Positions 1 to 64,000 of a stretch of DNA of 64,000 nucleotides are shown piece by piece. The stretch is from NCBI RefSeq assembly GCF_900102425.1, contig NZ_FNBT01000007.1, positions 124,001 through 188,000 of the forward strand, given 5' to 3'. The number at the start of each line of letters is the position of its first letter. Position 1 is the stretch's first letter. The DNA is from Blastococcus aurantiacus. GTDB lineage: Bacteria; Actinomycetota; Actinomycetes; Mycobacteriales; Geodermatophilaceae. The position numbers and the translations under genes are program-made. The notes under the pieces were generated by a model. It did no database searches, was not told the DNA's origin, and saw only the letters and a list, made by a program, of their open reading frames with translations.

Positions 1-1
1 G

Positions 2-952
2 GCCTGGGTGCGGCACAACGTCGCCAACGGCTGGAACGTGCTGACCTACAAGACGGTCCGCGGCCGCGCCCATCCGCCCAACGAGCAGCCGAACTGGGTG
101 TTCGCGGCGCGGGAGACCGCGAGCCTGCCCCCGGGGGCGGACGCCGACGTCGTGGCGGATCCGTGGGACTGGGTGCCCCCGGGCAGCCCGGAGGTCAGCA
201 GTGTCAACTCCTTCGGCGTCCCCTCGCCGGAGCCGGAGGAGTGGATGGCCGATCTGGAGCGTGCCCTGCAGGCTGTCGGTGACGAGCAGCTGCTGCTGGT
301 GAGCGTGATGGGGGAGGACGCCGACGGCACCGGCCGGGTCGCCGACCTCGCGGCCGACTTCGCCCGCACGGCGCTCATGGCCCAGGAGGCCGGGGCGTCG
401 GTGGTGGAGCTCAACCTCTCGTGCCCGAACACGCTCGACCGGACCGCTTCCGGGGTGAAGCCGCCGCTGTGCCTGGACCCTGGCGCGACCGTGACCGTGG
501 TGGACACCGTGCGCCGGGCGCTGGACGACCGCACCGGGCTGGTGGCCAAGCTCTCCTGGCTGGACGAGCCGCGGCTGAGCGCCCTCGTCCCCGAGCTCGC
601 CTCCCTCGTCGACGGCATCGCGGGGATCAACACCGTGCAGAGCCGGGTGCGCCGCCGCGACGGCACGCCGACCTTCCCCGGGCGCGAGCTCGCCGGGTTG
701 TCCGGCATCGCGGTGCGGGAGCCGGCCCTGGACTTCACCCGCCGGCTGGTCGCACTGCGCGACGCGGGAGGGGCGCCCTTCGACGTCCTCGCGATGGGTG
801 GGGTCACCGATACCGCCTCGTTCGAGGCGTTGTTCGGCCTCGGCGCGGACGCCGTGCAGTCCGCGGCCGGCGCGTTCGCGGACCCCTTCCTGGCGGCGGC
901 CTGCGTCGCCGAGCTGGGGACCACCCTGCCCCGAGCCGTGGAGGCCCCGTGA
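2..952 (+). CDS. pyrD: dihydroorotate dehydrogenase, 5' end cut by window edge
   Basis: FMN enzyme that oxidises dihydroorotate to orotate in pyrimidine synthesis. The frame is open at the left edge, so the true start lies outside; the visible part is about 316 residues. Family signs are the phosphate/flavin-barrel motif LNLSCPN near the middle, a conserved Lys in VAKLSW, and a C-terminal GGV...GADAVQ segment that binds the FMN phosphate. The Cys in LNLSCPN resembles class 1 rather than class 2 enzymes, though I cannot fix the electron acceptor. It ends in a GTGA overlap with pyrF, so the two are translationally coupled. The neighbouring order is the usual actinobacterial pyr-mihF-gmk-rpoZ arrangement. 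Confidence 0.85.
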   Translation, partial: AWVRHNVANGWNVLTYKTVRGRAHPPNEQPNWVFAARETASLPPGADADVVADPWDWVPPGSPEVSSVNSFGVPSPEPEEWMADLERALQAVGDEQLLLVSVMGEDADGTGRVADLAADFARTALMAQEAGASVVELNLSCPNTLDRTASGVKPPLCLDPGATVTVVDTVRRALDDRTGLVAKLSWLDEPRLSALVPELASLVDGIAGINTVQSRVRRRDGTPTFPGRELAGLSGIAVREPALDFTRRLVALRDAGGAPFDVLAMGGVTDTASFEALFGLGADAVQSAAGAFADPFLAAACVAELGTTLPRAVEAP

Positions 953-1755
953 GCCAGCCGTTCGGACAGCGCCTCGCCGAGGCGGTGACCGCTCGCGGCC
1001 CGCTGTGCGTGGGCATCGACCCGCACGCGCCGCTCCTGGAGAAGTGGGGGCTGCCCGACAGCCCCGACGGCCTTGCGCGGTTCACCGACGCCGTCGTCGA
1101 CGCCCTGGCCGGCTCGGTCGCCGTCCTGAAGCCGCAGCTGGCCTTCTACGAGCGGCACGGCTCGCGAGGGCTGGCGGTACTGGAGGACGGCGTCGCGGGG
1201 GCCCGGGCCGCCGGTGCCCTCGTGCTGCTGGACGCCAAGCGCGGCGACATCGGCTCCACGATGGACGCCTACGCCGACTACCTGCGCCCCGACCACCCGC
1301 TGGCCGTGGACGCGTTGACGGTCAGCCCCTACCTCGGCCCCGGCTCGCTGCAGCCGGCGGTCGACACCGCCCGCGCGCACGGCGGAGGGCTCTTCGTGCT
1401 GGCGCGGACGAGCAACCCCGACGCCGGCACCCTGCAGCTCGTCGGCGAACCGTCGGTGGCCCAGCGGGTCGTGGACACCGTGCGCGGCTGGAACGCCGGA
1501 ACGCCGGCCGGCTCCTTCGGCGTCGTCGTCGGCGCCACCCTGAGCGAGCTGGACGTCGACCTCACGGGGCTGGGCGGGCCGGTCCTCGCGCCGGGCCTGG
1601 GTGCCCAGGGGGGCTCGCCCGAGGACCTGAGGCGGCTGTTCGGCACCGGGACGCTCGTGGTGCCGACCGTCTCGCGCGACGTCCTCGCTGCTGGGCCGGA
1701 CGTCGCCGCGCTCCGCGCAGCCGCGCAGCGATGGGCCGCAGCGCTAGCGCGGTAG
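949..1755 (+). CDS. pyrF: orotidine 5'-phosphate decarboxylase (long, type 2)
   Basis: Decarboxylates OMP to UMP, the last step of de novo pyrimidine synthesis, in the cytosol. The 268-residue protein carries the catalytic Asp-Lys-Asp cluster as DAKRGD at residues 95-100 and a Lys in AVLKPQ near residue 60. A C-terminal GxGxQGG phosphate-binding segment follows. The length fits the type 2 family found in mycobacteria and other actinobacteria. The GTG start overlaps the pyrD stop by four bases, which decides the start. A 315-base gap follows before mihF, so this probably ends the pyr operon. Confidence 0.93.
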   Translation: MSQPFGQRLAEAVTARGPLCVGIDPHAPLLEKWGLPDSPDGLARFTDAVVDALAGSVAVLKPQLAFYERHGSRGLAVLEDGVAGARAAGALVLLDAKRGDIGSTMDAYADYLRPDHPLAVDALTVSPYLGPGSLQPAVDTARAHGGGLFVLARTSNPDAGTLQLVGEPSVAQRVVDTVRGWNAGTPAGSFGVVVGATLSELDVDLTGLGGPVLAPGLGAQGGSPEDLRRLFGTGTLVVPTVSRDVLAAGPDVAALRAAAQRWAAALAR

Positions 1756-2070
1756 GCCGGTTCTGCGGCGTGTCGCGCCATCGGCGTGTCGCGCTGGGGG
1801 GCCGAGCCGTGCGGCCCCGGCAATTGCGAGACAGCACCGTCCGCATCAGGTCGTGACCTGCGCCGATCACCGTGGGTGAGCGCGGTGGTGGACTGCGGGT
1901 GAACGCGCCGGGGTGTGGTGCGGACCGCTCGACACACGGTGTCGTGACCTGCGGATTTGCCCGACACTGCGCAGGTCGCGAGGCTCTTCCCGCACGTCCT
2001 ACGTCCCCTTCCAATCCGCGAGCAGACCCGCCGGGCACCGATGCCGGCGACGACACGATTGGGTTGCACC
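1756..2070. other. intergenic region upstream of mihF
   Basis: No gene is visible in these 315 bases. A 13-base direct repeat (GTCGTGACCTGCG) occurs at 1850 and 1941, and the first copy sits in a perfect palindrome, AGGTC-GT-GACCT, at 1848-1859. An earlier pair of near repeats (GCGTGTCGCGC) lies around 1767 and 1783. These may be protein-binding sites for mihF expression. I see no clear -10 box. An in-frame ATG at 2041 could extend mihF by ten residues, but the later ATG fits the family better. Confidence 0.5.
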
Positions 2071-2397
2071 ATGCCCCTTCCCGACCTGTCCCCGGAGCAG
2101 CGCGCCGCCGCACTCGAGAAGGCCGCTGCTGCCCGCAAGGCGCGCGCCGAACTGCGCGAGCGGCTCAAGAGCAAGGGTGCGACCGTCGGCGACGTCCTCA
2201 AGCAGGGCGAGACCGACGAGGTCATCGGCAAGATGCGCGTCTCGGCCGTCCTGGAGTCCCTCCCGGGAGTCGGCAAGGCGCGGGCTGCGAAGATCATGGA
2301 GCGCCTGGAGATCTCCCCGACGCGCCGCGTGCGGGGGCTGGGTGCCAACCAGCGCCGTGCGCTGGAGACGGAGTTCGGCGGCGACCAGGTCGTCTGA
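2071..2397 (+). CDS. mihF: integration host factor mIHF
   Basis: Actinobacterial nucleoid-associated protein that binds and bends DNA; in mycobacteria it is the cofactor for phage L5 integrase and is essential. The 108-residue protein opens with [18 protein letters not shown], followed by a basic helix ([12 protein letters not shown]). A helix-hairpin-helix-like segment follows ([18 protein letters not shown]), then the basic tail [13 protein letters not shown]. This matches the family along its full length. I chose the ATG at 2071 because the MPLPxLTxEQR start is conserved in relatives. It lies directly before gmk, the usual order. Confidence 0.93.
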
Positions 2398-2441
2398 CCC
2401 GTCCCGGAGCGCGCGGAGCACGACCCGGACGAGGACGACGA

Positions 2442-3029
2442 GTGGCATCGAACACACCGGCACGGCTCACCGTGCTCTCCGGACCCTCCGGGGTCGGCAA
2501 GGGCACCGTGGTGGCCGAGGTCCGGCGGAGGCACCCCGACGTGTGGGTGTCGGTGTCCGCGACCACCCGTCGTCCGCGCCCGGGCGAGACCCACGGCGTC
2601 CACTACCACTTCGTCTCCGACGCCGAGTTCGACCGGCTGATCGAGACCGACGGCCTGTTGGAGTGGGCCGAGTACGCGGGCAACCGCTACGGCACCCCGG
2701 TGGCCCCGGTGCGCGAGCGGCTGGCCGCCGGGGCGCCCGCTCTGCTGGAGATCGAGCTCCAGGGCGCGCGGCAGGTCCGGGCGCGGGCGCCCGAGGCCCA
2801 GCTGGTCTTCCTGGCGCCGCCGTCCTGGGCGGAGCTGCAGAGCCGGCTGGCCGGACGGGGCTCGGAACCCGCGGCGGTCCAGGAGGCGCGGCTGCGCATC
2901 GCGCAGGCCGAGCTGGACGCCGCCGGTGAGTTCGACCGGGTGGTCGTCAACGACGACGTGGCCCGCGCGGCGGACGAGTTGGTAGGCTTGCTGACTGCGC
3001 CCTCGCCCGGACTCGTGCCGGGGGAGTAG
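2442..3029 (+). CDS. gmk: guanylate kinase
   Basis: Phosphorylates GMP to GDP with ATP. The P-loop GPSGVGKG is at residues 14-21, followed by the GMP-binding segment [13 protein letters not shown] and HYHFVS...F. The 195-residue length is typical. The GTG start at 2442 is preceded by a purine-rich GAGGACGACGA and gives a conventional N-terminus; the frame is open further upstream but that stretch has no family similarity. It sits 45 bases after mihF and 76 bases before rpoZ, probably in one transcription unit. Confidence 0.94.
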
Positions 3030-3105
3030 CGCCCACGAGGAAGAGCACCGCCGGCGGCCCCGCCGGACGCTTCCTGCCGACAACGTTTGAGGAGCACGCC
3101 CGCCC

Positions 3106-3369
3106 GTGTCCGGAGTCGCACCTGCCCCCGAGGGCATCACCAACCCGCCGATCGACGAGCTGCTCGAGCGCACCAGCAGCAAGTACGGCCTGGTCATCTT
3201 CGCCGCCAAGCGCGCGCGCCAGATCAACGCCTACTACAGCCAGCTCTCCGAGGGCCTGCTGGAGTACGTCGGTCCGCTGGTGGACACCGCTCCCCAGGAG
3301 AAGCCGCTCTCGATCGCGCTCCGCGAGATCAACGAGGGCCTGCTGACCCACACCGCCGGCGAGAACTAG
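3106..3369 (+). CDS. rpoZ: RNA polymerase omega subunit
   Basis: Small subunit that helps fold and assemble the beta' subunit of RNA polymerase. The 87-residue protein has the family core: NPPIDELLE, the region around [17 protein letters not shown], and the C-terminal [17 protein letters not shown] start at 3106 follows a good ribosome-binding site (TTTGAGGAGC, about 3086-3095). It is followed at once by two hairpins, so transcription of the mihF-gmk-rpoZ unit most likely ends here. Confidence 0.95.
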
Positions 3370-3374
3370 GCCGC

Positions 3375-3428
3375 AGAAGGACCTCGTCGCCCCCACGCCT
3401 CGCATGCTCGGCGTGGGCCCCTGCGACG
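3375..3428 (+). terminator. AGAAGGACC-type 3' hairpin after rpoZ (copy A)
   Basis: AGAAGGACC begins five bases after the rpoZ stop. A two-part hairpin follows: CGTCGC (3385-3390) pairs with GCGACG (3423-3428), and CCCACGCC (3392-3399) pairs with GGCGTGGG (3410-3417) around a CTCGCATGCTC-like loop. Three other genes in the window end in relatives of this element. There is no U-tract, which is normal for actinobacterial terminators. Confidence 0.7.
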
Positions 3429-3448
3429 CGGCCGTAGCCAGAAGTGAT

Positions 3449-3482
3449 GACGACGCCCCCGGCTCCGGCCGGGGGCGTCGTC
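3449..3482 (+). terminator. strong hairpin terminator between rpoZ and coaBC
   Basis: A perfect 13-bp stem, ACGACGCCCCCGG (3450-3462) with CCGGGGGCGTCGT (3469-3481), extendable by one more pair, closes on a six-base loop. It lies 80 bases past rpoZ and just before the coaBC promoter, so it should insulate coaBC. The sequence is symmetric enough to act in both directions. Confidence 0.7.
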
Positions 3483-3492
3483 GTGTCTGCGG

Positions 3493-3498
3493 CAGGAT
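3493..3498 (+). promoter_or_regulatory. -10 box for leaderless coaBC
   Basis: CAGGAT lies exactly six bases before the coaBC ATG at 3505. That spacing would start the transcript at the start codon. The same spacing recurs before many genes in this window. Confidence 0.45.
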
Positions 3499-3504
3499 GA
3501 GCGC

Positions 3505-4728
3505 ATGAGTCGGATCGTGCTGGGCGTCAGCGGTGGCGTGGCCGCCTACAAGGCGGCCCTGCTGCTGCGCGCGCTGACCGAGGCCGGGCACGACGTCCGC
3601 GTCGTCCCCACTCCGTCGGCGCTGCACTTCGTCGGTGCCGCGACGTTCGAGGCGCTGTCCGGCCATCCGGTCACGACCGACGTCTGGTCCGACGTCGACG
3701 AGGTGGCGCACGTGCGGATCGGCCAGGAGGCCGACCTCGTCGTCATCGCGCCGGCCACCGCCGACCTGCTGGCCCGCGCCGCGGCCGGCCGGGCCGACGA
3801 CCTGCTCACCGCCACGCTGCTCACCGCGCACTGCCCGGTGGTGTTCGTGCCGGCCATGCACACCGAGATGTGGCTGCACCCGGCCACGCAGGACAACGTC
3901 GCCACGCTGCGCCGCCGCGGATCCGTCGTGCTGCCGCCCGCGGTGGGCCGGCTCACCGGCCCCGACTCCGGGCCGGGCCGGCTGCCAGAGCCCGCCGACA
4001 TCGCCGCCCTGGCGACCGTGGTGCTGGGATCCGGAGCAGCGGCGCTCGCGCACGACCTCACCGGCCGGCGGGTGGTCATCAGCGCCGGTGGCACCCGCGA
4101 GCCGCTGGACCCGGTCCGCTACCTGGGCAACCGCTCGTCGGGCAAGCAGGGCTGGGCGCTGGCCCGGGTCGCCGCCGCCCGGGGTGCCGAGGTCGTGCTG
4201 GTCGCGGCCAACGTCGAGCTGCCCGCCCCGTTCGGCGTGGGGGTGGTGCCGGTGGGCACCGCCGAGGAGCTGCGGTCGGCGATGCACGCGCAGGCAGCGG
4301 ATGCCGACGTCGTGGTCATGAGCGCCGCGGTCGCCGACTTCCGCCCCGCCAGCGTCGCCGGCGCCAAGATGAAGAAGGACTCGGCGGGGGAACCGGACTC
4401 GGTGCCGCTGGTCCGCAACGCCGACGTCCTCGCCGAGCTGGTCGCCAAGCGGGCGCCGGGGCAGCTGGTGGTGGGCTTCGCGGCCGAGACCGGCGACGCC
4501 GACGCCGACGTGCTCACCCACGCCCGGGCCAAGCTGGCCCGCAAGGGCTGCGACCTGCTGGTGGTCAACGACGTCTCCGGGGACCTGGTCTTCGGGCAGT
4601 CGGACAACGCGGTCGTGGTGCTGGCCGCCGACGGGGAGAGCACCGAGATCCCACGCGGCCCCAAGGACACCGTGGCCGCCGGCATCTGGACCGTGGTGGC
4701 GTCCCGCCTGTCACCCGTCCAGGCATAG
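3505..4728 (+). CDS. coaBC: phosphopantothenoylcysteine decarboxylase/synthetase
   Basis: Bifunctional coenzyme A enzyme: the C-terminal CoaB domain joins 4'-phosphopantothenate to cysteine using CTP and the N-terminal CoaC flavoprotein domain decarboxylates the product. The 407-residue length is standard. CoaC signs are GVSGGVAAYKA at the N-terminus, the catalytic His at residue 69 (VAHVRIG) and the substrate-clamp motif PAMHTEMW, where Asn is usual in place of His. CoaB begins near residue 190 with ISAGGTREPLDPVRYLGNRSSG and carries a conserved KMKK segment. No ribosome-binding site is visible, which agrees with a leaderless message. Confidence 0.94.
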   Translation: MSRIVLGVSGGVAAYKAALLLRALTEAGHDVRVVPTPSALHFVGAATFEALSGHPVTTDVWSDVDEVAHVRIGQEADLVVIAPATADLLARAAAGRADDLLTATLLTAHCPVVFVPAMHTEMWLHPATQDNVATLRRRGSVVLPPAVGRLTGPDSGPGRLPEPADIAALATVVLGSGAAALAHDLTGRRVVISAGGTREPLDPVRYLGNRSSGKQGWALARVAAARGAEVVLVAANVELPAPFGVGVVPVGTAEELRSAMHAQAADADVVVMSAAVADFRPASVAGAKMKKDSAGEPDSVPLVRNADVLAELVAKRAPGQLVVGFAAETGDADADVLTHARAKLARKGCDLLVVNDVSGDLVFGQSDNAVVVLAADGESTEIPRGPKDTVAAGIWTVVASRLSPVQA

Positions 4729-4775
4729 CCGTCCCCGGGCGCACCCGCGCCGACGATCTGCCCGTCCCGGGCGGG

Positions 4776-4781
4776 TAACGT
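4776..4781 (+). promoter_or_regulatory. possible -10 box upstream of metK
   Basis: TAACGT lies 63 bases before the metK ATG, giving a short leader with a ribosome-binding site (CCAGGAG, 4831-4837). I found no SAM riboswitch-like structure in the 116-base gap. Confidence 0.35.
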
Positions 4782-4844
4782 GCCCCCCGAGTCGTGGTAG
4801 CGAGCGGCTCGCCGTCTCGTGTCCAGCGACCCAGGAGTACCGCC

Positions 4845-6038
<1,194 letters not shown>

Positions 6039-6094
6039 CCCCACTGGGCACCCCCGCTCCGACCGACGACCCGGGTCCCGCGCGCCTGCCGCGC

Positions 6095-8050
6095 GTGGCC
6101 CGGGTCGTCGTCGACGTGCCCCTGGCGCACCTGGACCGGCCGTTCGACTACGCCGTCCCGGAGAAGCTCGAGGACACCGTGCAGGCCGGGTGCCGGGTAC
6201 GGGTGCGCTTCCACGGCCGGCTGGTCGACGGCGTGGTGTGGGAGCTGGGGAACTCCACCGACTTCGCCGGCGCGCTGCAGCCGCTCTCGCACGTCCCCTC
6301 CGGAGAGCCGGTCCTCACGCCGCAGGTCGCCCGGCTGGTGCGCACGGTCGCCGACCGCTACGCCGGGACCGCCAGCGACGTCCTCCGGCTGGCCCTCCCG
6401 CCCCGGCGCGCCGCGGCGGAGAAGCGGGAGAGCCCGACGCCCGACGCGCTGCCGGAGCCGCCGGACCCTGCCGGGTTCGCCCGCTACACGGCCGGGCCGG
6501 CACTGCTCGACGCGCTCGCGGAGGGCCGACCCGCGCGGGCGGTCTGGACGGCGCTGCCTGGGGAGGACTGGCCCGCCCGGCTGGTCGAGCTCTGCCGTGC
6601 CGCGCTGTCGGGCCGGCGCGGCGCGCTGGTCGTCGTGCCCGACGGCAAGGACCTGGACCGGCTCGCCGCAGCCGCGGCCGGCCTGCTGCCGGCGCACTCG
6701 TTCACGGTGCTGCGGGCCGACGACTCGCCGGAGAAGCGCTACCGCTCCTTCCTGGCGGCGTCCCGGGGTGCGGCGCAGGTGGTGCTGGGCACGCGCGCGG
6801 CGATGTTCGCGCCGGTCCGTGACCTGGGCCTGGTGGTGGTCTGGGACGACGGCGACGACCTGCACTCCGAGGAGCGGGCGCCCTATCCGCACGCGCGCGA
6901 CGTGCTGGTGCAGCGTGCGTGGCTCGACGACTGCGCCGCCGTCGTCGCGGGCACCTCGCGGACCGCCGAGGGTGCGCTGCTCGTGGAGTCCGGCTGGGCG
7001 CACGAGCTGGTGGCCGACCGCACCGTGCTGCGTGCCGCCGCGCCGCGGGTGCAGGCGTTGGGCGAGGACTTCGAGCTGGCCCGGGACGCCGCGGCGCGGT
7101 CGGCCCGGCTGCCGTCGCTGGCGCACGAGGCGGCGCGCAAGGCGCTGGCGGCGGACACCCCGGTGCTGGTCCAGGTGCCCAGGCGCGGCTACGTGCCCTC
7201 GCTGGCGTGCGCGCGGTGCCGGGCGCCGGCCCGCTGCGCCCACTGCGCCGGGCCGCTGGGCATCTCCCCGCGCCCGGGTCCGGGCGGCACGCGGATCCCG
7301 GCCTGCCGCTGGTGCGCGCGCCCGGCGGCCACCTTCGACTGCCCGCACTGCCACGGCACCAAGCTGCGGGCCTCGGTGATCGGCGAGTCGCGGACCGCGG
7401 AGGAACTGGCCCGGGCCTTTCCCGGGGCGGCGGTGCGGACGTCGGGCAGCACGTCGGGGGTGCTGGCGTCGGTGCCCGGTGGCGCGGCGCTCGTGGTGGC
7501 GACCCCGGGGGCGGAGCCGGTGGCCGAGGGCGGGTACGGCGCCGCGCTGCTGCTCGACTCGTGGGCGCTGCTGGGCCGGGCCGACCTGCGGGCGGGGGAG
7601 GAGACCCTGCGGCGCTGGATGAACGCCGCGGCGCTGGTCCGCCCGGCGTCCGCCGGTGGGCACGTGGTCGTGGCCGCGGACGCCGGGCACCCCGTCGTCC
7701 AGGCGCTCGTGCGGTGGGACCCGGCCTGGCTGGCCGCCCGCGAGCTGGCCGACCGCCGGGAGCTGGGCTTCCCGCCGGCCACGCGCATGGCGTCGGCCTC
7801 CGGCTCGCCGGCGGCGCTGGCCGAGTTCCTCGAGGCGCTGCGGTTGCCCGATGGTGCCGACCTGCTGGGGCCGGTGCCCGAGCGGCCGCGCCCCGGTCAG
7901 GAGGGGGAGCGGGAGCGCTACCTGGTGCGGGTGCCGCGGGCCGCGGGTGCGGCGCTCGCGCACGCGCTGGCCGAGGTGCAGGGCGTGCGCAGCGCGAAGA
8001 AGGTGCCCGAGCACGTGCGTGTGCAGCTGGACCCGCTCGATCTGGTCTGA
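6095..8050 (+). CDS. priA: PriA-like primosomal protein with degenerate helicase core
   Basis: Primosomal protein N' restarts collapsed replication forks by recognising branched DNA. The 651-residue protein keeps the N-terminal 3'-DNA-binding fold (RPFDYAVPE) and paired zinc-binding cysteines around residues 370-430 (CARC, CAHC, CRWC, CPHC). The Walker A site is absent (RGALVVVPDGKD at the expected place) and the usual DEEH box reads DDGDD, so ATP hydrolysis is unlikely. Actinobacterial PriA proteins are known to be degenerate in this way. The GTG at 6095 is the first ordinary start; the frame is open upstream, so a start near 6044 is possible. Coupling to metK is unclear. Confidence 0.85.
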   Translation: MARVVVDVPLAHLDRPFDYAVPEKLEDTVQAGCRVRVRFHGRLVDGVVWELGNSTDFAGALQPLSHVPSGEPVLTPQVARLVRTVADRYAGTASDVLRLALPPRRAAAEKRESPTPDALPEPPDPAGFARYTAGPALLDALAEGRPARAVWTALPGEDWPARLVELCRAALSGRRGALVVVPDGKDLDRLAAAAAGLLPAHSFTVLRADDSPEKRYRSFLAASRGAAQVVLGTRAAMFAPVRDLGLVVVWDDGDDLHSEERAPYPHARDVLVQRAWLDDCAAVVAGTSRTAEGALLVESGWAHELVADRTVLRAAAPRVQALGEDFELARDAAARSARLPSLAHEAARKALAADTPVLVQVPRRGYVPSLACARCRAPARCAHCAGPLGISPRPGPGGTRIPACRWCARPAATFDCPHCHGTKLRASVIGESRTAEELARAFPGAAVRTSGSTSGVLASVPGGAALVVATPGAEPVAEGGYGAALLLDSWALLGRADLRAGEETLRRWMNAAALVRPASAGGHVVVAADAGHPVVQALVRWDPAWLAARELADRRELGFPPATRMASASGSPAALAEFLEALRLPDGADLLGPVPERPRPGQEGERERYLVRVPRAAGAALAHALAEVQGVRSAKKVPEHVRVQLDPLDLV

Positions 8051-8078
8051 GTCGGCGCGGACCTGCCAGGATGCGGCC

Positions 8079-8804
8079 GTGCGGACGATCGGCCTGCTGG
8101 GCGGGATGAGCTGGGAGAGCAGCGCGCTGTACTACCGGCTGCTCAACGAAGCGGTGCGCGAGCAGCTGGGTGGACTGCACTCCGCCCGGTGCGTGCTGCT
8201 GTCGGTGGACTTCGCGGAGATCGCGCGCCTGCAGGAAGCCGGGGACTGGGACCGCGCCGGCGAGCTGCTGGCCGCCGACGCCCGCTCCCTGCAGGCGGCC
8301 GGGGCGGAGATCGTCCTGCTGTGCACGAACACGATGCACACGGTGGCCGACGCGGTGACCGCCGGCCTCGAGGTCCCGCTTCTGCACATCGGCGACAGCA
8401 CCGCCGAGGCGATCACCGCGGCCGGGCTCACCCGGGTCGGGCTGCTGGGCACCCGCTACACGATGGAGCAGCCGTTCCTGGCCGACCGGCTCACTGCGGC
8501 CGGGCTGCAGGTCGTCGTCCCCGAGCAGGCCGACCGCGACCTGGTGCACGGGGTCATCTACGAGGAGCTGGTGCTCGGGGTCGTCCGCGAGGAGTCCCGG
8601 CAGGCCTACCGGGAGGTGGTCGACCGGCTGGTCGCCCGCGGCGCGCAGGGCGTGATCCTCGGCTGCACGGAGATCGAGCTGCTGGTCGGGCCGGACGACG
8701 TCGACGTCCCGACCTTCCCGACGACGGCGCTGCACGTCGCAGCGGCCGTGCGCGCCGCGCTGGCGGGAGAGCCGCCCGCGGTGCCGCCTACGATCGACGG
8801 GTGA
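8079..8804 (+). CDS. aspartate/glutamate racemase family protein
   Basis: Cofactor-independent racemase family (RacX/YgeA type) that would interconvert L- and D-amino acids using two cysteines. In the 241-residue protein both are present: Cys in LLCTNTMH near residue 85 and Cys in LGCTEIELL near residue 196. The N-terminus [16 protein letters not shown] is typical. The GTG at 8079 is preceded by CAGGAT exactly six bases upstream, suggesting a leaderless message. It overlaps def by four bases. The substrate cannot be read from sequence; a broad-range amino-acid racemase is likeliest. Confidence 0.85.
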
Positions 8805-9346
8805 GCGTCACCCCCATCCGGCTGTACGGCGACCCCGTGCTCCGCACACCGGCGGCCCCGGTCGTCGACTTCGACGCCGAACTGCGGCAGCTGGTCGCGG
8901 ACCTCACCGAGACCATGCACGCGGCCGGCGGAGCCGGGCTGGCCGCCCCGCAGATCGGCGTCGGCCTCCGCGTGTTCACCTGGTTCGTCGACGGCGAGGT
9001 CGGCCACCTGGTCAACCCCGACGTCACCGCGGTGGGCGAGGAGATCCAGGACGGGCCCGAGGGCTGCCTGTCGATCCCGGGGCTGCGCTACGACTGCCGG
9101 CGTCACCTGCACGTGGTGGCCTCAGGCTGGAACATGCACGGCGACCCGGTGCGCGTGGAGGGCTCGGAGCTGCTGGCCCGCGCCATCCAGCACGAGACCG
9201 ACCACCTCGACGGCGTCCTGTTCGTCGACCGCCTCGACGAGGTGGCCCGCACCGAGGCGCTGGCCGAGCTGCAGGCGGCCGAGTGGGCCGGCATGGGCGC
9301 CTACCTGCCGGCCCCTGCTCCCATCGTGAAAGTGAGCCCGCACTGA
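8801..9346 (+). CDS. def: peptide deformylase
   Basis: Metalloprotease that removes the N-formyl group from nascent proteins. All three motifs are present in the 181-residue protein: [10 protein letters not shown] near residue 46, EGCLS near residue 87 with the metal-binding Cys, and HETDH at residues 131-135 with the two His ligands and catalytic Glu. The GTG start overlaps the upstream racemase stop (GTGA), and its own stop overlaps the fmt start, so expression is coupled to fmt, which adds the formyl group. Confidence 0.95.
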
Positions 9347-10275
9347 AGGTCCTGTTCGCCGGCACCCCGGCCCCCGCCGTCCCCTCCCTGGAGGCGCTGC
9401 TGGCCTCGGAGCACGAGGTGGCGGCCGTCCTCACCCGGCCGGACGCGCGGTCCGGCCGCGGCCGGAAGTCCAGCCGGTCCCCGGTCGCCGAGCGCGCGGA
9501 TGCCGCCGGGGTGCCGGTGTTGCAGCCGCGGTCGCCGCGCGAGCCGGAGTTCCTGGCGCAGCTGGCCGACCTCGCCGTCGACTGCGCGCCGGTCGTCGCC
9601 TATGGGGCGCTGATCCCGCAGTCGGCGCTCGACCTGCCCGCGCACGGCTGGGTGAACCTGCACTTCTCGCTGCTGCCCGCCTGGCGGGGCGCCGCACCCG
9701 TGCAGCACGCGATCATGGCCGGCGACGAGATCACCGGTGCGGCGACCTTCCGCCTGGAGGCCGGCCTGGACACCGGACCGGTCTACGGCACCGTCACGGA
9801 GGCGATCGGGCCCCGCGACACGGCGGGAGACCTGCTGGGGCGGCTGGCCGTGAGCGGCGCCCAGCTGCTCGTGGCCACGCTCGACGGCATCGCCGCAGGG
9901 GCGCTGGAGCCGCAGCCCCAGCCGGCCGAGGGCATCAGCCTCGCGCCGAAGGTGGAGCCGGCGGACGCCCGCGTCGACTGGGCGCTGCCCGCCCACGTGG
10001 TCGACCGGCGCATCCGCGGGGTCACACCCGCGCCCGGTGCCTGGACGACGTGGCGCGGCGACCGGCTGCGGCTCGGCCCGGTGACGCCCGTGGCCGACGG
10101 CCCGGAACTGGCGGCCGGCGAGCTGGGCGGTGTGGGCCGCGACGTCCTCGTGGGCACCGGCAACGGCAGCGTGCGGCTGGGCGAGGTGCAGCCGGCCGGC
10201 AAGCGCATGATCCCGGCGGGCGACTGGGCGCGCGGCGCCCGCCTGTCCGCCGGCGACCGGCTGGGGGAGGGGTGA
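9343..10275 (+). CDS. fmt: methionyl-tRNA formyltransferase, probable CTG start
   Basis: Formylates Met-tRNA(fMet) for translation initiation. The 310-residue product begins [20 protein letters not shown], matching the family start, and contains the folate-binding region [20 protein letters not shown] and a C-terminal OB-like domain. No ATG, GTG or TTG lies at the right place. The CTG at 9343 forms a CTGA overlap with the def stop and gives the family N-terminus exactly. The nearest conventional start, GTG 9283, would add 20 unmatched residues inside def. A purine stretch (GAAAGTGAG) sits just upstream. It couples in turn to rsmB by a GTGA overlap. Confidence 0.93.
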
Positions 10276-11669
10276 CCCGCTTGCCCCAGCGTCCGGCCGG
10301 AGGGCCGCGGCGCGGGAAGCGCCCGCACCCCGCCACGCGGCGGCGTCCCCTGGACGGCGCCCGCCTGACCGCCTACGACGTGCTCGACGGCGTGACGTCC
10401 CGTGACGCGTACGCCAACCTGCTGCTGCCGCAGCTGCTCCGCGAGCGCGGCCTCGACACCCGCGACGCCGCCTTCGCCACCCAGCTGGCCTACGGCACCC
10501 TGCGGGCGGCCGGCACGCTGGACGCGGTGCTGTCCGGGCTGGTCGACCGACCCCTGGGGGAGCTCGATCCGCGCGTGCTCGACCTCCTCCGGCTGGGCGC
10601 CTACCAGCTGATCGACCTGCGGGTGCCGTCGCACGCCGCTGTCGACACCACCGTGGACCTAGCCCGGGCGATCGTGGGCACCGGCGCGTCCGGGCTGGTC
10701 AACGCGGTGCTGCGCAAGGTCGCCGCCGGCGGTGACCGCATGCAGTGGCTACACGCGCTCGGTGGCGATCGCGAGCAGCAGCTCGCCCTGGCCACCGACC
10801 ACCCGGCCTGGATCGTCGACGCGTGGCGCGACGCCCTGGGTGGCGAGGAGGAGCTCGAGCCGGCGCTCATGGCCGACGACGCCGCGCCGGAGGTGCACCT
10901 CGTGGCCCGCCGGGTGGCACGGGCGGAGCTGGTCGAGGAGTCCGGCGGATCACCTGGCCCCTACTCGCCCTTCGCCGTCCGCCTCCCCGGCGGTGATCCG
11001 GGACGGCTGGCCTCGGTGCGCTCAGGGCGGGCGGCCGTGCAGGACGAGGGCAGCCAGCTCGCTGGGTTGCTGCTGACCCGGGCGCCGCTGGAGGGCCCGG
11101 ACGCCGCCTGGCTGGACATGTGCGCGGGCCCCGGCGGCAAGGCGGGGCTACTGGCGGCCGTCCGGCCCGAGGGCGTGCGGCTGACCGCGGCCGACCGTGC
11201 TCCGCACCGCGCCGACCTGGTCCGCCAGGCGCTGCGGGACGAGGCCGACGTCGAGGTGCTGGCCGCCGACGGCCGCGAGGCCCCGTGGCAGGCCGGGTCG
11301 TTCGACCGGGTGCTGCTCGACGCGCCGTGCACGGGGTTGGGCGCGCTGCGCCGTCGTCCCGAGGTGCGCTGGCGGCGCACGCCCGAGGACGTCGCCCCGC
11401 TGGTGGAGCTGCAGGTGGAGCTGCTGGCGAGCGCGCTGGCGTCGGTGCGGGTCGGGGGAGTGGTCGCCTACGTGACCTGCTCGCCGCACACCGAGGAGAC
11501 CGTCGGCGTCGTCGAGGTGGCGGCCGCCCGCGATGACGTCGAGGTGCTGCCGGTCGCGCCGCTGTTCCCGGAGGTGCCGGGCATCGCGCGAGGGGACTAC
11601 GGGCAGCTGTGGCCGCACCGGCACGGCACCGACGCGATGTTCATGGCGCTGCTCCGCCGCATCCGCTGA
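10272..11669 (+). CDS. rsmB: 16S rRNA m5C967 methyltransferase RsmB
   Basis: SAM-dependent methyltransferase that modifies C967 of 16S rRNA. The 465-residue protein has a basic lead (about 30 residues), a NusB-like RNA-binding domain to about residue 170, and a Rossmann methyltransferase domain. The latter shows [10 protein letters not shown] (SAM site), [18 protein letters not shown] with the PC motif, and [10 protein letters not shown] with the catalytic Cys in TCS. The GTG start overlaps the fmt stop. It ends ten bases before the convergent DUF222/HNH gene. Confidence 0.92.
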
Positions 11670-11679
11670 TACCGGCGTC

Positions 11680-13257
11680 TCAGAAGGGCGGCGGCTCGTC
11701 GTCCGGCTCGGGGATGCGGAGGCCGGGTGGTCGGGTGGCCCGGGTGACCCCGCTGGGGGTGCGGACGGTGAGCGTGCCGTCGGCGGTCATCGTGAAGCGC
11801 CAGCCCGCTGCGTGGGTCTTGAGCCGGTGGTGCCGACGGCACAGGCAGCACAGGTTCTCGCAGGTCGTCCTCCCGCCGTCTTCGTGCGGGAGGACGTGGT
11901 CGAGGTCCGTCCGGCCCGCGGAGTTGCGGCAGCCGGGATGCCGGCAGGTGCGGTCCCGGGTGGTCGTGTAGCGACGCTGGGCGGGACTCGGCCGGTAGCG
12001 GTCCACGGCGGCCGGACGGTCGAGCAGCGCGCACCGGCAGTCACCGTCCCGGTGGGACAGGCAGCCACGGCGGACGAGGCGCTCGAGTTCATGCCGGGTG
12101 ACCACGGCGCGCAGGGCTCCGGTCGACGGGTCGGTCAGCGCAAGGTGCAGCGTGCCGCCCGCCGGCGCCTGGAGTCCGCCGGGGCAGAGGGCGTCCAGCT
12201 GTTCGAGCAGCTTGCGCAGGTGCCCGGCGGTGATCGGTTCGCCGTCGACCTCCGCCGGTGACGCGGGAGCGCAGTGATCGGCCGGCGACCCGGCGGGTGC
12301 GGCGCAGTCGCCCTGTGCCGCGGCCCCGGACAGGAGCGTGCCCAGATCCGCCGACACGGTCAGGTGCGCGGTGACCGGCGGCCGGGAGTCGTCCCACGGA
12401 CGGAGGACCAGATCGGCCAGGACGCCGACCCGGAGCTGACCGATCGGCTGGGAATCGCCGTCGCCCCAGGCCAGGCGGGCGTGAGCGTCGACCGCCTCGC
12501 GGATCGCGGCGGCCAGCGGCTGGGGCAGGAAGGCGCGGAGCTCGGCCATCCCGTCGCGGACGGGGGTGAGGGTGACGTCAGCGCAGCGCTCGGCCCGCTT
12601 CCGGCGGCGGTCCGCGGCGGTGGCGTCCACCCGGAGCAGCTCCGCCCGTGCGAGCGCCCGCAGCCGGGACACCGACACGGTGGCCGCGCGCGGCAGCAGA
12701 GCCGCCTCGATCCGCTGGAGGACCACCGGCTCGAGGTCACGGGCCGCGTCGGCAAGTTCGACGGCCAGCGCACGTGCGCGCGGCCAGTCCAGTTCGCCGT
12801 CGGCGAGCGCCGCCCACGTCGACGGCAGCCGCTCCACCAGCACCCAGGCGGTGTCGGCCAGCACGGTGGCGGCCGTGCGTGAGCAGTTCAGGACCAGAGC
12901 CAGTTCATCGGCGAAGAACTCGCTCACACCGGCCGTCGGCTCCCGCCCCGGCCCCGGTGACCAACCCTCCGACGCCGCACCCGGCTCGCCGAGCACCCGG
13001 TCCGCGCTGTCGGGGCGGCGCCCGGCCAGCCCGGCGACCAGCTCAGCCTTGTAGGCGGCCAGCGCCGACTCCACCTGGACCAGCCGCTGCAGCTCGGCGG
13101 CGATCTCACCGTCGGTGCGGGCGGCGACCGGCAGCAGGTCGCTGAGCCGGCCCGGCCGGGCGGTCACGCCCACCGGCAGTGGCTGCTCGGGCCACGGCAC
13201 GGTGGTCAGCGGCGTGACCGACACCGCCACTCCGTAGCCGCCGCCCATGTCGAACAT
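11680..13257 (-). CDS. DUF222 / HNH endonuclease '13E12 repeat' family protein
   Basis: A 525-residue protein with a DUF222 domain over roughly residues 60-330 and a C-terminal HNH nuclease motif near residues 435-480. The motif has paired Cys-His metal ligands (CRHPGC, the core DLDHVLPHEDGG, then NLCCLCRRHHRLK). Such genes are dispersed and variable in actinobacteria (REP13E12 in M. tuberculosis); their role is not settled, and mobility or DNA damage functions are suggested. The ATG at 13257 lies inside a perfect SOS box, and a -10 candidate (TATCGT, 13265-13270) sits seven bases ahead. No repeats or target duplications bound it, so I do not call it a mobile element. Confidence 0.88.
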   Translation of the reverse strand: MFDMGGGYGVAVSVTPLTTVPWPEQPLPVGVTARPGRLSDLLPVAARTDGEIAAELQRLVQVESALAAYKAELVAGLAGRRPDSADRVLGEPGAASEGWSPGPGREPTAGVSEFFADELALVLNCSRTAATVLADTAWVLVERLPSTWAALADGELDWPRARALAVELADAARDLEPVVLQRIEAALLPRAATVSVSRLRALARAELLRVDATAADRRRKRAERCADVTLTPVRDGMAELRAFLPQPLAAAIREAVDAHARLAWGDGDSQPIGQLRVGVLADLVLRPWDDSRPPVTAHLTVSADLGTLLSGAAAQGDCAAPAGSPADHCAPASPAEVDGEPITAGHLRKLLEQLDALCPGGLQAPAGGTLHLALTDPSTGALRAVVTRHELERLVRRGCLSHRDGDCRCALLDRPAAVDRYRPSPAQRRYTTTRDRTCRHPGCRNSAGRTDLDHVLPHEDGGRTTCENLCCLCRRHHRLKTHAAGWRFTMTADGTLTVRTPSGVTRATRPPGLRIPEPDDEPPPF

Positions 13258-13265
13258 GCGTTCGA
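13250..13265 (-). promoter_or_regulatory. SOS box (LexA site) over the DUF222/HNH start
   Basis: TCGAAC-ATGC-GTTCGA is a perfect match to the mycobacterial SOS box TCGAAC-N4-GTTCGA. Its centre contains the start codon of the HNH gene, and it abuts a -10 candidate, so LexA binding would block both RNA polymerase and the start site. 13E12-family genes are known LexA targets in M. tuberculosis. Confidence 0.85.
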
Positions 13266-13347
13266 CGATAGGTGCGGGGTGTGACAGTTCCAGCCGGTGC
13301 GACAGCGGAGCCCACAGCCGGCCCCGTCGACGTGAGGCGCCGTGGGG

Positions 13348-13668
13348 TCAGGACCCGCCGGTCTCGTCCTCGCTGTCGAAAGCGAGCGTCAGCGTGGAGT
13401 GGTAGGCCGGGGAGGCTCCGGACACCTCAACACTGCTTCGCACCGGCGCCTGGTCAGCAGGCCATACCTCGACGGCGCGGAAGGCGTACCCGTCTTGTTC
13501 GGCCGCCTCGAAGGTGAACTCCACGGTCAGTCCGGCATCGAGCTCCCTGTACCCGGGGACGAGGACGGCTGAGAAATGCATCCAGCAGCCGCCCGGAGTG
13601 GCCGCGGAGTCGAGGACTCCCCATCCCTCCTCGGCATGCCACACGCGGACCTCGCCTCGTGACGTCAT
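13348..13668 (-). CDS. cold-shock-domain-like small protein
   Basis: A 106-residue protein that resembles a single cold-shock domain, a nucleic-acid-binding OB fold. The N-terminus GEVRVWHAEEGWGVLDS aligns with the usual G-V-K-W-F...KGFGFI strand, followed by CWMHFSAVL (RNP2-like) and GLTVEFTFEAAEQDGYAFRAVEVWP. Several aromatic RNA-contact residues are changed, so nucleic-acid binding is not certain. A longer frame upstream is open, but the ATG at 13668 gives the domain start and is preceded by GATACT at exactly six bases, fitting a leaderless message. Confidence 0.7.
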   Translation of the reverse strand: MTSRGEVRVWHAEEGWGVLDSAATPGGCWMHFSAVLVPGYRELDAGLTVEFTFEAAEQDGYAFRAVEVWPADQAPVRSSVEVSGASPAYHSTLTLAFDSEDETGGS

Positions 13669-13770
13669 GCACCCAGTATCGCGGCGACGCCTGATCAGGT
13701 GCCGGGATGCGACGCGCCAACCCACCGATCGAGCAGCGACCACACGTCCACCGTGAGGGGGGGACAGCGG

Positions 13771-14263
13771 TCAGCCGACCTGGTCGACCGCCCGCTCGGC
13801 GTACGGCGGGTCGTCCAGCCAGCGGCGGGCGCGCTGCCGGGAGATCCGGTCGACGACCACGGCGCCGACCGCGACGGCGAGCAGAGCCGGGGCAGGAGCG
13901 GCGTCCCAGCCGTCCTCCCGCTGCCACCCGACGAGTGCGCAGCCGACGGCCCGGGCCGCCAGAACGAGGGGCAGCCCCCACGCCGGCCACGGCGAGCGGG
14001 TCAGTGACTCCCGCGCGTGGTCCTGCGTCGCCGCCCGCACTTCCGGATCGGGGTCCTCGTGCCTGCGCAAGCGCCGCAGCGGTCGCCATGCGGGTGAGCC
14101 GCGTGCCGTAGGGGTGCCAGAGCCGGCGCCAGACGAGGACGGCGAGCACGAACGGCACGCACCCGCCCTGCTCCCAACCGATCAGCGCGTCGGACGCCCA
14201 GCCGACGACCGCGACCACCGCCCAGGCGCCGGCGATCCAGCGGACGTACGCGCTGTCCCACAC
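13771..14263 (-). pseudogene. third tandem membrane protein, frameshifted
   Basis: A GTG at 14263 follows an excellent ribosome-binding site (GGAGGAGGAA, 14271-14280). It opens a frame encoding two membrane segments (around VRWIAGAWAVVAVVGWASD and FVLAVLVWRRLW) up to LTRMA near 14083. Sensible coding then resumes in another frame (RRLRRHEDPDPEV onward), with two more membrane segments and the ending RARRWLDDPPYAER, close to the RRWLADPPGPP ends of the two upstream paralogues. The parts differ by one base, with the shift between about 14062 and 14085. This is a frameshifted gene or a sequencing error. The function is unknown; expression is probably from the paralogue upstream. Confidence 0.6.
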
Positions 14264-14292
14264 GCCAGCGTTCCTCCTCCGGCCGACGTCGA

Positions 14293-14844
14293 TCAGTCCC
14301 GCGGCGGGCCGGGCGGACCGGCGAGCCAGCGTCGCCCGGCGCGGGCCTCGCGCTCGGCGGCGTACAGGTGGACCACCGCGCCGACGACCACGAGGACCGC
14401 TCCGGGCACGGCCCATGCCGGCTGGTCCCACTGCCCGAAGGCCAGCAGGAGACCGACCGCGGCGAGCGCCAGCGACCAGGCGATGTAGCGGCCGGCGACG
14501 AAGCCCTCCGCGGTGGCGTCCGCTGCCTCGCGTCGGCCGACGCCGGGATCGACCGAGCGCAGGACCGCGTACTCGGCCAGCAGCACCCCGGCCTGGTCCT
14601 CCCGACCGCGCTCGGTGCCGAACTGCCACACCGCCGCCCCGGCCACCAGGAGCAGGACAGCAGCCACGCCGAACCACGCCGCCGCCGTCCGCGACGCCGG
14701 TTCGAGGAGCAGCAACGCGGCGCCGGCCAGGAGCGGCAGCTGGGTGCCGCACTGGGTCGCCAGCGTCTCCCGGGCGCGCTGGGCCGCCTCCGCCGTCGCG
14801 TCGTCGGCCAGCTCGCGGGCGGGCGTCCGGGTGGCGTCGGTCAC
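14293..14844 (-). CDS. membrane protein of unknown function, tandem paralogue 2
   Basis: A 183-residue protein I do not recognise. A charged amphipathic N-terminus (MTDATRTPARELADDATAEA) is followed by about four hydrophobic segments and a C-terminal RRWLAGPPGPPRD tail. It is clearly related to the next gene (14897-15445) in its start, tail and hydrophobic pattern. The GTG start sits exactly six bases after TAGCCT (14851-14856), so the message looks leaderless. The frameshifted third member follows after 29 bases. An inner-membrane location is inferred from hydrophobicity only. Confidence 0.75.
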   Translation of the reverse strand: MTDATRTPARELADDATAEAAQRARETLATQCGTQLPLLAGAALLLLEPASRTAAAWFGVAAVLLLVAGAAVWQFGTERGREDQAGVLLAEYAVLRSVDPGVGRREAADATAEGFVAGRYIAWSLALAAVGLLLAFGQWDQPAWAVPGAVLVVVGAVVHLYAAEREARAGRRWLAGPPGPPRD

Positions 14845-14850
14845 GCGCGC

Positions 14851-14856
14851 AGGCTA
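14851..14856 (-). promoter_or_regulatory. -10 box for leaderless paralogue 2
   Basis: TAGCCT is six bases before the GTG at 14844. The surrounding 23 bases are almost identical to the promoter of paralogue 1, so the promoter was duplicated with the gene. Confidence 0.55.
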
Positions 14857-14896
14857 GGGCACCCGTCGGCCCGACGAGCCCATCCGCGCCCGGCGG

Positions 14897-15445
14897 TCAG
14901 TCGCGCGGGGGACCGGGCGGATCGGCCAGCCAGCGCCGGGCGGCCCGCGTCAGGCGCAGCTTGTCGGCCAGGAGCACGACGCAACCGATCGACACCAGCA
15001 CCGCGCCCGGCACGGCGGTGGCGAGGCGCTCCCAGGAGGCGAGCGCCAGCTGCGGCGCGAGGAACAGCGGGAGCAGCAGGAGCCACGTCCACTCGCGCGC
15101 CATCTGCTGCGCCTGGCGGTCAGCGGGCGCGCGGCGCCCCGGCCCCGGGTCGACGTGGTGCACGACGGCGTACTCCGCGATCAGCCGGCTTCTCTCCCGC
15201 CGGCGTCCCGCTGCGGTACCGAACGCCAGCCAGACGATCGCCCCCAGAAGCGCCGCGAAGGCCGCTGCCGTCGTCCACCCCTCCGCCGACCATCGAGCCG
15301 GGTCGAACCGGAGGAGGACGAACCCGACGGAGAGGGAGGACAGGCCCAGCGCGACCACGCGCAGGTTGTGTCGGGCACGCTCGGCGACCTTCGCCGTCGC
15401 GTCGTCGCCGATCTCCCGGGTGGGAGCCCGTGTGCCGTCCGTCAC
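14897..15445 (-). CDS. membrane protein of unknown function, tandem paralogue 1
   Basis: A 182-residue protein with the same plan as its neighbour: MTDGTRAPTREIGDDATAKV at the N-terminus, four hydrophobic segments, and an RRWLADPPGPPRD tail. No catalytic motif is visible. Its GTG start follows TAACCT by six bases. It is transcribed divergently from rpe across a 63-base gap. The pair plus the frameshifted third copy look like a local tandem expansion. Confidence 0.75.
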   Translation of the reverse strand: MTDGTRAPTREIGDDATAKVAERARHNLRVVALGLSSLSVGFVLLRFDPARWSAEGWTTAAAFAALLGAIVWLAFGTAAGRRRERSRLIAEYAVVHHVDPGPGRRAPADRQAQQMAREWTWLLLLPLFLAPQLALASWERLATAVPGAVLVSIGCVVLLADKLRLTRAARRWLADPPGPPRD

Positions 15446-15451
15446 GCGCGC

Positions 15452-15502
15452 AGGTTAGGGCACCCGGAGGCGGCAGGAACACGGTTCCGCCCCACCTAGA
15501 CT
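15452..15502. promoter_or_regulatory. divergent leaderless promoters with shared inverted repeat
   Basis: On the minus strand TAACCT (15452-15457) is six bases before the membrane-protein GTG at 15445. On the plus strand TAGACT (15497-15502) is six bases before the rpe GTG at 15509. Between them lies a perfect inverted repeat, GGAAC-ACG-GTTCC (15476-15488), placed where both -35 regions would fall, so one regulator could act on both genes. Confidence 0.5.
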
Positions 15503-15508
15503 CCGTCC

Positions 15509-16180
15509 GTGTCCCGGCAGCCCATGATCGCGCCCAGCCTGCTCTCCGCCGACTTCGCCCACCTGGCCGACGAGGTCGCCCGCGTCGCGGACGCCGACTG
15601 GCTGCACGTCGACGTCATGGACGCGCACTTCGTCCCGAACCTGACCCTCGGCCTGCCGGTGGCCCAGGCGATCCAGGCGGTCAGTCCGGTCCCGCTGGAC
15701 TGCCACCTGATGATCGAGGATCCGGACCGGTGGGCGCCGGGCTACGCCGAGATGGGCGCCCGCAACGTCACCGTCCACGCCGAGGCCTGCACCGACCCGC
15801 GCGCCGTCGCCCGTGACCTGCGCGCCGCCGGAGCGCTGGCCGGACTGGCCATCAAGCCCGGCACCCCGCTCGAGGACTACCTCGACGTCCTGCCCGACTT
15901 CGACACCCTGCTGGTCATGAGCGTCGAGCCGGGCTTCGGCGGGCAGTCGTTCATCGCCGACGTACTGCCCAAGGCGCGCAGGGCGCGGGAGCTGGTCGAC
16001 GCCGGCCACCTCACGCTTCTCGTCGAGATCGACGGCGGCATCAACGCCGACACGATCGAGCAGGCCGCGGAGGCCGGCGTCGACATGTTCGTCGCGGGCT
16101 CCGCCGTCTACGGCGCCGACGACCCCGCCAAGGCCATCGCAGCGCTGCGCGCGCAGGCCGCCGCGGCGATGTCCGGATGA
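15509..16180 (+). CDS. rpe: ribulose-phosphate 3-epimerase
   Basis: Interconverts ribulose 5-phosphate and xylulose 5-phosphate in the pentose phosphate pathway. In actinobacteria it often heads the riboflavin operon, since ribulose 5-phosphate is a riboflavin precursor. The 223-residue TIM barrel shows APSLLSADF at the start, the metal-binding [12 protein letters not shown], a His in [22 protein letters not shown] and the second metal Asp in EIDGGIN. The GTG start has a -10 box six bases upstream. It overlaps ribD by four bases (ATGA). Confidence 0.95.
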
Positions 16181-17232
16181 CCGACCCCGAACGGCGGGCG
16201 ATGGCGCGCGCCCGCTGGCTGGGCGCCTCGGTCCTCGGCACCACGAGCCCGAACCCCGCCGTCGGTGCCGTCGTCCTCGCGGCCGACGGCACGGTCGCCG
16301 GCGAGGGCGCGACCCAGCCGCCCGGCGGCGCGCACGCCGAGGTGTGGGCACTCGCGGCAGCGGGGGAGCGAGCCCGCGGCGGCACCGCCGTCGTGACGCT
16401 CGAGCCGTGCGCGCACACCGGCCGCACCGGGCCGTGCGCCGACGCGCTGATCGCCGCCGGGGTGGCCCGCGTGGTCGTCGCCGTCCCGGAGCCCACGGAA
16501 CTCGCCGCAGGGGGAGCCGACCGGCTGCGCGCGGCCGGCATCGACGTCGAGGTAGGTGTCGAGCAGGACGAGGCCGAGCTCGGAGCACTGGGACCGTGGC
16601 TGACCGGGGTGCGGGAGCACCGCCCGCAGGTCGTCTGGAAGGTCGCCGCCACCCTCGACGGCCGGGTCGCCGCCGCCGACGGGAGTAGCCGCTGGATCAC
16701 CGGCGAGCAGGCGCGCGCCGCCGTCCACCGGCTGCGCGCCACCTGCGACGCCGTCGTCGTCGGCTCCGGGACCGCCGTGACCGACGACCCCCAGCTCACC
16801 GTGCGCGACGCCGACGGTCGCGACGCCGAGCGGCAGCCGCTCCGGGTCGTCGTCGACCGCCGGGGGCGCCTCCCGGAGGGCGCCCGCGTACTGGACGACG
16901 CCGCCCCCACGCTCGTCAGCCGGGCTGCCGACCCGGCCGAGTTGCTGGCCGAGCTCTACGACCGCGACGTGCGGCGGGTGCTGCTCGAGGGCGGCCCGAC
17001 CCTGGCCGCCGCCTTCCTCCGCGCCGGGCTGGTCGACGAGGCCGTGGTGCACCTCGCACCGAAGCTCCTGGGCGCCGGCCCTGCCCTGGTGGGCGACCTG
17101 GGAATCTCTTCGATCGCCGATGCGCTGTCCTTCGAGACGGTCGAGATCCTCCCCATGGGTGGGGACGTGCAGCTCCGCCTGCTGCCCACCCGGCACACTG
17201 GGGCCCGACAGTCCGTCCTGGAAGGGAGCTGA
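16177..17232 (+). CDS. ribD: riboflavin deaminase/reductase RibD
   Basis: Bifunctional enzyme catalysing deamination and then sugar reduction of the pyrimidine intermediate in riboflavin synthesis. The N-terminal deaminase domain (about 1-145) has the zinc site: His-Ala-Glu in [10 protein letters not shown] and two Cys in [16 protein letters not shown]. The C-terminal reductase begins near residue 150 with [13 protein letters not shown] and continues with [10 protein letters not shown] and [12 protein letters not shown]. The length of 351 residues is standard. It overlaps rpe and sits two bases before ribE. Confidence 0.94.
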
Positions 17233-17233
17233 G

Positions 17234-17838
17234 GTGTTCACCGGCATCGTCGAAGAGGTGGGCACGCTCGTCGTCCGCGAGGAGCAGACCGACGCCGCCC
17301 GGATGGAGATCCGGGCGCACAAGGTGCTCCAGGACGTCGCCCTCGGCGACTCCATCTCGGTCAACGGCGTCTGCCTGACCGTGACCGACGTCCGCGACGG
17401 CGTCTGGAGCACCGACGTCATGGCCGAGACGCTGCGCCGCAGCAGCCTCGGCAAGGCGGACGAGGGCACCCGGGTCAACCTGGAGCGCGCCGTCACCGCC
17501 CACACCCGCCTCGGCGGGCACATGGTGCAGGGGCACGTGGACGGCGTCGGGACCGTGCTGACCCGCGAGCCCAGCACCCACTGGGAGGTCTTCCGCATCG
17601 CGCTGCCGGCGGGGCTGGCCCGGTACGTCGTCGAGAAGGGCTCCATCGCCGTCGACGGCGTCTCGCTGACCGTCAGCGCCGTGAGCGCGGCCACCGACCC
17701 CGAGCCCTGGTTCGAGGTCAGCCTGATCCCCACCACCCTCCGCGAGACGACGCTGGGCACGCGCGCCCCGGGGGACCCCGTCAACCTGGAGGTCGACGTG
17801 ATCGCCAAGTACGTCGAACGACTGCTGGAGGCACGTCG

Positions 17839-17842
<4 letters not shown>
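17234..17842 (+). CDS. ribE: riboflavin synthase alpha chain
   Basis: Dismutates two lumazine molecules to riboflavin. The 202-residue protein has the expected two homologous halves: the first begins [10 protein letters not shown] with [11 protein letters not shown], and the second begins near residue 96 with [13 protein letters not shown] followed by [11 protein letters not shown]. The GTG start at 17234 follows a GGGAGCTGAG ribosome-binding stretch. Its stop overlaps the ribBA start by four bases. It acts with RibH lumazine synthase encoded just downstream. Confidence 0.95.
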
Positions 17843-19928
<2,086 letters not shown>

Positions 19929-19930
<2 letters not shown>

Positions 19931-19986
19931 AAGGACCCTCCTGCCCCCCACTGCTCGCGAGCTCGCAGCGGGGCCCTGCAGGAGGG
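19929..19986 (+). terminator. AGAAGGACC-type 3' hairpin after hisE (copy B)
   Basis: AGAAGGACC begins inside the hisE stop codon. CCCTCCTGC (19936-19944) pairs perfectly with GCAGGAGGG (19978-19986), an inner CCCC/GGGG stem follows, and the loop region carries CTCGCGAGCTCG. The stem sequence differs wholly from copy A while pairing is kept. Because hisG follows in the same direction, it may attenuate rather than end the transcript. Confidence 0.65.
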
Positions 19987-20020
19987 CCGCCCTGTCAGCT
20001 CACGTCTGAGGAGTGTCCGC

Positions 20021-20887
20021 GTGCTGCGCATCGCCGTGCCCAACAAGGGCGTCCTGAGCGAGCCGGCTGCGGAGATGCTCGCCGAGAGCGGCTACCGCCA
20101 GCGGCGCAGCACCAAGGACCTCGTCGTCTTCGACCCTGACAACGACACCGAGTTCTTCTACCTACGGCCCCGGGACATCGCCGTCTACGTCGCCGCCGGC
20201 ACGCTGGACGTCGGCATCACCGGCCGGGACATGCTGCTGGAGACCGCGCCGCTCGACGGCGAGGGGCCGGCCGCGGTCGAGGTCATGCCACTGGGCTTCG
20301 GGCGGTCCTCGTTCCGCTTCGCCTCACCGGTCGGCTCGGGGATCGAGCGGGTCGACCAGCTGGCCGGCAGGCGCATCGCCACCGCCTACCCCGTGCTGCT
20401 GCAGCGCCACCTCGAGGAGTCCGGCATCAAGGCCGACGTCGTCAAGCTGGACGGCGCGGTGGAGACCGCGTGCCGGCTGGGCGTCGCCGACGCCGTCTGC
20501 GACGTGGTGGAGACCGGGACGACGCTGCGCGCGGCCGGGCTGCACATCATCGGCGAGCCGGTGCTGGCCAGCGAGGCGATCCTGGTCGGTCGCGAGGGTG
20601 CCGAGGAGATCCCCGCGGTGGCCCAGCTGCGGCGTCGGCTCCAGGGCGTCCTGGTCGCCCGGCAGTACGTGATGCTCGACTACGACTGCCCCGACGACAT
20701 CCTGGCGCGGGCCACGGCGATCACCCCCGGCATCGAGGGCCCCACGGTCAGCCCGCTGCAGCGTTCCGGCTGGTCGGCGGTGCGGGCCATGGTCCGGCGC
20801 AGCGAGACCAACCAGGTGATGGACGACCTCTACGAGCTCGGCGCCCGCGCCATCCTCGTCACCAGCATCCACGCCTCCCGCCTCTAG
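20021..20887 (+). CDS. hisG: ATP phosphoribosyltransferase (long form)
   Basis: First, feedback-controlled step of histidine synthesis, joining ATP and PRPP. The 288-residue length marks the long HisG form with a C-terminal regulatory domain that binds histidine. Motifs include LRIAVPNKGVLSEPAAEML, the substrate region DVGITGRDML and the PRPP loop ADAVCDVVETGTTLRAAGL. The C-terminal domain starts near residue 210 (MLDYDCP). The GTG at 20021 follows CTGAGGAG by eight bases. Confidence 0.95.
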   Translation: MLRIAVPNKGVLSEPAAEMLAESGYRQRRSTKDLVVFDPDNDTEFFYLRPRDIAVYVAAGTLDVGITGRDMLLETAPLDGEGPAAVEVMPLGFGRSSFRFASPVGSGIERVDQLAGRRIATAYPVLLQRHLEESGIKADVVKLDGAVETACRLGVADAVCDVVETGTTLRAAGLHIIGEPVLASEAILVGREGAEEIPAVAQLRRRLQGVLVARQYVMLDYDCPDDILARATAITPGIEGPTVSPLQRSGWSAVRAMVRRSETNQVMDDLYELGARAILVTSIHASRL

Positions 20888-20899
20888 GCCCCGCGGCGC

Positions 20900-21430
20900 T
20901 CAGGCGCCGGGGTCACCGAGCTCGTCAGCGGTGGCAAGGGTGGTGACCCGGCCCAGAGCCGTCCTGGCCGCCGGTCGGAGCTGGTCCACCAGCAGCGAGA
21001 CGCCGGCGAACGTGGCGCCGGTGGACTCCACGAGGTGCTGGACGGCGGCGGCCTGGCTGCCGCGCTCCGCCCAGTCGTCCACGAGCAGCACGGGGTCGCG
21101 CGGGTCCAGCACGGCCTGCATGCGCAGGCGGTGGCGCAGCCCCCGGTAGTCCTCCGCGGCCTCGACCGTCACCTTGGGTCCGGGGAACAGCCCGCCCTCC
21201 TTGCGCACCGCCACGAAGCCCACCGCGAGGGACACGGCAGCGGCGGCGCCGAGCAGGAAGCCGCGCGACTCGATGCCGACGACACGTGTGATGCCCTCGT
21301 CGCGCCACGAGTCCGCGAGTCCGGTCATGACGGCCGCCAGTGCGTCGGCGTCGGCGAAGACGCGCCAGACGTCGGCGTGACCGCCGCTCCAGCGGAAGTG
21401 GGCGAGCAGGGCGTCCCGGGCCGCGGTCAC
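20900..21430 (-). CDS. phosphoribosyltransferase, adenine PRTase-like
   Basis: A 176-residue type I phosphoribosyltransferase. The PRPP-binding loop appears as VLLVDDWAERGSQ near residue 115, with VVGIESRGFLLGAA as the nucleotide-side motif. The layout resembles adenine phosphoribosyltransferase, which salvages adenine to AMP, but the PRPP loop has W-A-E-R where VLATGGT is usual, so the base specificity is open. Transcription is convergent with hisG, which ends 12 bases away. A xanthine- or other purine-specific role is possible given purine-related genes downstream. Confidence 0.75.
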   Translation of the reverse strand: MTAARDALLAHFRWSGGHADVWRVFADADALAAVMTGLADSWRDEGITRVVGIESRGFLLGAAAAVSLAVGFVAVRKEGGLFPGPKVTVEAAEDYRGLRHRLRMQAVLDPRDPVLLVDDWAERGSQAAAVQHLVESTGATFAGVSLLVDQLRPAARTALGRVTTLATADELGDPGA

Positions 21431-21524
21431 CGGGGGAGTGTGCCCCCTCGTCGTTGCCCACGGACTCTACCGGCGCGACCGTCACAGCGGGAAACTCTCC
21501 GGCGCCCTCACTCGTCACACGGGC

Positions 21525-21986
21525 ATGCGCCGACTCCTGCCGCTCCTCGTGCTCGCAGCCGTCCTCGTGGTGGCCGGCTGTGGTTCCGGTGACGACCGCT
21601 CGTCCGCAGCCGAGGGCACGGCGGAGGGAACCGGCAGCGACCCCGCGGCGGGCGGCATCTCCCAGGCCGACAACGACCTGCAGATCGAGGTCGACCTGGG
21701 CGACGGCAGCGCACCGCAGACCTGGACGCTCACCTGCGTGGGCTTCGTCGAGGGCAGTCACCCCGACGCGCAGGCGGCCTGCGACCACCTCGCCGGCATG
21801 GAGCGCCCGTTCGCCCCGCTGCCCGAGGACGTCGTCTGCAGCCAGCAGTACGGCGGCCCGGAGACCGCGCGCGTGATCGGCCGCTGGGGCGGGGAGCCGG
21901 TGGAGCTGGACCTGTCCCGTGTCGACGGGTGCCGGATCGCGCAGTGGGACGCGCTGGTCCCCGTGGTGCCCGCGCCGGCGGGCTGA
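21525..21986 (+). CDS. subtilisin-inhibitor-like lipoprotein
   Basis: A 153-residue exported lipoprotein. The signal peptide ends in a clear lipobox (LVVAGC) with the lipid-bearing Cys at about residue 18, followed by a Ser/Gly/Ala linker. The C-terminal 95 residues look like the Streptomyces subtilisin inhibitor (SSI) fold. They carry WTLTCVG, SHPDAQAACDHL, VCSQQYGGPETARV and DGCRIAQWDAL, including the four cysteines expected to form two disulfides. It may inhibit extracellular proteases at the membrane surface. The reactive-site loop cannot be judged. The frame is open upstream, but the ATG at 21525 gives a proper signal peptide. Confidence 0.75.
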   Translation: MRRLLPLLVLAAVLVVAGCGSGDDRSSAAEGTAEGTGSDPAAGGISQADNDLQIEVDLGDGSAPQTWTLTCVGFVEGSHPDAQAACDHLAGMERPFAPLPEDVVCSQQYGGPETARVIGRWGGEPVELDLSRVDGCRIAQWDALVPVVPAPAG

Positions 21987-21993
21987 GTCCGGG

Positions 21994-22980
21994 TCAGCGC
22001 ACCCGCGTGGTGCGCTCGACCAGGTCGATGGCCGTGCACAGCCCGAGGGCGGTGGCACGGCTGCCCGTGGAGCCCGACGTCAGCAGCGCGTCCACGGCAG
22101 GTGCCAGCGGCCGCTCCCCGACGAGCGCGTGCAGGACCGCGGCGTACTCGCTGCTGACGCGGCCGGCCGCGGCGTGCCGCAGCACCGCGCGGGACAGCTC
22201 CGTGGTGCGGCACGCGGCCAGCGCGTTGACCCCTGCGGCGAAGCGCGGGGCGGCGGGGTGGCCGAGGAGCACGAGGCCGGCCACGGTGCCCGCCATGACG
22301 TCGTCGCCGGCGGGCGTCAGGCCCGGGCCCATGCCGATGAGCCTGGTCGCGGTGCGGAGGGCGGCGTCGAGGTCGGCCCGCCGGACGGCGCCGCGCAGCG
22401 CGGCCAGCGGTCCGCCGGGGCCGGTCGGCAGCCCGGGCAGCCCGAAGGCGCTGTGCGGGACGCCGTCGCCGTAGAGGGTGGTGCGCAGCTGGCGGACGCC
22501 CTCGGGGAGCAGGGCGGGGCGGGCGCTGGGCAGCCGGGGGCGCGGGTCCCACCACGCCGCGGCGCTCACGACCAGATCACCGACGACGACGCGGCCGCCG
22601 CCCACCTCGGCCGTCGCGGTCGGCGGCACGAGCGGGCGGCCGGTGCTGGGCCGGCGCAGCACGCAGCCGAGCGGCAGCCGGACCGCGTCGCTGGTGAGCA
22701 CACCCACGACGTCACCGTCCCGCTCGCCGGACACGTGCAGGTACACGCCGGTCGGCGTGCTCGCGATGACCCGGGCGCGGCGGACCGGCCCGCGCAGCAG
22801 CGCGGCGACACCGGTGCTGGCCGCGGCCGGCACGGCGGTGACCTGCCCCAGGGCGGGTCCCGCGGCCGCGGTCCTGCGGGGGATCGGGATGGTGGACACC
22901 CCGGTGCGCGGTATTCGGCCGCGCGTCGCGGTCGCCCCCGGACGGTCGTCCCTGTCCGTCGTCTCGTCGATCGTTCGCAT
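21994..22980 (-). CDS. DUF2877 / AllH-like protein
   Basis: A 328-residue protein with the DUF2877 signature GMGPGLTPAGDDVMAG near residue 235. Family members include AllH, a subunit of oxamate carbamoyltransferase in anaerobic allantoin breakdown. No AllF (FdrA-like) or AllG partner is visible here, so the partner genes are elsewhere or the protein does something else. It is transcribed divergently from a PucR-family regulator, which supports a purine or ureide nitrogen role. The ATG at 22980 follows a GAGAGG ribosome-binding site; the frame runs further upstream but those residues look random. Confidence 0.7.
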   Translation of the reverse strand: MRTIDETTDRDDRPGATATRGRIPRTGVSTIPIPRRTAAAGPALGQVTAVPAAASTGVAALLRGPVRRARVIASTPTGVYLHVSGERDGDVVGVLTSDAVRLPLGCVLRRPSTGRPLVPPTATAEVGGGRVVVGDLVVSAAAWWDPRPRLPSARPALLPEGVRQLRTTLYGDGVPHSAFGLPGLPTGPGGPLAALRGAVRRADLDAALRTATRLIGMGPGLTPAGDDVMAGTVAGLVLLGHPAAPRFAAGVNALAACRTTELSRAVLRHAAAGRVSSEYAAVLHALVGERPLAPAVDALLTSGSTGSRATALGLCTAIDLVERTTRVR

Positions 22981-23140
22981 GGCGGCCTCTCGCCAGTGGG
23001 GCCACGGCCCCCGCCCAGGTCCCGCCCGGGAGCCGGACGCAGAGGGGCAGGTGCCGCCTGGTGCGGGGTGACGGCCTAGCATCGCTGCGAGCGGGGATGA
23101 GCGGGCTTCGAACCTATGCGGCGCGTCGCACGCCCTCTTA

Positions 23141-23155
23141 TGGCGGAAGTCGCCA
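23141..23155. promoter_or_regulatory. inverted repeat between DUF2877 and pucR genes
   Basis: TGGCG-GAAGT-CGCCA is a perfect 5-5-5 inverted repeat in the 256-base divergent gap, 80 bases before the pucR start and 160 bases before the DUF2877 start. It is a candidate operator for the PucR protein, but I know no consensus that would confirm this. The rest of the gap shows only a weak hairpin near 23171-23204. Confidence 0.4.
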
Positions 23156-23236
23156 AGAATAGGTGTCGGCGTCCAGGGAGTCCTGACAGGCTTCCGGTAC
23201 GCCAGGGCCTCATCGGCAACTGAAGGGGGACGCGAC

Positions 23237-25186
23237 GTGACGCAGAGTGATACGTCGACGACGTTGTCCACTCAGCGTGACGGAACCGTGCCGTTTCGGC
23301 GCACCTGGGCCGTCGAAGAGCCGCCGCGCACCGACTCCGCCCGGACCGAGCGCGGGAGCTGGCAGGAGCGCATGGGACTGACCGTCGAGGACGCGCTGGA
23401 GCTTCCGGGGCTGGCCGGCACCACCGTCGCCGCAGGGGCGAGCGGTCTGGCGCGGTCGGTCCGGCACATGGTCATCGACAAGCCGACCGACCCGCTCGCC
23501 GGTGCCGGGATCGACGTGCTCGTGGTGCTGGGCGCCCGGCTGCCGCCCGCCGACCCGGCCAACTGCCGGGCGCTGGTCGAGCGGCTGGACTCGATGGGGA
23601 CCGCGGCGCTGGCCTTCCGTCGCACCGAGGGTCCGCCGCCGATCCCGGCCGAGGTGCTCGCCGAGGCCGACCGCCGTGGGCTGCCGGTCCTGGCGCTGCC
23701 CGCCGGTGTGCGCCTGGACGAGGTCGTCTCCGAGGTCCTGGGCGCGGTCGTCACCAAGCAGGGCCAGGCGCTCGCGCTCAACTCGCGCATGGACGACCAG
23801 TTCATGGAGGTCGCACTCACCGGGGGTGGGCTGGCCGAGGTCACCCAGCGGCTGGCCGTGATGCTCGACGGGGCGGCGGTCCTCGGGTTGGGACCCGACC
23901 GCGAGGTCGTCACCAGCGCCGGCCCCCGGGACGACGTCGCCGAGATCAGCGACTGGCTGTGGCTCCTGGACGCCGCCGCCGACGACGCCCTGGCCGAGCT
24001 GACGCCGTCGCGGCGGCTGGCCGGCGTGCGGGCCGACCGCACGGTGGTCACCCCGGCCGACGTGCTCGCCGACGCCGACCTCTCACCGGCCGACGGCATC
24101 CTGCTCGTGCCCGGCCACCACCAGCTGCCCGGCGGGGTGGGGGAGTACGCGGTCGCACCGATCATGGCCGGCGACCAGCGGCACGGTTGGCTGGTCGCCG
24201 TGCACCGGACCGGCGCGATGCTGGTCGGCGCGGGCGGCGTGCTGGAGCGCGCGGCGGTCATCGCGGCGCTCTCGGTCATCCGCCTCCAGGCGGTGCACTC
24301 CGTGGAGCTGCGCTTCCAGGGCGACCTGGTGCGCCGGCTGGTGGGCGGCTCGGTGGGCCACACCGAGCGCACCCTGGCCTACACCCGGTCCTTCGGCTGG
24401 CGGCTCGACGGGCCGGTCGCCGTCCTGGTCACCGCGACCGAGACCATCGCCGATGCCAGCGGTGACCCCACCCGCGCGCTCGACGTCCTCGACCGGCTGG
24501 CCGACGGCTGGCGGTCGGCGCTGGAGGCCGAGGTGGCCGGCGCGGCCGTCGCGGGGCTGGCCACCGAGATCGTCACGCTCCTGCCGCTGGACGGCCGCAC
24601 CCCCGACGAGGTGTCCTCCCTCGTGACCGCCGTCGCCTCCCGGGTCAACGGCCGCCTGCGCCGGCTGGGCCGCGTGCTGGGGACCGGCATCGGCCGGCCC
24701 GCCGGGTCGCTGTCCGAGCTCGCCGAGGCGCACCGCCAGGCGCAGCGCGCACTCGGCGTCGGGCAGGAGATCCAGGGCGGGGCCTCGGTCACCCACTTCG
24801 ACCAGCTCGGGGTGTTCCGGCTGCTCTCGCTGATCCCGGACAGCACCGAGCTGCGGTCCTACGTCGACGAGGTGCTCGGCCCGCTGGCCGACGCCACGGA
24901 CGCCGACTCCGCCGACCTGCGCGAAACGCTGCTGGTGCTGCTCGAGACCAACCTCAACGTCGCGGAGTCCGCTCGCCGGCTGCACTTCCACTACAACACG
25001 ATGCGCTACCGGATCGGCAAGCTCGAGCGCATGCTCGGGCCCTTCACCAGTGACCCGACGCTGCGGCTGAACCTGCTGCTGGCCCTGCACGCCGCCCGGA
25101 TGAGCGGCCTGGACCAGCCGCACCGCCCGCCGCTCGAAGCCGGGATGACGCCGCCGCCCGACGAGGGGCTGGACTCACTGCTCTAG
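23237..25186 (+). CDS. PucR-family transcriptional regulator
   Basis: Regulator of purine catabolism type. The 649-residue protein has a Ser/Thr-rich lead of about 45 residues, then a PucR_N sensor domain (about 48-165: LTVEDALELPGLAGTTVAAG). A middle GAF/GGDEF-like region follows, and a C-terminal HTH_30 domain lies near residues 550-610 (LRETLLVLLETNLNVAESARRL, then HYNTMRYRIGKLE). The GTG at 23237 follows AAGGGGGA. The stop overlaps the convergent deaminase gene by four bases. The effector is unknown; allantoin or purines would fit the neighbours. Confidence 0.85.
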   Translation: MTQSDTSTTLSTQRDGTVPFRRTWAVEEPPRTDSARTERGSWQERMGLTVEDALELPGLAGTTVAAGASGLARSVRHMVIDKPTDPLAGAGIDVLVVLGARLPPADPANCRALVERLDSMGTAALAFRRTEGPPPIPAEVLAEADRRGLPVLALPAGVRLDEVVSEVLGAVVTKQGQALALNSRMDDQFMEVALTGGGLAEVTQRLAVMLDGAAVLGLGPDREVVTSAGPRDDVAEISDWLWLLDAAADDALAELTPSRRLAGVRADRTVVTPADVLADADLSPADGILLVPGHHQLPGGVGEYAVAPIMAGDQRHGWLVAVHRTGAMLVGAGGVLERAAVIAALSVIRLQAVHSVELRFQGDLVRRLVGGSVGHTERTLAYTRSFGWRLDGPVAVLVTATETIADASGDPTRALDVLDRLADGWRSALEAEVAGAAVAGLATEIVTLLPLDGRTPDEVSSLVTAVASRVNGRLRRLGRVLGTGIGRPAGSLSELAEAHRQAQRALGVGQEIQGGASVTHFDQLGVFRLLSLIPDSTELRSYVDEVLGPLADATDADSADLRETLLVLLETNLNVAESARRLHFHYNTMRYRIGKLERMLGPFTSDPTLRLNLLLALHAARMSGLDQPHRPPLEAGMTPPPDEGLDSLL

Positions 25187-26166
25187 GCGGGACCGGCCAG
25201 CCAGGCGTCGATGCCCGCGTGCAGCCGACGCCGCACCGGCTCGGGGGCGAAGGACGCGTCCACCGAGGTCCGGGCCAGCTCGGCCAGTGCCTCGTCGTCC
25301 CAGCCGTGCACCTCGCGCACCGCCGCGTACTCGGCCGGCAGCGACCAGCCCGTCTCCGCCGGCACGTCGGTGGACAGGGTGACCACCAGGCCCGCATCGC
25401 GGAGTGCCGGCAGCGGGTGCTCGGCCAGGCCCGGCACGAGCCCGAGGGCGACGTTGGAGGAGGGGCACACCTCCAGCGGGATGCCGCGGTCGCGCAGCTC
25501 GGTCACGAGGCCGGGGTCCTCCAGCGCCCGGATGCCGTGGCCGATGCGCTCGGCGCGGCCGACACCGATCGCCTCCCGGATGCTGGCCGGACCGGCCGTC
25601 TCCCCGGCGTGGTGGACGAGGTGCAGCCCGGCGTCCGCGGCGTCGGCCACGACCTCGGCGAACGGTGCCAGCGGGTGGTCCTCGGCACCGGCGAAGCCGA
25701 CACCCACCACGCCCTGCGCGCGGTACCGCGCGGCCAGCTCGACGGTCCGGCGGAAGCGCTCGACCGACCGGCGGCGCGGATGGTCGAGGAGCACCTGCAC
25801 CTCGAGACCTGTCTCGGCGCGGCCGATGGCCAGCCCCTCGAGCACGGCCGCCAGCGGCATCTCCGGGTCACCGAGCCGCTCGCCGTGGCCGGCCGCGGTG
25901 ACCGTCACCTCCGCGTAGCGCACGCCGTCGGCGTGCTGGTCGGCGCAGAACTCCCGGGCCACGCGGACGAAGTCCTCCGGCCGGCGCAGGCAGTCGCGCA
26001 CCGCCCCGTTCACCTCGGCGAAGGCGCCGAAGCCGGCATGGCGCGGTGTCCGCGGCGGGAGCGCGACCCCGTGGTCGTCCGCGAGGTCGCGCGCGGTGGA
26101 CGGGCGGACGGTGCTCTCCAGGTGCACGTGCAGGTGCGCCGTGGGCAGGGCGGAGAGGTCGCGCAC
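25183..26166 (-). CDS. adenosine deaminase family protein, altered active site
   Basis: A 327-residue TIM-barrel amidohydrolase of the ADA family. The metal site is present: HVHLE near residue 14, HAGE near residue 190, the His in RIGHG, and the Asp of LSTD near residue 270. The next residue, normally a second Asp that contacts the purine ring (DDP), is Val here (TDVP), so the substrate may not be adenosine. Adenine or a modified purine nucleoside is possible. The GTG at 26166 is supported by TACGCT exactly six bases upstream. It converges on the PucR gene. Confidence 0.8.
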   Translation of the reverse strand: MRDLSALPTAHLHVHLESTVRPSTARDLADDHGVALPPRTPRHAGFGAFAEVNGAVRDCLRRPEDFVRVAREFCADQHADGVRYAEVTVTAAGHGERLGDPEMPLAAVLEGLAIGRAETGLEVQVLLDHPRRRSVERFRRTVELAARYRAQGVVGVGFAGAEDHPLAPFAEVVADAADAGLHLVHHAGETAGPASIREAIGVGRAERIGHGIRALEDPGLVTELRDRGIPLEVCPSSNVALGLVPGLAEHPLPALRDAGLVVTLSTDVPAETGWSLPAEYAAVREVHGWDDEALAELARTSVDASFAPEPVRRRLHAGIDAWLAGPA

Positions 26167-26172
26167 CGGCGC

Positions 26173-26178
26173 AGCGTA
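26173..26178 (-). promoter_or_regulatory. -10 box for leaderless deaminase gene
   Basis: TACGCT lies exactly six bases before the GTG at 26166. This both predicts a leaderless transcript and decides between that start and longer in-frame starts. Confidence 0.5.
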
Positions 26179-26261
26179 CGAGGGCCGGTGTGCGTGCCGT
26201 GCCGGTCCGGGGCAGGGTTCGGGGAAGTGCCGCACCCTGCGGCCCGGAGGAGGAGACCCAC

Positions 26262-27020
26262 ATGAGCGACCCCGCCCGTCCGCTGCAGGGAAAGGTCGCC
26301 CTGGTCACCGGGGCCTCGTCGGGCATCGGGGCGGCGACGGCGGAGGCGCTCGCCGCGGCTGGTGCGGCGGTCGCCATCGGCGCCCGCCGGCGCGACCGGC
26401 TCGACGAGCTGGCCGGTCGTTTCCGCGGGGACGGCGCCACCGTGCTGCAGCTGGACCTCGACGTCACCGACGAGCAGGCCTGCGCCGACGCGGTCGCCCG
26501 CACCCGCTCCGAGCTCGGCGGACTCGACGTCCTGGTGAACAACGCCGGCGTCATGCTGCTGGGGACGATCGTCGGCGCCGACCCCGAGGACTGGCGCCGG
26601 ATGATGTCGACCAACGTCCTGGGGCTCATGTACATGACCCACGCCGCGATCGACGGCATGGTCGAGCAGGGGGCCGGCGACATCGTGAACGTCTCCAGCG
26701 TCGCCGGCCGGCTGGCCCGCAAGGGTGCCGGTGTCTACAACGCCAGCAAGTGGGCGGTGAACGCGTTCAGCGAGTCGCTGCGCCAGGAGGTCACCGGCCG
26801 CGGTGTGCGGATCGGGCTGGTCGAGCCCGGGGCGGTGGCCACCGAGCTGACCGACCACATCACCCAGCCCGAGGCCAAGGCCGCCTCGAAGAAGATGGCG
26901 ACCATGATCACGCCGCTGCAGTCCGAGGACATCGCCCGGGCCGTGGTCTACATGGTCAGCCAGCCCCGGCACGTCGCCGTCAACGAGATGCTCGTCCGCC
27001 CTACGGATCAGGAACGGTGA
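26262..27020 (+). CDS. SDR-family NAD(P)-dependent oxidoreductase
   Basis: A 252-residue classical short-chain dehydrogenase. The cofactor site is VTGASSGIG near residue 16, followed by NNAGVM, the catalytic Ser in NVSSVAG and the YNASKW catalytic Tyr/Lys pair. ARRRDRL after the second strand has Arg residues that favour NADP. The C-terminal half resembles the YdfG/clavulanate-dehydrogenase-like group. The ATG at 26262 follows a strong GGAGGAGGAGA site. The substrate is unknown. It ends at 27020, converging on the HTH-MurA gene across a shared hairpin. Confidence 0.9.
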   Translation: MSDPARPLQGKVALVTGASSGIGAATAEALAAAGAAVAIGARRRDRLDELAGRFRGDGATVLQLDLDVTDEQACADAVARTRSELGGLDVLVNNAGVMLLGTIVGADPEDWRRMMSTNVLGLMYMTHAAIDGMVEQGAGDIVNVSSVAGRLARKGAGVYNASKWAVNAFSESLRQEVTGRGVRIGLVEPGAVATELTDHITQPEAKAASKKMATMITPLQSEDIARAVVYMVSQPRHVAVNEMLVRPTDQER

Positions 27021-27040
27021 CGAGGGCGTAACCGGCCGTC

Positions 27041-27098
27041 GGCCCCGTCCGGAGGCTCGCCGCGAGCGTGCGAGTGGTGAGAGGGACGGGGTCCTTCT
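27041..27098 (-). terminator. AGAAGGACC-type 3' hairpin after HTH-MurA gene (copy C)
   Basis: Read on the minus strand, AGAAGGACC starts directly after the stop codon at 27099. GGACCCCGTCC and GGACGGGGCC pair with one G-U, enclosing a CACTCGCACGCTCG loop region. It lies between convergent genes and can end transcription of both. Confidence 0.65.
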
Positions 27099-28643
27099 TC
27101 AGTCGTGGAAGACCTCGATGGCGGCGCCGATCTCCACCAGGCGCTCGTAGAGGTGCTCGTAGCCGCGGGCGATGATGTCGACGTTGCGCAGCACCGAGGT
27201 GCCCTTCGCCGCCAGCATCGCCAGCAGGATGCACACCGCGGGGCGCAGGGCCGGCGGGCAGACCACCTCGGCGCTCGACCAGTGCGTCGGGCCGTCGACG
27301 AGCACGCGGTGCGGGTCCAGCAGCCGGACGTCGGCGCCCAGGCGGGTCAGGTCGGAGAGGTGGATCGCCCGGTTGTCGTAGACCCAGTCGTGGATCATCG
27401 TCGCCCCCTCCGCCTGCGCGGCGATGACCGCGAAGAACGGCAGGTTGTCGATGTTGAGGCCCGGGAACGGCATCGGGTGGATCTTGTCGATCGGCGCCCG
27501 CAGCTGCGAGGGGTGGATGGTGATGTCGGCCAGCCGGGTGTGCCCGTTGTCGGCCAGGTACTCCGGGGACAGCTCGTAGCGAAGCCCCATCTCGGCCAGC
27601 ACCGCGAGCTCGATCTCCAGGAACTCCACCGGCGCCCGGCGCACGGTGAGCTCGGAGCCGGTGACGATGCCGGCGGTCAGCAGGCTCATCGCCTCGACCG
27701 GGTCCTCGCTGATCGTGTAGTCCACGTCGGCGTCCAGTACCGGCTGCCCGTGGACGGTGAGGGTCGTCGTTCCCAGGCCCTCGATCTGCACGCCGAGCAG
27801 CTGCAGGTACAGGACCAGGTCCTGGACCATGTAGTTGGAGCTGGCGTTGCGGATGGTCGTGGTGCCCTCGGCGCGGGCAGCGGCGAGCAGCGCGTTCTCG
27901 GTGACGGTGTCGCCGCGCTCGGTCAGCACGATCGTCCGGCTCGTGGCACCGGTCGGTGTGACGGTGCCGTGGTACTCGCCGGCCCGCGCCTCGATCTCCA
28001 GCCCGAAGGGGCGCAGCGCGATCATGTGCGGCTGCACGGTGCGGGTGCCCAGGTCGCAGCCACCGGCGTAGGGCAGCTCGAACTCCGGCGCCCGGTGCAG
28101 CAGCGGGCCCAGGAACATGATGATGCTGCGGGTGCGCCGGGCGGCGTCGGCGTCGATGCCGGCCAGGTCGAGCTGCTCGGGGACGACGAGCGTGAGGTCG
28201 TGACCGGCCTCGTCCCAGGTGGCGGAGACGCCGATGGAACGGAGGACGTCGAGGATCCGCTCCACCTCGACGATGCGGGCCACGTTGCGCAGCGTCGTCC
28301 GGCCGCGGTTGAGCAGTGCCGCGCACAGCAGTGCGACGGCGGCGTTCTTGGACGACTTCACCGCCACGCTGCCGCTGAGCAGCCGCCCGCCGGTGACCCG
28401 CAGGTGCGTGGGGCCGGCCGGGCCGACGCGGATCAGCTCGCTCTCCAGGGCCGCGGACAGCCGGCCCAGCAGCTCGAGCGTGAGGTTCTGGTTCCCCTGC
28501 TCGATACGGGCGACCGCGCTCTGGCTGGTGCCCAGCCGCTCGGCGAGCTGCTGCTGGGTGAGTCCCCGGTGCCGCCGGGCGTCGCGGACCAGCGCGCCGA
28601 TCCGGTGCATCGCGGTGTCGGGGGAGAGTTCGGTGACCGTCAC
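27099..28643 (-). CDS. XRE helix-turn-helix fused to MurA-type enolpyruvyl transferase
   Basis: A 514-residue fusion. Residues about 10-70 form an XRE-type DNA-binding domain (RDARRHRGLTQQQLAERLG, then SQSAVARIEQGNQN). From about residue 80 a UDP-GlcNAc 1-carboxyvinyltransferase-like domain follows, with the two-lobe EPSP/MurA fold. Conserved MurA positions are visible: Lys and Asn in SSKNAAV, the loop GGCDLGTRTVQPH containing the catalytic Cys, and Asp in FPGLNIDNLPF. It may make cell-wall precursor as a second MurA, or act on a related sugar nucleotide, while controlling its own gene. The GTG at 28643 is preceded by a -10 box and palindromes. Confidence 0.85.
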   Translation of the reverse strand: MTVTELSPDTAMHRIGALVRDARRHRGLTQQQLAERLGTSQSAVARIEQGNQNLTLELLGRLSAALESELIRVGPAGPTHLRVTGGRLLSGSVAVKSSKNAAVALLCAALLNRGRTTLRNVARIVEVERILDVLRSIGVSATWDEAGHDLTLVVPEQLDLAGIDADAARRTRSIIMFLGPLLHRAPEFELPYAGGCDLGTRTVQPHMIALRPFGLEIEARAGEYHGTVTPTGATSRTIVLTERGDTVTENALLAAARAEGTTTIRNASSNYMVQDLVLYLQLLGVQIEGLGTTTLTVHGQPVLDADVDYTISEDPVEAMSLLTAGIVTGSELTVRRAPVEFLEIELAVLAEMGLRYELSPEYLADNGHTRLADITIHPSQLRAPIDKIHPMPFPGLNIDNLPFFAVIAAQAEGATMIHDWVYDNRAIHLSDLTRLGADVRLLDPHRVLVDGPTHWSSAEVVCPPALRPAVCILLAMLAAKGTSVLRNVDIIARGYEHLYERLVEIGAAIEVFHD

Positions 28644-28649
28644 CGGGTC

Positions 28650-28673
28650 ACGTTATCTCGTGTATGAGATACA
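28650..28673 (-). promoter_or_regulatory. promoter and overlapping palindromic operator of HTH-MurA gene
   Basis: On the minus strand TAACGT (28650-28655) is six bases before the GTG. Two interlocking palindromes overlap it: TATCTC-GTGTAT-GAGATA (28654-28671) and TGTAT-GAG-ATACA (28661-28673). This is the form expected for an XRE repressor site and predicts autoregulation by the encoded N-terminal domain. Confidence 0.6.
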
Positions 28674-28727
28674 CCCGGCTGCGCCGTGCCGGTGCCACCC
28701 GAAAGGTTTCCGGTCCAGGATGGGCGC

Positions 28728-29474
28728 ATGGACGTCCTCGTCACCGGCGGCACCGGCCGCCTCGGGCAGCACCTCGTCCCGCGGCTGCGGGACGCGGGTT
28801 CGGTGGTGCGGCAGATGTCGCGGCGCGGCACCGGGCCGGGTGGCGTGCGCGGTGACCTCGCCACCGGCTTCGACCTGCGGACGGCGCTGGCCGGCGCCGA
28901 CGTCGTCGTCCACGCCGCCAGCGATCCGCGCGGGGACCCGTGGCAGGTCGACGTCGCCGGCACCCGCCGGCTCGTCGAGGCGGTGGACCGGGACCGGCTG
29001 CGCCACCTCGTGTACGTCTCGATCGTCGGCGTCGACCGGATCCCCTTCGGCTACTACCGGGCCAAGTTCGCCGCCGAGCAGGTGCTGCTCGCCTCGGGCC
29101 TGCCGGTCACCCTGGTCCGGGTGACCCAGTTCCACGACTTCGTCGACGAGCTCCTCTCGACGGCCCGGCGCGGACCCGTCCTGCCCGTGCCGATGGGGTG
29201 GCGGGTGCAGCCGGTCGACGTGGCGGAGGTCGCGGGCCACCTGGTGGAGGTCAGCGCCGGTCCGCCGGCCGGTGCAGTGGTGGAGTTCGGCGGCCCGGAG
29301 GCGCTCACCGTGGCCGAGCTGGCGCGCGCGTGGGCCGGCGCCCGGGCGCCCGGCGTGCACGTGGTGGCCACGCCGGTGCCGGGCCGGATGAGCTCGGCCG
29401 CGCGGGACGGTGCGGCCCTCCCGGGCGGCGGTGCGCGTGGACGGCGCACCTACGCGGAGCACCTCCTGGGCTGA
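28728..29474 (+). CDS. NAD(P)-binding protein, NmrA/atypical SDR family
   Basis: A 248-residue Rossmann protein with the nucleotide-binding start VLVTGGTGRLGQHL. The later part resembles NmrA-like or atypical short-chain dehydrogenases (HLVYVSIVGVD, then YYRAKFAAEQVL), with Tyr and Lys spaced like the catalytic pair. The C-terminus has a basic tail. The ATG at 28728 follows CAGGAT by six bases, so the message is probably leaderless. Its promoter faces away from the HTH-MurA operator 55 bases upstream. The substrate is unknown. Confidence 0.82.
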   Translation: MDVLVTGGTGRLGQHLVPRLRDAGSVVRQMSRRGTGPGGVRGDLATGFDLRTALAGADVVVHAASDPRGDPWQVDVAGTRRLVEAVDRDRLRHLVYVSIVGVDRIPFGYYRAKFAAEQVLLASGLPVTLVRVTQFHDFVDELLSTARRGPVLPVPMGWRVQPVDVAEVAGHLVEVSAGPPAGAVVEFGGPEALTVAELARAWAGARAPGVHVVATPVPGRMSSAARDGAALPGGGARGRRTYAEHLLG

Positions 29475-29563
29475 AGCGCGGCGATCCTGCCGGATTGCGC
29501 GCCGCGACCGCCGCACCGGCTGCGACGGCCGGAAACCGCGAGGAACCTGTCGGTGCCCGTGCC

Positions 29564-29569
29564 TAGGGT
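29564..29569 (+). promoter_or_regulatory. -10 box for leaderless EamA gene
   Basis: TAGGGT is exactly six bases before the GTG at 29576. No ribosome-binding site is present. Confidence 0.5.
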
Positions 29570-29575
29570 GCGGCC

Positions 29576-30499
29576 GTGAGCTCTCCGACACCCGTCCTCG
29601 CCGGGCGCACCGTCCTGGCCGTCGTCGTCACGGTGCTGGCCTGGGCCTCGGCCTTCGTCGCCATCCGCGGGGTGGGGGAGGACCTCTCACCCGGCGCACT
29701 GGCGCTGGGGCGGCTGCTGGTCGGCGCCACGGTGCTGGGCGCGCTGCTCGTCGGGCGCGGCTGGGTTGCCCCCGACCGTCGGGAGTGGACCCTGCTGGCG
29801 GTCTGCGGCGTCGGCTGGTTCGGCATCTACAACGTGGCGCTCAACGCGGCCGAGCAGCACCTCGACGCCGGCACCACGGCGATGCTGGTCAACATCGGCC
29901 CGATCCTCATCGCGGTCCTCGCCGGTCTGCTGCTCGGCGAGGGCTTCCCGCGGTGGCTGGTCGTGGGTGTGGCCGTCGCCTTCGCCGGCGTGCTGCTGAT
30001 CGGCAGCGCCACGCGGGGCGCCGACGCCGACCTGGTGGGAGTGCTGCTGTGCGTCGTCGCCGCCGTCACCTACGCCATCGGGGTAGTCGCCCAGAAGCCG
30101 CTGCTGCGCCGGCTCCCCGGCCTGCAGGTCACCTTCCTCGCCTGCGCCATCGGTGCGGTCTGCTGCCTGCCGTGGGCCGGTGTGCTGGTCGGTGACCTGC
30201 GCACGGCGCCGGCGGGGTCCGTGGCCGGCATGGTCTACCTCGGGGTGGTGCCGACGGCGCTGGCGTTCAGCACGTGGGCCTACGCGCTGCGCCGGATGGA
30301 CGCCGGCCGGCTGGGGGTGACCACCTACCTGGTGCCGCCCCTGGTGATCCTGCTCGGCTGGCTGTTCCTCGACGAGGTGCCGCCCGGGCTGGCCGTCGTC
30401 GGTGGCGCGGTGTGCCTGGCGGGCGTGGCGCTCTCCCGGCGGGGCGGTCAGCGCCGCGCGACGACGCCGGAGCCCGCGCCGCTCGCCGCGGGCGCCTGA
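29576..30499 (+). CDS. EamA/DMT-family transporter
   Basis: A 307-residue membrane protein with about ten hydrophobic segments in two EamA repeats. The first starts near residue 12 (VLAVVVTVLAWASAFVAIRG) and the second near residue 155 (LLCVVAAVTYAIGVVAQKPLL). Drug/metabolite exporters of this family move amino acids, nucleosides or drugs; the substrate cannot be told. The conserved LGEGFPRW and LDEVPPG endings of the repeats are visible. It has its own leaderless promoter, and the next gene has a separate ribosome-binding site. Confidence 0.9.
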   Translation: MSSPTPVLAGRTVLAVVVTVLAWASAFVAIRGVGEDLSPGALALGRLLVGATVLGALLVGRGWVAPDRREWTLLAVCGVGWFGIYNVALNAAEQHLDAGTTAMLVNIGPILIAVLAGLLLGEGFPRWLVVGVAVAFAGVLLIGSATRGADADLVGVLLCVVAAVTYAIGVVAQKPLLRRLPGLQVTFLACAIGAVCCLPWAGVLVGDLRTAPAGSVAGMVYLGVVPTALAFSTWAYALRRMDAGRLGVTTYLVPPLVILLGWLFLDEVPPGLAVVGGAVCLAGVALSRRGGQRRATTPEPAPLAAGA

Positions 30500-30585
30500 G
30501 CTTCCGGGCGGACGCGGGCCGCGTGTGCAGCGCCCCCGCCTCATGGGGTAGGCAGGCACCCGGGACGACGACCGGGAGGACCACG

Positions 30586-31596
30586 GTGGAGCAGCAGGAG
30601 TGGACGCAGGTGGTGGGTGCCGCCACGAAGGCGCCCTCGATCCACAACACCCAGCCGTGGCGGTTCACCGCCACGGCCGACCAGCTCGACCTCTACGTCG
30701 ACCCGGGCCGCGCGCTGCCGGTGCTCGACCCGACCGGCCGGCAGCAGGTGATCAGCTGCGGCGTCGCCGTGGAGTTCGCGGTCGTCGCCCTCGCGGCCGC
30801 GGGCTGGCTGACCGAGGTGGAGCTGCTGCCGGACGCGGGCGACGGCGACCACCTGGCCACCCTCCGGCTGATCGGCCCCATCGAGGCCACGGCCCTGGAC
30901 CGCGAGCTGGCGGCCGCGATCGATCACCGGCACACCGTGCGCGACCCGTTCCAGCCCCGGGACCTGCCCGCCCAGCTGCTGGACCGGTTGCAGGCCGAGG
31001 CCGGCGCCTTCGGCGCCTGGTTCAAGCCGGTGACCCGCTCCGAGGAGGAGGTCGCCACCGTCTTCCTCATCGACCGGGCCGAGGAGATGGAGCAGGGCGA
31101 CCCGGCGTACCTCGCCGAGCTGCAGAGCTGGCTGCGCACCGACCCCGCGGCCGTGGACGGTGTGCCGGTCGAGGCGGTGCCCAGCGGCGACCCGCACCAG
31201 CGGCCCTCGAACTGGACGATCCGCGACTTCGTCGTGGGCACCCGGCCGCACGCGGCCAGCGGTCCCGCCCACGACCCCGACGCCCCGCCGCCCGAGGTCG
31301 AGCGGCCCACCGTCGTGCTCATGGGCACCGACGGCGACGACCGGTACGACTGGCTCCAGGCGGGCCGTGCCCTGGGGCGCGTGCTGCTGCTGGCGACGTC
31401 CGCCGGGATCGCCGCCTCGTCGCTCACCCAGGCGCTGGACTGGCCGGCCACCCGGGCACGCCTGCGCACGCGGCTCTCGCTGGTCGGGTATCCGCAGATG
31501 CTCCTGCGGATGGGCTACCCGCAGGAGGGCGCTCCGGTGGCGGCCAGCGGTCGTCGTCCGGTGGACGAGGTGCTGGCGCCCGCATCCGACGGCTGA
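30586..31596 (+). CDS. Acg-family FMN-binding nitroreductase-like protein
   Basis: A 336-residue protein of the Acg (M. tuberculosis Rv2032) family, a nitroreductase-fold group with a lid that may sequester FMN. The hallmark KAPSIHNTQPWRF is at residues 12-24, and the C-terminus contains a second FMN-fold half (GRALGRVLLLATSAGIAASSL, ending LLRMGYPQ). In mycobacteria such genes belong to dormancy or hypoxia regulons; I see no DosR-type site here. The GTG at 30586 follows GGGAGGACC. A hairpin-poor 86-base gap separates it from eamA. Confidence 0.85.
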   Translation: MEQQEWTQVVGAATKAPSIHNTQPWRFTATADQLDLYVDPGRALPVLDPTGRQQVISCGVAVEFAVVALAAAGWLTEVELLPDAGDGDHLATLRLIGPIEATALDRELAAAIDHRHTVRDPFQPRDLPAQLLDRLQAEAGAFGAWFKPVTRSEEEVATVFLIDRAEEMEQGDPAYLAELQSWLRTDPAAVDGVPVEAVPSGDPHQRPSNWTIRDFVVGTRPHAASGPAHDPDAPPPEVERPTVVLMGTDGDDRYDWLQAGRALGRVLLLATSAGIAASSLTQALDWPATRARLRTRLSLVGYPQMLLRMGYPQEGAPVAASGRRPVDEVLAPASDG

Positions 31597-31612
31597 GCGC
31601 CGCGCCGGTCGA

Positions 31613-32395
31613 TCAGTCGCTGCGCCGCGCCGGCGCCCAGTGGTCCTCGGCGTCGGTGTCCGTGTCGTCCACCGGCCCGGCGCCCGTGGTCCCGGGCGCG
31701 GGGGTCCGGCTCTCCGCGCGGCGCGCAGCTGCCTCCAGCGCCTCGTCGCGCTCGCGGGCGCGCTCCGCGCGTTGCGTCCGTGCCTCCTGGACGCCGGCGG
31801 AGTCGGTGCTGCCTGCCCGCCACAGGAAGAGGGCGGTGAGGGCCAGCCCGACGGGCAGCACGTAGGCGGCCGCCCGCTCGGTCGCCCCCCGGGCCAGCAC
31901 CTCGACGTCGGCGACGAAGAACGTCGTCGCCGCTGCCCCGACCAGGCCCAGCAGGACCAGCACGGTGCCGAGCACCTCCGACCGGCGGCGCAGGGCGTAC
32001 GCCAGGCAGATGAGGCCGACGGCGCTCCCGACGAGGTAGAGCGCCGCGCCCGTGCCGTGCCAGGTGTCGGAGCGGTCGGAGGGGAAGACGCCGACGAGCA
32101 GGGTGCCCACCGAGGCGATCCCCAGCAGGTAGGCGGCCGCTCGGCCGGCGCCGCCGCGGAGGACGGGCAGCAGCAGGAGGGCGCCGCCGAGGACCAGTGC
32201 GGCCTGGACCACGAACGAGGCGTTCATAGCCTGGTGCCCGGGCCAGGTCGTCTCGCCCAGGTCGCTGATGACGTCGTCGACGCGCGAGTGGCCCTGCCCG
32301 CGGAGCTGCACCACCGTCTCCACGACGAAGAACTGCAGCGTCGCCAGCCAGGCGAGCGCGCCCCAGCGGCGTCGGGAGGGAGTCACGGGGTCCAT
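31613..32395 (-). CDS. DUF998-like membrane protein
   Basis: A 260-residue protein with about six hydrophobic segments (residues 10-205) of the DUF998 type. Typical features are the N-terminal GALAWLATLQFFVVETVVQ, the SDLGETT segment between the first two membrane helices and VFPSDRSDTWHGTGAALYL after the third. A 55-residue charged tail (RAERARERDEALEAAARRAE) follows and is probably cytoplasmic and helical. The function is unknown. The ATG overlaps the upstream EVE-like gene by 13 bases, so the two are coupled. Confidence 0.75.
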   Translation of the reverse strand: MDPVTPSRRRWGALAWLATLQFFVVETVVQLRGQGHSRVDDVISDLGETTWPGHQAMNASFVVQAALVLGGALLLLPVLRGGAGRAAAYLLGIASVGTLLVGVFPSDRSDTWHGTGAALYLVGSAVGLICLAYALRRRSEVLGTVLVLLGLVGAAATTFFVADVEVLARGATERAAAYVLPVGLALTALFLWRAGSTDSAGVQEARTQRAERARERDEALEAAARRAESRTPAPGTTGAGPVDDTDTDAEDHWAPARRSD

Positions 32396-32835
32396 CGTCC
32401 CAGCCGCTGCAGCCCGGCCCGCGCCAGCACCGCCTCGAGCTGCGCCGCGGACAGCCACGACGGGTTGCTCCCGGCAGGCATCCGCAGCACCTCGGCGGTG
32501 CGGAAGTGGGGATCGGCCAGCAGCTCGCCCCGCTCGACGGGATCGGGGAGGCGGGTCAGCCGCACCGGGAGGGCCGGGCCGTCGTCGCCTCCTGTGTCCT
32601 CCCGCAGGGCCCCGGTGACGGTGCCGACGGCGTGGACGCCGGGCAGCACGCGACCGCTCACCCACAGCAGGACGGGCTGGCCCGGGGCGATCAGGTCGAG
32701 CCGGTAGGAGCGCCGGACGCAGCGGGTCAGCTCCCGCTCCTCGCCCGGCGCCCAGCCGGGATCGATCTCCGTCGGTGGCCGAGTGCTCTTGAGCAGCCAC
32801 GCTGCCCATGCGTCCGGCCCCGTCCCGAGGCTCAC
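32383..32835 (-). CDS. EVE-domain-like protein, uncertain start
   Basis: About 150 residues resembling the EVE/PUA-like fold, which binds modified bases in DNA or RNA. WAAWLLKSTRPP at the start matches the common W-L-K-S opening, followed by LIAPGQPVLLWVSG and PGVHAVGTVTG. LPVRLTRLPDPV and LRMPAGSNPSWLSAAQ close the fold. The only in-frame ordinary start is GTG 32835, which lies within the 3' hairpin of the preceding gene, so the start is doubtful. The role is unknown; EVE proteins often sit near restriction or RNA-modification genes, which are absent here. Confidence 0.65.
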   Translation of the reverse strand: MSLGTGPDAWAAWLLKSTRPPTEIDPGWAPGEERELTRCVRRSYRLDLIAPGQPVLLWVSGRVLPGVHAVGTVTGALREDTGGDDGPALPVRLTRLPDPVERGELLADPHFRTAEVLRMPAGSNPSWLSAAQLEAVLARAGLQRLGRWTP

Positions 32836-32873
32836 CGTGAGCCTGCGAGTGGTGAGAGGGACGGTGTCCTCCC
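32816..32873 (-). terminator. AGAAGGACC-type 3' hairpin, diverged (copy D)
   Basis: On the minus strand GGGAGGACACC follows the stop at 32874 directly. The CCGTCCC arm pairs with GGGACGGGG-type sequence at 32816-32826, around ACTCGCAGGCTC. The leader is diverged from AGAAGGACC. The far arm overlaps the putative start of the EVE-like gene. Confidence 0.55.
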
Positions 32874-33071
32874 TCAGTCGGTGGCGGCGTGCCGCTCGGC
32901 GCCGGCGGGGTCCGCGTCGTCGGAGCCCACGGCCTGGCGCTCCAGCTCGGTGCGGTGCTCGAGCACCTCGTCGCTGGGGTGCGGGTCCTTGGCGTGCTGC
33001 GTGCGGTCCCGGGTCACGTTCTCCTCGGGCAGGAGGACGTCGTCCAGGTCCGGCTGGTCGGGGGTGGTCAT
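32874..33071 (-). CDS. small acidic protein of unknown function
   Basis: A 65-residue hydrophilic, acidic protein without cysteine, membrane segment or recognisable fold (starts MTTPDQPDLDDVLLPEENV). The ATG at 33071 follows GGAGCACC at a suitable distance, and the stop is directly followed by an AGAAGGACC-type hairpin, which supports it as a real gene. It is probably disordered. No function can be assigned. Confidence 0.55.
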   Translation of the reverse strand: MTTPDQPDLDDVLLPEENVTRDRTQHAKDPHPSDEVLEHRTELERQAVGSDDADPAGAERHAATD

Positions 33072-33147
33072 CGAGGTGCTCCGTCCGTCGCGATTGCTGT
33101 CCCTCGGGCCATAGCCACCAGTCGCCCGGCCTAACCCGGGACGAGGC

Positions 33148-33492
33148 TCACCGCGGCTCGAGGCGCGCCGCCGGCAGCCAGTTCTCGATCAGCGCCGGCC
33201 CGTCCGGGCCGGTCACCGCGTAGGTGACCCGGCCCTGCCAGGCGCCGTGCCGCTGGCGCCACTCGACCAGCAGTCCCGGCCACGTTCCCGGCGCGTCCGG
33301 TGGGTCGTGCACCCAGCAGTGCCTGCCCTCCCCACCGCGCCCGGCTGCACCGCCGGCGGAGGCGGCCGGCGCCGGGGGCGGGGTGGGGGCGGTAGGCGGT
33401 ACGTCCCGAGGCATCGGGTCGGGGTCGGCCGAGGACCGCCCGGAGAGCGCCGCCCGCTCGGCGAGCGACTGCCTCGCCCCGCCCCGCTGCAT
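33148..33492 (-). CDS. small SOS-box-controlled protein of unknown function
   Basis: About 114 residues. The first half is low complexity (Ala/Pro/Gly). The last 60 residues are conserved-looking and tryptophan-rich: HCWVHDPP, TWPGLLVEWRQRHGAWQGRV and ALIENWLPAARLEPR. I do not recognise the domain with certainty; similar short proteins are, as I recall, found near translesion polymerase genes in actinobacteria, but none is here. The start is uncertain: ATG 33492 is 33 bases downstream of a perfect SOS box. Damage-inducible expression is inferred from that site. Confidence 0.6.
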   Translation of the reverse strand: MQRGGARQSLAERAALSGRSSADPDPMPRDVPPTAPTPPPAPAASAGGAAGRGGEGRHCWVHDPPDAPGTWPGLLVEWRQRHGAWQGRVTYAVTGPDGPALIENWLPAARLEPR

Positions 33493-33523
33493 CCCTCCGG
33501 CCACCTGGAGAGGGTCGCACGGA

Positions 33524-33539
33524 TCGAACACCCGTTCGA
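33524..33539 (-). promoter_or_regulatory. SOS box (LexA site)
   Basis: TCGAAC-ACCC-GTTCGA matches the mycobacterial SOS consensus perfectly. It lies 33-47 bases upstream of the leftward small gene, consistent with the -35/-10 zone. Confidence 0.8.
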
Positions 33540-33741
33540 CAGGTGCCGAAGGTGGCGTGTCCGATTGTGAACACTGCGTGCCGTTTTGCTGTGGCCAGCA
33601 CCACTGGATCTCCAGTGGCCGATCTCGGGGCCCCGTTCTATGGCCGGCTGCGTCGGACGGCGGCGTCGCCACTCTCCGTGCAGGGGCGACTGCATGTCCG
33701 CTACCGGGGTGCGGGCACCGACACGCGTCTCGTGGCGTCGC

Positions 33742-33784
33742 GTTCCCGATTCGTTACCTGGCGGTCGCAAGCGGTCCTTAACGT
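33742..33784 (+). promoter_or_regulatory. PHO-box-like direct repeats and -10 box
   Basis: Two adjacent 11-base units, GTTCCCGATTC and GTTACCTGGCG, followed by a weaker GTCGCAAGCGG, resemble the 11-base direct repeats (GTTCACC-type) bound by PhoP in streptomycetes. TAACGT (33779-33784) follows five bases later, a position suited to activation. The downstream nuclease/5'-nucleotidase is a plausible phosphate-starvation target. Confidence 0.45.
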
Positions 33785-33836
33785 CCGCCGCCGTCACCCA
33801 GCTCCACCGCATCCAGTCCCTCGGAAGGATCAACGC

Positions 33837-36800
33837 GTGCCCGAAATCCTCGGCACCGCACGGCGATCAGGCACTGCACGTGCCCTCGGACGCCGCGCCG
33901 CCATCGGCACCGCCGCTGTCTCCATGGCAGTGGTCGGCATGCCCGCGCTCGCCCTCGCGGCGCCCCCGACCGCGCCCTTCATCTCGGAGATCCACTACGA
34001 CAACGACGGCACGGACACCGGCGAGTTCGTCGAGGTCCACCTGCCTGCCGGGACCAGCTCCGCGGGACTGTCCGTCGTTCTCTACAACGGGAGCAACGGC
34101 GCCACCTACGGCACGCTCGCTCTCCCCGAGGTGACCGCGCCGGCAGATGCCCCCGCTGTCGTGGCCGTCGACGGTCCGGCCAACGGCATCCAGAACGGCG
34201 CACCGGACGCGCTGGCCCTCATCCGTGACGGCGCCGTCCTGGAGTTCCTCTCCTACGAGGGGACCTTCGCGGCGACGAACGGCCTGGCTGCCGGTACGAC
34301 CAGCGTCGACATCGGCGTCTCGGAGGCAGGCAACGAGCCGGCCGGCCAGTCGCTGTCCCGCACCTACGACGCCGCTGCGGACGCACTGGTCTGGGCCGGT
34401 CCCGCGGCGAGCACGCGCGGCGCGGTCAACCCCACCACAGGCGGCGAGACGCCCGGTGACGGTGAGACCCCCGGAGACGGTGAGACCCCCGGAGACGGTG
34501 AGACCCCCGGAGACGGTGAGACCCCCGGAGACGGTGAGACCCCCGGCGACGCCTGTGCGACCGAGCCGACCCACGCGGTCGGGACGGTGCAGGGCACCGG
34601 CGACACGACGCCGCTCGACGGCCAGACGGTCACCGTGCGCGGCGTCGTCGTCGGCGACCTGCCCGGCATGTCCGGCTTCTTCGTGCAGGACGCCGGCGAC
34701 GCCAACCCCGCCACGTCCGACGGCGTCTTCGTCTTCAGCCCCGCGGCGGTGGACCTCGGCGACACCGTCACCGTGAGCGGCCCCGCGGCGGAGTACTTCG
34801 GGCAGACCCAGATCGGCGACGGCAACACCGTCACCGTCTGCGCCGAGGGCACTGCGGCCGACCTCCCCGCGGCCACCCCGCTGGACCTGCCGGCCGACGA
34901 CGACGCGCGCGAGCGGGTCGAGGGCATGCGCGTCGAGCCGGTGGACGACCTCACCGTCAGCGAGGTCTACGACCTCACCAGCTTCGGCGACCTGACCCTC
35001 TCCGAGGGCGGCCTGCTGGTGCAGCCGACCGAGCTCGCGCCCCCGGGGCCGGCTGCCGAGGCGATCGCGGTCCAGAACGAGCTGCGCCGCATCGTCCTCG
35101 ACGACGCGGTCGGTGGCCGCACCAGCGTCGAGACCGCCCCGTACCTGACGTCGGCGAACCCCGTCCGCGTCGGTGACGTGGTCGACTTCACCGAGCCGCT
35201 GGTCATGGGCTACGGCTTCGACCAGTGGCGGCTCTTCCCGGCCGACGGCACCGCGGACGGCGTGTTCGCGCCGCAGGACACCCGGCCGGAGTCCCCGGAC
35301 CCGGTCGGCGGCGACATCCAGGTCGGCGCGTTCAACGTGCTGAACTACTTCCTCACCTTCACCGGCTCCGATGCCCGGGGCGCCCGCAGCCAGGCCGCCT
35401 TCGAGCGCCAGGCCGCCAAGATCGTCACGGCCATCAACGCGATGGACGCCGACGTGCTGGCGCTCATGGAGATCGAGGACACCGCTTCCACCGGCTTCGG
35501 GGACGGCGGCCCGGACCAGGCGGTCGCCGACCTGGTCGGGCGGTTGAACGCGGCCGCCGGCTCCGCCAAGTGGGCCTACAGCGCCTTCCCGGAGGAGCTG
35601 CTGGGCACCGACCGCGACGTCATCCGCAACGCGGTCATCTACCAGCCGGCGTCCGTGACGCCGGTCGGGGACGCCGTCGGGCTGGTCGACGAGACCAACT
35701 TCGACAACGCCCGCGAGCCCATCGCCCAGACCTTCGAGGCCGAGGGCGACGTCTTCACCGTCGTCGCCAACCACTTCAAGTCCAAGGGCAGCGGCTCGGG
35801 GGCCAACGCCGACCAGGGTGACGGCCAGGGTGCCTCCAACCCCGACCGCATCGGCCAGGCCGAGGCGCTCGCCGGTTTCGTCGAGGAGCTGCAGGCGAGC
35901 ACCGGCGACGACGACGTGATGGTGCTGGGCGACCTCAACGCCTACTCCCAGGAGGACCCGATCCGGGTCCTCGAGGCGGCCGGCCTGACCGACCTGGGCA
36001 CCGCCTTCGACCCGGGCCGCTACAGCTACGTGTTCGACGACCAGTCCGGATCCCTGGACCACGCGATGTCGACCGCGGGCCTGACGGCCAAGGTGACCGA
36101 CGCCGCGCACTGGAACATCAACTCGGTGGAGTCCTTCGCCTACCAGTACACCGGCGACCCGGCGCTCTACGCCCCGCACCAGTTCCGCTCCAGCGACCAC
36201 GACCCGCTGATCGTGGGCCTGGACCTGGGCGAGCCCGGGGACGGCGGCGTCATCGACGACGGCCTCACCGAGCTCCAGCTGCTCGGGTTCAACGACTTCC
36301 ACGGCCGGCTGGGCGAGGCCGTCGCCCTCGCCGGCACGGTGGAGGAGCAGCGGGAGCGCGACGACATCGACGCCACCGTGCTGGTCTCGGGCGGTGACAT
36401 CATTGGCGCCTCGCCGTTCGTCAGCTCCGTCCAGCAGGACGCGCCGACGCTCGAGGTGCTCAACGAGATGGGCCTCGACGTCTCCACGGTGGGCAACCAC
36501 GAGTTCGACCGTGGCTTCGAGGACCTGATCAACCGGGTCGGCGTGGACGGGGAGAGCGGCCTGGCCGACTTCCCCTACCTGGGTGCCAACGTCTACTTCG
36601 ACAACGGCGACCCCGCCCTGCCGGAGTACGTCCTCACGGACGCTGCCGGTGTCTCGGTCGCCTTCATCGGCGTGGTCACCGAGGAGACCAGCTCCCTGGT
36701 CTCCCCGGCGGGCATCGAGGGGATCACCTTCGGGGACCCGGTCGAGGCCGCCAACCGGGTCGTCGGTGAGCTCACCGACGGCGCCGGCGACGAGGCCGAC

Positions 36801-38261
36801 GTGATCGTCCTGCTCGCCCACGAGGGTCCCCCCGGCGACGACCTGGAGGAGCAGCGGGCCGCGGACACCGCATTCGCCGACATCCTCGCTGACGTCGACG
36901 CCGACGTGGACGCGATCTTCAGCGGCCACACCCACCAGACCTTCGCGTGGGAGGCGCCGGTGGGCGACGGCGGGGAGACCCGGCCGGTCATCCAGAGCGG
37001 GTCCTACGGTGAGCTGCTCGGCCGCATCTCGCTGACCTTCGACGAGGCCACCGACGAGGTGATCGAGTTCGAGGTCGAGAACCTGGAGCTCACCGAGCGG
37101 TCGGAGGAGGACCTCGTCGCCGCGTACCCGCGGGTCGCCGAGGTCGCCGGGACCGTCGCCGAGGCCGAGGCCTTCGCCGACGAGGTGGGCAGCGAGGTCA
37201 TCGGCTCGCTGGTCGCCGACATCACGCGGGCCTTCACCGCCGACGGCACCGAGGACCGCGGGTCGTACTCGGCGATCGGCGGCCTGGTCGCCGACTCCTA
37301 CGTCTACGGCACCGAGCTGTCGGCGGGGGCGCCGGCCGACCTCGGCCTGGTCAACCCCGGTGGGCTGCGCGCCGACCTCCTCTTCGACGAGGAAGGTGCA
37401 CCCGGGGAGATCACCCTGGCCGAGGCCAACGCGGTGACCCCGTTCGCCAACGACCTGATCGTGGTCAGCCTGACCGGCGAGCAGCTGGTGCGGGTCCTCG
37501 AGCAGCAGTGGCAGCCGGAAGGCAGCTCGCGTCCGTTCCTCGCACTGGGGACGTCCGAGGAGCTGACCTGGTCCTACGACCCGGAGCAGCCGGCCGGTGA
37601 GCGCATCATCGTCGACAGCATCCGGATCTCCGGTGAGCCGATCGACCTGAGCGCGACCTACCGGGTGGCGACCAACAGCTTCCTGGCCTCGGGTGGTGAC
37701 AACTTCACCGCGTTCGCCGAGGGCACGTCGGAGGAGACGGGTCTGATCGACTTCGAGGGCTTCCAGGCCTACATCGAGGACAACCCGGGGCTGGACCCGG
37801 CGGACTACCTCGGCCGCGTCACCCTGACCGACGGCTCGACGCCGCCGCCCGGCGACGGTGACGGTGACGGCGAGCAGCCCGGTGACGGTGACGGTGACGG
37901 GGAGCAGCCGGGTGACGGTGACGGCAACGGCTCCGGGAACGGGAACGGGGAGCAGCCCGGTGACGGGAACGGCTCCGGCAACGGGAACGGCTCCGGCAAC
38001 GGGAACGGCTCCGGCAACGGGAACGGGAACGGGAACGGCCCCGGCAACGGCTCCGGCAACGGCTCCGGCAACGGCTCCGGCAACGGGAACGGCTCCGGCA
38101 ACTGGGACGCCGGCAGCGGGGACGACTTCGGGAAGGGCGGGGACTCCCTCGCCTACACCGGGGCCGAGGTCACCGGCCTGGTCGGCCTGGGGCTCCTCCT
38201 GACCGCCGCCGGTGCGGCGACCGTGGTCGCGGCCCGGCGCCGGAAGGGCCTCGCGGACTGA
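33837..38261 (+). CDS. secreted wall-anchored nuclease/5'-nucleotidase fusion
   Basis: A 1474-residue multidomain exoprotein. It has an N-terminal signal (about 1-41, Arg-rich with a GRRAAIG start) and a lamin-tail-like domain (48-150). GETPGD repeats (202-238), an OB-fold (240-341) and an ExeM/NucH-type endonuclease/exonuclease/phosphatase domain (about 490-798: IQVGAFNVLNY, LALMEIED, GDLNAY, SSDHDPL) come next. A 5'-nucleotidase metallophosphatase (about 812-1075: LGFNDFHG, GGDIIGAS, GNHEFDRG, SGHTHQ) with its C-terminal domain (to 1320) follows. A Gly/Asn/Asp-rich linker then leads to LAYTG at 1438-1442, a membrane segment and RRRK. It would degrade extracellular DNA to nucleosides and phosphate. 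The GTG at 33837 follows GGAAGGA. Confidence 0.92.
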   Translation: MPEILGTARRSGTARALGRRAAIGTAAVSMAVVGMPALALAAPPTAPFISEIHYDNDGTDTGEFVEVHLPAGTSSAGLSVVLYNGSNGATYGTLALPEVTAPADAPAVVAVDGPANGIQNGAPDALALIRDGAVLEFLSYEGTFAATNGLAAGTTSVDIGVSEAGNEPAGQSLSRTYDAAADALVWAGPAASTRGAVNPTTGGETPGDGETPGDGETPGDGETPGDGETPGDGETPGDACATEPTHAVGTVQGTGDTTPLDGQTVTVRGVVVGDLPGMSGFFVQDAGDANPATSDGVFVFSPAAVDLGDTVTVSGPAAEYFGQTQIGDGNTVTVCAEGTAADLPAATPLDLPADDDARERVEGMRVEPVDDLTVSEVYDLTSFGDLTLSEGGLLVQPTELAPPGPAAEAIAVQNELRRIVLDDAVGGRTSVETAPYLTSANPVRVGDVVDFTEPLVMGYGFDQWRLFPADGTADGVFAPQDTRPESPDPVGGDIQVGAFNVLNYFLTFTGSDARGARSQAAFERQAAKIVTAINAMDADVLALMEIEDTASTGFGDGGPDQAVADLVGRLNAAAGSAKWAYSAFPEELLGTDRDVIRNAVIYQPASVTPVGDAVGLVDETNFDNAREPIAQTFEAEGDVFTVVANHFKSKGSGSGANADQGDGQGASNPDRIGQAEALAGFVEELQASTGDDDVMVLGDLNAYSQEDPIRVLEAAGLTDLGTAFDPGRYSYVFDDQSGSLDHAMSTAGLTAKVTDAAHWNINSVESFAYQYTGDPALYAPHQFRSSDHDPLIVGLDLGEPGDGGVIDDGLTELQLLGFNDFHGRLGEAVALAGTVEEQRERDDIDATVLVSGGDIIGASPFVSSVQQDAPTLEVLNEMGLDVSTVGNHEFDRGFEDLINRVGVDGESGLADFPYLGANVYFDNGDPALPEYVLTDAAGVSVAFIGVVTEETSSLVSPAGIEGITFGDPVEAANRVVGELTDGAGDEADVIVLLAHEGPPGDDLEEQRAADTAFADILADVDADVDAIFSGHTHQTFAWEAPVGDGGETRPVIQSGSYGELLGRISLTFDEATDEVIEFEVENLELTERSEEDLVAAYPRVAEVAGTVAEAEAFADEVGSEVIGSLVADITRAFTADGTEDRGSYSAIGGLVADSYVYGTELSAGAPADLGLVNPGGLRADLLFDEEGAPGEITLAEANAVTPFANDLIVVSLTGEQLVRVLEQQWQPEGSSRPFLALGTSEELTWSYDPEQPAGERIIVDSIRISGEPIDLSATYRVATNSFLASGGDNFTAFAEGTSEETGLIDFEGFQAYIEDNPGLDPADYLGRVTLTDGSTPPPGDGDGDGEQPGDGDGDGEQPGDGDGNGSGNGNGEQPGDGNGSGNGNGSGNGNGSGNGNGNGNGPGNGSGNGSGNGSGNGNGSGNWDAGSGDDFGKGGDSLAYTGAEVTGLVGLGLLLTAAGAATVVAARRRKGLAD
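34443..34551 (+). repeat. 18-base coding tandem repeat (GETPGD x6)
   Basis: Six tandem copies of an 18-base unit (GGTGAGACCCCCGGAGAC and close variants) encode GETPGD repeats in a linker of the nuclease. The near-identity at DNA level suggests recent slippage, so copy number may vary among strains. Confidence 0.9.
37851..38104 (+). repeat. low-complexity coding repeats (GDGDGEQP / GSGNGN)
   Basis: Short GGTGACGGTGACGG and AACGGCTCCGGC-type repeats encode a flexible Gly/Asp/Asn/Ser linker that would span the cell wall between the 5'-nucleotidase domain and the sorting signal. Confidence 0.85.
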
Positions 38262-38283
38262 TTCCGCAGGTCCCAGCACGCGG

Positions 38284-38320
38284 CCGGAGGCCGGTCCCCA
38301 GAACGGGGGCCGGCCTCCGG
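38284..38320. terminator. bidirectional terminator between nuclease and malQ
   Basis: CCGGAGGCCGGTCCCC (38284-38299) pairs with GGGGGCCGGCCTCCGG (38305-38320) over 16 bp with one G-U, loop five bases. It lies between convergent stop codons at 38261 and 38338. Confidence 0.8.
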
Positions 38321-38337
38321 TCGTTCGTGCGTCCGGC

Positions 38338-40176
38338 TCAGTCGGTAGCGGCTCCGGCCACGCCCTCGGCCAGGGTGCGGGCCACCTGCCGGAGCAGCGG
38401 GTGCTCCGGCAGGTCCTCGACCAGGACCGGGAGAGGCAGCGACCAGTTGGGGCGGTCGTCCGCTCCGGGCATGTTGGGGCGACGGGGCTCGCCGACCGCG
38501 TCGTCCAGCGTGGCCGACAGCAGCAGCGACGGCGCCCGGGCCAGCAGCCGGTGAGCCTGCTCGACCGCCTGTTCCGGCGTGGCGTCGTCGGCCAGGCCCG
38601 GCAGGTGCTCGAGCAGGGACGAGCGGCCGCGCTCGAGCTCCACGTCCGTCCCGGTGCCCTGCTCGCGCTGCTCCTCGACGTCGGCGCCGCTCCACAGGCC
38701 GGCGACCGTCGGCAGGTCGTGGGTCGTGATGGCGGCCATCGCCTCGGCCGGCCACTCCGCGGGGTCGTCGTCCTCGAACCAGAGCAGGCGGTAGGAGAGC
38801 ACGCCGTGCTCGGCCATGGCCTCGCGGACGCCGTTCTCCACGGTCCCGAGGTCCTCGCCGACCACGAGGGCCTGCGCCCGGTGGCTCTCCAGGGCGACGA
38901 TGTCGAGCAGGTCCTCGGCCGGGTAGCGCACGTAGGCACCGTCGGCCGCGGTGCCGTCGCGCGGCACCCACCACAGCCGGAACAGCCCCATGACGTGGTC
39001 GATCCGCAGGCCGCCGGCGCCGGCGATGGTGGCGCGGATGGACTGGATGAACGGCTCGTAGTCGGCGTCGCGCAGCCGCCACGGGATCAGCGGCGGCGAG
39101 CCCCAGTCCTGCCCGGTCGAGTTGAAGGCGTCCGGCGGGGCGCCGACGCTCACGCCGTCGGCGAGCACGTCCTGCCACGTCCAGGCGTCGGCGCCGCCGC
39201 CGGCGAAGCCGATCGGGAGGTCCTGGATGACCGTCATGCCGTCGGTGGCGGCCGCGAACTGCAGCTCGAGGGCCCACTGCAGCCAGGCGTGGAAGGCGAC
39301 GACCGCGCCGTGCCGCTCCACGTAGGCGGCCAGCGCCTTGCTGCCCGGCCGGCGGAGCTCCTCGGGCCAGGTGTGCCAGTCGGCGCCGTGCTCCTCGGTG
39401 ATGGCCGCCCAGGTGGCCCAGTCCTGCAGGGTCTGCCCCTGCTCCTCGCGCCAGCGCCCGAACGCCTCCCCGCCCCCGTGGGCGAAGAAGATCCGCATGA
39501 GCACCTCGCGCTTGCGGGCCCAGACGGCGTCGCGGTCGATGAGCTCACCGTCGCTCAGCGCCCGCCCGGCGTCCTCCTCCAGGTCCACGGCGTCGGCGCC
39601 GGGCACCTCCGGAACGCGCAGGTAGATCGGGTTGAGGAAGCGCCGCGTCGCCGGCAGGTAGGGGCTGGCCTCCTGCTCGGCGATGGGGGCGACGGCGTGC
39701 AGGGGGTTGATGAGCACGAAGCCGGCGCCCTGCCCGGCGGCCATGCGACGGATGCTGCGCAGGTCGCCGAGGTCGCCGATGCCCCAGCTGTCCTGGCTCC
39801 GGGCGGCGTAGAGCTGTACCGCCCAGCCCCAGGTCCGCTGCTCGGGCAGCCAGCACCGGCCCGGGGACACGATGAGCCGGCGACGGCGCCCGTCGGCGGA
39901 CTGCAGCCAGTGGTAGCCGAGCGGGAAGTCGGCGGGCAGGGAGCCGGCGATCGAGCGGACCTCGCCGTCCTCGCAGATGACCTCGCCGCCCTCGACCTCC
40001 AGGGAGTCGCCGGGGCGGGCGACGATCGGCGCTCGCCCCTCGAGGTCCTCCGGCGGCGTCCCGATGATCTCGCGCAGCTTCTCGATGGTCTCCTGCGCTA
40101 CCTCGTGCTCCTCGTCGAGCGCGTCCAGCCAGCTCGCATCGATGCCCCAGTGGTCCGTGGTCGGTGTCCCTGTCAC
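38338..40176 (-). CDS. malQ: 4-alpha-glucanotransferase
   Basis: GH77 amylomaltase that transfers glucan segments between maltodextrins in glycogen and maltose metabolism. The 612-residue protein has the GH77 regions: WGIGDLGDLRSI, the nucleophile Asp in GLRIDHVMGLFR, the acid Glu in VGEDLGTV and the third carboxylate in THDLPTVAG. The roughly 70-residue N-terminal extension is typical of the actinobacterial form. The GTG at 40176 follows GAGGAT by six bases. It is monocistronic, bounded by a terminator downstream. Confidence 0.94.
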   Translation of the reverse strand: MTGTPTTDHWGIDASWLDALDEEHEVAQETIEKLREIIGTPPEDLEGRAPIVARPGDSLEVEGGEVICEDGEVRSIAGSLPADFPLGYHWLQSADGRRRRLIVSPGRCWLPEQRTWGWAVQLYAARSQDSWGIGDLGDLRSIRRMAAGQGAGFVLINPLHAVAPIAEQEASPYLPATRRFLNPIYLRVPEVPGADAVDLEEDAGRALSDGELIDRDAVWARKREVLMRIFFAHGGGEAFGRWREEQGQTLQDWATWAAITEEHGADWHTWPEELRRPGSKALAAYVERHGAVVAFHAWLQWALELQFAAATDGMTVIQDLPIGFAGGGADAWTWQDVLADGVSVGAPPDAFNSTGQDWGSPPLIPWRLRDADYEPFIQSIRATIAGAGGLRIDHVMGLFRLWWVPRDGTAADGAYVRYPAEDLLDIVALESHRAQALVVGEDLGTVENGVREAMAEHGVLSYRLLWFEDDDPAEWPAEAMAAITTHDLPTVAGLWSGADVEEQREQGTGTDVELERGRSSLLEHLPGLADDATPEQAVEQAHRLLARAPSLLLSATLDDAVGEPRRPNMPGADDRPNWSLPLPVLVEDLPEHPLLRQVARTLAEGVAGAATD

Positions 40177-40213
40177 GAGGCGATCCTCGCCGGGGGGCGC
40201 CGAGCCCGCAGTC

Positions 40214-42694
40214 TCAGGGACGCGACCGTGGGGAAGCTCGCTTCGTGGCAGGTGCCGCGGCCGGGTCCTCGGGCCAGGGATGCCGGGGGTAGCGGCCGCG
40301 GAGCTCGCTGCGGACGGCCGGGTAACCGGTGGTCCAGAAGCCGGCGAGGTCGGCGGTGGTGGCGACGACCCGCTGCGCGGGGGACAGCAGCTGCAGCCGC
40401 AGCGACCGGCCGGCCACCTGCGGGGCCTGCGCCCAGCCGAACACCTCCTGCACCCGGACCGACAGCGTGGGTACGGCCGGATCCCCGTAGTCCACGCGGA
40501 TCCGCGAGCCGGTCGGGACGGTCACGGCATCGGGGACGACGGCGTCGAGCTCCCCGCTCAGCTGCCAGGGCACCAGGGCGCGCAGGGCGGCGACGACGTC
40601 GAGCCGGGCGAGGTCGGCGCGGCGTCGGGCGCCGGAGAGGTCGAGCGCGGCGAGCAGTGCCTCGTCGTCGACGGCCGGCCACGGGTCGCCCAGGCCGTCA
40701 TGGGCGGCGGCCAGGCGCTCGCGGAGGCGGCGGGCCGCCGTCGTCCAGGTGAGCAGGCCAAGCCCCTCGCGGCGGAGCCCCTCGCCGACCGCCGCCGTCA
40801 GCGCAGCGGGGTCGGGTGAGGCGAGCGGCCGCTCGGCCAGCACGATCGCGCCGAGGCGCTCCACGCGGGCGCCGCGCACGTCGCCGTCGCGCCACGACAC
40901 CTCGTCCCCGTCGGCGTGCAGCGAGGCACCGGCCTCCAGGGCGGTGGCCTCGTCGATCGCGACGGCGGACCGCACCCGGGCGTCCCGGCGCCCCGGGGAC
41001 CGGTCGGCCACGGCGATCGCCAGCCACGTCGCGCCGGAGAGCGCGGTGCCCGGCGGCAGCTCCGCGCCGGTGCCGGCGGCCATCAGGTAGCTCGAGCTGT
41101 CCGGGCGTCGGCGAGCCAGCCGTTCGGGGTGGGCGAGGCCGACCACCAGCCCGGCGGCGATGTCGTCGGGCAGCCGCGGGGCCGCGACGTCGTCCACCGA
41201 CCGCTCGAGGCGGGCCACCTCGTCGTGCCAGCGCGCGGTGGCCCCGCGGTCGGAGCCGGAGCGCAGCGCGCGCCACGTCGCGGCGAGGTCGTCGCTGCGG
41301 GACGGGAGGTCCGCCGACAGCATCGCCACCACCTCGGCGGCCCGGCGGCGGCCCACGAGCGGCGCGCCGTCGAGCAGGGCGCGGGCCAGCCGGGGGTGGA
41401 CGCCGACGGCGGTGAGCGCGCGCCCGCGGGGGGTCGCCCGGCCCTCGTCGTCGACCGCGCCGAGGGTGCGCAGCGTCTGCCCGGCCACGAGCTGGGCCGC
41501 CGCGGGCGGCGGGTCGAGCAGCGGGAGGCCGGCACCGCCGGGCGCTCCCCAGCACGCCAGCTCCAGCTCGAAGGCGGTGAGATCGGCGACGGCCACCTCC
41601 GGCTCGTCGTGCGCGGGGAGCCGGTCCTGCTCGGCGGGGGTCCAGCAGCGGTAGACCGCACCGGGCCCCTCCCGCCCTGCGCGGCCGGCGCGCTGGGTGA
41701 CCGCCGCGCGCGAGGCCCGCACCGTGACCAGTGAGCCGAGGCCGCGCGCCAGGTCGGCCCGGGGCACGCGGGCGAGGCCGGCGTCGACGACGGTCCGGAC
41801 GCCGGGCACGGTCAGGCTGCTCTCCGCGAGGGCGGTGGCCAGGACGACGCGTCGCCGGGGCCCGGTCCGGAGCGCTGCGTCCTGGGCCGCCGCCGGCAGC
41901 CGCCCGTGCAGCGGGAGGACGTCGGCCTCGAGCCCGCCGAGCTGCTGGGCCACGGTGCCGATCTCGCCGGCTCCCGGGAGGAAGACCAGGACGTCGCCGG
42001 CGCGTTCGGCCAGCGCCCGGCGGACCGTCGCCGCCACGTGCCCCAGGAGCCGGGGGTCGACCCGCAGCCCGTGCGGCGGGTCGACCGGGCCGGCCGGCGG
42101 CGCCCAGACGACGTCGACGTCGTGCAGGGCGCCGGAGGCCTCCACCACCGGAGCCGGCCGGGTGTCGTCGCCGAGCAGGCCGGCCAGTCGTTCCGCCTGG
42201 GCGGTCGCCGACATCGCGAGCAGCTGCAGCTCCGGGCGCAGGGCGGCGCGGACGTCGAGGCCGAAAGCCAGCGCCAGGTCGGTGTCCAGGTGTCGCTCGT
42301 GGCACTCGTCGAGCACGACGGCGTCGATCCCGGACAGCTCCGGGTCGGCCTGCAGCCGCCGGACCAGCAGCCCGGTGGTGACCACCTCGACGCGGGTGGC
42401 GGCGCTGCGTCGGCTGTCGCCCCGGACGCTGTAACCGACCCGGCCGCCCACCTGCTCGCCCAGCAGCGCAGCCATGCGGCGGGCCGCGGCCCGGGCGGCG
42501 ACCCGTCGCGGCTCGGCCACGAGCACCCGCCCCGGGACGGCGCCGGCCAGCGCGAGGGGGACCAGCGTGGTCTTGCCGGTGCCGGGCGGGGCGACCAGGA
42601 CGGCGCTGCCGCGGGCCGCGAGCGCGTCGGCCAGGGCCGGTAGCGCGGAGCGGACCGGCAGGTCGGTCCCCGGCGTCCCGGGCGGTGGCAGCAC
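40214..42694 (-). CDS. hrpB: ATP-dependent helicase HrpB
   Basis: DEAH-box helicase of the HrpB group, 826 residues. Motif I is APPGTGKTTLVPLAL near residue 36, motif II DECHERH near residue 130, motif III SATAQAERL and motif VI QRAGRAGREGPG. The C-terminal HrpB-specific domain ends near RYPRHPWPEDP. Its cellular role is poorly defined; RNA or RNP remodelling is likely. The GTG at 42694 follows GACACT by six bases and shares a 37-base divergent promoter gap with the next gene. Confidence 0.93.
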   Translation of the reverse strand: MLPPPGTPGTDLPVRSALPALADALAARGSAVLVAPPGTGKTTLVPLALAGAVPGRVLVAEPRRVAARAAARRMAALLGEQVGGRVGYSVRGDSRRSAATRVEVVTTGLLVRRLQADPELSGIDAVVLDECHERHLDTDLALAFGLDVRAALRPELQLLAMSATAQAERLAGLLGDDTRPAPVVEASGALHDVDVVWAPPAGPVDPPHGLRVDPRLLGHVAATVRRALAERAGDVLVFLPGAGEIGTVAQQLGGLEADVLPLHGRLPAAAQDAALRTGPRRRVVLATALAESSLTVPGVRTVVDAGLARVPRADLARGLGSLVTVRASRAAVTQRAGRAGREGPGAVYRCWTPAEQDRLPAHDEPEVAVADLTAFELELACWGAPGGAGLPLLDPPPAAAQLVAGQTLRTLGAVDDEGRATPRGRALTAVGVHPRLARALLDGAPLVGRRRAAEVVAMLSADLPSRSDDLAATWRALRSGSDRGATARWHDEVARLERSVDDVAAPRLPDDIAAGLVVGLAHPERLARRRPDSSSYLMAAGTGAELPPGTALSGATWLAIAVADRSPGRRDARVRSAVAIDEATALEAGASLHADGDEVSWRDGDVRGARVERLGAIVLAERPLASPDPAALTAAVGEGLRREGLGLLTWTTAARRLRERLAAAHDGLGDPWPAVDDEALLAALDLSGARRRADLARLDVVAALRALVPWQLSGELDAVVPDAVTVPTGSRIRVDYGDPAVPTLSVRVQEVFGWAQAPQVAGRSLRLQLLSPAQRVVATTADLAGFWTTGYPAVRSELRGRYPRHPWPEDPAAAPATKRASPRSRP

Positions 42695-42731
42695 GGGTCC
42701 AGTGTCGGTGCCGGCCCCGCACACTGGGCGC

Positions 42732-43418
42732 ATGGCCCGCTGGCTGCTCGTCCACCCGCCACTGCTCGGGCCTGCCGTGCTCGGGCCGCTGGCCGACGAG
42801 CTGCACTCCCGTGGCCACGACGTGGCGATGCCGGACCTGCGGGCGACGGTGCGCACGGCCGCCGGGTGGCCGGACCGCTGGCGGGACGCCGCTGCCGCAG
42901 GTGGGCCCGCGGACGCCGTCCTGGGCTTCTCCGGCGCGGGCATCACGCTGCCGGCGGTGGCCCTGGCCGTCGGCGCCCCACGTGTCGTCTGGGTCGACGC
43001 GCCGGTGCCGGCGCGGAGGGGGGCGACGGAGGCCGACGAGGAGATCCGCGATCTGGTCGCGGGCCTGGTGCGCGGCGACCGCATCCCCGGCTGGACGACG
43101 TGGTGGGGCCCCGGCGCCCTGGACGGGCTCCTGCCCGACGAGCGGGTGCGTGCGGCGGTCCGCGCCGAGGGGCACGAGCTCCCGGCCGACTTCTACGACG
43201 TCGCCGTCCCGGTGCCGGTGGGCTGGCCGGAGGACGGCGCGCGGTACGTCCACCTCTCGGGGGCGTATGACGGCGCTGCCGCCGAGGCACGGGGCCGCGG
43301 TTGGCCGGTGGTGGGCGACGGCAGCGGCAGTCACCTCGACGTCGCCGTGCTGCCGGGGCGCGTGGCCGACCTTGTGCTCGGCCCGGCGGGCGCTGGGGGT
43401 GCCACGATGCCCTCATGA
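42732..43418 (+). CDS. alpha/beta-hydrolase-like protein
   Basis: A 228-residue protein with the N-terminal strand-loop WLLVHPPLLGPAVLGPLADEL and a nucleophile-elbow-like LGFSGAGI near residue 65, as in alpha/beta hydrolases. A C-terminal His (GSGSHLDVAV) is placed like the catalytic His. The acid residue cannot be fixed. The substrate is unknown. The ATG follows CACACT by six bases, and the stop overlaps the LysE-family pseudogene by four bases. Confidence 0.7.
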   Translation: MARWLLVHPPLLGPAVLGPLADELHSRGHDVAMPDLRATVRTAAGWPDRWRDAAAAGGPADAVLGFSGAGITLPAVALAVGAPRVVWVDAPVPARRGATEADEEIRDLVAGLVRGDRIPGWTTWWGPGALDGLLPDERVRAAVRAEGHELPADFYDVAVPVPVGWPEDGARYVHLSGAYDGAAAEARGRGWPVVGDGSGSHLDVAVLPGRVADLVLGPAGAGGATMPS

Positions 43419-43913
43419 CCTCCGAGGTGCTGGGCTTCGCCGTCGTCGCGGCTGCGCTCACCGTCACGCCGGGTCTGGACTCCGCTCTGGTGCTCCGGGC
43501 GGCCCTCACCCGCAGCCGGCGCGAGGCGGTGGCCACCGCCGCCGGCATCCTGACCGGGCTGTTCGTGTGGGGGGCGTCGGCGGCGGTCGGCATCTCGGCC
43601 CTGCTGACGGCGTCAGAGGTCGCCTACACCGCGCTGCGCTGCGCTGACCAACCTGCTCAACCCCAGGATCGGCGTCTTCTACGTCGCGCTGCTACCGCAG
43701 TTCCTGCCCGCCGGCAGCGACCCGCTGCTGCCGGGTCTGCTGCTGGCCGCCGTGCACGCCGGGCTGACCGTGGTGTGGTTCGCCCTGCTGATCGGCGCGG
43801 CCGCGCTGCTCAGCCGCTGGTTGCGGCGCCCGGGCACCGTCCGGGCGATCGACGGCGTCACCGGTGCGACCCTCGTCGGCTTCGGCATGCGGCTGGCACT
43901 CACCGCTCGCTGA
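43415..43913 (+). pseudogene. LysE-family exporter remnant with internal deletion and frameshift
   Basis: The ATG at 43415 opens a normal LysE/RhtB start (VLGFAVVAAALTVTPGLDSALVL, then LTASEVAYTALR). At about 43638 the reading jumps to another frame at LTNLLNPRIGVFYVALLPQF and runs to a stop at 43911-43913. The family normally has about 50 residues between these points, so a deletion of roughly 150 bases plus a frameshift has occurred. The junction lies in GCGCTGCGCTGCGCTG, a short repeat that could have promoted it. The gene is probably dead. Confidence 0.85.
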
Positions 43914-44529
43914 GCGGGGACCACTGCGGGACCGCGGTCCGCGTCGGCACGTGGCTCGGCCGCAGCCGCAGCACCAGGAGTCCCGCGAGGAGTGACCCCG
44001 TCGTCCCGAGCACCATGTCGCCCAGCGTGTCCGTGTAGGCGGTCGCGAGCTCCGGGCTGTTCCGCAGGAAGGCGTAGTACTCGCCGACCTCCCAGAGCAG
44101 GGCCGTCGTCGAGCCCAGTCCGACCGTCAGCCCCAGCCTCGTCCACGGGTGCAGCCAGCGGGGGAGCGAGACGGCCAGCCCGCCCAGCAGCAGCGCCCAG
44201 TTGACCAGGTGGCAGGCGGCGTCGAACCAGCTCACGGCGTCGTACAGGTCCAGCGCGTTGCCTGCGGTGTCGACCAGGAACGGGATCGAGACCAGCAGGT
44301 CCGGAAGAGCCGGGTACCGCCGGCCGGACCGGCGCCGGACGACCCACCAGACGACCGGCAGCACCAGCAACCCCAGCGGGTAGGCGACCGCACGGGCTGC
44401 CATCGCCTTGCCGGCGAACTGCGGCCAGTCCGGGTGCAGTGCGGCGAACACCAGCAGGGCGGTCGTGGCCAGCTTGACGACGACGTCGGCGGCGAGCACG
44501 ACGCGGAAGGTGGTCGAGGAGCTCTGCAC
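43900..44529 (-). CDS. membrane protein, DUF2238/YjdF-like
   Basis: A 209-residue protein with about six hydrophobic segments. The spaced polar residues inside membrane helices, namely DAVSWFDAACHLVNW, LLWEVGEYYAF and YTDTLGDMVLGTTG, resemble the Asp-His, Glu-Glu and Asp-Thr...Gly-Asp pattern of DUF2238 (YjdF) proteins. The function is unknown. TAGGGT lies eight bases before the GTG at 44529, so the message may be leaderless or nearly so. It overlaps the convergent LysE remnant by 14 bases. Confidence 0.65.
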   Translation of the reverse strand: MQSSSTTFRVVLAADVVVKLATTALLVFAALHPDWPQFAGKAMAARAVAYPLGLLVLPVVWWVVRRRSGRRYPALPDLLVSIPFLVDTAGNALDLYDAVSWFDAACHLVNWALLLGGLAVSLPRWLHPWTRLGLTVGLGSTTALLWEVGEYYAFLRNSPELATAYTDTLGDMVLGTTGSLLAGLLVLRLRPSHVPTRTAVPQWSPLSER

Positions 44530-44598
44530 GACCGCCGACCCTAGGGCGGACCCGTATCCGGGACTGCGGACGATCACCGGGCGCGGTAGGCATGGCCC

Positions 44599-45591
44599 AT
44601 GCCTGTCATCGGATTTCACAACTCCCACGAGCAGGTCCACCCGGCGGAGCTGCTGAAGGCGGTGCAGCACGCCGAGGAGGTGGGGTTCACCGCCGCGATG
44701 TGCTCCGACCACCTCACCCCCTGGAACCCCCGGCAGGGCGAGTCCGGCTTCGCGTGGTCGTGGCTGGGGGCGGCCATGGCGACGACGTCGCTGCCGTTCG
44801 GTGCGGTGAACGCCCCGGGGCAGCGATACCACCCGGTGATCGTCGCGCAGGCGATCGCCACCCTCGGCGCCATGTTCCCCGGCCGGTTCTGGGTGGCCCT
44901 GGGCAGCGGCGAGGCGATGAACGAGCACGTCACCGGCGACAAGTGGCCCCGCAAGGAGCTGCGGGACGCCCGGCTGATCGAGTGCGTCGGCATCATCCGC
45001 GCGCTGCTCGCCGGGGAGGAGGTCAGCCACGAGGGGCTGGTCACCGTCGACCGGGCGAAGGTCTACACCCTGCCCGACGTCCGGCCCGCGCTCATCGCCC
45101 CCGCGGTCAGCGTGGCCACCGCCCGCAACGGCGCCGCGTGGGCCGACGGCCTGGTCACGATCAACCAGCCGCACGACAAGCTCCGCGAGATGATCGCCGC
45201 CTACCGGGACGCCGGCGGCCAGGGGAAGCTCGCGCTGCAGGTCCACGTGTCCTGGGACCCGGACCCGGACCGCGCGCTGGGCATGGCGCACGACCAGTGG
45301 CGGAGCAACGTCTTCCCGCCGCCGCTGTGCTGGGACCTCGACAGCCCGGAGGCGTTCGAGCAGGCCAGCGCGCACGTGTCCCCGGAGGACGTCGCCGGCG
45401 CGGTCCGGGTCTCGGCCGATCTGGGCCAGCACACGGCCTGGCTGCAGGAGTACCTGGAGCTGGGCTTCGAGGAGATCTACCTGCACCACGTCGGGGTCGA
45501 GCAACGCGCCTTCCTGGACGCCTTCGGGGAGACCGTCCTCCCGCAGCTCGGCGTCACCGCGCCCGGCCCCGTCGTCGCGGTGCGGGCATGA
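44599..45591 (+). CDS. LLM-class flavin oxidoreductase (TIGR03885-like)
   Basis: A 330-residue luciferase-like TIM barrel. The start IGFHNSHEQVHPAELLKAVQ and SDHLTPW, together with GRFWVALGSGEAMNEH, identify the LLM family and its TIGR03885 branch, thought to use FMN rather than F420. The substrate is unknown. The ATG at 44599 lies six bases after TAGGCA. The stop overlaps the start of a trehalose-synthase-like gene, a pairing I recall from other actinobacteria, hinting at a joint role. Confidence 0.85.
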   Translation: MPVIGFHNSHEQVHPAELLKAVQHAEEVGFTAAMCSDHLTPWNPRQGESGFAWSWLGAAMATTSLPFGAVNAPGQRYHPVIVAQAIATLGAMFPGRFWVALGSGEAMNEHVTGDKWPRKELRDARLIECVGIIRALLAGEEVSHEGLVTVDRAKVYTLPDVRPALIAPAVSVATARNGAAWADGLVTINQPHDKLREMIAAYRDAGGQGKLALQVHVSWDPDPDRALGMAHDQWRSNVFPPPLCWDLDSPEAFEQASAHVSPEDVAGAVRVSADLGQHTAWLQEYLELGFEEIYLHHVGVEQRAFLDAFGETVLPQLGVTAPGPVVAVRA

Positions 45592-47258
45592 GGATCACCG
45601 ACACCAGCGACCTGTGGTGGAAGAACGCCGTCGTCTACTGCCTCGACGTCGAGACCTACATGGACTGGAACGAGGACGGCATCGGCGACTTCGCGGGCCT
45701 GGCCCAGCGCATCGACCACCTTGCCGACCTCGGCGTCACCTGCCTGTGGCTGATGCCCTTCTACCCGACCGCCGAGCGCGACGACGGCTACGACATCACC
45801 GACTTCTACGGCGTCGACCCCCGCCTGGGCACGCACGGGGACCTGGTCGAGGTGATCCGCACCGCGAACGACCGGGGCATGCGGGTGATCGCCGACCTGG
45901 TCGTCAACCACACCTCGCGCGAGCACCCGTGGTTCCGCTCGGCGGAGCAGTCGAAGGACTCGCCGTTCCGTGACTTCTACGTGTGGCGCTCCGACCCGCC
46001 GCCGGACACCTCCGACCAGGTCGTCTTCCCCGACCAGGAGGACAGCATCTGGACGCTGTCGGAGAAGACGGGGGAGTGGTACCTGCACAAGTTCTACAAG
46101 GAGCAGCCCGACCTGAACGTCACGAACCCCAAGGTCCGCGACGAGGTCGCCAAGGTCATGGAGTTCTGGCTGCAGCTGGGGCTGTCCGGGTTCCGCGTCG
46201 ACGCCGTCCCCTTCTTTCTCGAGACCGAGGGCGGCGACGGTGGCGCGCTGCCCGACCCGCACCAGTACCTGCGGGCGCTGCGCTCGGTCGTCGGCCGGCG
46301 CTCGGGCACCGGCGTCCTGCTGGGGGAGGTGAACCTGCCCTACGAGGATCAGCTGCAGTTCTTCGGCGGTGAGGACGGCGACGAGCTGACCATGCAGTTC
46401 GACTTCATCGGCATGCAGGCCCTCTACCTGGCGATGGCACGGTCCGACGCCGGGCCGCTCGTCACCGCGCTCGAGGGCCGGCCGACGCTGCACCCGGACT
46501 CGCAGTGGGGCACGTTCGTGCGCAACCACGACGAGCTGACCCTCGACAAGCTCTCCGACGACGAGCGTGCCGAGGTGTTCGCCGCGTTCGGGCCCGAGGA
46601 GCGCATGCAGGTCTACGGCCGCGGCCTCCGCCGGCGGCTCCCGCCGATGCTGGACGGCGACCCGCGGCGGGTGCGCATGGTCTACAGCCTGCTGTTCTCG
46701 CTGCCCGGCACCCCGGTGCTGTTCTACGGCGAGGAGATCGGCATGGGGGAGGACCTCGACGCCGAGGGCCGGCTCGCCGTCCGCACCCCGATGCAGTGGA
46801 CCTCGGGGCGCAACGGCGGCTTCTCGCCCGCCGACCGGGAGAAGCTGCCCGGACCGCTGGTGGACGGCGGCTTCGCGCCGGAGTTCGTCAACGTCGCCGA
46901 CCAGCGCAACGACCCGGACTCGCTGCTGTCGTTCATGAAGCTGCTCGTCCGCCGCTACCGCGAGTCGCCCGAGCTCGGCTGGGGCGGGTTCCAGGTGCTC
47001 GAGCACCCCTGCCCGGAGGTGCTGGCGCACCTGTCCACCTGGGACGACGGCGCGCTGGTGGCCCTGCACAACCTGGGACCGGAGCCCCGGACCGTGCCGC
47101 TGACGCTGGAGGACTGCGGCTCCGAGCACCGCCTGGTCGACCTGCTGCAGCCGGGCAGCACGCCGCTGTCCGACGACGGGAGCGTGGAACTGCAGCTGGA
47201 GGGCTACGGCTACCGGTGGCTGCGGGTGGTCGGCCAGGACAGCCGGCGGCTCGTGTGA
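45588..47258 (+). CDS. GH13 trehalose-synthase-like alpha-amylase family protein
   Basis: A 556-residue GH13 enzyme. It starts WWKNAVVYCLDVETYMDWNEDG, with VIADLVVNHTS, nucleophile Asp in GFRVDAVPFF, acid Glu in LLGEVNLP and the third carboxylate in RNHDELTLDKLSDDER. That last stretch, and GLRRRLPPML, are characteristic of trehalose synthase (maltose to trehalose by intramolecular transfer). YCLDVETY replaces the usual Y-Q-V-Y-P-R, so activity could differ. A beta-sandwich C-domain ends the protein. It is coupled to the LLM oxidoreductase by ATGA. Confidence 0.88.
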   Translation: MRITDTSDLWWKNAVVYCLDVETYMDWNEDGIGDFAGLAQRIDHLADLGVTCLWLMPFYPTAERDDGYDITDFYGVDPRLGTHGDLVEVIRTANDRGMRVIADLVVNHTSREHPWFRSAEQSKDSPFRDFYVWRSDPPPDTSDQVVFPDQEDSIWTLSEKTGEWYLHKFYKEQPDLNVTNPKVRDEVAKVMEFWLQLGLSGFRVDAVPFFLETEGGDGGALPDPHQYLRALRSVVGRRSGTGVLLGEVNLPYEDQLQFFGGEDGDELTMQFDFIGMQALYLAMARSDAGPLVTALEGRPTLHPDSQWGTFVRNHDELTLDKLSDDERAEVFAAFGPEERMQVYGRGLRRRLPPMLDGDPRRVRMVYSLLFSLPGTPVLFYGEEIGMGEDLDAEGRLAVRTPMQWTSGRNGGFSPADREKLPGPLVDGGFAPEFVNVADQRNDPDSLLSFMKLLVRRYRESPELGWGGFQVLEHPCPEVLAHLSTWDDGALVALHNLGPEPRTVPLTLEDCGSEHRLVDLLQPGSTPLSDDGSVELQLEGYGYRWLRVVGQDSRRLV

Positions 47259-47268
47259 CGCCGCGCGG

Positions 47269-47748
47269 TCAGGGGAGCGGGCGGGCCATCAGGACGTCGT
47301 CGACGAAGCGGCCGTCGAGCCGGAACTCGTCCCGCAGCACGCCCTCGACGACGAAGCCGGCCGAGGCGTAGAGGGCCCGCGCGCTCGCGTTGCCGCCGAG
47401 GACCCGGAGACCGAGCTTGCGGGCACCCCGCCGGGCGGCCTCCTCCGCGGCGGCCTCGACCAGCCTGCGGCCCACGCCCTGCCGGCGCGCGGACGGGTCG
47501 ACCGCCAGCCCCTGGATGTGCAGCACGTGCCGGTTGCACTCCAGGGGCGTGGGGGAGGCGAGTGCGGTGTACCCGACGGTGCGACCGTCCCGTTCGGCCA
47601 CCAGGACGTCGTCCGGGCTGCGTCGCTCGAAGAAGTCGGTGTCCTCCGGCCACAGCGGCACGACGGCGTTCTCCGGGGACCACGTCGCGCGGTCGAGCCG
47701 GACCAGGTCCGGCCCGTCGCCGATGAGTGCGGTCCGGATGCTGATCAC
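47269..47748 (-). CDS. GNAT-family N-acetyltransferase
   Basis: A 159-residue acetyltransferase. The acetyl-CoA site is LAVDPSARRQGVGRRLVEAA near residue 77, preceded by the strand LHIQG and followed by NASARALYASAGFVVEGVLRDEF, as in RimI-like enzymes. The acceptor is unknown. The GTG at 47748 follows CAGGAT by six bases. It converges on the GH13 gene with an 10-base gap. Confidence 0.88.
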   Translation of the reverse strand: MISIRTALIGDGPDLVRLDRATWSPENAVVPLWPEDTDFFERRSPDDVLVAERDGRTVGYTALASPTPLECNRHVLHIQGLAVDPSARRQGVGRRLVEAAAEEAARRGARKLGLRVLGGNASARALYASAGFVVEGVLRDEFRLDGRFVDDVLMARPLP

Positions 47749-47865
47749 GGTCCCATCCTGCCCGACCGCTCCGGCGCGGCATCACGCTGCGTCACCGGGC
47801 CACCGGGGTGGCCTCCCCGGCGCGTGGGACGGATGCGCCTAGCGTGGCCCGCGAGGTGATCAGTC

Positions 47866-48489
47866 ATGAGTGAACGCAACGGAAGCACGTCCACCGGTCC
47901 CGGCACCGCCGAGATCCCGGTGGTCCGTCCCGGTGGCGCGGTCGCCGCGTCCAAGACCAAGGCGAAGGCGGCCGGGACGTCCGGCCCGGCGACGAAGGTG
48001 TCCCCGGCCGTGACCCCGCCCCCTGCGCCGGTGCCCGAGGCGCCGGCCCAGCCGGCCGCGGGATCGGCCCCCGACCAGGAGCTGGCCCCGGGTGCGCAGC
48101 CCACCGCGCCGGTCAGCGTGCGCCCTGCCCCGCGCATGCCGCGGCGCGGTCCGCTGACCGTCATGGGCCCGTGGGCGCCCGTCGCCGGGGGTCTGCTCGG
48201 GCTGGTGGTCGGCGGGATCGTCGCCGCCGTCCTGGGCGGCACGGCGGAGAGCTACGACGAGCGGCTGTCGGTGGTGTTCATGGTCCTCGGGCTCGGCCTG
48301 CTGGGCACCGCCGTGACCCTGCTGGCCGACGAGGTGCGCATCGTGCGGCAGCAGGCCCGCGACGCCGTCGTCCGCCCGCAGTGGGTGGAGGCGACCGCCG
48401 GTCTGGTCAACGGCCTCACCCCGGCGCGGCTGCTCCTGCTGGGCAGCGTGGTCGTCCTGGTGCTCGCCGCCTACGTCGGCCGCGGCTGA
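47866..48489 (+). CDS. membrane protein of unknown function with Pro/Ala-rich head
   Basis: A 207-residue protein. The first 100 residues are Pro, Ala, Thr and Lys rich and probably disordered and cytoplasmic. Three hydrophobic segments follow (around GLLGLVVGGIVAAVLGG, SVVFMVLGLGLLGTAVTLL and the C-terminal LLLLGSVVVLVLAAYV). No domain is recognised. The ATG at 47866 follows GAGGTGATC, an acceptable ribosome-binding site. A perfect hairpin follows the stop. Confidence 0.7.
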   Translation: MSERNGSTSTGPGTAEIPVVRPGGAVAASKTKAKAAGTSGPATKVSPAVTPPPAPVPEAPAQPAAGSAPDQELAPGAQPTAPVSVRPAPRMPRRGPLTVMGPWAPVAGGLLGLVVGGIVAAVLGGTAESYDERLSVVFMVLGLGLLGTAVTLLADEVRIVRQQARDAVVRPQWVEATAGLVNGLTPARLLLLGSVVVLVLAAYVGRG

Positions 48490-48503
48490 CCGCTCGACCG
48501 CGC

Positions 48504-48540
48504 CCCGGCGGGGCTCCCTCCACCCTGGAGCCCCGCCGGG
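48504..48540. terminator. bidirectional hairpin terminator
   Basis: CCCGGCGGGGCTCC (48504-48517) pairs perfectly with GGAGCCCCGCCGGG (48527-48540) around a nine-base loop, between the convergent stops at 48489 and 48550. Confidence 0.8.
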
Positions 48541-48549
48541 CGCACCCAC

Positions 48550-49317
48550 TCAGAAGTAGGCCTGCACGCCCAGGTGCACGGCCAGCCCCAGCCCCGCGAC
48601 GGCGATGACCCGCCGGAGGGCGACCTGGGGTGCCCTCCGCACGATCCGGGGCCCGAGCAGCGACCCCAGGAGCAACCCGAGCGCCAGCGGCAGCGCCGCC
48701 GACCAGGCGATCGAGGCGAACAGCACGAAGCCGGCTGCCGCGACGGTGTTGGCGACCCCGAGGATGACGTTGCGCATGGCGTTGCTGCGGGGGAGTCCCT
48801 CCCCGGTCGTGAGCAGGAAGGTCGCCAGCATGAGGACGCCGGCAGCCGCCCCGAAGTAGCCGCCGTAGATCGAGATGGCGAAGACCGCCACCGGCAACCA
48901 CCACTGGTCGCGGCGCGGGCGGGGGTCCTCGGCGACCGCGGCGGCGAGCTCGCGCGGGGGCCGCTGCACCAGGATGGCCAGCGACGCCCCGCCGATGAGG
49001 AAGGGCACGATCCGCTCGAACGCCTCCGTGGGGGTGCTCAGCAGGAGTGCTGCGCCCGCGGTGCCACCGAGGACGGCGGCGCCGGCCAGCGGCAGGAGTC
49101 GGCGGCCCTGACCCCTCAGCTCCGGCCGCGATGCGCTCACCGAACCGACGCCGGTCAGGACCAGCGCGGCGGTGTTGGTGACGTTGGCCGTCACCGGTGG
49201 GAGGCCGACGGCGAGGAGGGCCGGGTAGCTGATCAGCGAGGCCAGCCCGGCGATGCTGCCGGTGAGCCCGGCGCCGACGCCGGCCAGCACGAGGAGGGCG
49301 AACTCCCCGGCGTTCAC
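48550..49317 (-). CDS. TauE/SafE-family permease 2
   Basis: A 255-residue membrane protein with about eight hydrophobic segments in the two-repeat TauE/SafE fold (sulfite, sulfoacetate or organic anion export). The repeat starts GVGAGLTGSIAGLASLISYPALLAVGLPP and, in the second half, SIYGGYFGAAAGVLML are typical. The GTG at 49317 overlaps the stop of its paralogue by four bases, so the pair is coupled and may form a heteromer. The substrate is unknown. Confidence 0.88.
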   Translation of the reverse strand: MNAGEFALLVLAGVGAGLTGSIAGLASLISYPALLAVGLPPVTANVTNTAALVLTGVGSVSASRPELRGQGRRLLPLAGAAVLGGTAGAALLLSTPTEAFERIVPFLIGGASLAILVQRPPRELAAAVAEDPRPRRDQWWLPVAVFAISIYGGYFGAAAGVLMLATFLLTTGEGLPRSNAMRNVILGVANTVAAAGFVLFASIAWSAALPLALGLLLGSLLGPRIVRRAPQVALRRVIAVAGLGLAVHLGVQAYF

Positions 49318-50087
49318 CGGTTCACCAGCACCACGATGGCCACGATCCCGAGGACGACGATCGCCGTCCGCAGGGCCCAGGACGGCAGGCGGCGACCGTA
49401 CCGGGAGCTCACCGCGCCGCCGACGAGGGATCCGGCGGCGAGCAGCCCCGCCGCCCACCAGTCGATGCGGTCGGTGGCGACGACGACGTAGGCCCCGGCC
49501 GCGACGGTGTTGACCGCGAGGGTGAGGACGTTCTTCAGTGCGTTGAGCCGTTGCAGCGACTCCCTCAGCACGAAGCCGAAGATGCCGATCTGCAGAACTC
49601 CCTGGCTGGCGGCGAAGTAGCCGCCGTACGTGCCGGTCGCGTAGGCGCCGGCGAAGAGGGCCGCCAGACGTCCGCCCCGGACCGGGGCGTCGGGGGCGTC
49701 GGTGCCGGCAGCCAGCCTCCGCTGCACCACCGGCTGCAGCGCCACCAGCAGGACGGCGAGCGCGATCAGCACGGGCACGACCGCCTCGAACGTGGCGGCG
49801 GGCAGGTGCAGCAGGAGGAAGGCGCCGGTGAGTGCGCCCAGCACCGAGGCGGGCAGCAGCCGCAGCAGGAGCCGCCGTTGCCCGCGCAGCTCCCGGCGGT
49901 ACCCGATCGAGCCGCTCAGGTTGCCGGCGACCAGCCCGAGGGAGTTGCTGATCGTCGCCGAGACCGGCGGCAGCCCGACCGCCAGCAGGACGGGGAAGCT
50001 CACCAGGGTGCCCGAGCCCACCACGGCGTTGATGCCGCCGGCTGCGAACCCGGCAGCGGCCACCGCGAGCATCTCCCAGCCGGTCAT
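49314..50087 (-). CDS. TauE/SafE-family permease 1
   Basis: A 257-residue TauE/SafE permease with the same plan: AAGGINAVVGSGTLVSFPVLLAVGLPP in the first repeat and GTYGGYFAASQGVLQI in the second. It is related to the next gene, though not closely, suggesting an old duplication. Upstream is a 95-base gap to the universal stress protein gene; no clear -10 box was found. The substrate is unknown; no sulfur-oxidation genes are nearby. Confidence 0.88.
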   Translation of the reverse strand: MTGWEMLAVAAAGFAAGGINAVVGSGTLVSFPVLLAVGLPPVSATISNSLGLVAGNLSGSIGYRRELRGQRRLLLRLLPASVLGALTGAFLLLHLPAATFEAVVPVLIALAVLLVALQPVVQRRLAAGTDAPDAPVRGGRLAALFAGAYATGTYGGYFAASQGVLQIGIFGFVLRESLQRLNALKNVLTLAVNTVAAGAYVVVATDRIDWWAAGLLAAGSLVGGAVSSRYGRRLPSWALRTAIVVLGIVAIVVLVNR

Positions 50088-50182
50088 GCGGACATCGCCG
50101 CCGAGCCTGGCACGCCGCCGGCGCGCCGGCCCGGAGCGGCGGTGTCTATCCGGTCACGCTCGTCCTGGGTCGGGGCGCGGCG

Positions 50183-50572
50183 TCACGGCTTCACGGCGAG
50201 CACGGGCCGGTCGGCGTCGAGCAGGATCCGCTGCGCGACGCTGCCCATGAGCAGCTTCCCCACGGCGGAGCGCTTGCGCAGCCCGATGACGATCACGGAG
50301 GCGTCGACCTCCTGCGCCACCCGCAGCACCTCGTCCGCGGCGTCGCCCGAGTGCGCCGCCTGCCTGAGCTCGAGCGTGACCCCGTCGGCCTCGGCGCGCT
50401 CGTTCATCCGGCGGACGGCGGGATCGGGAGCGACGTCGACGCTGACCGGCGCGCCGCCCTGCGGGGAGTTGAGGACGACGAGCGATTCGCTCCGCCGCCG
50501 GGCCTCCTGCAGGGCGGCCGAGAAGGCGGCGTCGCCCTCGGGGGTCGGGACATAGCCGACGAGGACGGTCAT
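50183..50572 (-). CDS. universal stress protein
   Basis: A 129-residue UspA-fold protein. The C-terminal ATP-binding pattern reads GLRKRSAVGKLLMGSVAQRI, matching G-2x-G-9x-G(S) loosely with G...G...GS. It starts at a GTG/ATG-type overlap of four bases with the tctA stop, so it is the last gene of the transporter operon. USPs coupled to transporters can regulate them, as TeaD does for the ectoine TRAP transporter TeaABC; a similar role is inferred here. Confidence 0.85.
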   Translation of the reverse strand: MTVLVGYVPTPEGDAAFSAALQEARRRSESLVVLNSPQGGAPVSVDVAPDPAVRRMNERAEADGVTLELRQAAHSGDAADEVLRVAQEVDASVIVIGLRKRSAVGKLLMGSVAQRILLDADRPVLAVKP

Positions 50573-52104
50573 ACCAGCTCCTTGGTCGTGTCGTTCTGCT
50601 GTTCGGCGGAGCGCCGGCGGGCGAAGGCCTTGCCGATGAGCGGGAGGAGGGCGACGAGCAGGAAGACGACGAGCAGGGTGCCGGAGATCGGCCGGGTGAA
50701 GAACTCGGCGGCGTTCCCGTCGAAGATCAGCAACGACCGGCGCAGCGACTCCTCGAGCAGGACGCCGAGGACGAAGGCGAGGAGGAGCGGCCCGGGGTCG
50801 AAGCCGAGCTTCTTCATCAGGTAGCCGAGCACACCGAAGACGATCACCAGCACGATGTCGAAGACGCTGTTGTTGACGGTGTAGACGCCGATCAGCGTGA
50901 TCAGGACGGTGATGGGGGCCAGGATCGCCGGCCGCACCCGGAGGATCTTCACGAAGAGGCCGACCAGCGGGATGCTCATGATCAGCAGCAGGATGTTGCC
51001 GATGTACATGGAGTTGATGACGCCCCAGAAGAGTTCCGGCTCCTCGGTCACCAGCTGCGGGCCGGGGGAGACACCGATGACCAGCAGGGCGCCGAAGATG
51101 ACGGCCATCGTGGCGTTCGCGGGGATGCCGAGCGTGAGCAGCGGGATGAACGACGACGTCGCGGCCGCGTTGTTCGCCGTCTCGGGACCGGCCACACCCT
51201 CGACCGCGCCGTTGCCGAACCGCTCCGGCGTCTTCGATCGCCGCTTCTCCACCGCGTAGGCGGCCAGGGAGGCGAGGGTCGCCCCACCGCCGGGCAGGAT
51301 GCCGAGGACGAAGCCGAGGACCGAGCCCCGCCCGATCGCGCCGGAGGACTGGCGCAGGTCCCGACGGGAAGGCCAGACGTTCGCCACCTTCATCGGCGCC
51401 TGGGCGGCGGTGTGCCGCTCCTCGAGGTTGTAGAGGATCTCGCCCAGGCCGAAGAGGCCCATGGCGATCGGCACGAAGTCCAGGCCGTCCGCGAGGTTGA
51501 GGTTGCCGAAGGTGAACCGCTCACCACCGGTGAAGGCGTCCCGGCCGACCGTCGCCAGCAGCAGGCCGATGGAGGCCGCGACGAGCGCTTTGAGCCGGCT
51601 GCCGCTGCTGATCGTGGACACCAGCAGGATGCCCAGCAGTGCCAGGGCGGTGTACTCGGGCGGGCCGAAGTCGAGGGCGAAGCTGGCGACCACCGGCGCC
51701 AGGAAGGACAGCGCCACGATCGAGACGGTGCCGCCGACGAAGGAGCCGATGGCCGCGATCCCCAGGGCGGTGCCCGCCCTGCCCTGCCGTGAGAGTGCGT
51801 GACCGTCGAAGACCGTGACGACCGATGACGCCTCGCCGGGCAGCTTGAGCAGGACTGACGTGATCGTGCCGCCGTACTGCGCTCCGTAGAAGATGCCGGA
51901 CAGCATGATGATCGCCGTCACGGGCTCGATGCCGATGGTGATCGGCAGCAGGATCGCGATGGTCGCCGCGGGCCCGAGACCGGGCAGGACGCCGACGAGC
52001 ATGCCGACGGTGACGCCGATCAGGCAGTAGAGCAGGTTGGTGGGTTCCAGCACGACGGTGAAGCCGTCGAGCACCGGGGCGATGTCCACGGCGAGGGTGT
52101 CCAT
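50569..52104 (-). CDS. tctA: tripartite tricarboxylate transporter, large membrane subunit
   Basis: A 511-residue membrane protein of the TctA family with about 12 hydrophobic segments. It begins LDGFTVVLEPTNLLYCLIGVTVGMLVGVLPGLGPAATIAILLP-like sequence, whose GVLPGLGPA is the family signature, repeated as GILPGGGATLAS in the second half. With TctB and the TctC receptor it imports organic acids driven by ion gradients. Aldarates such as glucarate are the likely cargo from the adjacent enzymes. The ATG at 52104 follows AGGACAG. Confidence 0.93.
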   Translation of the reverse strand: MDTLAVDIAPVLDGFTVVLEPTNLLYCLIGVTVGMLVGVLPGLGPAATIAILLPITIGIEPVTAIIMLSGIFYGAQYGGTITSVLLKLPGEASSVVTVFDGHALSRQGRAGTALGIAAIGSFVGGTVSIVALSFLAPVVASFALDFGPPEYTALALLGILLVSTISSGSRLKALVAASIGLLLATVGRDAFTGGERFTFGNLNLADGLDFVPIAMGLFGLGEILYNLEERHTAAQAPMKVANVWPSRRDLRQSSGAIGRGSVLGFVLGILPGGGATLASLAAYAVEKRRSKTPERFGNGAVEGVAGPETANNAAATSSFIPLLTLGIPANATMAVIFGALLVIGVSPGPQLVTEEPELFWGVINSMYIGNILLLIMSIPLVGLFVKILRVRPAILAPITVLITLIGVYTVNNSVFDIVLVIVFGVLGYLMKKLGFDPGPLLLAFVLGVLLEESLRRSLLIFDGNAAEFFTRPISGTLLVVFLLVALLPLIGKAFARRRSAEQQNDTTKELV

Positions 52105-52114
52105 GGCGCTGTCC

Positions 52115-52738
52115 TCAGAACAGGTGCGGGATGGGGACCGAGAGGGCCGCCACGAAGATGAGGTAGAACGCGACCACCAGGCCGAGGCTCATGACCACCG
52201 ACAGGCGCCAGCCCTCGCCGCCGAGGAAGCGCAGCCAGACGAAGGCCAGCAGCGCCGCGGGGATCTCGAAGCCGATGGTCCCGATGAGCGCGACGAAGAC
52301 GACCATGGTCGCCAGGCCGGCGAGGACGAGCAGGGACGACCGGGAGAAGCGCTCCGCGTCGGTCGTGCTGCGCGCGGTGACAGCCAGCCCGAGACCCAGC
52401 ACCACGATCAGCAGGCTCAGGATCAGTGGCCAGGTGCCCGAGCCGGGAGTGCGCGCCGAACCGACGCCCAGCGACAGGGAGCCGACGAGGGCCGCCGCGC
52501 CCAGCGCCACCACCAACGTCGCGACCACCAGGTTGGTGGTCGGCCCGGCTGCGGGCGGCCGGTGCTCGGCCTCGGCCTCGAGCCGGTGCACGGCCTCCTC
52601 GAGGTCGTGCAGCGTCGAGGGGGACTCCACCGCGGTGGTGGACCGGGCGGCGTCGTCGGCCCCCAGGGGGGAGGCCCCGGCGGCGGTGCTGCCGCCGGGG
52701 CCCGTCGGGGCGTGCGCCCCGTCGTGCGCAGAGGTCAT
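52115..52738 (-). CDS. tctB: tripartite tricarboxylate transporter, small membrane subunit
   Basis: A 207-residue TctB-family protein with four hydrophobic segments between residues 70 and 205. It carries an unusually long hydrophilic N-terminal head of about 65 residues rich in Ala, Gly and charged residues. Typical TctB pieces are ARTPGSGTWPLILSLL and LIGTIGFEIPAALLAFVW. The ATG at 52738 is two bases from the tctC stop. It acts only with TctA. Confidence 0.88.
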   Translation of the reverse strand: MTSAHDGAHAPTGPGGSTAAGASPLGADDAARSTTAVESPSTLHDLEEAVHRLEAEAEHRPPAAGPTTNLVVATLVVALGAAALVGSLSLGVGSARTPGSGTWPLILSLLIVVLGLGLAVTARSTTDAERFSRSSLLVLAGLATMVVFVALIGTIGFEIPAALLAFVWLRFLGGEGWRLSVVMSLGLVVAFYLIFVAALSVPIPHLF

Positions 52739-52740
52739 GG

Positions 52741-53751
52741 CTACTCGCCGCCGAGCTCGATGCCGAACTCCTCGACGACGGAGCGGTACTCGTCGAGGTT
52801 GCTCGTCCACGTCTCGCGCACCTCGTCGCCGTCGACCTCCCAGGCGGTGAGCTGGTTGTCCTCGTTGAACTGCTGGTAGGCCTCCTCCTCGAAGGCGGCC
52901 TGGAACCCGTCGCGGAGGGCCGTCATGACGTCCTCGGGCAGGCCCTTGGGCGCGAAGACGGCGCGCGCCTGCTGGACCGGCACGTCGTATCCGGCCTCGA
53001 CGGCGGTCGGGACGTCCGACAGGTAGCTCGGCCGCTCCTCGGCGAACGTGACGATCGCGGTGAGCTCGCCGGCCTCGATCTGCTCGATGGCCTCGCCGAG
53101 CTGGATGGATCCGACGTCGACCTGCCCGCCCAGCACGGCGGTCAGGGTGGGCGAGCCGCCGTCGAAGGGGACGGCGGTGGCGTCGATGTCGGCCTGGGCG
53201 AAGAGCAGCTCCTGCGAGAGCTGGCTGCCGGTGCCGACGCCGGTCGTGCCGAAGGTGACCGGGCGACCCGCGGCGGCGAGGTCCTCGACCGTCGCGAACC
53301 CCGAGTCGGGCGCGGTGACCAGCACGTAGTCGTCGAGGGACAGGCCGGTGACGATGTCGTAGTCGGCGATGTCGGGCGCCTCGCCCTCACCCACGGCGAG
53401 CGGGGTGATGTAGGCCAGGCTGCCGTTGTAGACCATCAGGGTGTGGCCGTCGGGGTCCTCGCCGGCAAGCTCCTGGGCGGCCAGGGCGCCGTTCGCGCCC
53501 GGCTTGTTCTCCACGGTCACCGGGACGCCGAGGTCGTCGGACAGGCCTTCGGCGGCCGCGCGGGCGATGAGGTCGGTGCTGCCACCCGGGTCCTGCCCCA
53601 CGAGGATGGTGATCGGGTCGCCGCCCGGGAAGTCCTCGCCCTCGGCGTCCGACCCGCCGCCCACGTTGCCGCCGCAGGCGGCGAGCGAGAGGGCCAGCGC
53701 GAGCCCGGCACCGGTCGTCGCCCAGCGGCGCGCTCGGTAGGTGGTGTTCAT
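52741..53751 (-). CDS. tctC: tripartite transporter substrate-binding lipoprotein (Bug/TctC)
   Basis: A 336-residue periplasmic-type binding protein made as a lipoprotein: signal peptide ending in the lipobox LSLAAC at residues 21-26. Bug-family signs are PITILVGQDPGGSTDLIAR, VENKPGANGALAAQ, and the mid-region TGVGTGSQLSQELL. It captures the organic acid for TctAB. The ATG at 53751 follows GAGGAG. It is the first gene of the leftward operon and faces the LysR gene. Confidence 0.93.
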   Translation of the reverse strand: MNTTYRARRWATTGAGLALALSLAACGGNVGGGSDAEGEDFPGGDPITILVGQDPGGSTDLIARAAAEGLSDDLGVPVTVENKPGANGALAAQELAGEDPDGHTLMVYNGSLAYITPLAVGEGEAPDIADYDIVTGLSLDDYVLVTAPDSGFATVEDLAAAGRPVTFGTTGVGTGSQLSQELLFAQADIDATAVPFDGGSPTLTAVLGGQVDVGSIQLGEAIEQIEAGELTAIVTFAEERPSYLSDVPTAVEAGYDVPVQQARAVFAPKGLPEDVMTALRDGFQAAFEEEAYQQFNEDNQLTAWEVDGDEVRETWTSNLDEYRSVVEEFGIELGGE

Positions 53752-53809
53752 GTCGATCTCCTCGGTCAGCGGGTGGGCGTCTGTGAGTGGCGTCACTCCG
53801 GACCAGCGG

Positions 53810-53840
53810 AGCGTATGGACGGCAGTCCATGCGTGTCCAA
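53810..53840 (-). promoter_or_regulatory. tctC promoter
   Basis: On the minus strand TTGGAC (53835-53840), 19 bases, TACGCT (53810-53815). The sequence CTTGGACA-x-GCAT, the 19-base spacer and TACGxT are shared with the kdgD promoter on the other arm. The long spacer suggests activator dependence. Confidence 0.55.
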
Positions 53841-53841
53841 G

Positions 53842-53858
53842 ATCAATGCGGCATTGAT
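53842..53858. promoter_or_regulatory. LysR operator between tctC and lysR
   Basis: ATCAATGC-G-GCATTGAT is a perfect inverted repeat. It abuts the tctC -35 on one side and lies four bases from the lysR -10 (TACCTT, 53862-53867) on the other. This suits activation of tctC and autorepression of lysR. A second repeat, TGGAC-GGCA-GTCCA (53816-53829), lies within the tctC spacer. Confidence 0.6.
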
Positions 53859-53873
53859 TGATACCTTGCCTGC

Positions 53874-54767
53874 ATGGCGTTCACGTTGGAGCAACTCCGC
53901 GGTTTCCTCGCCGTCGCCGAGGAGCTGCACTTCGGCCGCGCCGCCACCCGGTTGAAGATGACGCAGCCGCCGTTGAGTCGCCAGATCCAGAAGCTGGAAC
54001 GGGCCGTGGGTGCGCAGCTGCTGGAGCGGGACAACCGCCGGGTGACCCTGACCGCCGCCGGCGAGGTGTTCCTCGGCGAGGCGCGCCGGCTCCTGTCCCT
54101 GGCCGACACCGCGCCCGAACTGGCCCGCCGGGTGTCGTCGGGCTCGCACGGAGTGGTGCGCATCGGATTCACGGCTGCCTCGACCTACGGGACCCTCGGC
54201 CGGCTGCTCGACGAGGTGGAGCGGGCGCTGCCCGACATCGGCCTGGATTTGCACGAGATGGTGACCCGCGAGCAGGTGGCCGCCCTCGTGAACGAGGAGA
54301 TCGACCTCGGGCTCGCGCGTCCGCCCTTCGACGCCGAGACCTTCGGTTCCCGCCTGCTGCACCGGGAGGCGTTGCTGGTGGCCGTCCCCGCGGGGCACCG
54401 GCTCGCGGGGCTGGGGCGGGACGCGGTCGCCGACGACCTGGCGGCGGAGCCGGTCGTCATGCACTCACCGACGCAGGCGCGGTACTTCTACGACCTGGTC
54501 GTGAGCATGGTGCCCGCCGCGTCCCAGAATGCCGTCCACACCGTGAGCCAGGTCCTCACCATGCTGTGGCTGGTGGCGGCCGGGCGGGGGATCGCCTTCG
54601 TGCCCGGGTCCGCGGCCCGGCTGCCGATCGAGGGCGTCGAGTTCATCCGGCTGGAGACCCCCGTCCCGGAGCCGGTCGAGCTGCACCTGCTCTGGGTGCG
54701 GGAGTCGCGCAACCCCGCGCTCGGCCGCGTGCTGGACCTGCTGGAGCGCAGCACGGGCAGCTTCTGA
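53874..54767 (+). CDS. LysR-family transcriptional regulator
   Basis: A 297-residue LysR regulator. The N-terminal winged helix-turn-helix occupies residues 1-60 (FTLEQLRGFLAVAEELHFGRAATRL, then QPPLSRQIQKLE). The effector domain follows, with the FVPGSAARL segment near the end of the sugar-acid pocket region. It probably senses an aldarate or pathway intermediate. The ATG at 53874 lies six bases after TACCTT, so the message is probably leaderless. It stands between the transporter and catabolic arms and likely controls both. Confidence 0.92.
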   Translation: MAFTLEQLRGFLAVAEELHFGRAATRLKMTQPPLSRQIQKLERAVGAQLLERDNRRVTLTAAGEVFLGEARRLLSLADTAPELARRVSSGSHGVVRIGFTAASTYGTLGRLLDEVERALPDIGLDLHEMVTREQVAALVNEEIDLGLARPPFDAETFGSRLLHREALLVAVPAGHRLAGLGRDAVADDLAAEPVVMHSPTQARYFYDLVVSMVPAASQNAVHTVSQVLTMLWLVAAGRGIAFVPGSAARLPIEGVEFIRLETPVPEPVELHLLWVRESRNPALGRVLDLLERSTGSF

Positions 54768-54778
54768 GCCGGTGAGCG

Positions 54779-54844
54779 ATGCCGAACCGGCATCGAGCGA
54801 TGCGCAACAACTCTTGGACAGGCATCGTCCCGCGTTCCTACGGT
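54779..54844 (+). promoter_or_regulatory. kdgD operon promoter with upstream inverted repeats
   Basis: TTGGAC (54814-54819), 19 bases, TACGGT (54839-54844). Two overlapping repeats lie upstream: ATGCC-GAACC-GGCAT (54779-54793) and GCATCG-AG-CGATGC (54790-54803). Layout and core match the tctC promoter. The leader to the GTG at 54922 is about 70 bases. Confidence 0.55.
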
Positions 54845-54921
54845 GACGCCGACCACCGCTCGTGCCGCCGACAGCTCCGTCGGGCGCCGCGCGGACCCGT
54901 CGCACCCGAGGACTGATCTCC

Positions 54922-55836
54922 GTGACGCTGATGCCCCCCGACGCCCTCGCCGACCGTCTGAAGTCCGGCCTGCTGTCCTTCCCCGTCACGCACTTCGACG
55001 GCGACCTCCGCGTCGACGAGGCCCGCTACCGCGAGCACCTCGCCTGGCAGTCGAGCTTCGACGTGGCCGGCCTGTTCGCCGCCGGTGGGACGGGGGAGGG
55101 GTTCTCCCTCACCTCCGAGGAGATCGACCGGGTGCTGCGCATCGCGGTGGAGGAGGCCGGTGACCGCGTCCCGGTGCTGGCCCCGGCCACCGGGAGCACC
55201 GCTCAGGCGGTCGCCCAGGCCAAGGCCGCCCAGGAGGCCGGCGCCTCCGGCCTGCTGCTCTTCCCCCCGTACCTGACCGAGGCCAGCCAGGCCGGCCTCG
55301 TCGAGCACATCGGCGCCGTGTGCCGCGCCTCGGACCTCGGGGTCATCGTCTACAGCCGCGCCAACGCCGTCCTCACCGACGTGACGGTCGCCGAGGTCGC
55401 GGACCGCAACCCCACCCTGATCGGGCTCAAGGACGGCATCGGCGACATCGAGCAGATGACCCGTACCTACGCCAGGGTCGGCGACCGGCTGATCTACGTC
55501 GGCGGCCTGCCGACGGCGGAGACGTTCGCGCTCCCGCTGCTGCAGCTCGGGGTCAGCACCTACTCCTCGGCGCTGTACAACTTCCTGCCCGAGTTCGCGC
55601 TGCGCTTCTACGCAGCCGTGCGGGCACAGGACCGGGTGGCTGTCTACTCGATGCTCAACGACTTCGTGATCCCCTACATCGACATCCGCGACCGCCAGCG
55701 CGGGTACGCGGTGTCCATCGTCAAGGCCGGACTGACCGCGGTCGGCAAGGACGGCGGCCGGGTGCGGCCGCCCCTCACCGACCTGACCGAGGAGGAGCTC
55801 GCCGAGCTCACGACGCTGATCTCCAAGGTCTCCTGA
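54922..55836 (+). CDS. kdgD: 5-dehydro-4-deoxyglucarate dehydratase
   Basis: DapA-fold aldolase-family enzyme that dehydrates and decarboxylates 5-keto-4-deoxyglucarate to 2-oxoglutarate semialdehyde. In the 304-residue protein the Schiff-base Lys is in [10 protein letters not shown] near residue 170, the Tyr in VIVYSRANA, and [10 protein letters not shown] is the substrate carboxylate loop. [20 protein letters not shown] is the KdgD form of the family start. The GTG at 54922 follows GAGGAC by eight bases; ATG 54931 is an alternative. It heads the catabolic operon. Confidence 0.9.
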
Positions 55837-55862
55837 CACCGGTGCCGATCCAGGAGGACCGC

Positions 55863-57194
55863 ATGACCGTCCGGACCCCCACCGTCGCGACCGTCGAGGT
55901 GGTCCCCGTCGCGGGGCACGACAGCATGCTGCTGAACCTCAGCGGCGCGCACGGGCCCTTCTTCACCCGGAACATCGCGATCGTGACCGACTCCGACGGG
56001 CGGACCGGGCTCGGTGAGGTGCCCGGCGGCGAGGCCATCCGGCGCACGATCGAGGACGCCGGAGCGCTGCTCACCGGGCAGCCGGTCGCGCACTACGGCC
56101 GGCTGCTGCGGTCGGTCGCCGCGACCTTCGCCGATCGTGACGCCGGCGGGCGCGGTCAGCAGACCTTCGACCTGCGGACGACGATCCATGCGGTCACCGC
56201 TCTGGAGTCCGCGCTGCTCGACCTCCTCGGCCAGCACCTCGGCGTGCCGGTCGCGGAGCTGCTGGGGGAGGGGCAGCAGCGCGACAGCGTGCCGATGCTC
56301 GGCTACCTCTTCTACGTCGGGGACCGGACGGCGACCGACCTGCCCTACCTCGCCGAGGCCGACCCCGCCGACGACTGGGAGCGGCTGCGCCGGGAGGAGG
56401 CGATGACGCCCGAGGCGGTCGTGGCCCTCGCCGAGGCCGCCCAGGCGCGCTACGGCTTCACCGACTTCAAGCTCAAGGGCGGCGTCCTGCCCGGCGAGGA
56501 GGAGGTGGCCGCGGTCCGCGCCCTGGCCGCGCGCTTCCCCGACGCCCGGATCACGCTCGACCCCAACGGAGGCTGGCTGCTGACCGACGCCGTACGGCTC
56601 TGCCGCGACCTGCACGGCGTGCTGGCCTACGCCGAGGACCCGTGCGGCGCCGAGGGCGGCTTCTCCGGCCGCGAGGTCATGGCCGAGTTCAAGCGCGCCA
56701 CCGGCCTGCCCACGGCCACCAACATGATCGCCACCGACTGGCGGCAGATGGCCCACGCGGTGCGCACCGACGCCGTGGACATCCCGCTCGCGGACCCGCA
56801 CTTCTGGACGTTGCGCGGCTCGGTCCGGGTCGCGCAGCTGTGCTCGGACTTCGGGCTGACCTGGGGCTCGCACAGCAACAACCACTTCGACATCTCGCTG
56901 GCGATGTTCACCCAGGTCGGCGCTGCCGCCCCGGGCGAGATCACCGCGCTCGACACGCACTGGATCTGGCAGGACGGGCAGCCGCTGACCCGCTCGCCGC
57001 TACGGATCCGGGACGGCGCCATCGCGGTGCCGACGGCACCCGGTCTCGGCGTGGAGCTCGACCGGGACGCGCTCGAGAAGGCGCACCAGCTCTACCTCGA
57101 GCACGGTCTCGGCGCCCGTGATGACGCCGTCGCGATGCAGTACCTGGTGCCGGGGTGGCAGTTCGACCCCAAGCGCCCCTGCCTGGTCCGCTGA
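55863..57194 (+). CDS. gudD: glucarate dehydratase
   Basis: Enolase-superfamily enzyme that converts D-glucarate to 5-keto-4-deoxyglucarate. The 443-residue length and motifs match GudD. These include [20 protein letters not shown] at the start, the Lys pair in [13 protein letters not shown], Asp in ITLDPNGGW, Glu in YAEDPCG, Asn in TNMIATDW and the general base His in [12 protein letters not shown]. The ATG at 55863 follows CAGGAGG. It lies 26 bases after kdgD, so its product passes directly to KdgD. Confidence 0.94.
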
Positions 57195-57216
57195 CCGAAC
57201 CCCTCCTGGAGGACGC

Positions 57217-58383
57217 ATGACCACCCTCGCCTCGGCGCCCGCGACGGCACCGGCGGTGCTCGACCGCATCGAGTCCGTGACGCTGTCGTCGGTCACGCTG
57301 CCGTTGCCCAACCCGATCAGCGACGCCAAGGTCTTCACCGGCCGGCAGCGGCCGATGACCGAGGTCGCCTTCCTCTTCGCCGAGATCCGGACCGAGGCCG
57401 GCTTCGAGGGTGTCGGCTTCAGCTACTCCAAGCGCGCCGGCGGGCCTGCCCAGTTCGCGCACGCCCGGGAGGTCGCCCCCGACCTGATCGGGGAGGACCC
57501 GAACGACATCGGTCGCCTCTGGACCAAGCTGGTCTGGGCAGGCGCGTCGGTCGGCCGCAGCGGCGCCTCGACCCAGGCGATCGCGGCCATCGACGTCGCC
57601 CTGTGGGACCTCAAGGCCAAGCGGGCCGGTCTGCCCCTGGCCAAGCTGCTCGGCGCCCACCGGAACTCGGTGCGCTGCTACAACACCTCCGGCGGCTTCC
57701 TGCACGAGTCGATCGAGCAGGTGAAGGACAACGCCACCCGGACGCTCGAGAGCGGCGTCGGCGGCATCAAGATCAAGGTCGGTCTGCCCGACTCGGCCGA
57801 GGACCTGCGCCGCGTGCGGGCCGTCCGCGAGCACCTCGGCGACGGCGTGCCGCTGATGGTGGACGCCAACCAGCAGTGGGACCGGTCCACGGCCATGCGG
57901 GTCAGCCGCCGGCTCGAGGAGTTCGACCTGGTCTGGATCGAGGAGCCGCTCGACGCCTACGACGCCGAGGGGCACGCCCAGCTCGCCCGCTCGCTCGACA
58001 CCGCGATCGCCACGGGTGAGATGCTGACCAGCGTCGCCGAGCACTACGAGCTCATCCGCCAGGGCGCCGTCGACATCCTGCAGCCCGACGCCCCGCGGGT
58101 CGGCGGCATCACCCAGTTCCTGAAGCTGGCGACCCTCGCCGAGCACCGCAACCTCGGGCTGGCGCCGCACTTCGCCATGGAGATCCACGTCCACCTCGCC
58201 GCGGCGTACCCGATCGAGCCGTGGGTCGAGCACTTCGACTGGCTGCACCCGCTGTTCAACGAGCGGCTGGAGACCCGCGACGGGCGGATGCACCTGTCCG
58301 ACCGGCCCGGCCTCGGCGTCACCTTGACCGACCAGGCGCGCGCCTGGACGGTCGACCGCGTCCACGTCGACGCGACCCGCTGA
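57217..58383 (+). CDS. mandelate racemase/enolase family dehydratase, galactarate/talarate type
   Basis: A 388-residue enolase-superfamily acid-sugar dehydratase. The Lys-x-Lys base is in GGIKIKVGLP, metal ligands are Asp in MVDANQQW and Glu in WIEEPLDAYD, then GEMLTS, and the His base is in LAPHFAMEIHVHL. This layout is that of L-talarate/galactarate dehydratases (TalrD/GalrD). Galactarate dehydration gives the enantiomeric or same keto-deoxy acid that KdgD uses, so the operon handles both aldarates. The ATG at 57217 follows TCCTGGAGGA. Exact substrate specificity is inferred. Confidence 0.85.
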   Translation: MTTLASAPATAPAVLDRIESVTLSSVTLPLPNPISDAKVFTGRQRPMTEVAFLFAEIRTEAGFEGVGFSYSKRAGGPAQFAHAREVAPDLIGEDPNDIGRLWTKLVWAGASVGRSGASTQAIAAIDVALWDLKAKRAGLPLAKLLGAHRNSVRCYNTSGGFLHESIEQVKDNATRTLESGVGGIKIKVGLPDSAEDLRRVRAVREHLGDGVPLMVDANQQWDRSTAMRVSRRLEEFDLVWIEEPLDAYDAEGHAQLARSLDTAIATGEMLTSVAEHYELIRQGAVDILQPDAPRVGGITQFLKLATLAEHRNLGLAPHFAMEIHVHLAAAYPIEPWVEHFDWLHPLFNERLETRDGRMHLSDRPGLGVTLTDQARAWTVDRVHVDATR

Positions 58384-58406
58384 CCGTGCACAACCCGGAG
58401 GAACCC

Positions 58407-59921
58407 ATGGACGTCGTCAGCATCGATCCCCGCACCGGCCAGACCGTCGAGGTGGTCGCCCAGGAGACCACCACCGAGGAGGTCGACCACCTCTGCGCCG
58501 CCGCCCTCGCGGCCGCGCCCGAGCTGGACGGCATGGGCCGAGCCGGCCGCGCCGCGCTGCTGCGTGCTCTGGCCGATGCCCTGGAGGCCCGCCGAGAGGA
58601 CGTCGTCGCGGTGGCCGACCGGGAGACCGCACTCGGGGAGACCCGCCTCAACGGTGAGCTGACCCGCACCTGCTACCAGCTCCGGCTCTTCGCCGAGGTG
58701 GCCGAGGAGGGCAGCTACCTCGAGGCGACCATCGACCACGCCGGCGACACGCCGATGGGGCCGCGTCCCGACCTGCGCCGCATGCTGGTGCCGCTCGGCC
58801 CGGTCGCCGTCTTCGGCGCGAGCAACTTCCCGCTGGCGTTCTCCGTCCCGGGCGGCGACACCGCCTCCGCGCTGGCCGCGGGCTGCCCGGTGGTCGTCAA
58901 GGCGCACGGATCGCACCCGGCGACGTCCCAGCTGGTGTTCGACGTGCTCGTCGAGGCGGCCGGCAAGGCCGGGGCACCCGAGGGCACCTTCGGCATCGTG
59001 CACGGCCTGCAGGCCGGCGCGGACCTGGTGGCTCACCCGGCGATCCGGGCCGTCGGCTTCACCGGCTCGGTGAACGGCGGCCGCGCGCTGCTGGAGATCA
59101 TCGAGCGACGCCCCGACCCGGTGCCGTTCTACGGTGAGCTGAGCAGCCTGAACCCGCTGATCGTGACGCCGCAGGCGGCCGGCGAGCGGGGCGAGGTCAT
59201 CGGCCGCGAGCTGGTCGGGTCCTTCACCCTGGGCGGCGGGCAGTTCTGCACGAAGCCCGGTCTGGCCTTCGTGCCCGCCGGCGCCGAGGGTGACCGCGTC
59301 GTCGAGGCGATGGCCGAGGCCGTGCGCGCGACGCCGGCGCCGGTGCTGCTCAACGAGGGCATCGCGGCCTCCTACGGCCGGATCTCCGACGCCCTGGCCG
59401 GCGCGCCGGGGGTGGCGGAGGTGGCCCGCGGCGAGGAGCCGGCCGGCGAGGGGTTCCGCGCGGTGCCGCGGCTGCTCACCACCACCGCGGCCGACCTCCC
59501 GCACGAGGTCACCGAGGAGTGCTTCGGCCCGGTCAGCGTCGTGGCCCGGTACGACGGCGAGAAGGAGCTGCTCGCCGCGCTGGGGGCGATGCCGTCGTCG
59601 CTCACCGCCACCGTGCTGCGCGCGGCGGGGGAGACCGAGCTGCCACTGGCGGTCTCCCAGGAGCTCCGCACCCGGGCCGGCCGCCTGGTCTACGACGCCT
59701 ACCCGACCGGGGTGGCGGTCTCCTGGGCCCAGCACCACGGCGGTCCCTGGCCGTCGACGAACTCGCAGCACACCTCGGTGGGCGCCACTGCCATCCGCCG
59801 CTTCGTGCGCCCGGTCACCTGGCAGGGAGCGCCGGCCGACGTGCTGCCGGAGGAGCTGACCGACGGTTACACCGGGATCCCGCGCCGGATCGACGGCAAG
59901 CTGCAGCTGACCGGTGAGTGA
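58407..59921 (+). CDS. 2-oxoglutarate semialdehyde (2,5-dioxovalerate) dehydrogenase
   Basis: Aldehyde dehydrogenase that oxidises the KdgD product to 2-oxoglutarate, completing the aldarate pathway. The 504-residue protein has VFGASNFPLAFSVPGGDTASAL (cofactor side), VKAHGSHP, VGFTGSVNGGR, the Glu of PFYGELSSLNP and the catalytic Cys in GGGQFCTKPG. This is the KGSADH pattern, which lacks the usual E-L-G-G. NADP preference is usual for the group. The ATG at 58407 follows CGGAGGA. The stop overlaps the ATP-grasp gene by eight bases. Confidence 0.92.
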   Translation: MDVVSIDPRTGQTVEVVAQETTTEEVDHLCAAALAAAPELDGMGRAGRAALLRALADALEARREDVVAVADRETALGETRLNGELTRTCYQLRLFAEVAEEGSYLEATIDHAGDTPMGPRPDLRRMLVPLGPVAVFGASNFPLAFSVPGGDTASALAAGCPVVVKAHGSHPATSQLVFDVLVEAAGKAGAPEGTFGIVHGLQAGADLVAHPAIRAVGFTGSVNGGRALLEIIERRPDPVPFYGELSSLNPLIVTPQAAGERGEVIGRELVGSFTLGGGQFCTKPGLAFVPAGAEGDRVVEAMAEAVRATPAPVLLNEGIAASYGRISDALAGAPGVAEVARGEEPAGEGFRAVPRLLTTTAADLPHEVTEECFGPVSVVARYDGEKELLAALGAMPSSLTATVLRAAGETELPLAVSQELRTRAGRLVYDAYPTGVAVSWAQHHGGPWPSTNSQHTSVGATAIRRFVRPVTWQGAPADVLPEELTDGYTGIPRRIDGKLQLTGE

Positions 59922-60777
59922 GCGGGTCGCCCTCGTCAGCTCCGAGCGCGGGCTGCGGGTCGATCCCGACCTGCCGCTCGCGTCCGCTGCGCTCCGTGCC
60001 GCCGGGTTCGCCGTCGACCTCGTCCGCTGGGACGACGAGACGGTGGACTGGGCGGCCGCGGACCTCGCCGTCGTCCGGTCCTGCTGGGACTACGCCTGGC
60101 GGCTGGAGGAGTTCCTCGCGTGGGCCGGCTCGGTCCCGCGGCTGCGCAACGCCGTCGAGCTGCTCCGGTGGAACACCGACAAGACCTACCTCCGCGACCT
60201 GGAGCGGGTCGGCCTGCCCGTCGTGCCCACGGTGTGGAACCCGACATCCGCCGCCGCGCTGCCGGACGCCGCGGAGTGGGTGGTCAAGCCGTCGGTGTCC
60301 GCCGGCTCCCGCGACACCGCACGCTGGAGCGACGCCGCCGACGCCCTGGCCCACGCCGCCGAGCTGACCGGCGCCGGGCGGACGGCGATGGTCCAGCCCT
60401 ACCTGGCCAGCGTCGACGACGACGGCGAGACGGCCATGCTCTTCATCGGCGGGCGCTTCTCGCACGCCGTGCGCAAGGGGCCACTGCTGGGTCGAGGCGA
60501 GGGCGTGCGGCAGGACCGCGACAGCCGGGGCGACCTGCGGGCCGCCCGCCCCGGAGACGATCAGCGCGAGGTCGCCGAGGCGGTGTTCGAAGCGATCGGA
60601 AATCTTCAGCCGGGGGTTCCCGCACCGCTGTACGCCCGCATCGACCTGGTCCGGGACGTCGAGGGCCGGCCGGTGGTGCTCGAGCTGGAGCTCACCGAGC
60701 CCAGCCTCTTCCTTCCCCAGGCGCCCGGTGCCGCGCGGGCGCTCGTGCACGCCGTGGAGGCGGAACTCTCCCGGTGA
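59914..60777 (+). CDS. ATP-grasp ligase-like protein, DcsG-related
   Basis: A 287-residue ATP-grasp protein. Visible family features are VRSCWDYAWR, NTDKTYLRDLE, the ATP-binding Lys in WVVKPSVSAGSRDT, MVQPYLASVD and the metal-binding acidic cluster VLELELTEPSLFLPQAPGAA. It most resembles the O-ureido-serine cyclo-ligase DcsG group, but such relatives are common and mostly uncharacterised. It would couple ATP to amide or ring formation on a carboxylate. The GTG overlaps the dehydrogenase by eight bases and the stop overlaps the AEC gene. Its role in an aldarate operon is unexplained. Confidence 0.75.
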   Translation: MSERVALVSSERGLRVDPDLPLASAALRAAGFAVDLVRWDDETVDWAAADLAVVRSCWDYAWRLEEFLAWAGSVPRLRNAVELLRWNTDKTYLRDLERVGLPVVPTVWNPTSAAALPDAAEWVVKPSVSAGSRDTARWSDAADALAHAAELTGAGRTAMVQPYLASVDDDGETAMLFIGGRFSHAVRKGPLLGRGEGVRQDRDSRGDLRAARPGDDQREVAEAVFEAIGNLQPGVPAPLYARIDLVRDVEGRPVVLELELTEPSLFLPQAPGAARALVHAVEAELSR

Positions 60778-61694
60778 GCGGCGTACTCGGCGGCTTCGCT
60801 GCCCTCGCGGCGGTGATCGCCGTGGGATGGCTGGTCGGCCGCACCGGGCTGCTCGGCGCCGAGGCGCCCGGGATGCTGTCCCGGCTGTCGTTCTTCGTGG
60901 CCACGCCGGCCCTGCTCTTCCTCACGCTGAGCGAGGCCGACACCCACGCCGTCCTGTCGTTCGCGCTCGTCGGGACGGCGGGCAGCGCGGTGCTCGTCGC
61001 CCTGCTGTACGCGGGCCTGGCGTGGTGGCGGTGGCGGCCGTCGGCTGCCGAGCTGGCGACCGGCGCGCTGTCCTCCTCCTACGTCAACGCCGGCAACCTC
61101 GGCATACCGGTGTCGGTGTACATCCTCGGCGACGCCTCCTACGTCGCGCCGGTCCTGCTGTTCCAGGTGCTGGTCATGGCGCCGGTCGGCCTGGCCGTGC
61201 TCGCCGGCTCGCGAGCGGACGCGCCGAGCCGCCGCACGCTGCTGCTCCAGCCGCTGCGCACGCCGGTCGTCATCGGCTGCGCGCTCGGTCTCCTGCTGGC
61301 GGCCAGCGGCTGGGACCCGCCCTCGCTCGCGCTCGAACCGATCGAGCTGATCGCGGCGCTGGCGGTGCCGGCGGCCCTGCTGGCCTACGGCATGTCCCTG
61401 CACGGAGCCCCCCGACCGGGCGCCGGTGCTCTCGCCGGCCAGGTGTGGCTGGCCGTCGCCCTGAAGAACGTCGCCATGCCGGGCACCGCCTACGCGCTCG
61501 GCCGCTGGGGCGCGGGCCTCGACGGGGTCGCGCTCCTGGCGGTCACGGTCACCTCGGCGCTGCCGACGGCACAGAACGTGTTCGTCTACGCCGCGTCCTA
61601 CGACCGCGGCACCGTGCTCGCCCGCGACGTGATCCTGCTCAGCACCCTGCTGTCCGTACCGGTCCTGGTCGGAATCGCCCTCGTGCTCGGATGA
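60774..61694 (+). CDS. AEC-family permease
   Basis: A 306-residue membrane protein of the auxin-efflux-carrier family with about ten hydrophobic segments in two halves. GWLVGRTGLL and the conserved crossover SSYVNAGNLGIPVSVYILG are typical, as is TAQNVFVYAASYDRG near the C-terminus. Bacterial relatives carry malate, lactate or other carboxylates. The GTG start overlaps the ATP-grasp stop by four bases. With Mqo directly after it, malate uptake is a reasonable guess. Confidence 0.88.
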   Translation: MSGVLGGFAALAAVIAVGWLVGRTGLLGAEAPGMLSRLSFFVATPALLFLTLSEADTHAVLSFALVGTAGSAVLVALLYAGLAWWRWRPSAAELATGALSSSYVNAGNLGIPVSVYILGDASYVAPVLLFQVLVMAPVGLAVLAGSRADAPSRRTLLLQPLRTPVVIGCALGLLLAASGWDPPSLALEPIELIAALAVPAALLAYGMSLHGAPRPGAGALAGQVWLAVALKNVAMPGTAYALGRWGAGLDGVALLAVTVTSALPTAQNVFVYAASYDRGTVLARDVILLSTLLSVPVLVGIALVLG

Positions 61695-61705
61695 GAGGAA
61701 CTGCC

Positions 61706-63208
61706 ATGGCCGGTCCGGAGGAGTTCGACGCCGTCCTCGTCGGCGGTGGGATCATGAGCGCCACGCTCGCGACGATGCTGGGCGAGCTCGAGCCCGGCTG
61801 GCGCATCGCCGTGGTCGAGCGGCTGGACGAGGCCGGGCTCGAGAGCTCGAGCGCCTGGAACAACGCCGGGACCGGGCACGCGGGGCTCTGCGAGTTCAAC
61901 TACACGCCCCGTGGTCCCGATGGCACGGTCGACGTCTCGCGGGCGGTGGAGATCGGTGAGCAGTTCGCCGCCTCGCTGCTGTTCTGGGCCCGTCTCACGA
62001 CCGCCGGCGTCCTCGGCCCGCCCGGTGACTTCGTGCGTCCCGTCCCGCACCTCGGCTTCGGTCGCGGCGCCGAGGGGGTGGCGCACCTGCGGGCACGGCA
62101 CGAGGCCCTGGGCGGGCACCCGCTCTTCGCCGACACGGAGTTCAGCGACGACCCGGCCGTGCTGCGCGACTGGGTTCCGCTGATGTTCGCCGACCGGCCG
62201 CCGGGCGAGCCCGTCGCCCTCACCCGGTCGACCCGCGGCACGGACGTCGACTTCGGCGTCCTGACGCGGCGGCTCCTCGACGTGGTCAGGGGACGCGGCG
62301 GGGACGTCCGGTTGCAGCAAGAGGTGACGTCGCTGCACCGACGGAACGACATCTGGCACGTCGAGCTGCGCGACCGGCGCACGGGAGCTCCCCGCCGCAT
62401 GCGGGCACCCTTCGTCTTCGTGGGCACCGGAGGCGGGACGCTGCCCCTGCTGCAACGCGCCGGGGTCCCGGAGGTGCGGCGCTACGGCGCCTTCCCGATC
62501 AGCGGCCGGTTCCTCCGCACCGCGCGCCCGGACCTCGTGGCCGCGCACCGGGCCAAGGTCTACGGCCACGCGGAGCCGGGAGCGCCCACCATCTCGGTGC
62601 CGCACCTCGACCACCGCACGGTCGACGGGCGGGAGTACCTGCTGTTCGGCCCGTTCGCCGCGTTCTCCCCGCGCTTCCTCCGGACGGGACGGCGCACCGA
62701 TCTCCTGCGATCGGTCCGGCCGGGCAACCTGCCGGTCCTCGCCGCGTCGGCCCGGGACAACCGCTCGCTGATGGCCTACCTGGTCCGGCAGCTCGCCCAG
62801 ACGCCCGCGGCGAGGACGGCCGCGCTGCGGACCTTCCTGCCGACGGTGCGCCCCGAGGACTGGGAGCTCGTACCGGCCGGCCAGCGGGTGCAGGTGTTGA
62901 AGACGTCCGGGGGCCGCGGGGCGATGGTGGGGTTCGGCACGGAGATCGTCACCTCGGCCGGCGGATCGCTGGCCGCCCTGCTCGGTGCCTCGCCGGGTGC
63001 GTCGACCGCGGCCGCCACGATGGTCGACGTGCTCGCGGCGAGCTTCCCGGCACGGATGTCCGACTGGGCGGCACGGCTCCACGAGATCGCTCCGACGGCC
63101 GGCGCGGGGGATCGCCTCGACCCCGCCGACCTGACCGCCCGCACGGACGAGGCGCGCCGGATCCTGGGCCTGGTCCCGGACGGCGTGCCGGGAGGGGACC
63201 CCGCATGA
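61706..63208 (+). CDS. mqo: malate:quinone oxidoreductase
   Basis: Membrane-associated FAD enzyme oxidising malate to oxaloacetate and passing electrons to quinone. The 500-residue protein shows the FAD motif VLVGGGIMSATLATMLGELEP, SSSAWNNAGTGHAGLCEFNYTP, FVGTGGGTLPLLQRAG and the C-terminal GGRGAMVGFGTEIVTSAGGSLAALLGASPGAS segment (family signature). The ATG at 61706 is preferred because GAGGAA lies six bases upstream; ATG 61691, overlapping the AEC stop, would add five residues. It overlaps the next gene by four bases. Confidence 0.94.
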   Translation: MAGPEEFDAVLVGGGIMSATLATMLGELEPGWRIAVVERLDEAGLESSSAWNNAGTGHAGLCEFNYTPRGPDGTVDVSRAVEIGEQFAASLLFWARLTTAGVLGPPGDFVRPVPHLGFGRGAEGVAHLRARHEALGGHPLFADTEFSDDPAVLRDWVPLMFADRPPGEPVALTRSTRGTDVDFGVLTRRLLDVVRGRGGDVRLQQEVTSLHRRNDIWHVELRDRRTGAPRRMRAPFVFVGTGGGTLPLLQRAGVPEVRRYGAFPISGRFLRTARPDLVAAHRAKVYGHAEPGAPTISVPHLDHRTVDGREYLLFGPFAAFSPRFLRTGRRTDLLRSVRPGNLPVLAASARDNRSLMAYLVRQLAQTPAARTAALRTFLPTVRPEDWELVPAGQRVQVLKTSGGRGAMVGFGTEIVTSAGGSLAALLGASPGASTAAATMVDVLAASFPARMSDWAARLHEIAPTAGAGDRLDPADLTARTDEARRILGLVPDGVPGGDPA

Positions 63209-64000
63209 CGCCCACCGAGCTCTCGGCCCGCCTCCGCGAGGTGGTCGGGGAAGCGGGCCTGGTGACCGAGCCCGACCAGCTGGCCGGGTACCTGACCGAC
63301 TGGCGCGACGCGTACCGCGGGAACGCGGCGGTCGTCGTCCGGCCGGCCACGACGGCGGAGGTCGCGGCCGTGGTCTCGCTCTGCCGGGACGCCGGCGTCG
63401 CGCTGGTGCCGCAGGGCGGCAACACGGGGCTGTGCGGCGGAGCGGTGCCGGACGCCTCCGGCGACCAGGTCGTGCTGTCGCTGACGCGCCTGCGCCGGAT
63501 CCGCGAGGTGGACCCCGCGAACCAGACGATCACGGTGGAGGCCGGCGTCGTGCTGCAGCAGGTCCAGCAGGCCGCAGCAGCCGTCGACCGGTTCTTCCCC
63601 CTCTCGCTGGGCGCCGAGGGCAGCTGCACGATCGGCGGCAACCTGTCCACGAACGCCGGCGGGACGGGGGTGCTCCGCTACGGCACCATGCGCGACCTCA
63701 CCTTGGGCCTGGAGGTGGTCCTGCCCGACGGCCGGATCTGGCACGGTCTCCGCGGGCTGCGCAAGGACAACACCGGCTACGACCTCAAGCACCTGTTCAT
63801 CGGCGCGGAGGGCACGCTCGGGGTGATCACAGCGGCGGTGCTGAAGCTGTACCCGGCCCTGCACGGCCGGGCGACGGCGTGGATCGCGCTGCCCTCGCCG
63901 CAGGCCGCCGTCGACCTCATCGAGATCCTCCGGGCACGGGGCGGGGACCGGCTGACCGCCTTCGAGATCATGTCCCGGCAGAGCGTCGACTTCGTGCTCC
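63205..64000 (+). CDS. FAD-linked oxidase (GlcD / D-2-hydroxyacid dehydrogenase type), 3' end outside
   Basis: The visible 265 residues form the PCMH-type FAD domain: VVVRPATTAEVAAVV, VALVPQGGNTGLCGGAVPD, AEGSCTIGGNLSTNAGG, RYGTMRDLTLGLEVVLPDG and GYDLKHLFIGAEGTLGVITAA. This fits glycolate oxidase GlcD, D-lactate or D-2-hydroxyglutarate dehydrogenases; GLRKDNTGYDLKHLFIG is typical of the D-2-hydroxyglutarate/D-lactate branch. The ATG overlaps the mqo stop. The gene continues past the window edge, so the substrate-binding half is not visible. Confidence 0.88.
   Translation, partial: MTPTELSARLREVVGEAGLVTEPDQLAGYLTDWRDAYRGNAAVVVRPATTAEVAAVVSLCRDAGVALVPQGGNTGLCGGAVPDASGDQVVLSLTRLRRIREVDPANQTITVEAGVVLQQVQQAAAAVDRFFPLSLGAEGSCTIGGNLSTNAGGTGVLRYGTMRDLTLGLEVVLPDGRIWHGLRGLRKDNTGYDLKHLFIGAEGTLGVITAAVLKLYPALHGRATAWIALPSPQAAVDLIEILRARGGDRLTAFEIMSRQSVDFVL

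Follow-up and report, generated by a model that had tools for sequence, protein, structure and literature searches.

An XRE-MurA fusion of Blastococcus aurantiacus, orthologous to Streptomyces murA2, as a probable repressor of its own gene at a single conserved operator

BzdR joins an XRE helix-turn-helix (HTH) to a shikimate-kinase-like domain and represses transcription until benzoyl-CoA binds (PMC3602430). For murA2 of Streptomyces, the passages that name the gene describe developmental control. In S. venezuelae, murA2 (sven5810) has a direct BldM-WhiI Group II promoter with a DNase I footprint, and it is a sporulation target activated by BldM-WhiI (PMC4125116). For SCO5998, a second promoter that depends on SigB is reported (PMC8346170), and a DmdR1 box is predicted for the gene in a passage of PMC12161575. 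Another passage states that overexpression of murA2 did not reproduce the effect of whiI overexpression on exploration (PMC11005364). An HTH, an operator and autoregulation go unmentioned in the passages naming murA2 in three of these papers (PMC4125116, PMC8346170, PMC12161575).

Here, we describe the orthologous gene of B. aurantiacus, found in a 64-kb stretch of the genome (the window), together with a palindrome that its product very probably recognizes. One passage of a 2025 survey of XRE motifs gives 5622 computed motifs (PMC12565409), and this operator may be among them.

The XRE-MurA fusion and its enzyme half

The gene (27099..28643, reverse strand, GTG start) was delimited by its open reading frame and by domain searches, and it encodes 514 amino acids. 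The initial annotation had described one protein with an XRE HTH and a complete MurA-like domain whose Cys loop is intact, and both halves were recovered. Pfam places HTH_3 at residues 19-67 (28443..28589, reverse strand; E 6e-13), with HTH_31 as a second HTH match in the N-terminus (E 3e-10), and EPSP_synthase at residues 84-502 (27138..28394, reverse strand; E 2.6e-49). The Cys loop reads AGGCDLGTR, in which GGCDLGTR holds the counterpart of E. coli C115. The protein scores above the cut-off of the NCBIfam MurA subfamily PRK09369 and below that of the murA equivalog TIGR01072 (311.2 vs 392.7 bits); PRK08154 matches the HTH part only, below its cut-off. An AlphaFold model built from 35 orthologues (mean pLDDT 86.6) has the full MurA fold and four N-terminal HTH helices (8-25, 30-37, 41-48 and 56-65), and its least certain part is the Cys-loop lid (pLDDT < 50 at 195-201). 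A Foldseek search with the model ranked MurA structures first among PDB entries (TM-score by target up to 0.90-0.92, 25-30% identity), above NikO and EPSP synthases. The C-terminal half is therefore of the EPSP_synthase/MurA type by both Pfam and model, and is not the shikimate-kinase-like domain of BzdR and BoxR. A toxin-antitoxin reading was rejected: the HipB-like HTH match (TIGR03070) is weak and below cut-off, and no toxin domain was found in XRE-MurA or among the neighbouring genes that were scanned.

By neighbourhood and copy number, this gene is the orthologue of murA2 (SCO5998, sven5810, vnz_28735). In four Streptomyces neighbourhoods it lies 0.6-7 kb from an aconitase gene, as SCO5998 lies beside SCO5999 (acnA), and Streptomyces genomes mostly carry just two MurA-like genes each.

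The catalytic residues of MurA (E. coli numbering throughout) are all present. K22, N23, R91, C115 and R120 are invariant in 94/94 orthologues, and D305, R331, R371 and R397 in every orthologue that covers them, so that the full PEP and catalytic set (K22, N23, R91, C/D115, R120, D305, R331, R371, R397) is kept; dN/dS is 0.08-0.27. The nucleotide pocket, whose residue roles rest on E. coli MurA, was compared between nine XRE-MurAs and 22 other MurAs, taken from E. coli and a diverse set of actinobacteria. The other MurAs have S162, D49, E188 and D369 in 22/22, V163 in 21/22 and D123 in 20/22; in 9/9 XRE-MurAs, S162, D49, E188, D369, V163 and D123 have given way to G, E, N, P, D and Q/E, respectively. 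The altered loop reads ERGDT in all 94 orthologues, and S162-V163-G164 form the diphosphate-binding region of MurA (PMC8698320). The domain thus looks catalytically competent towards PEP and does not look like a standard UDP-GlcNAc enzyme. The earlier suggestion that UDP-GlcNAc is the sensed ligand has become doubtful, because pocket residues that vary little or not at all among the 22 other MurAs were all replaced and then nearly frozen in the XRE-MurA family; a link to PEP may still hold, since all PEP and catalytic residues are invariant. No relatives of XRE-MurA lacking the HTH were found: identity jumps from at least 61% to at most 38%.

The only other MurA-like gene of the B. aurantiacus genome is an ordinary HTH-less murA (G000:C12:203884-205131; L002) with 35% identity to XRE-MurA; its neighbours were judged by eye. 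This housekeeping MurA has Asp at the Cys115 position (GGDAIG), the fosfomycin-insensitive type, as do those of two other family genomes sampled, and XRE-MurA has Cys. We rejected a fosfomycin-sensor reading of this contrast as not general, because the Streptomyces housekeeping MurA also has Cys at position 115. Between Blastococcus and Streptomyces, the MurA domain of XRE-MurA is about 70-72% identical, whereas the housekeeping MurAs of the same pair share 38%, a contrast that suggests either strong constraint or transfer between lineages; lineage-specific replacement of the housekeeping murA, or transfer of XRE-MurA, is possible on these sequences. The Streptomyces housekeeping MurA (L215-L218) is about 38% identical to L002 and about 35% identical to E. 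coli MurA.

Two other loci of the window are recorded here. A 1572-aa open reading frame (33543-38261, forward strand) encodes a large secreted-type protein with an endonuclease/exonuclease/phosphatase domain and a metallophosphatase-5'-nucleotidase pair, followed by Gly/Asp-rich repeats and a C-terminal hydrophobic segment; it is a probable extracellular nuclease-nucleotidase. At 23237-26235, a gene for a PucR-family regulator adjoins an opposing adenosine deaminase gene, a probable purine-salvage control pair.

A conserved palindrome on the promoter

The operator, ATCTCATACACGAGATA (28654..28670, reverse strand), fits the family consensus ATCTCA-N4-TGAGATA and, as the motif ATCTCA-N5-GAGATA, overlaps the -10 element. 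Two interlocking palindromes on a leaderless promoter had been proposed initially. Both are real and perfect (TATCTC-N6-GAGATA at 28654-28671; GTGTAT-N3-ATACAC, with CTC as its centre, at 28660-28674), and they are two of the four perfect palindromes with A/T-rich 6-nt arms in the window; only the first is conserved in orthologues. The other is probably incidental, and its role as a second operator was rejected for want of conservation.

The -10 element TAACGT (TANNNT; 28650..28655, reverse strand) begins with the last two bases of the operator and stands 6 nt ahead of the GTG. When 89 distinct orthologous upstream regions were aligned on the site, its last-position T, four bases past the operator, was present in 87. 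Apart from this T and the palindrome, the 89 regions have no conserved column in the 70 nt upstream of the site or between it and the start codon, and no conserved -35. We infer that the TANNNT formed by the conserved T is an actinobacterial -10, and the transcript is probably leaderless, given that six bases separate this element from the GTG. The dyad of the operator is centred in the -10/-35 spacer, about 8 bp upstream of the -10.

The initial annotation had staked its proposal beforehand on the palindrome recurring upstream of orthologues, and it does so in 92/94 of them (79 loci with upstream sequence from a scan of the collection and 15 from a phylum sample), from Blastococcus to Streptomyces. 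The lineages are Geodermatophilaceae, Streptomyces/Kitasatospora, Allokutzneria and Hamadaea, and ATCTCA-N5-GAGATA typically lies 9-13 nt from the start codon. Scored without conditioning on the motif, 92/93 loci have at least 10 of the 12 fixed operator bases and 85 have all 12. The single exception among these 93 is L023; the orthologue of G197 (L147), scored separately, is without the operator. Best scores in random 330-nt stretches are mostly 6-8, with a maximum of 9 provided that the few scores of 11-12 are stretches holding the real operator.

The operator and the recognition helix (TSQSAVARIEQG, residues 39-50) were lost together. Residues 39-43 (TSQSA) are identical in 92/94 orthologues, and the two exceptions, Geodermatophilus tzadiensis L023 (SQSAV to SQSDV) and G197 (MTEQDI), are also the only two orthologues without a recognizable operator. 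Such a coincidence would arise by chance about once in 4,400 if the sequences were independent, and it comprises two events. From this joint loss, which is the best indirect evidence, and from the co-occurrence of site and gene, there is strong reason to hold that the HTH reads the conserved operator. The G197 orthologue at G197:C1:1261500-1264500 (L201) has a frameshift near codon 392, a degenerate HTH and no operator, and is either a decaying copy or a sequencing error.

One site and one gene

The 4.16-Mb genome of B. aurantiacus holds a single exact operator site and no other place within one mismatch of it; sites with two mismatches number 25 against 10 for a reversed control pattern, none of them close to the consensus. 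Among 24 genomes of the genus, the operator occurs in 17/17 with the gene and in 0/7 without it (Fisher about 3e-6, the sequences being related), once per genome except for one poor extra in G017. In Streptomyces, 60/61 genomes sampled have the gene and 55/61 have the exact site, which almost always immediately precedes the gene. Four of the genomes without an exact site carry versions with one or two mismatches, and of the remaining two, one is N-masked there and the other (82% complete) is without the gene.

A wider XRE-MurA regulon was rejected, and the extra Streptomyces matches were accounted for where checked. One of them, ATCTCAACGTTGAGATA, is shared by four Streptomyces genomes; at the two loci checked (L192 9935-10044; L195 7255-7346), it has a MarR-family gene on one side and a divergent MFS transporter gene on the other, and is likely a MarR operator resembling the XRE-MurA site. 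The extra site near the XRE-MurA gene of G503, the one checked of its kind, is inside a ROK coding sequence. An operon or cluster context was rejected as well: no neighbour genes are conserved between lineages, so XRE-MurA would be a stand-alone module. Since the conserved site marks its own promoter and is essentially absent from the rest of the genome, XRE-MurA very probably represses only its own gene and, if the operator is its only target, has a regulon of one gene.

We consider it probable that XRE-MurA is a self-repressing enzyme, with an XRE dimer on its own operator as sole target and a MurA-type domain that binds a ligand and thereby changes the affinity for DNA. The XRE domain would bind ATCTCA-N4-TGAGATA as a dimer, and the bound dimer would occlude the -10 and block RNA polymerase at its own promoter, the gene itself being the sole target. 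The C-terminal domain would be an enolpyruvyl transferase of MurA descent, with the PEP and catalytic machinery kept and the nucleotide pocket remodelled. Binding of substrate or product would most likely alter DNA affinity, by relief or by tightening, and the gene would then be expressed when the ligand calls for more enzyme. The repression of its own gene proposed initially has gained strong comparative-genomic support: autoregulation, in which XRE-MurA almost certainly represses no gene but its own, is indicated by the conserved operator, the co-occurrence of site and gene, the single site per genome and the joint loss of operator and helix. The position of the site argues for repression rather than activation. 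The domain architecture and the BzdR precedent hint at ligand control, and the ligand may be the substrate or product of the enzyme itself.

A single dedicated operator with no other target would also serve plain negative autoregulation, in which the HTH holds the enzyme level constant and senses no ligand, and a passage of the XRE survey describes autoregulation as common among XRE proteins (PMC12565409). We regard this as unlikely, given that BzdR and BoxR sense ligands and that the HTH-enzyme fusion is kept in every member found; such a lasting fusion to an enzyme able to change conformation suggests that the two halves are coupled. Slightly less likely is that the protein is a genuine second MurA, sensing UDP-GlcNAc (or UDP-MurNAc/PEP) and thereby tying the level of cell-wall precursor to its own expression. 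The MurA fold, the complete catalytic set and the PRK09369 score agree with it, and the activation by BldM-WhiI in sporulation and the link to SigB, as given in the passages on murA2 (PMC4125116, PMC8346170), fit a wall-related role. Against this stand the six conserved UDP-pocket residues replaced in every XRE-MurA sampled, among them part of the diphosphate-binding region S162-V163-G164 (PMC8698320), the score below the TIGR01072 cut-off, and the housekeeping murA already in the genome. More speculative still, and doubtful, is a bifunctional enzyme-repressor whose signal is a covalent PEP adduct on the active-site Cys, known in MurA structures, or a new acceptor other than UDP-GlcNAc, with the Streptomyces 'MurA2' misannotated. 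If true, the locus would be a one-gene PEP-sensing switch, and 'MurA2' would transfer enolpyruvyl to a new substrate that is produced in development.

The dyad centre between -10 and -35 and the unconserved -35 recall MerR-type proteins, which activate from this spacer position, yet we think it very improbable that XRE-MurA activates its own promoter in this manner. The right arm of the operator covers the first two bases of the -10, a blocking position, and spacer distortion is, to our knowledge, not a trait of XRE domains. It is hardly credible that the palindrome belongs to another regulator and lies on this promoter by chance. Streptomyces murA2 does have other inputs in the passages that name it, namely BldM-WhiI, SigB and a predicted DmdR1 box (PMC4125116, PMC8346170, PMC12161575), but the site is unlike the BldM-WhiI consensus TGnnCCGnnCGGGTGA, follows the gene in 17/17 and 0/7 genomes of the genus at one site per genome, and was lost jointly with the recognition helix.

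Comparison with murA2, MurA, NikO and BzdR

Self-repression would operate beside these published inputs. In about 18/57 Streptomyces-type upstream regions, a TCACCCG half-site resembling the one in the BldM-WhiI consensus precedes the operator by 29-41 nt, so that the activator would share this promoter with the proposed repressor. In relatives, a sequence matching the SigB-dependent promoter precedes the operator by about 340 bp, and given this second promoter, the operator may not control all murA2 transcription. The gene is carried by 60/61 Streptomyces genomes sampled and, in the passages that name it, is a sporulation target regarded as a spare MurA; the DNA-binding domain, the operator with its single site and the rebuilt pocket change what to test about it. 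XRE-MurA probably acts as a metabolite-responsive switch, and it may also be an enzyme with a substrate other than those assigned. Its circuit would be a natural one-gene, one-site switch with a short, well-defined operator.

Streptomyces murA2 is about 70% identical to the B. aurantiacus protein over its full length, HTH included, and has the same operator, whereas the published passages naming it present the protein as a second UDP-GlcNAc transferase. Housekeeping MurA (E. coli MurA and L002) resembles XRE-MurA in fold and in PEP and catalytic residues, but has no HTH, is 34-35% identical to it, and differs in UDP-pocket residues at about eight conserved positions. NikO of nikkomycin synthesis shares the MurA-type fold and uses it on another substrate (4fqd, 27% identity); it lacks an HTH, belongs to a biosynthetic gene cluster, and is less similar in sequence to XRE-MurA than MurA is. 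BzdR and BoxR, like XRE-MurA, fuse an XRE HTH to a small-molecule enzyme fold, and are repressors with an operator on the promoter (PMC3602430). BzdR governs a catabolic operon and no longer has kinase activity, whereas XRE-MurA carries a MurA-type enzyme with intact catalytic residues, and no target was found for it besides its own gene. Since those residues are intact, unlike in BzdR, XRE-MurA may be both a working enzyme and its own repressor.
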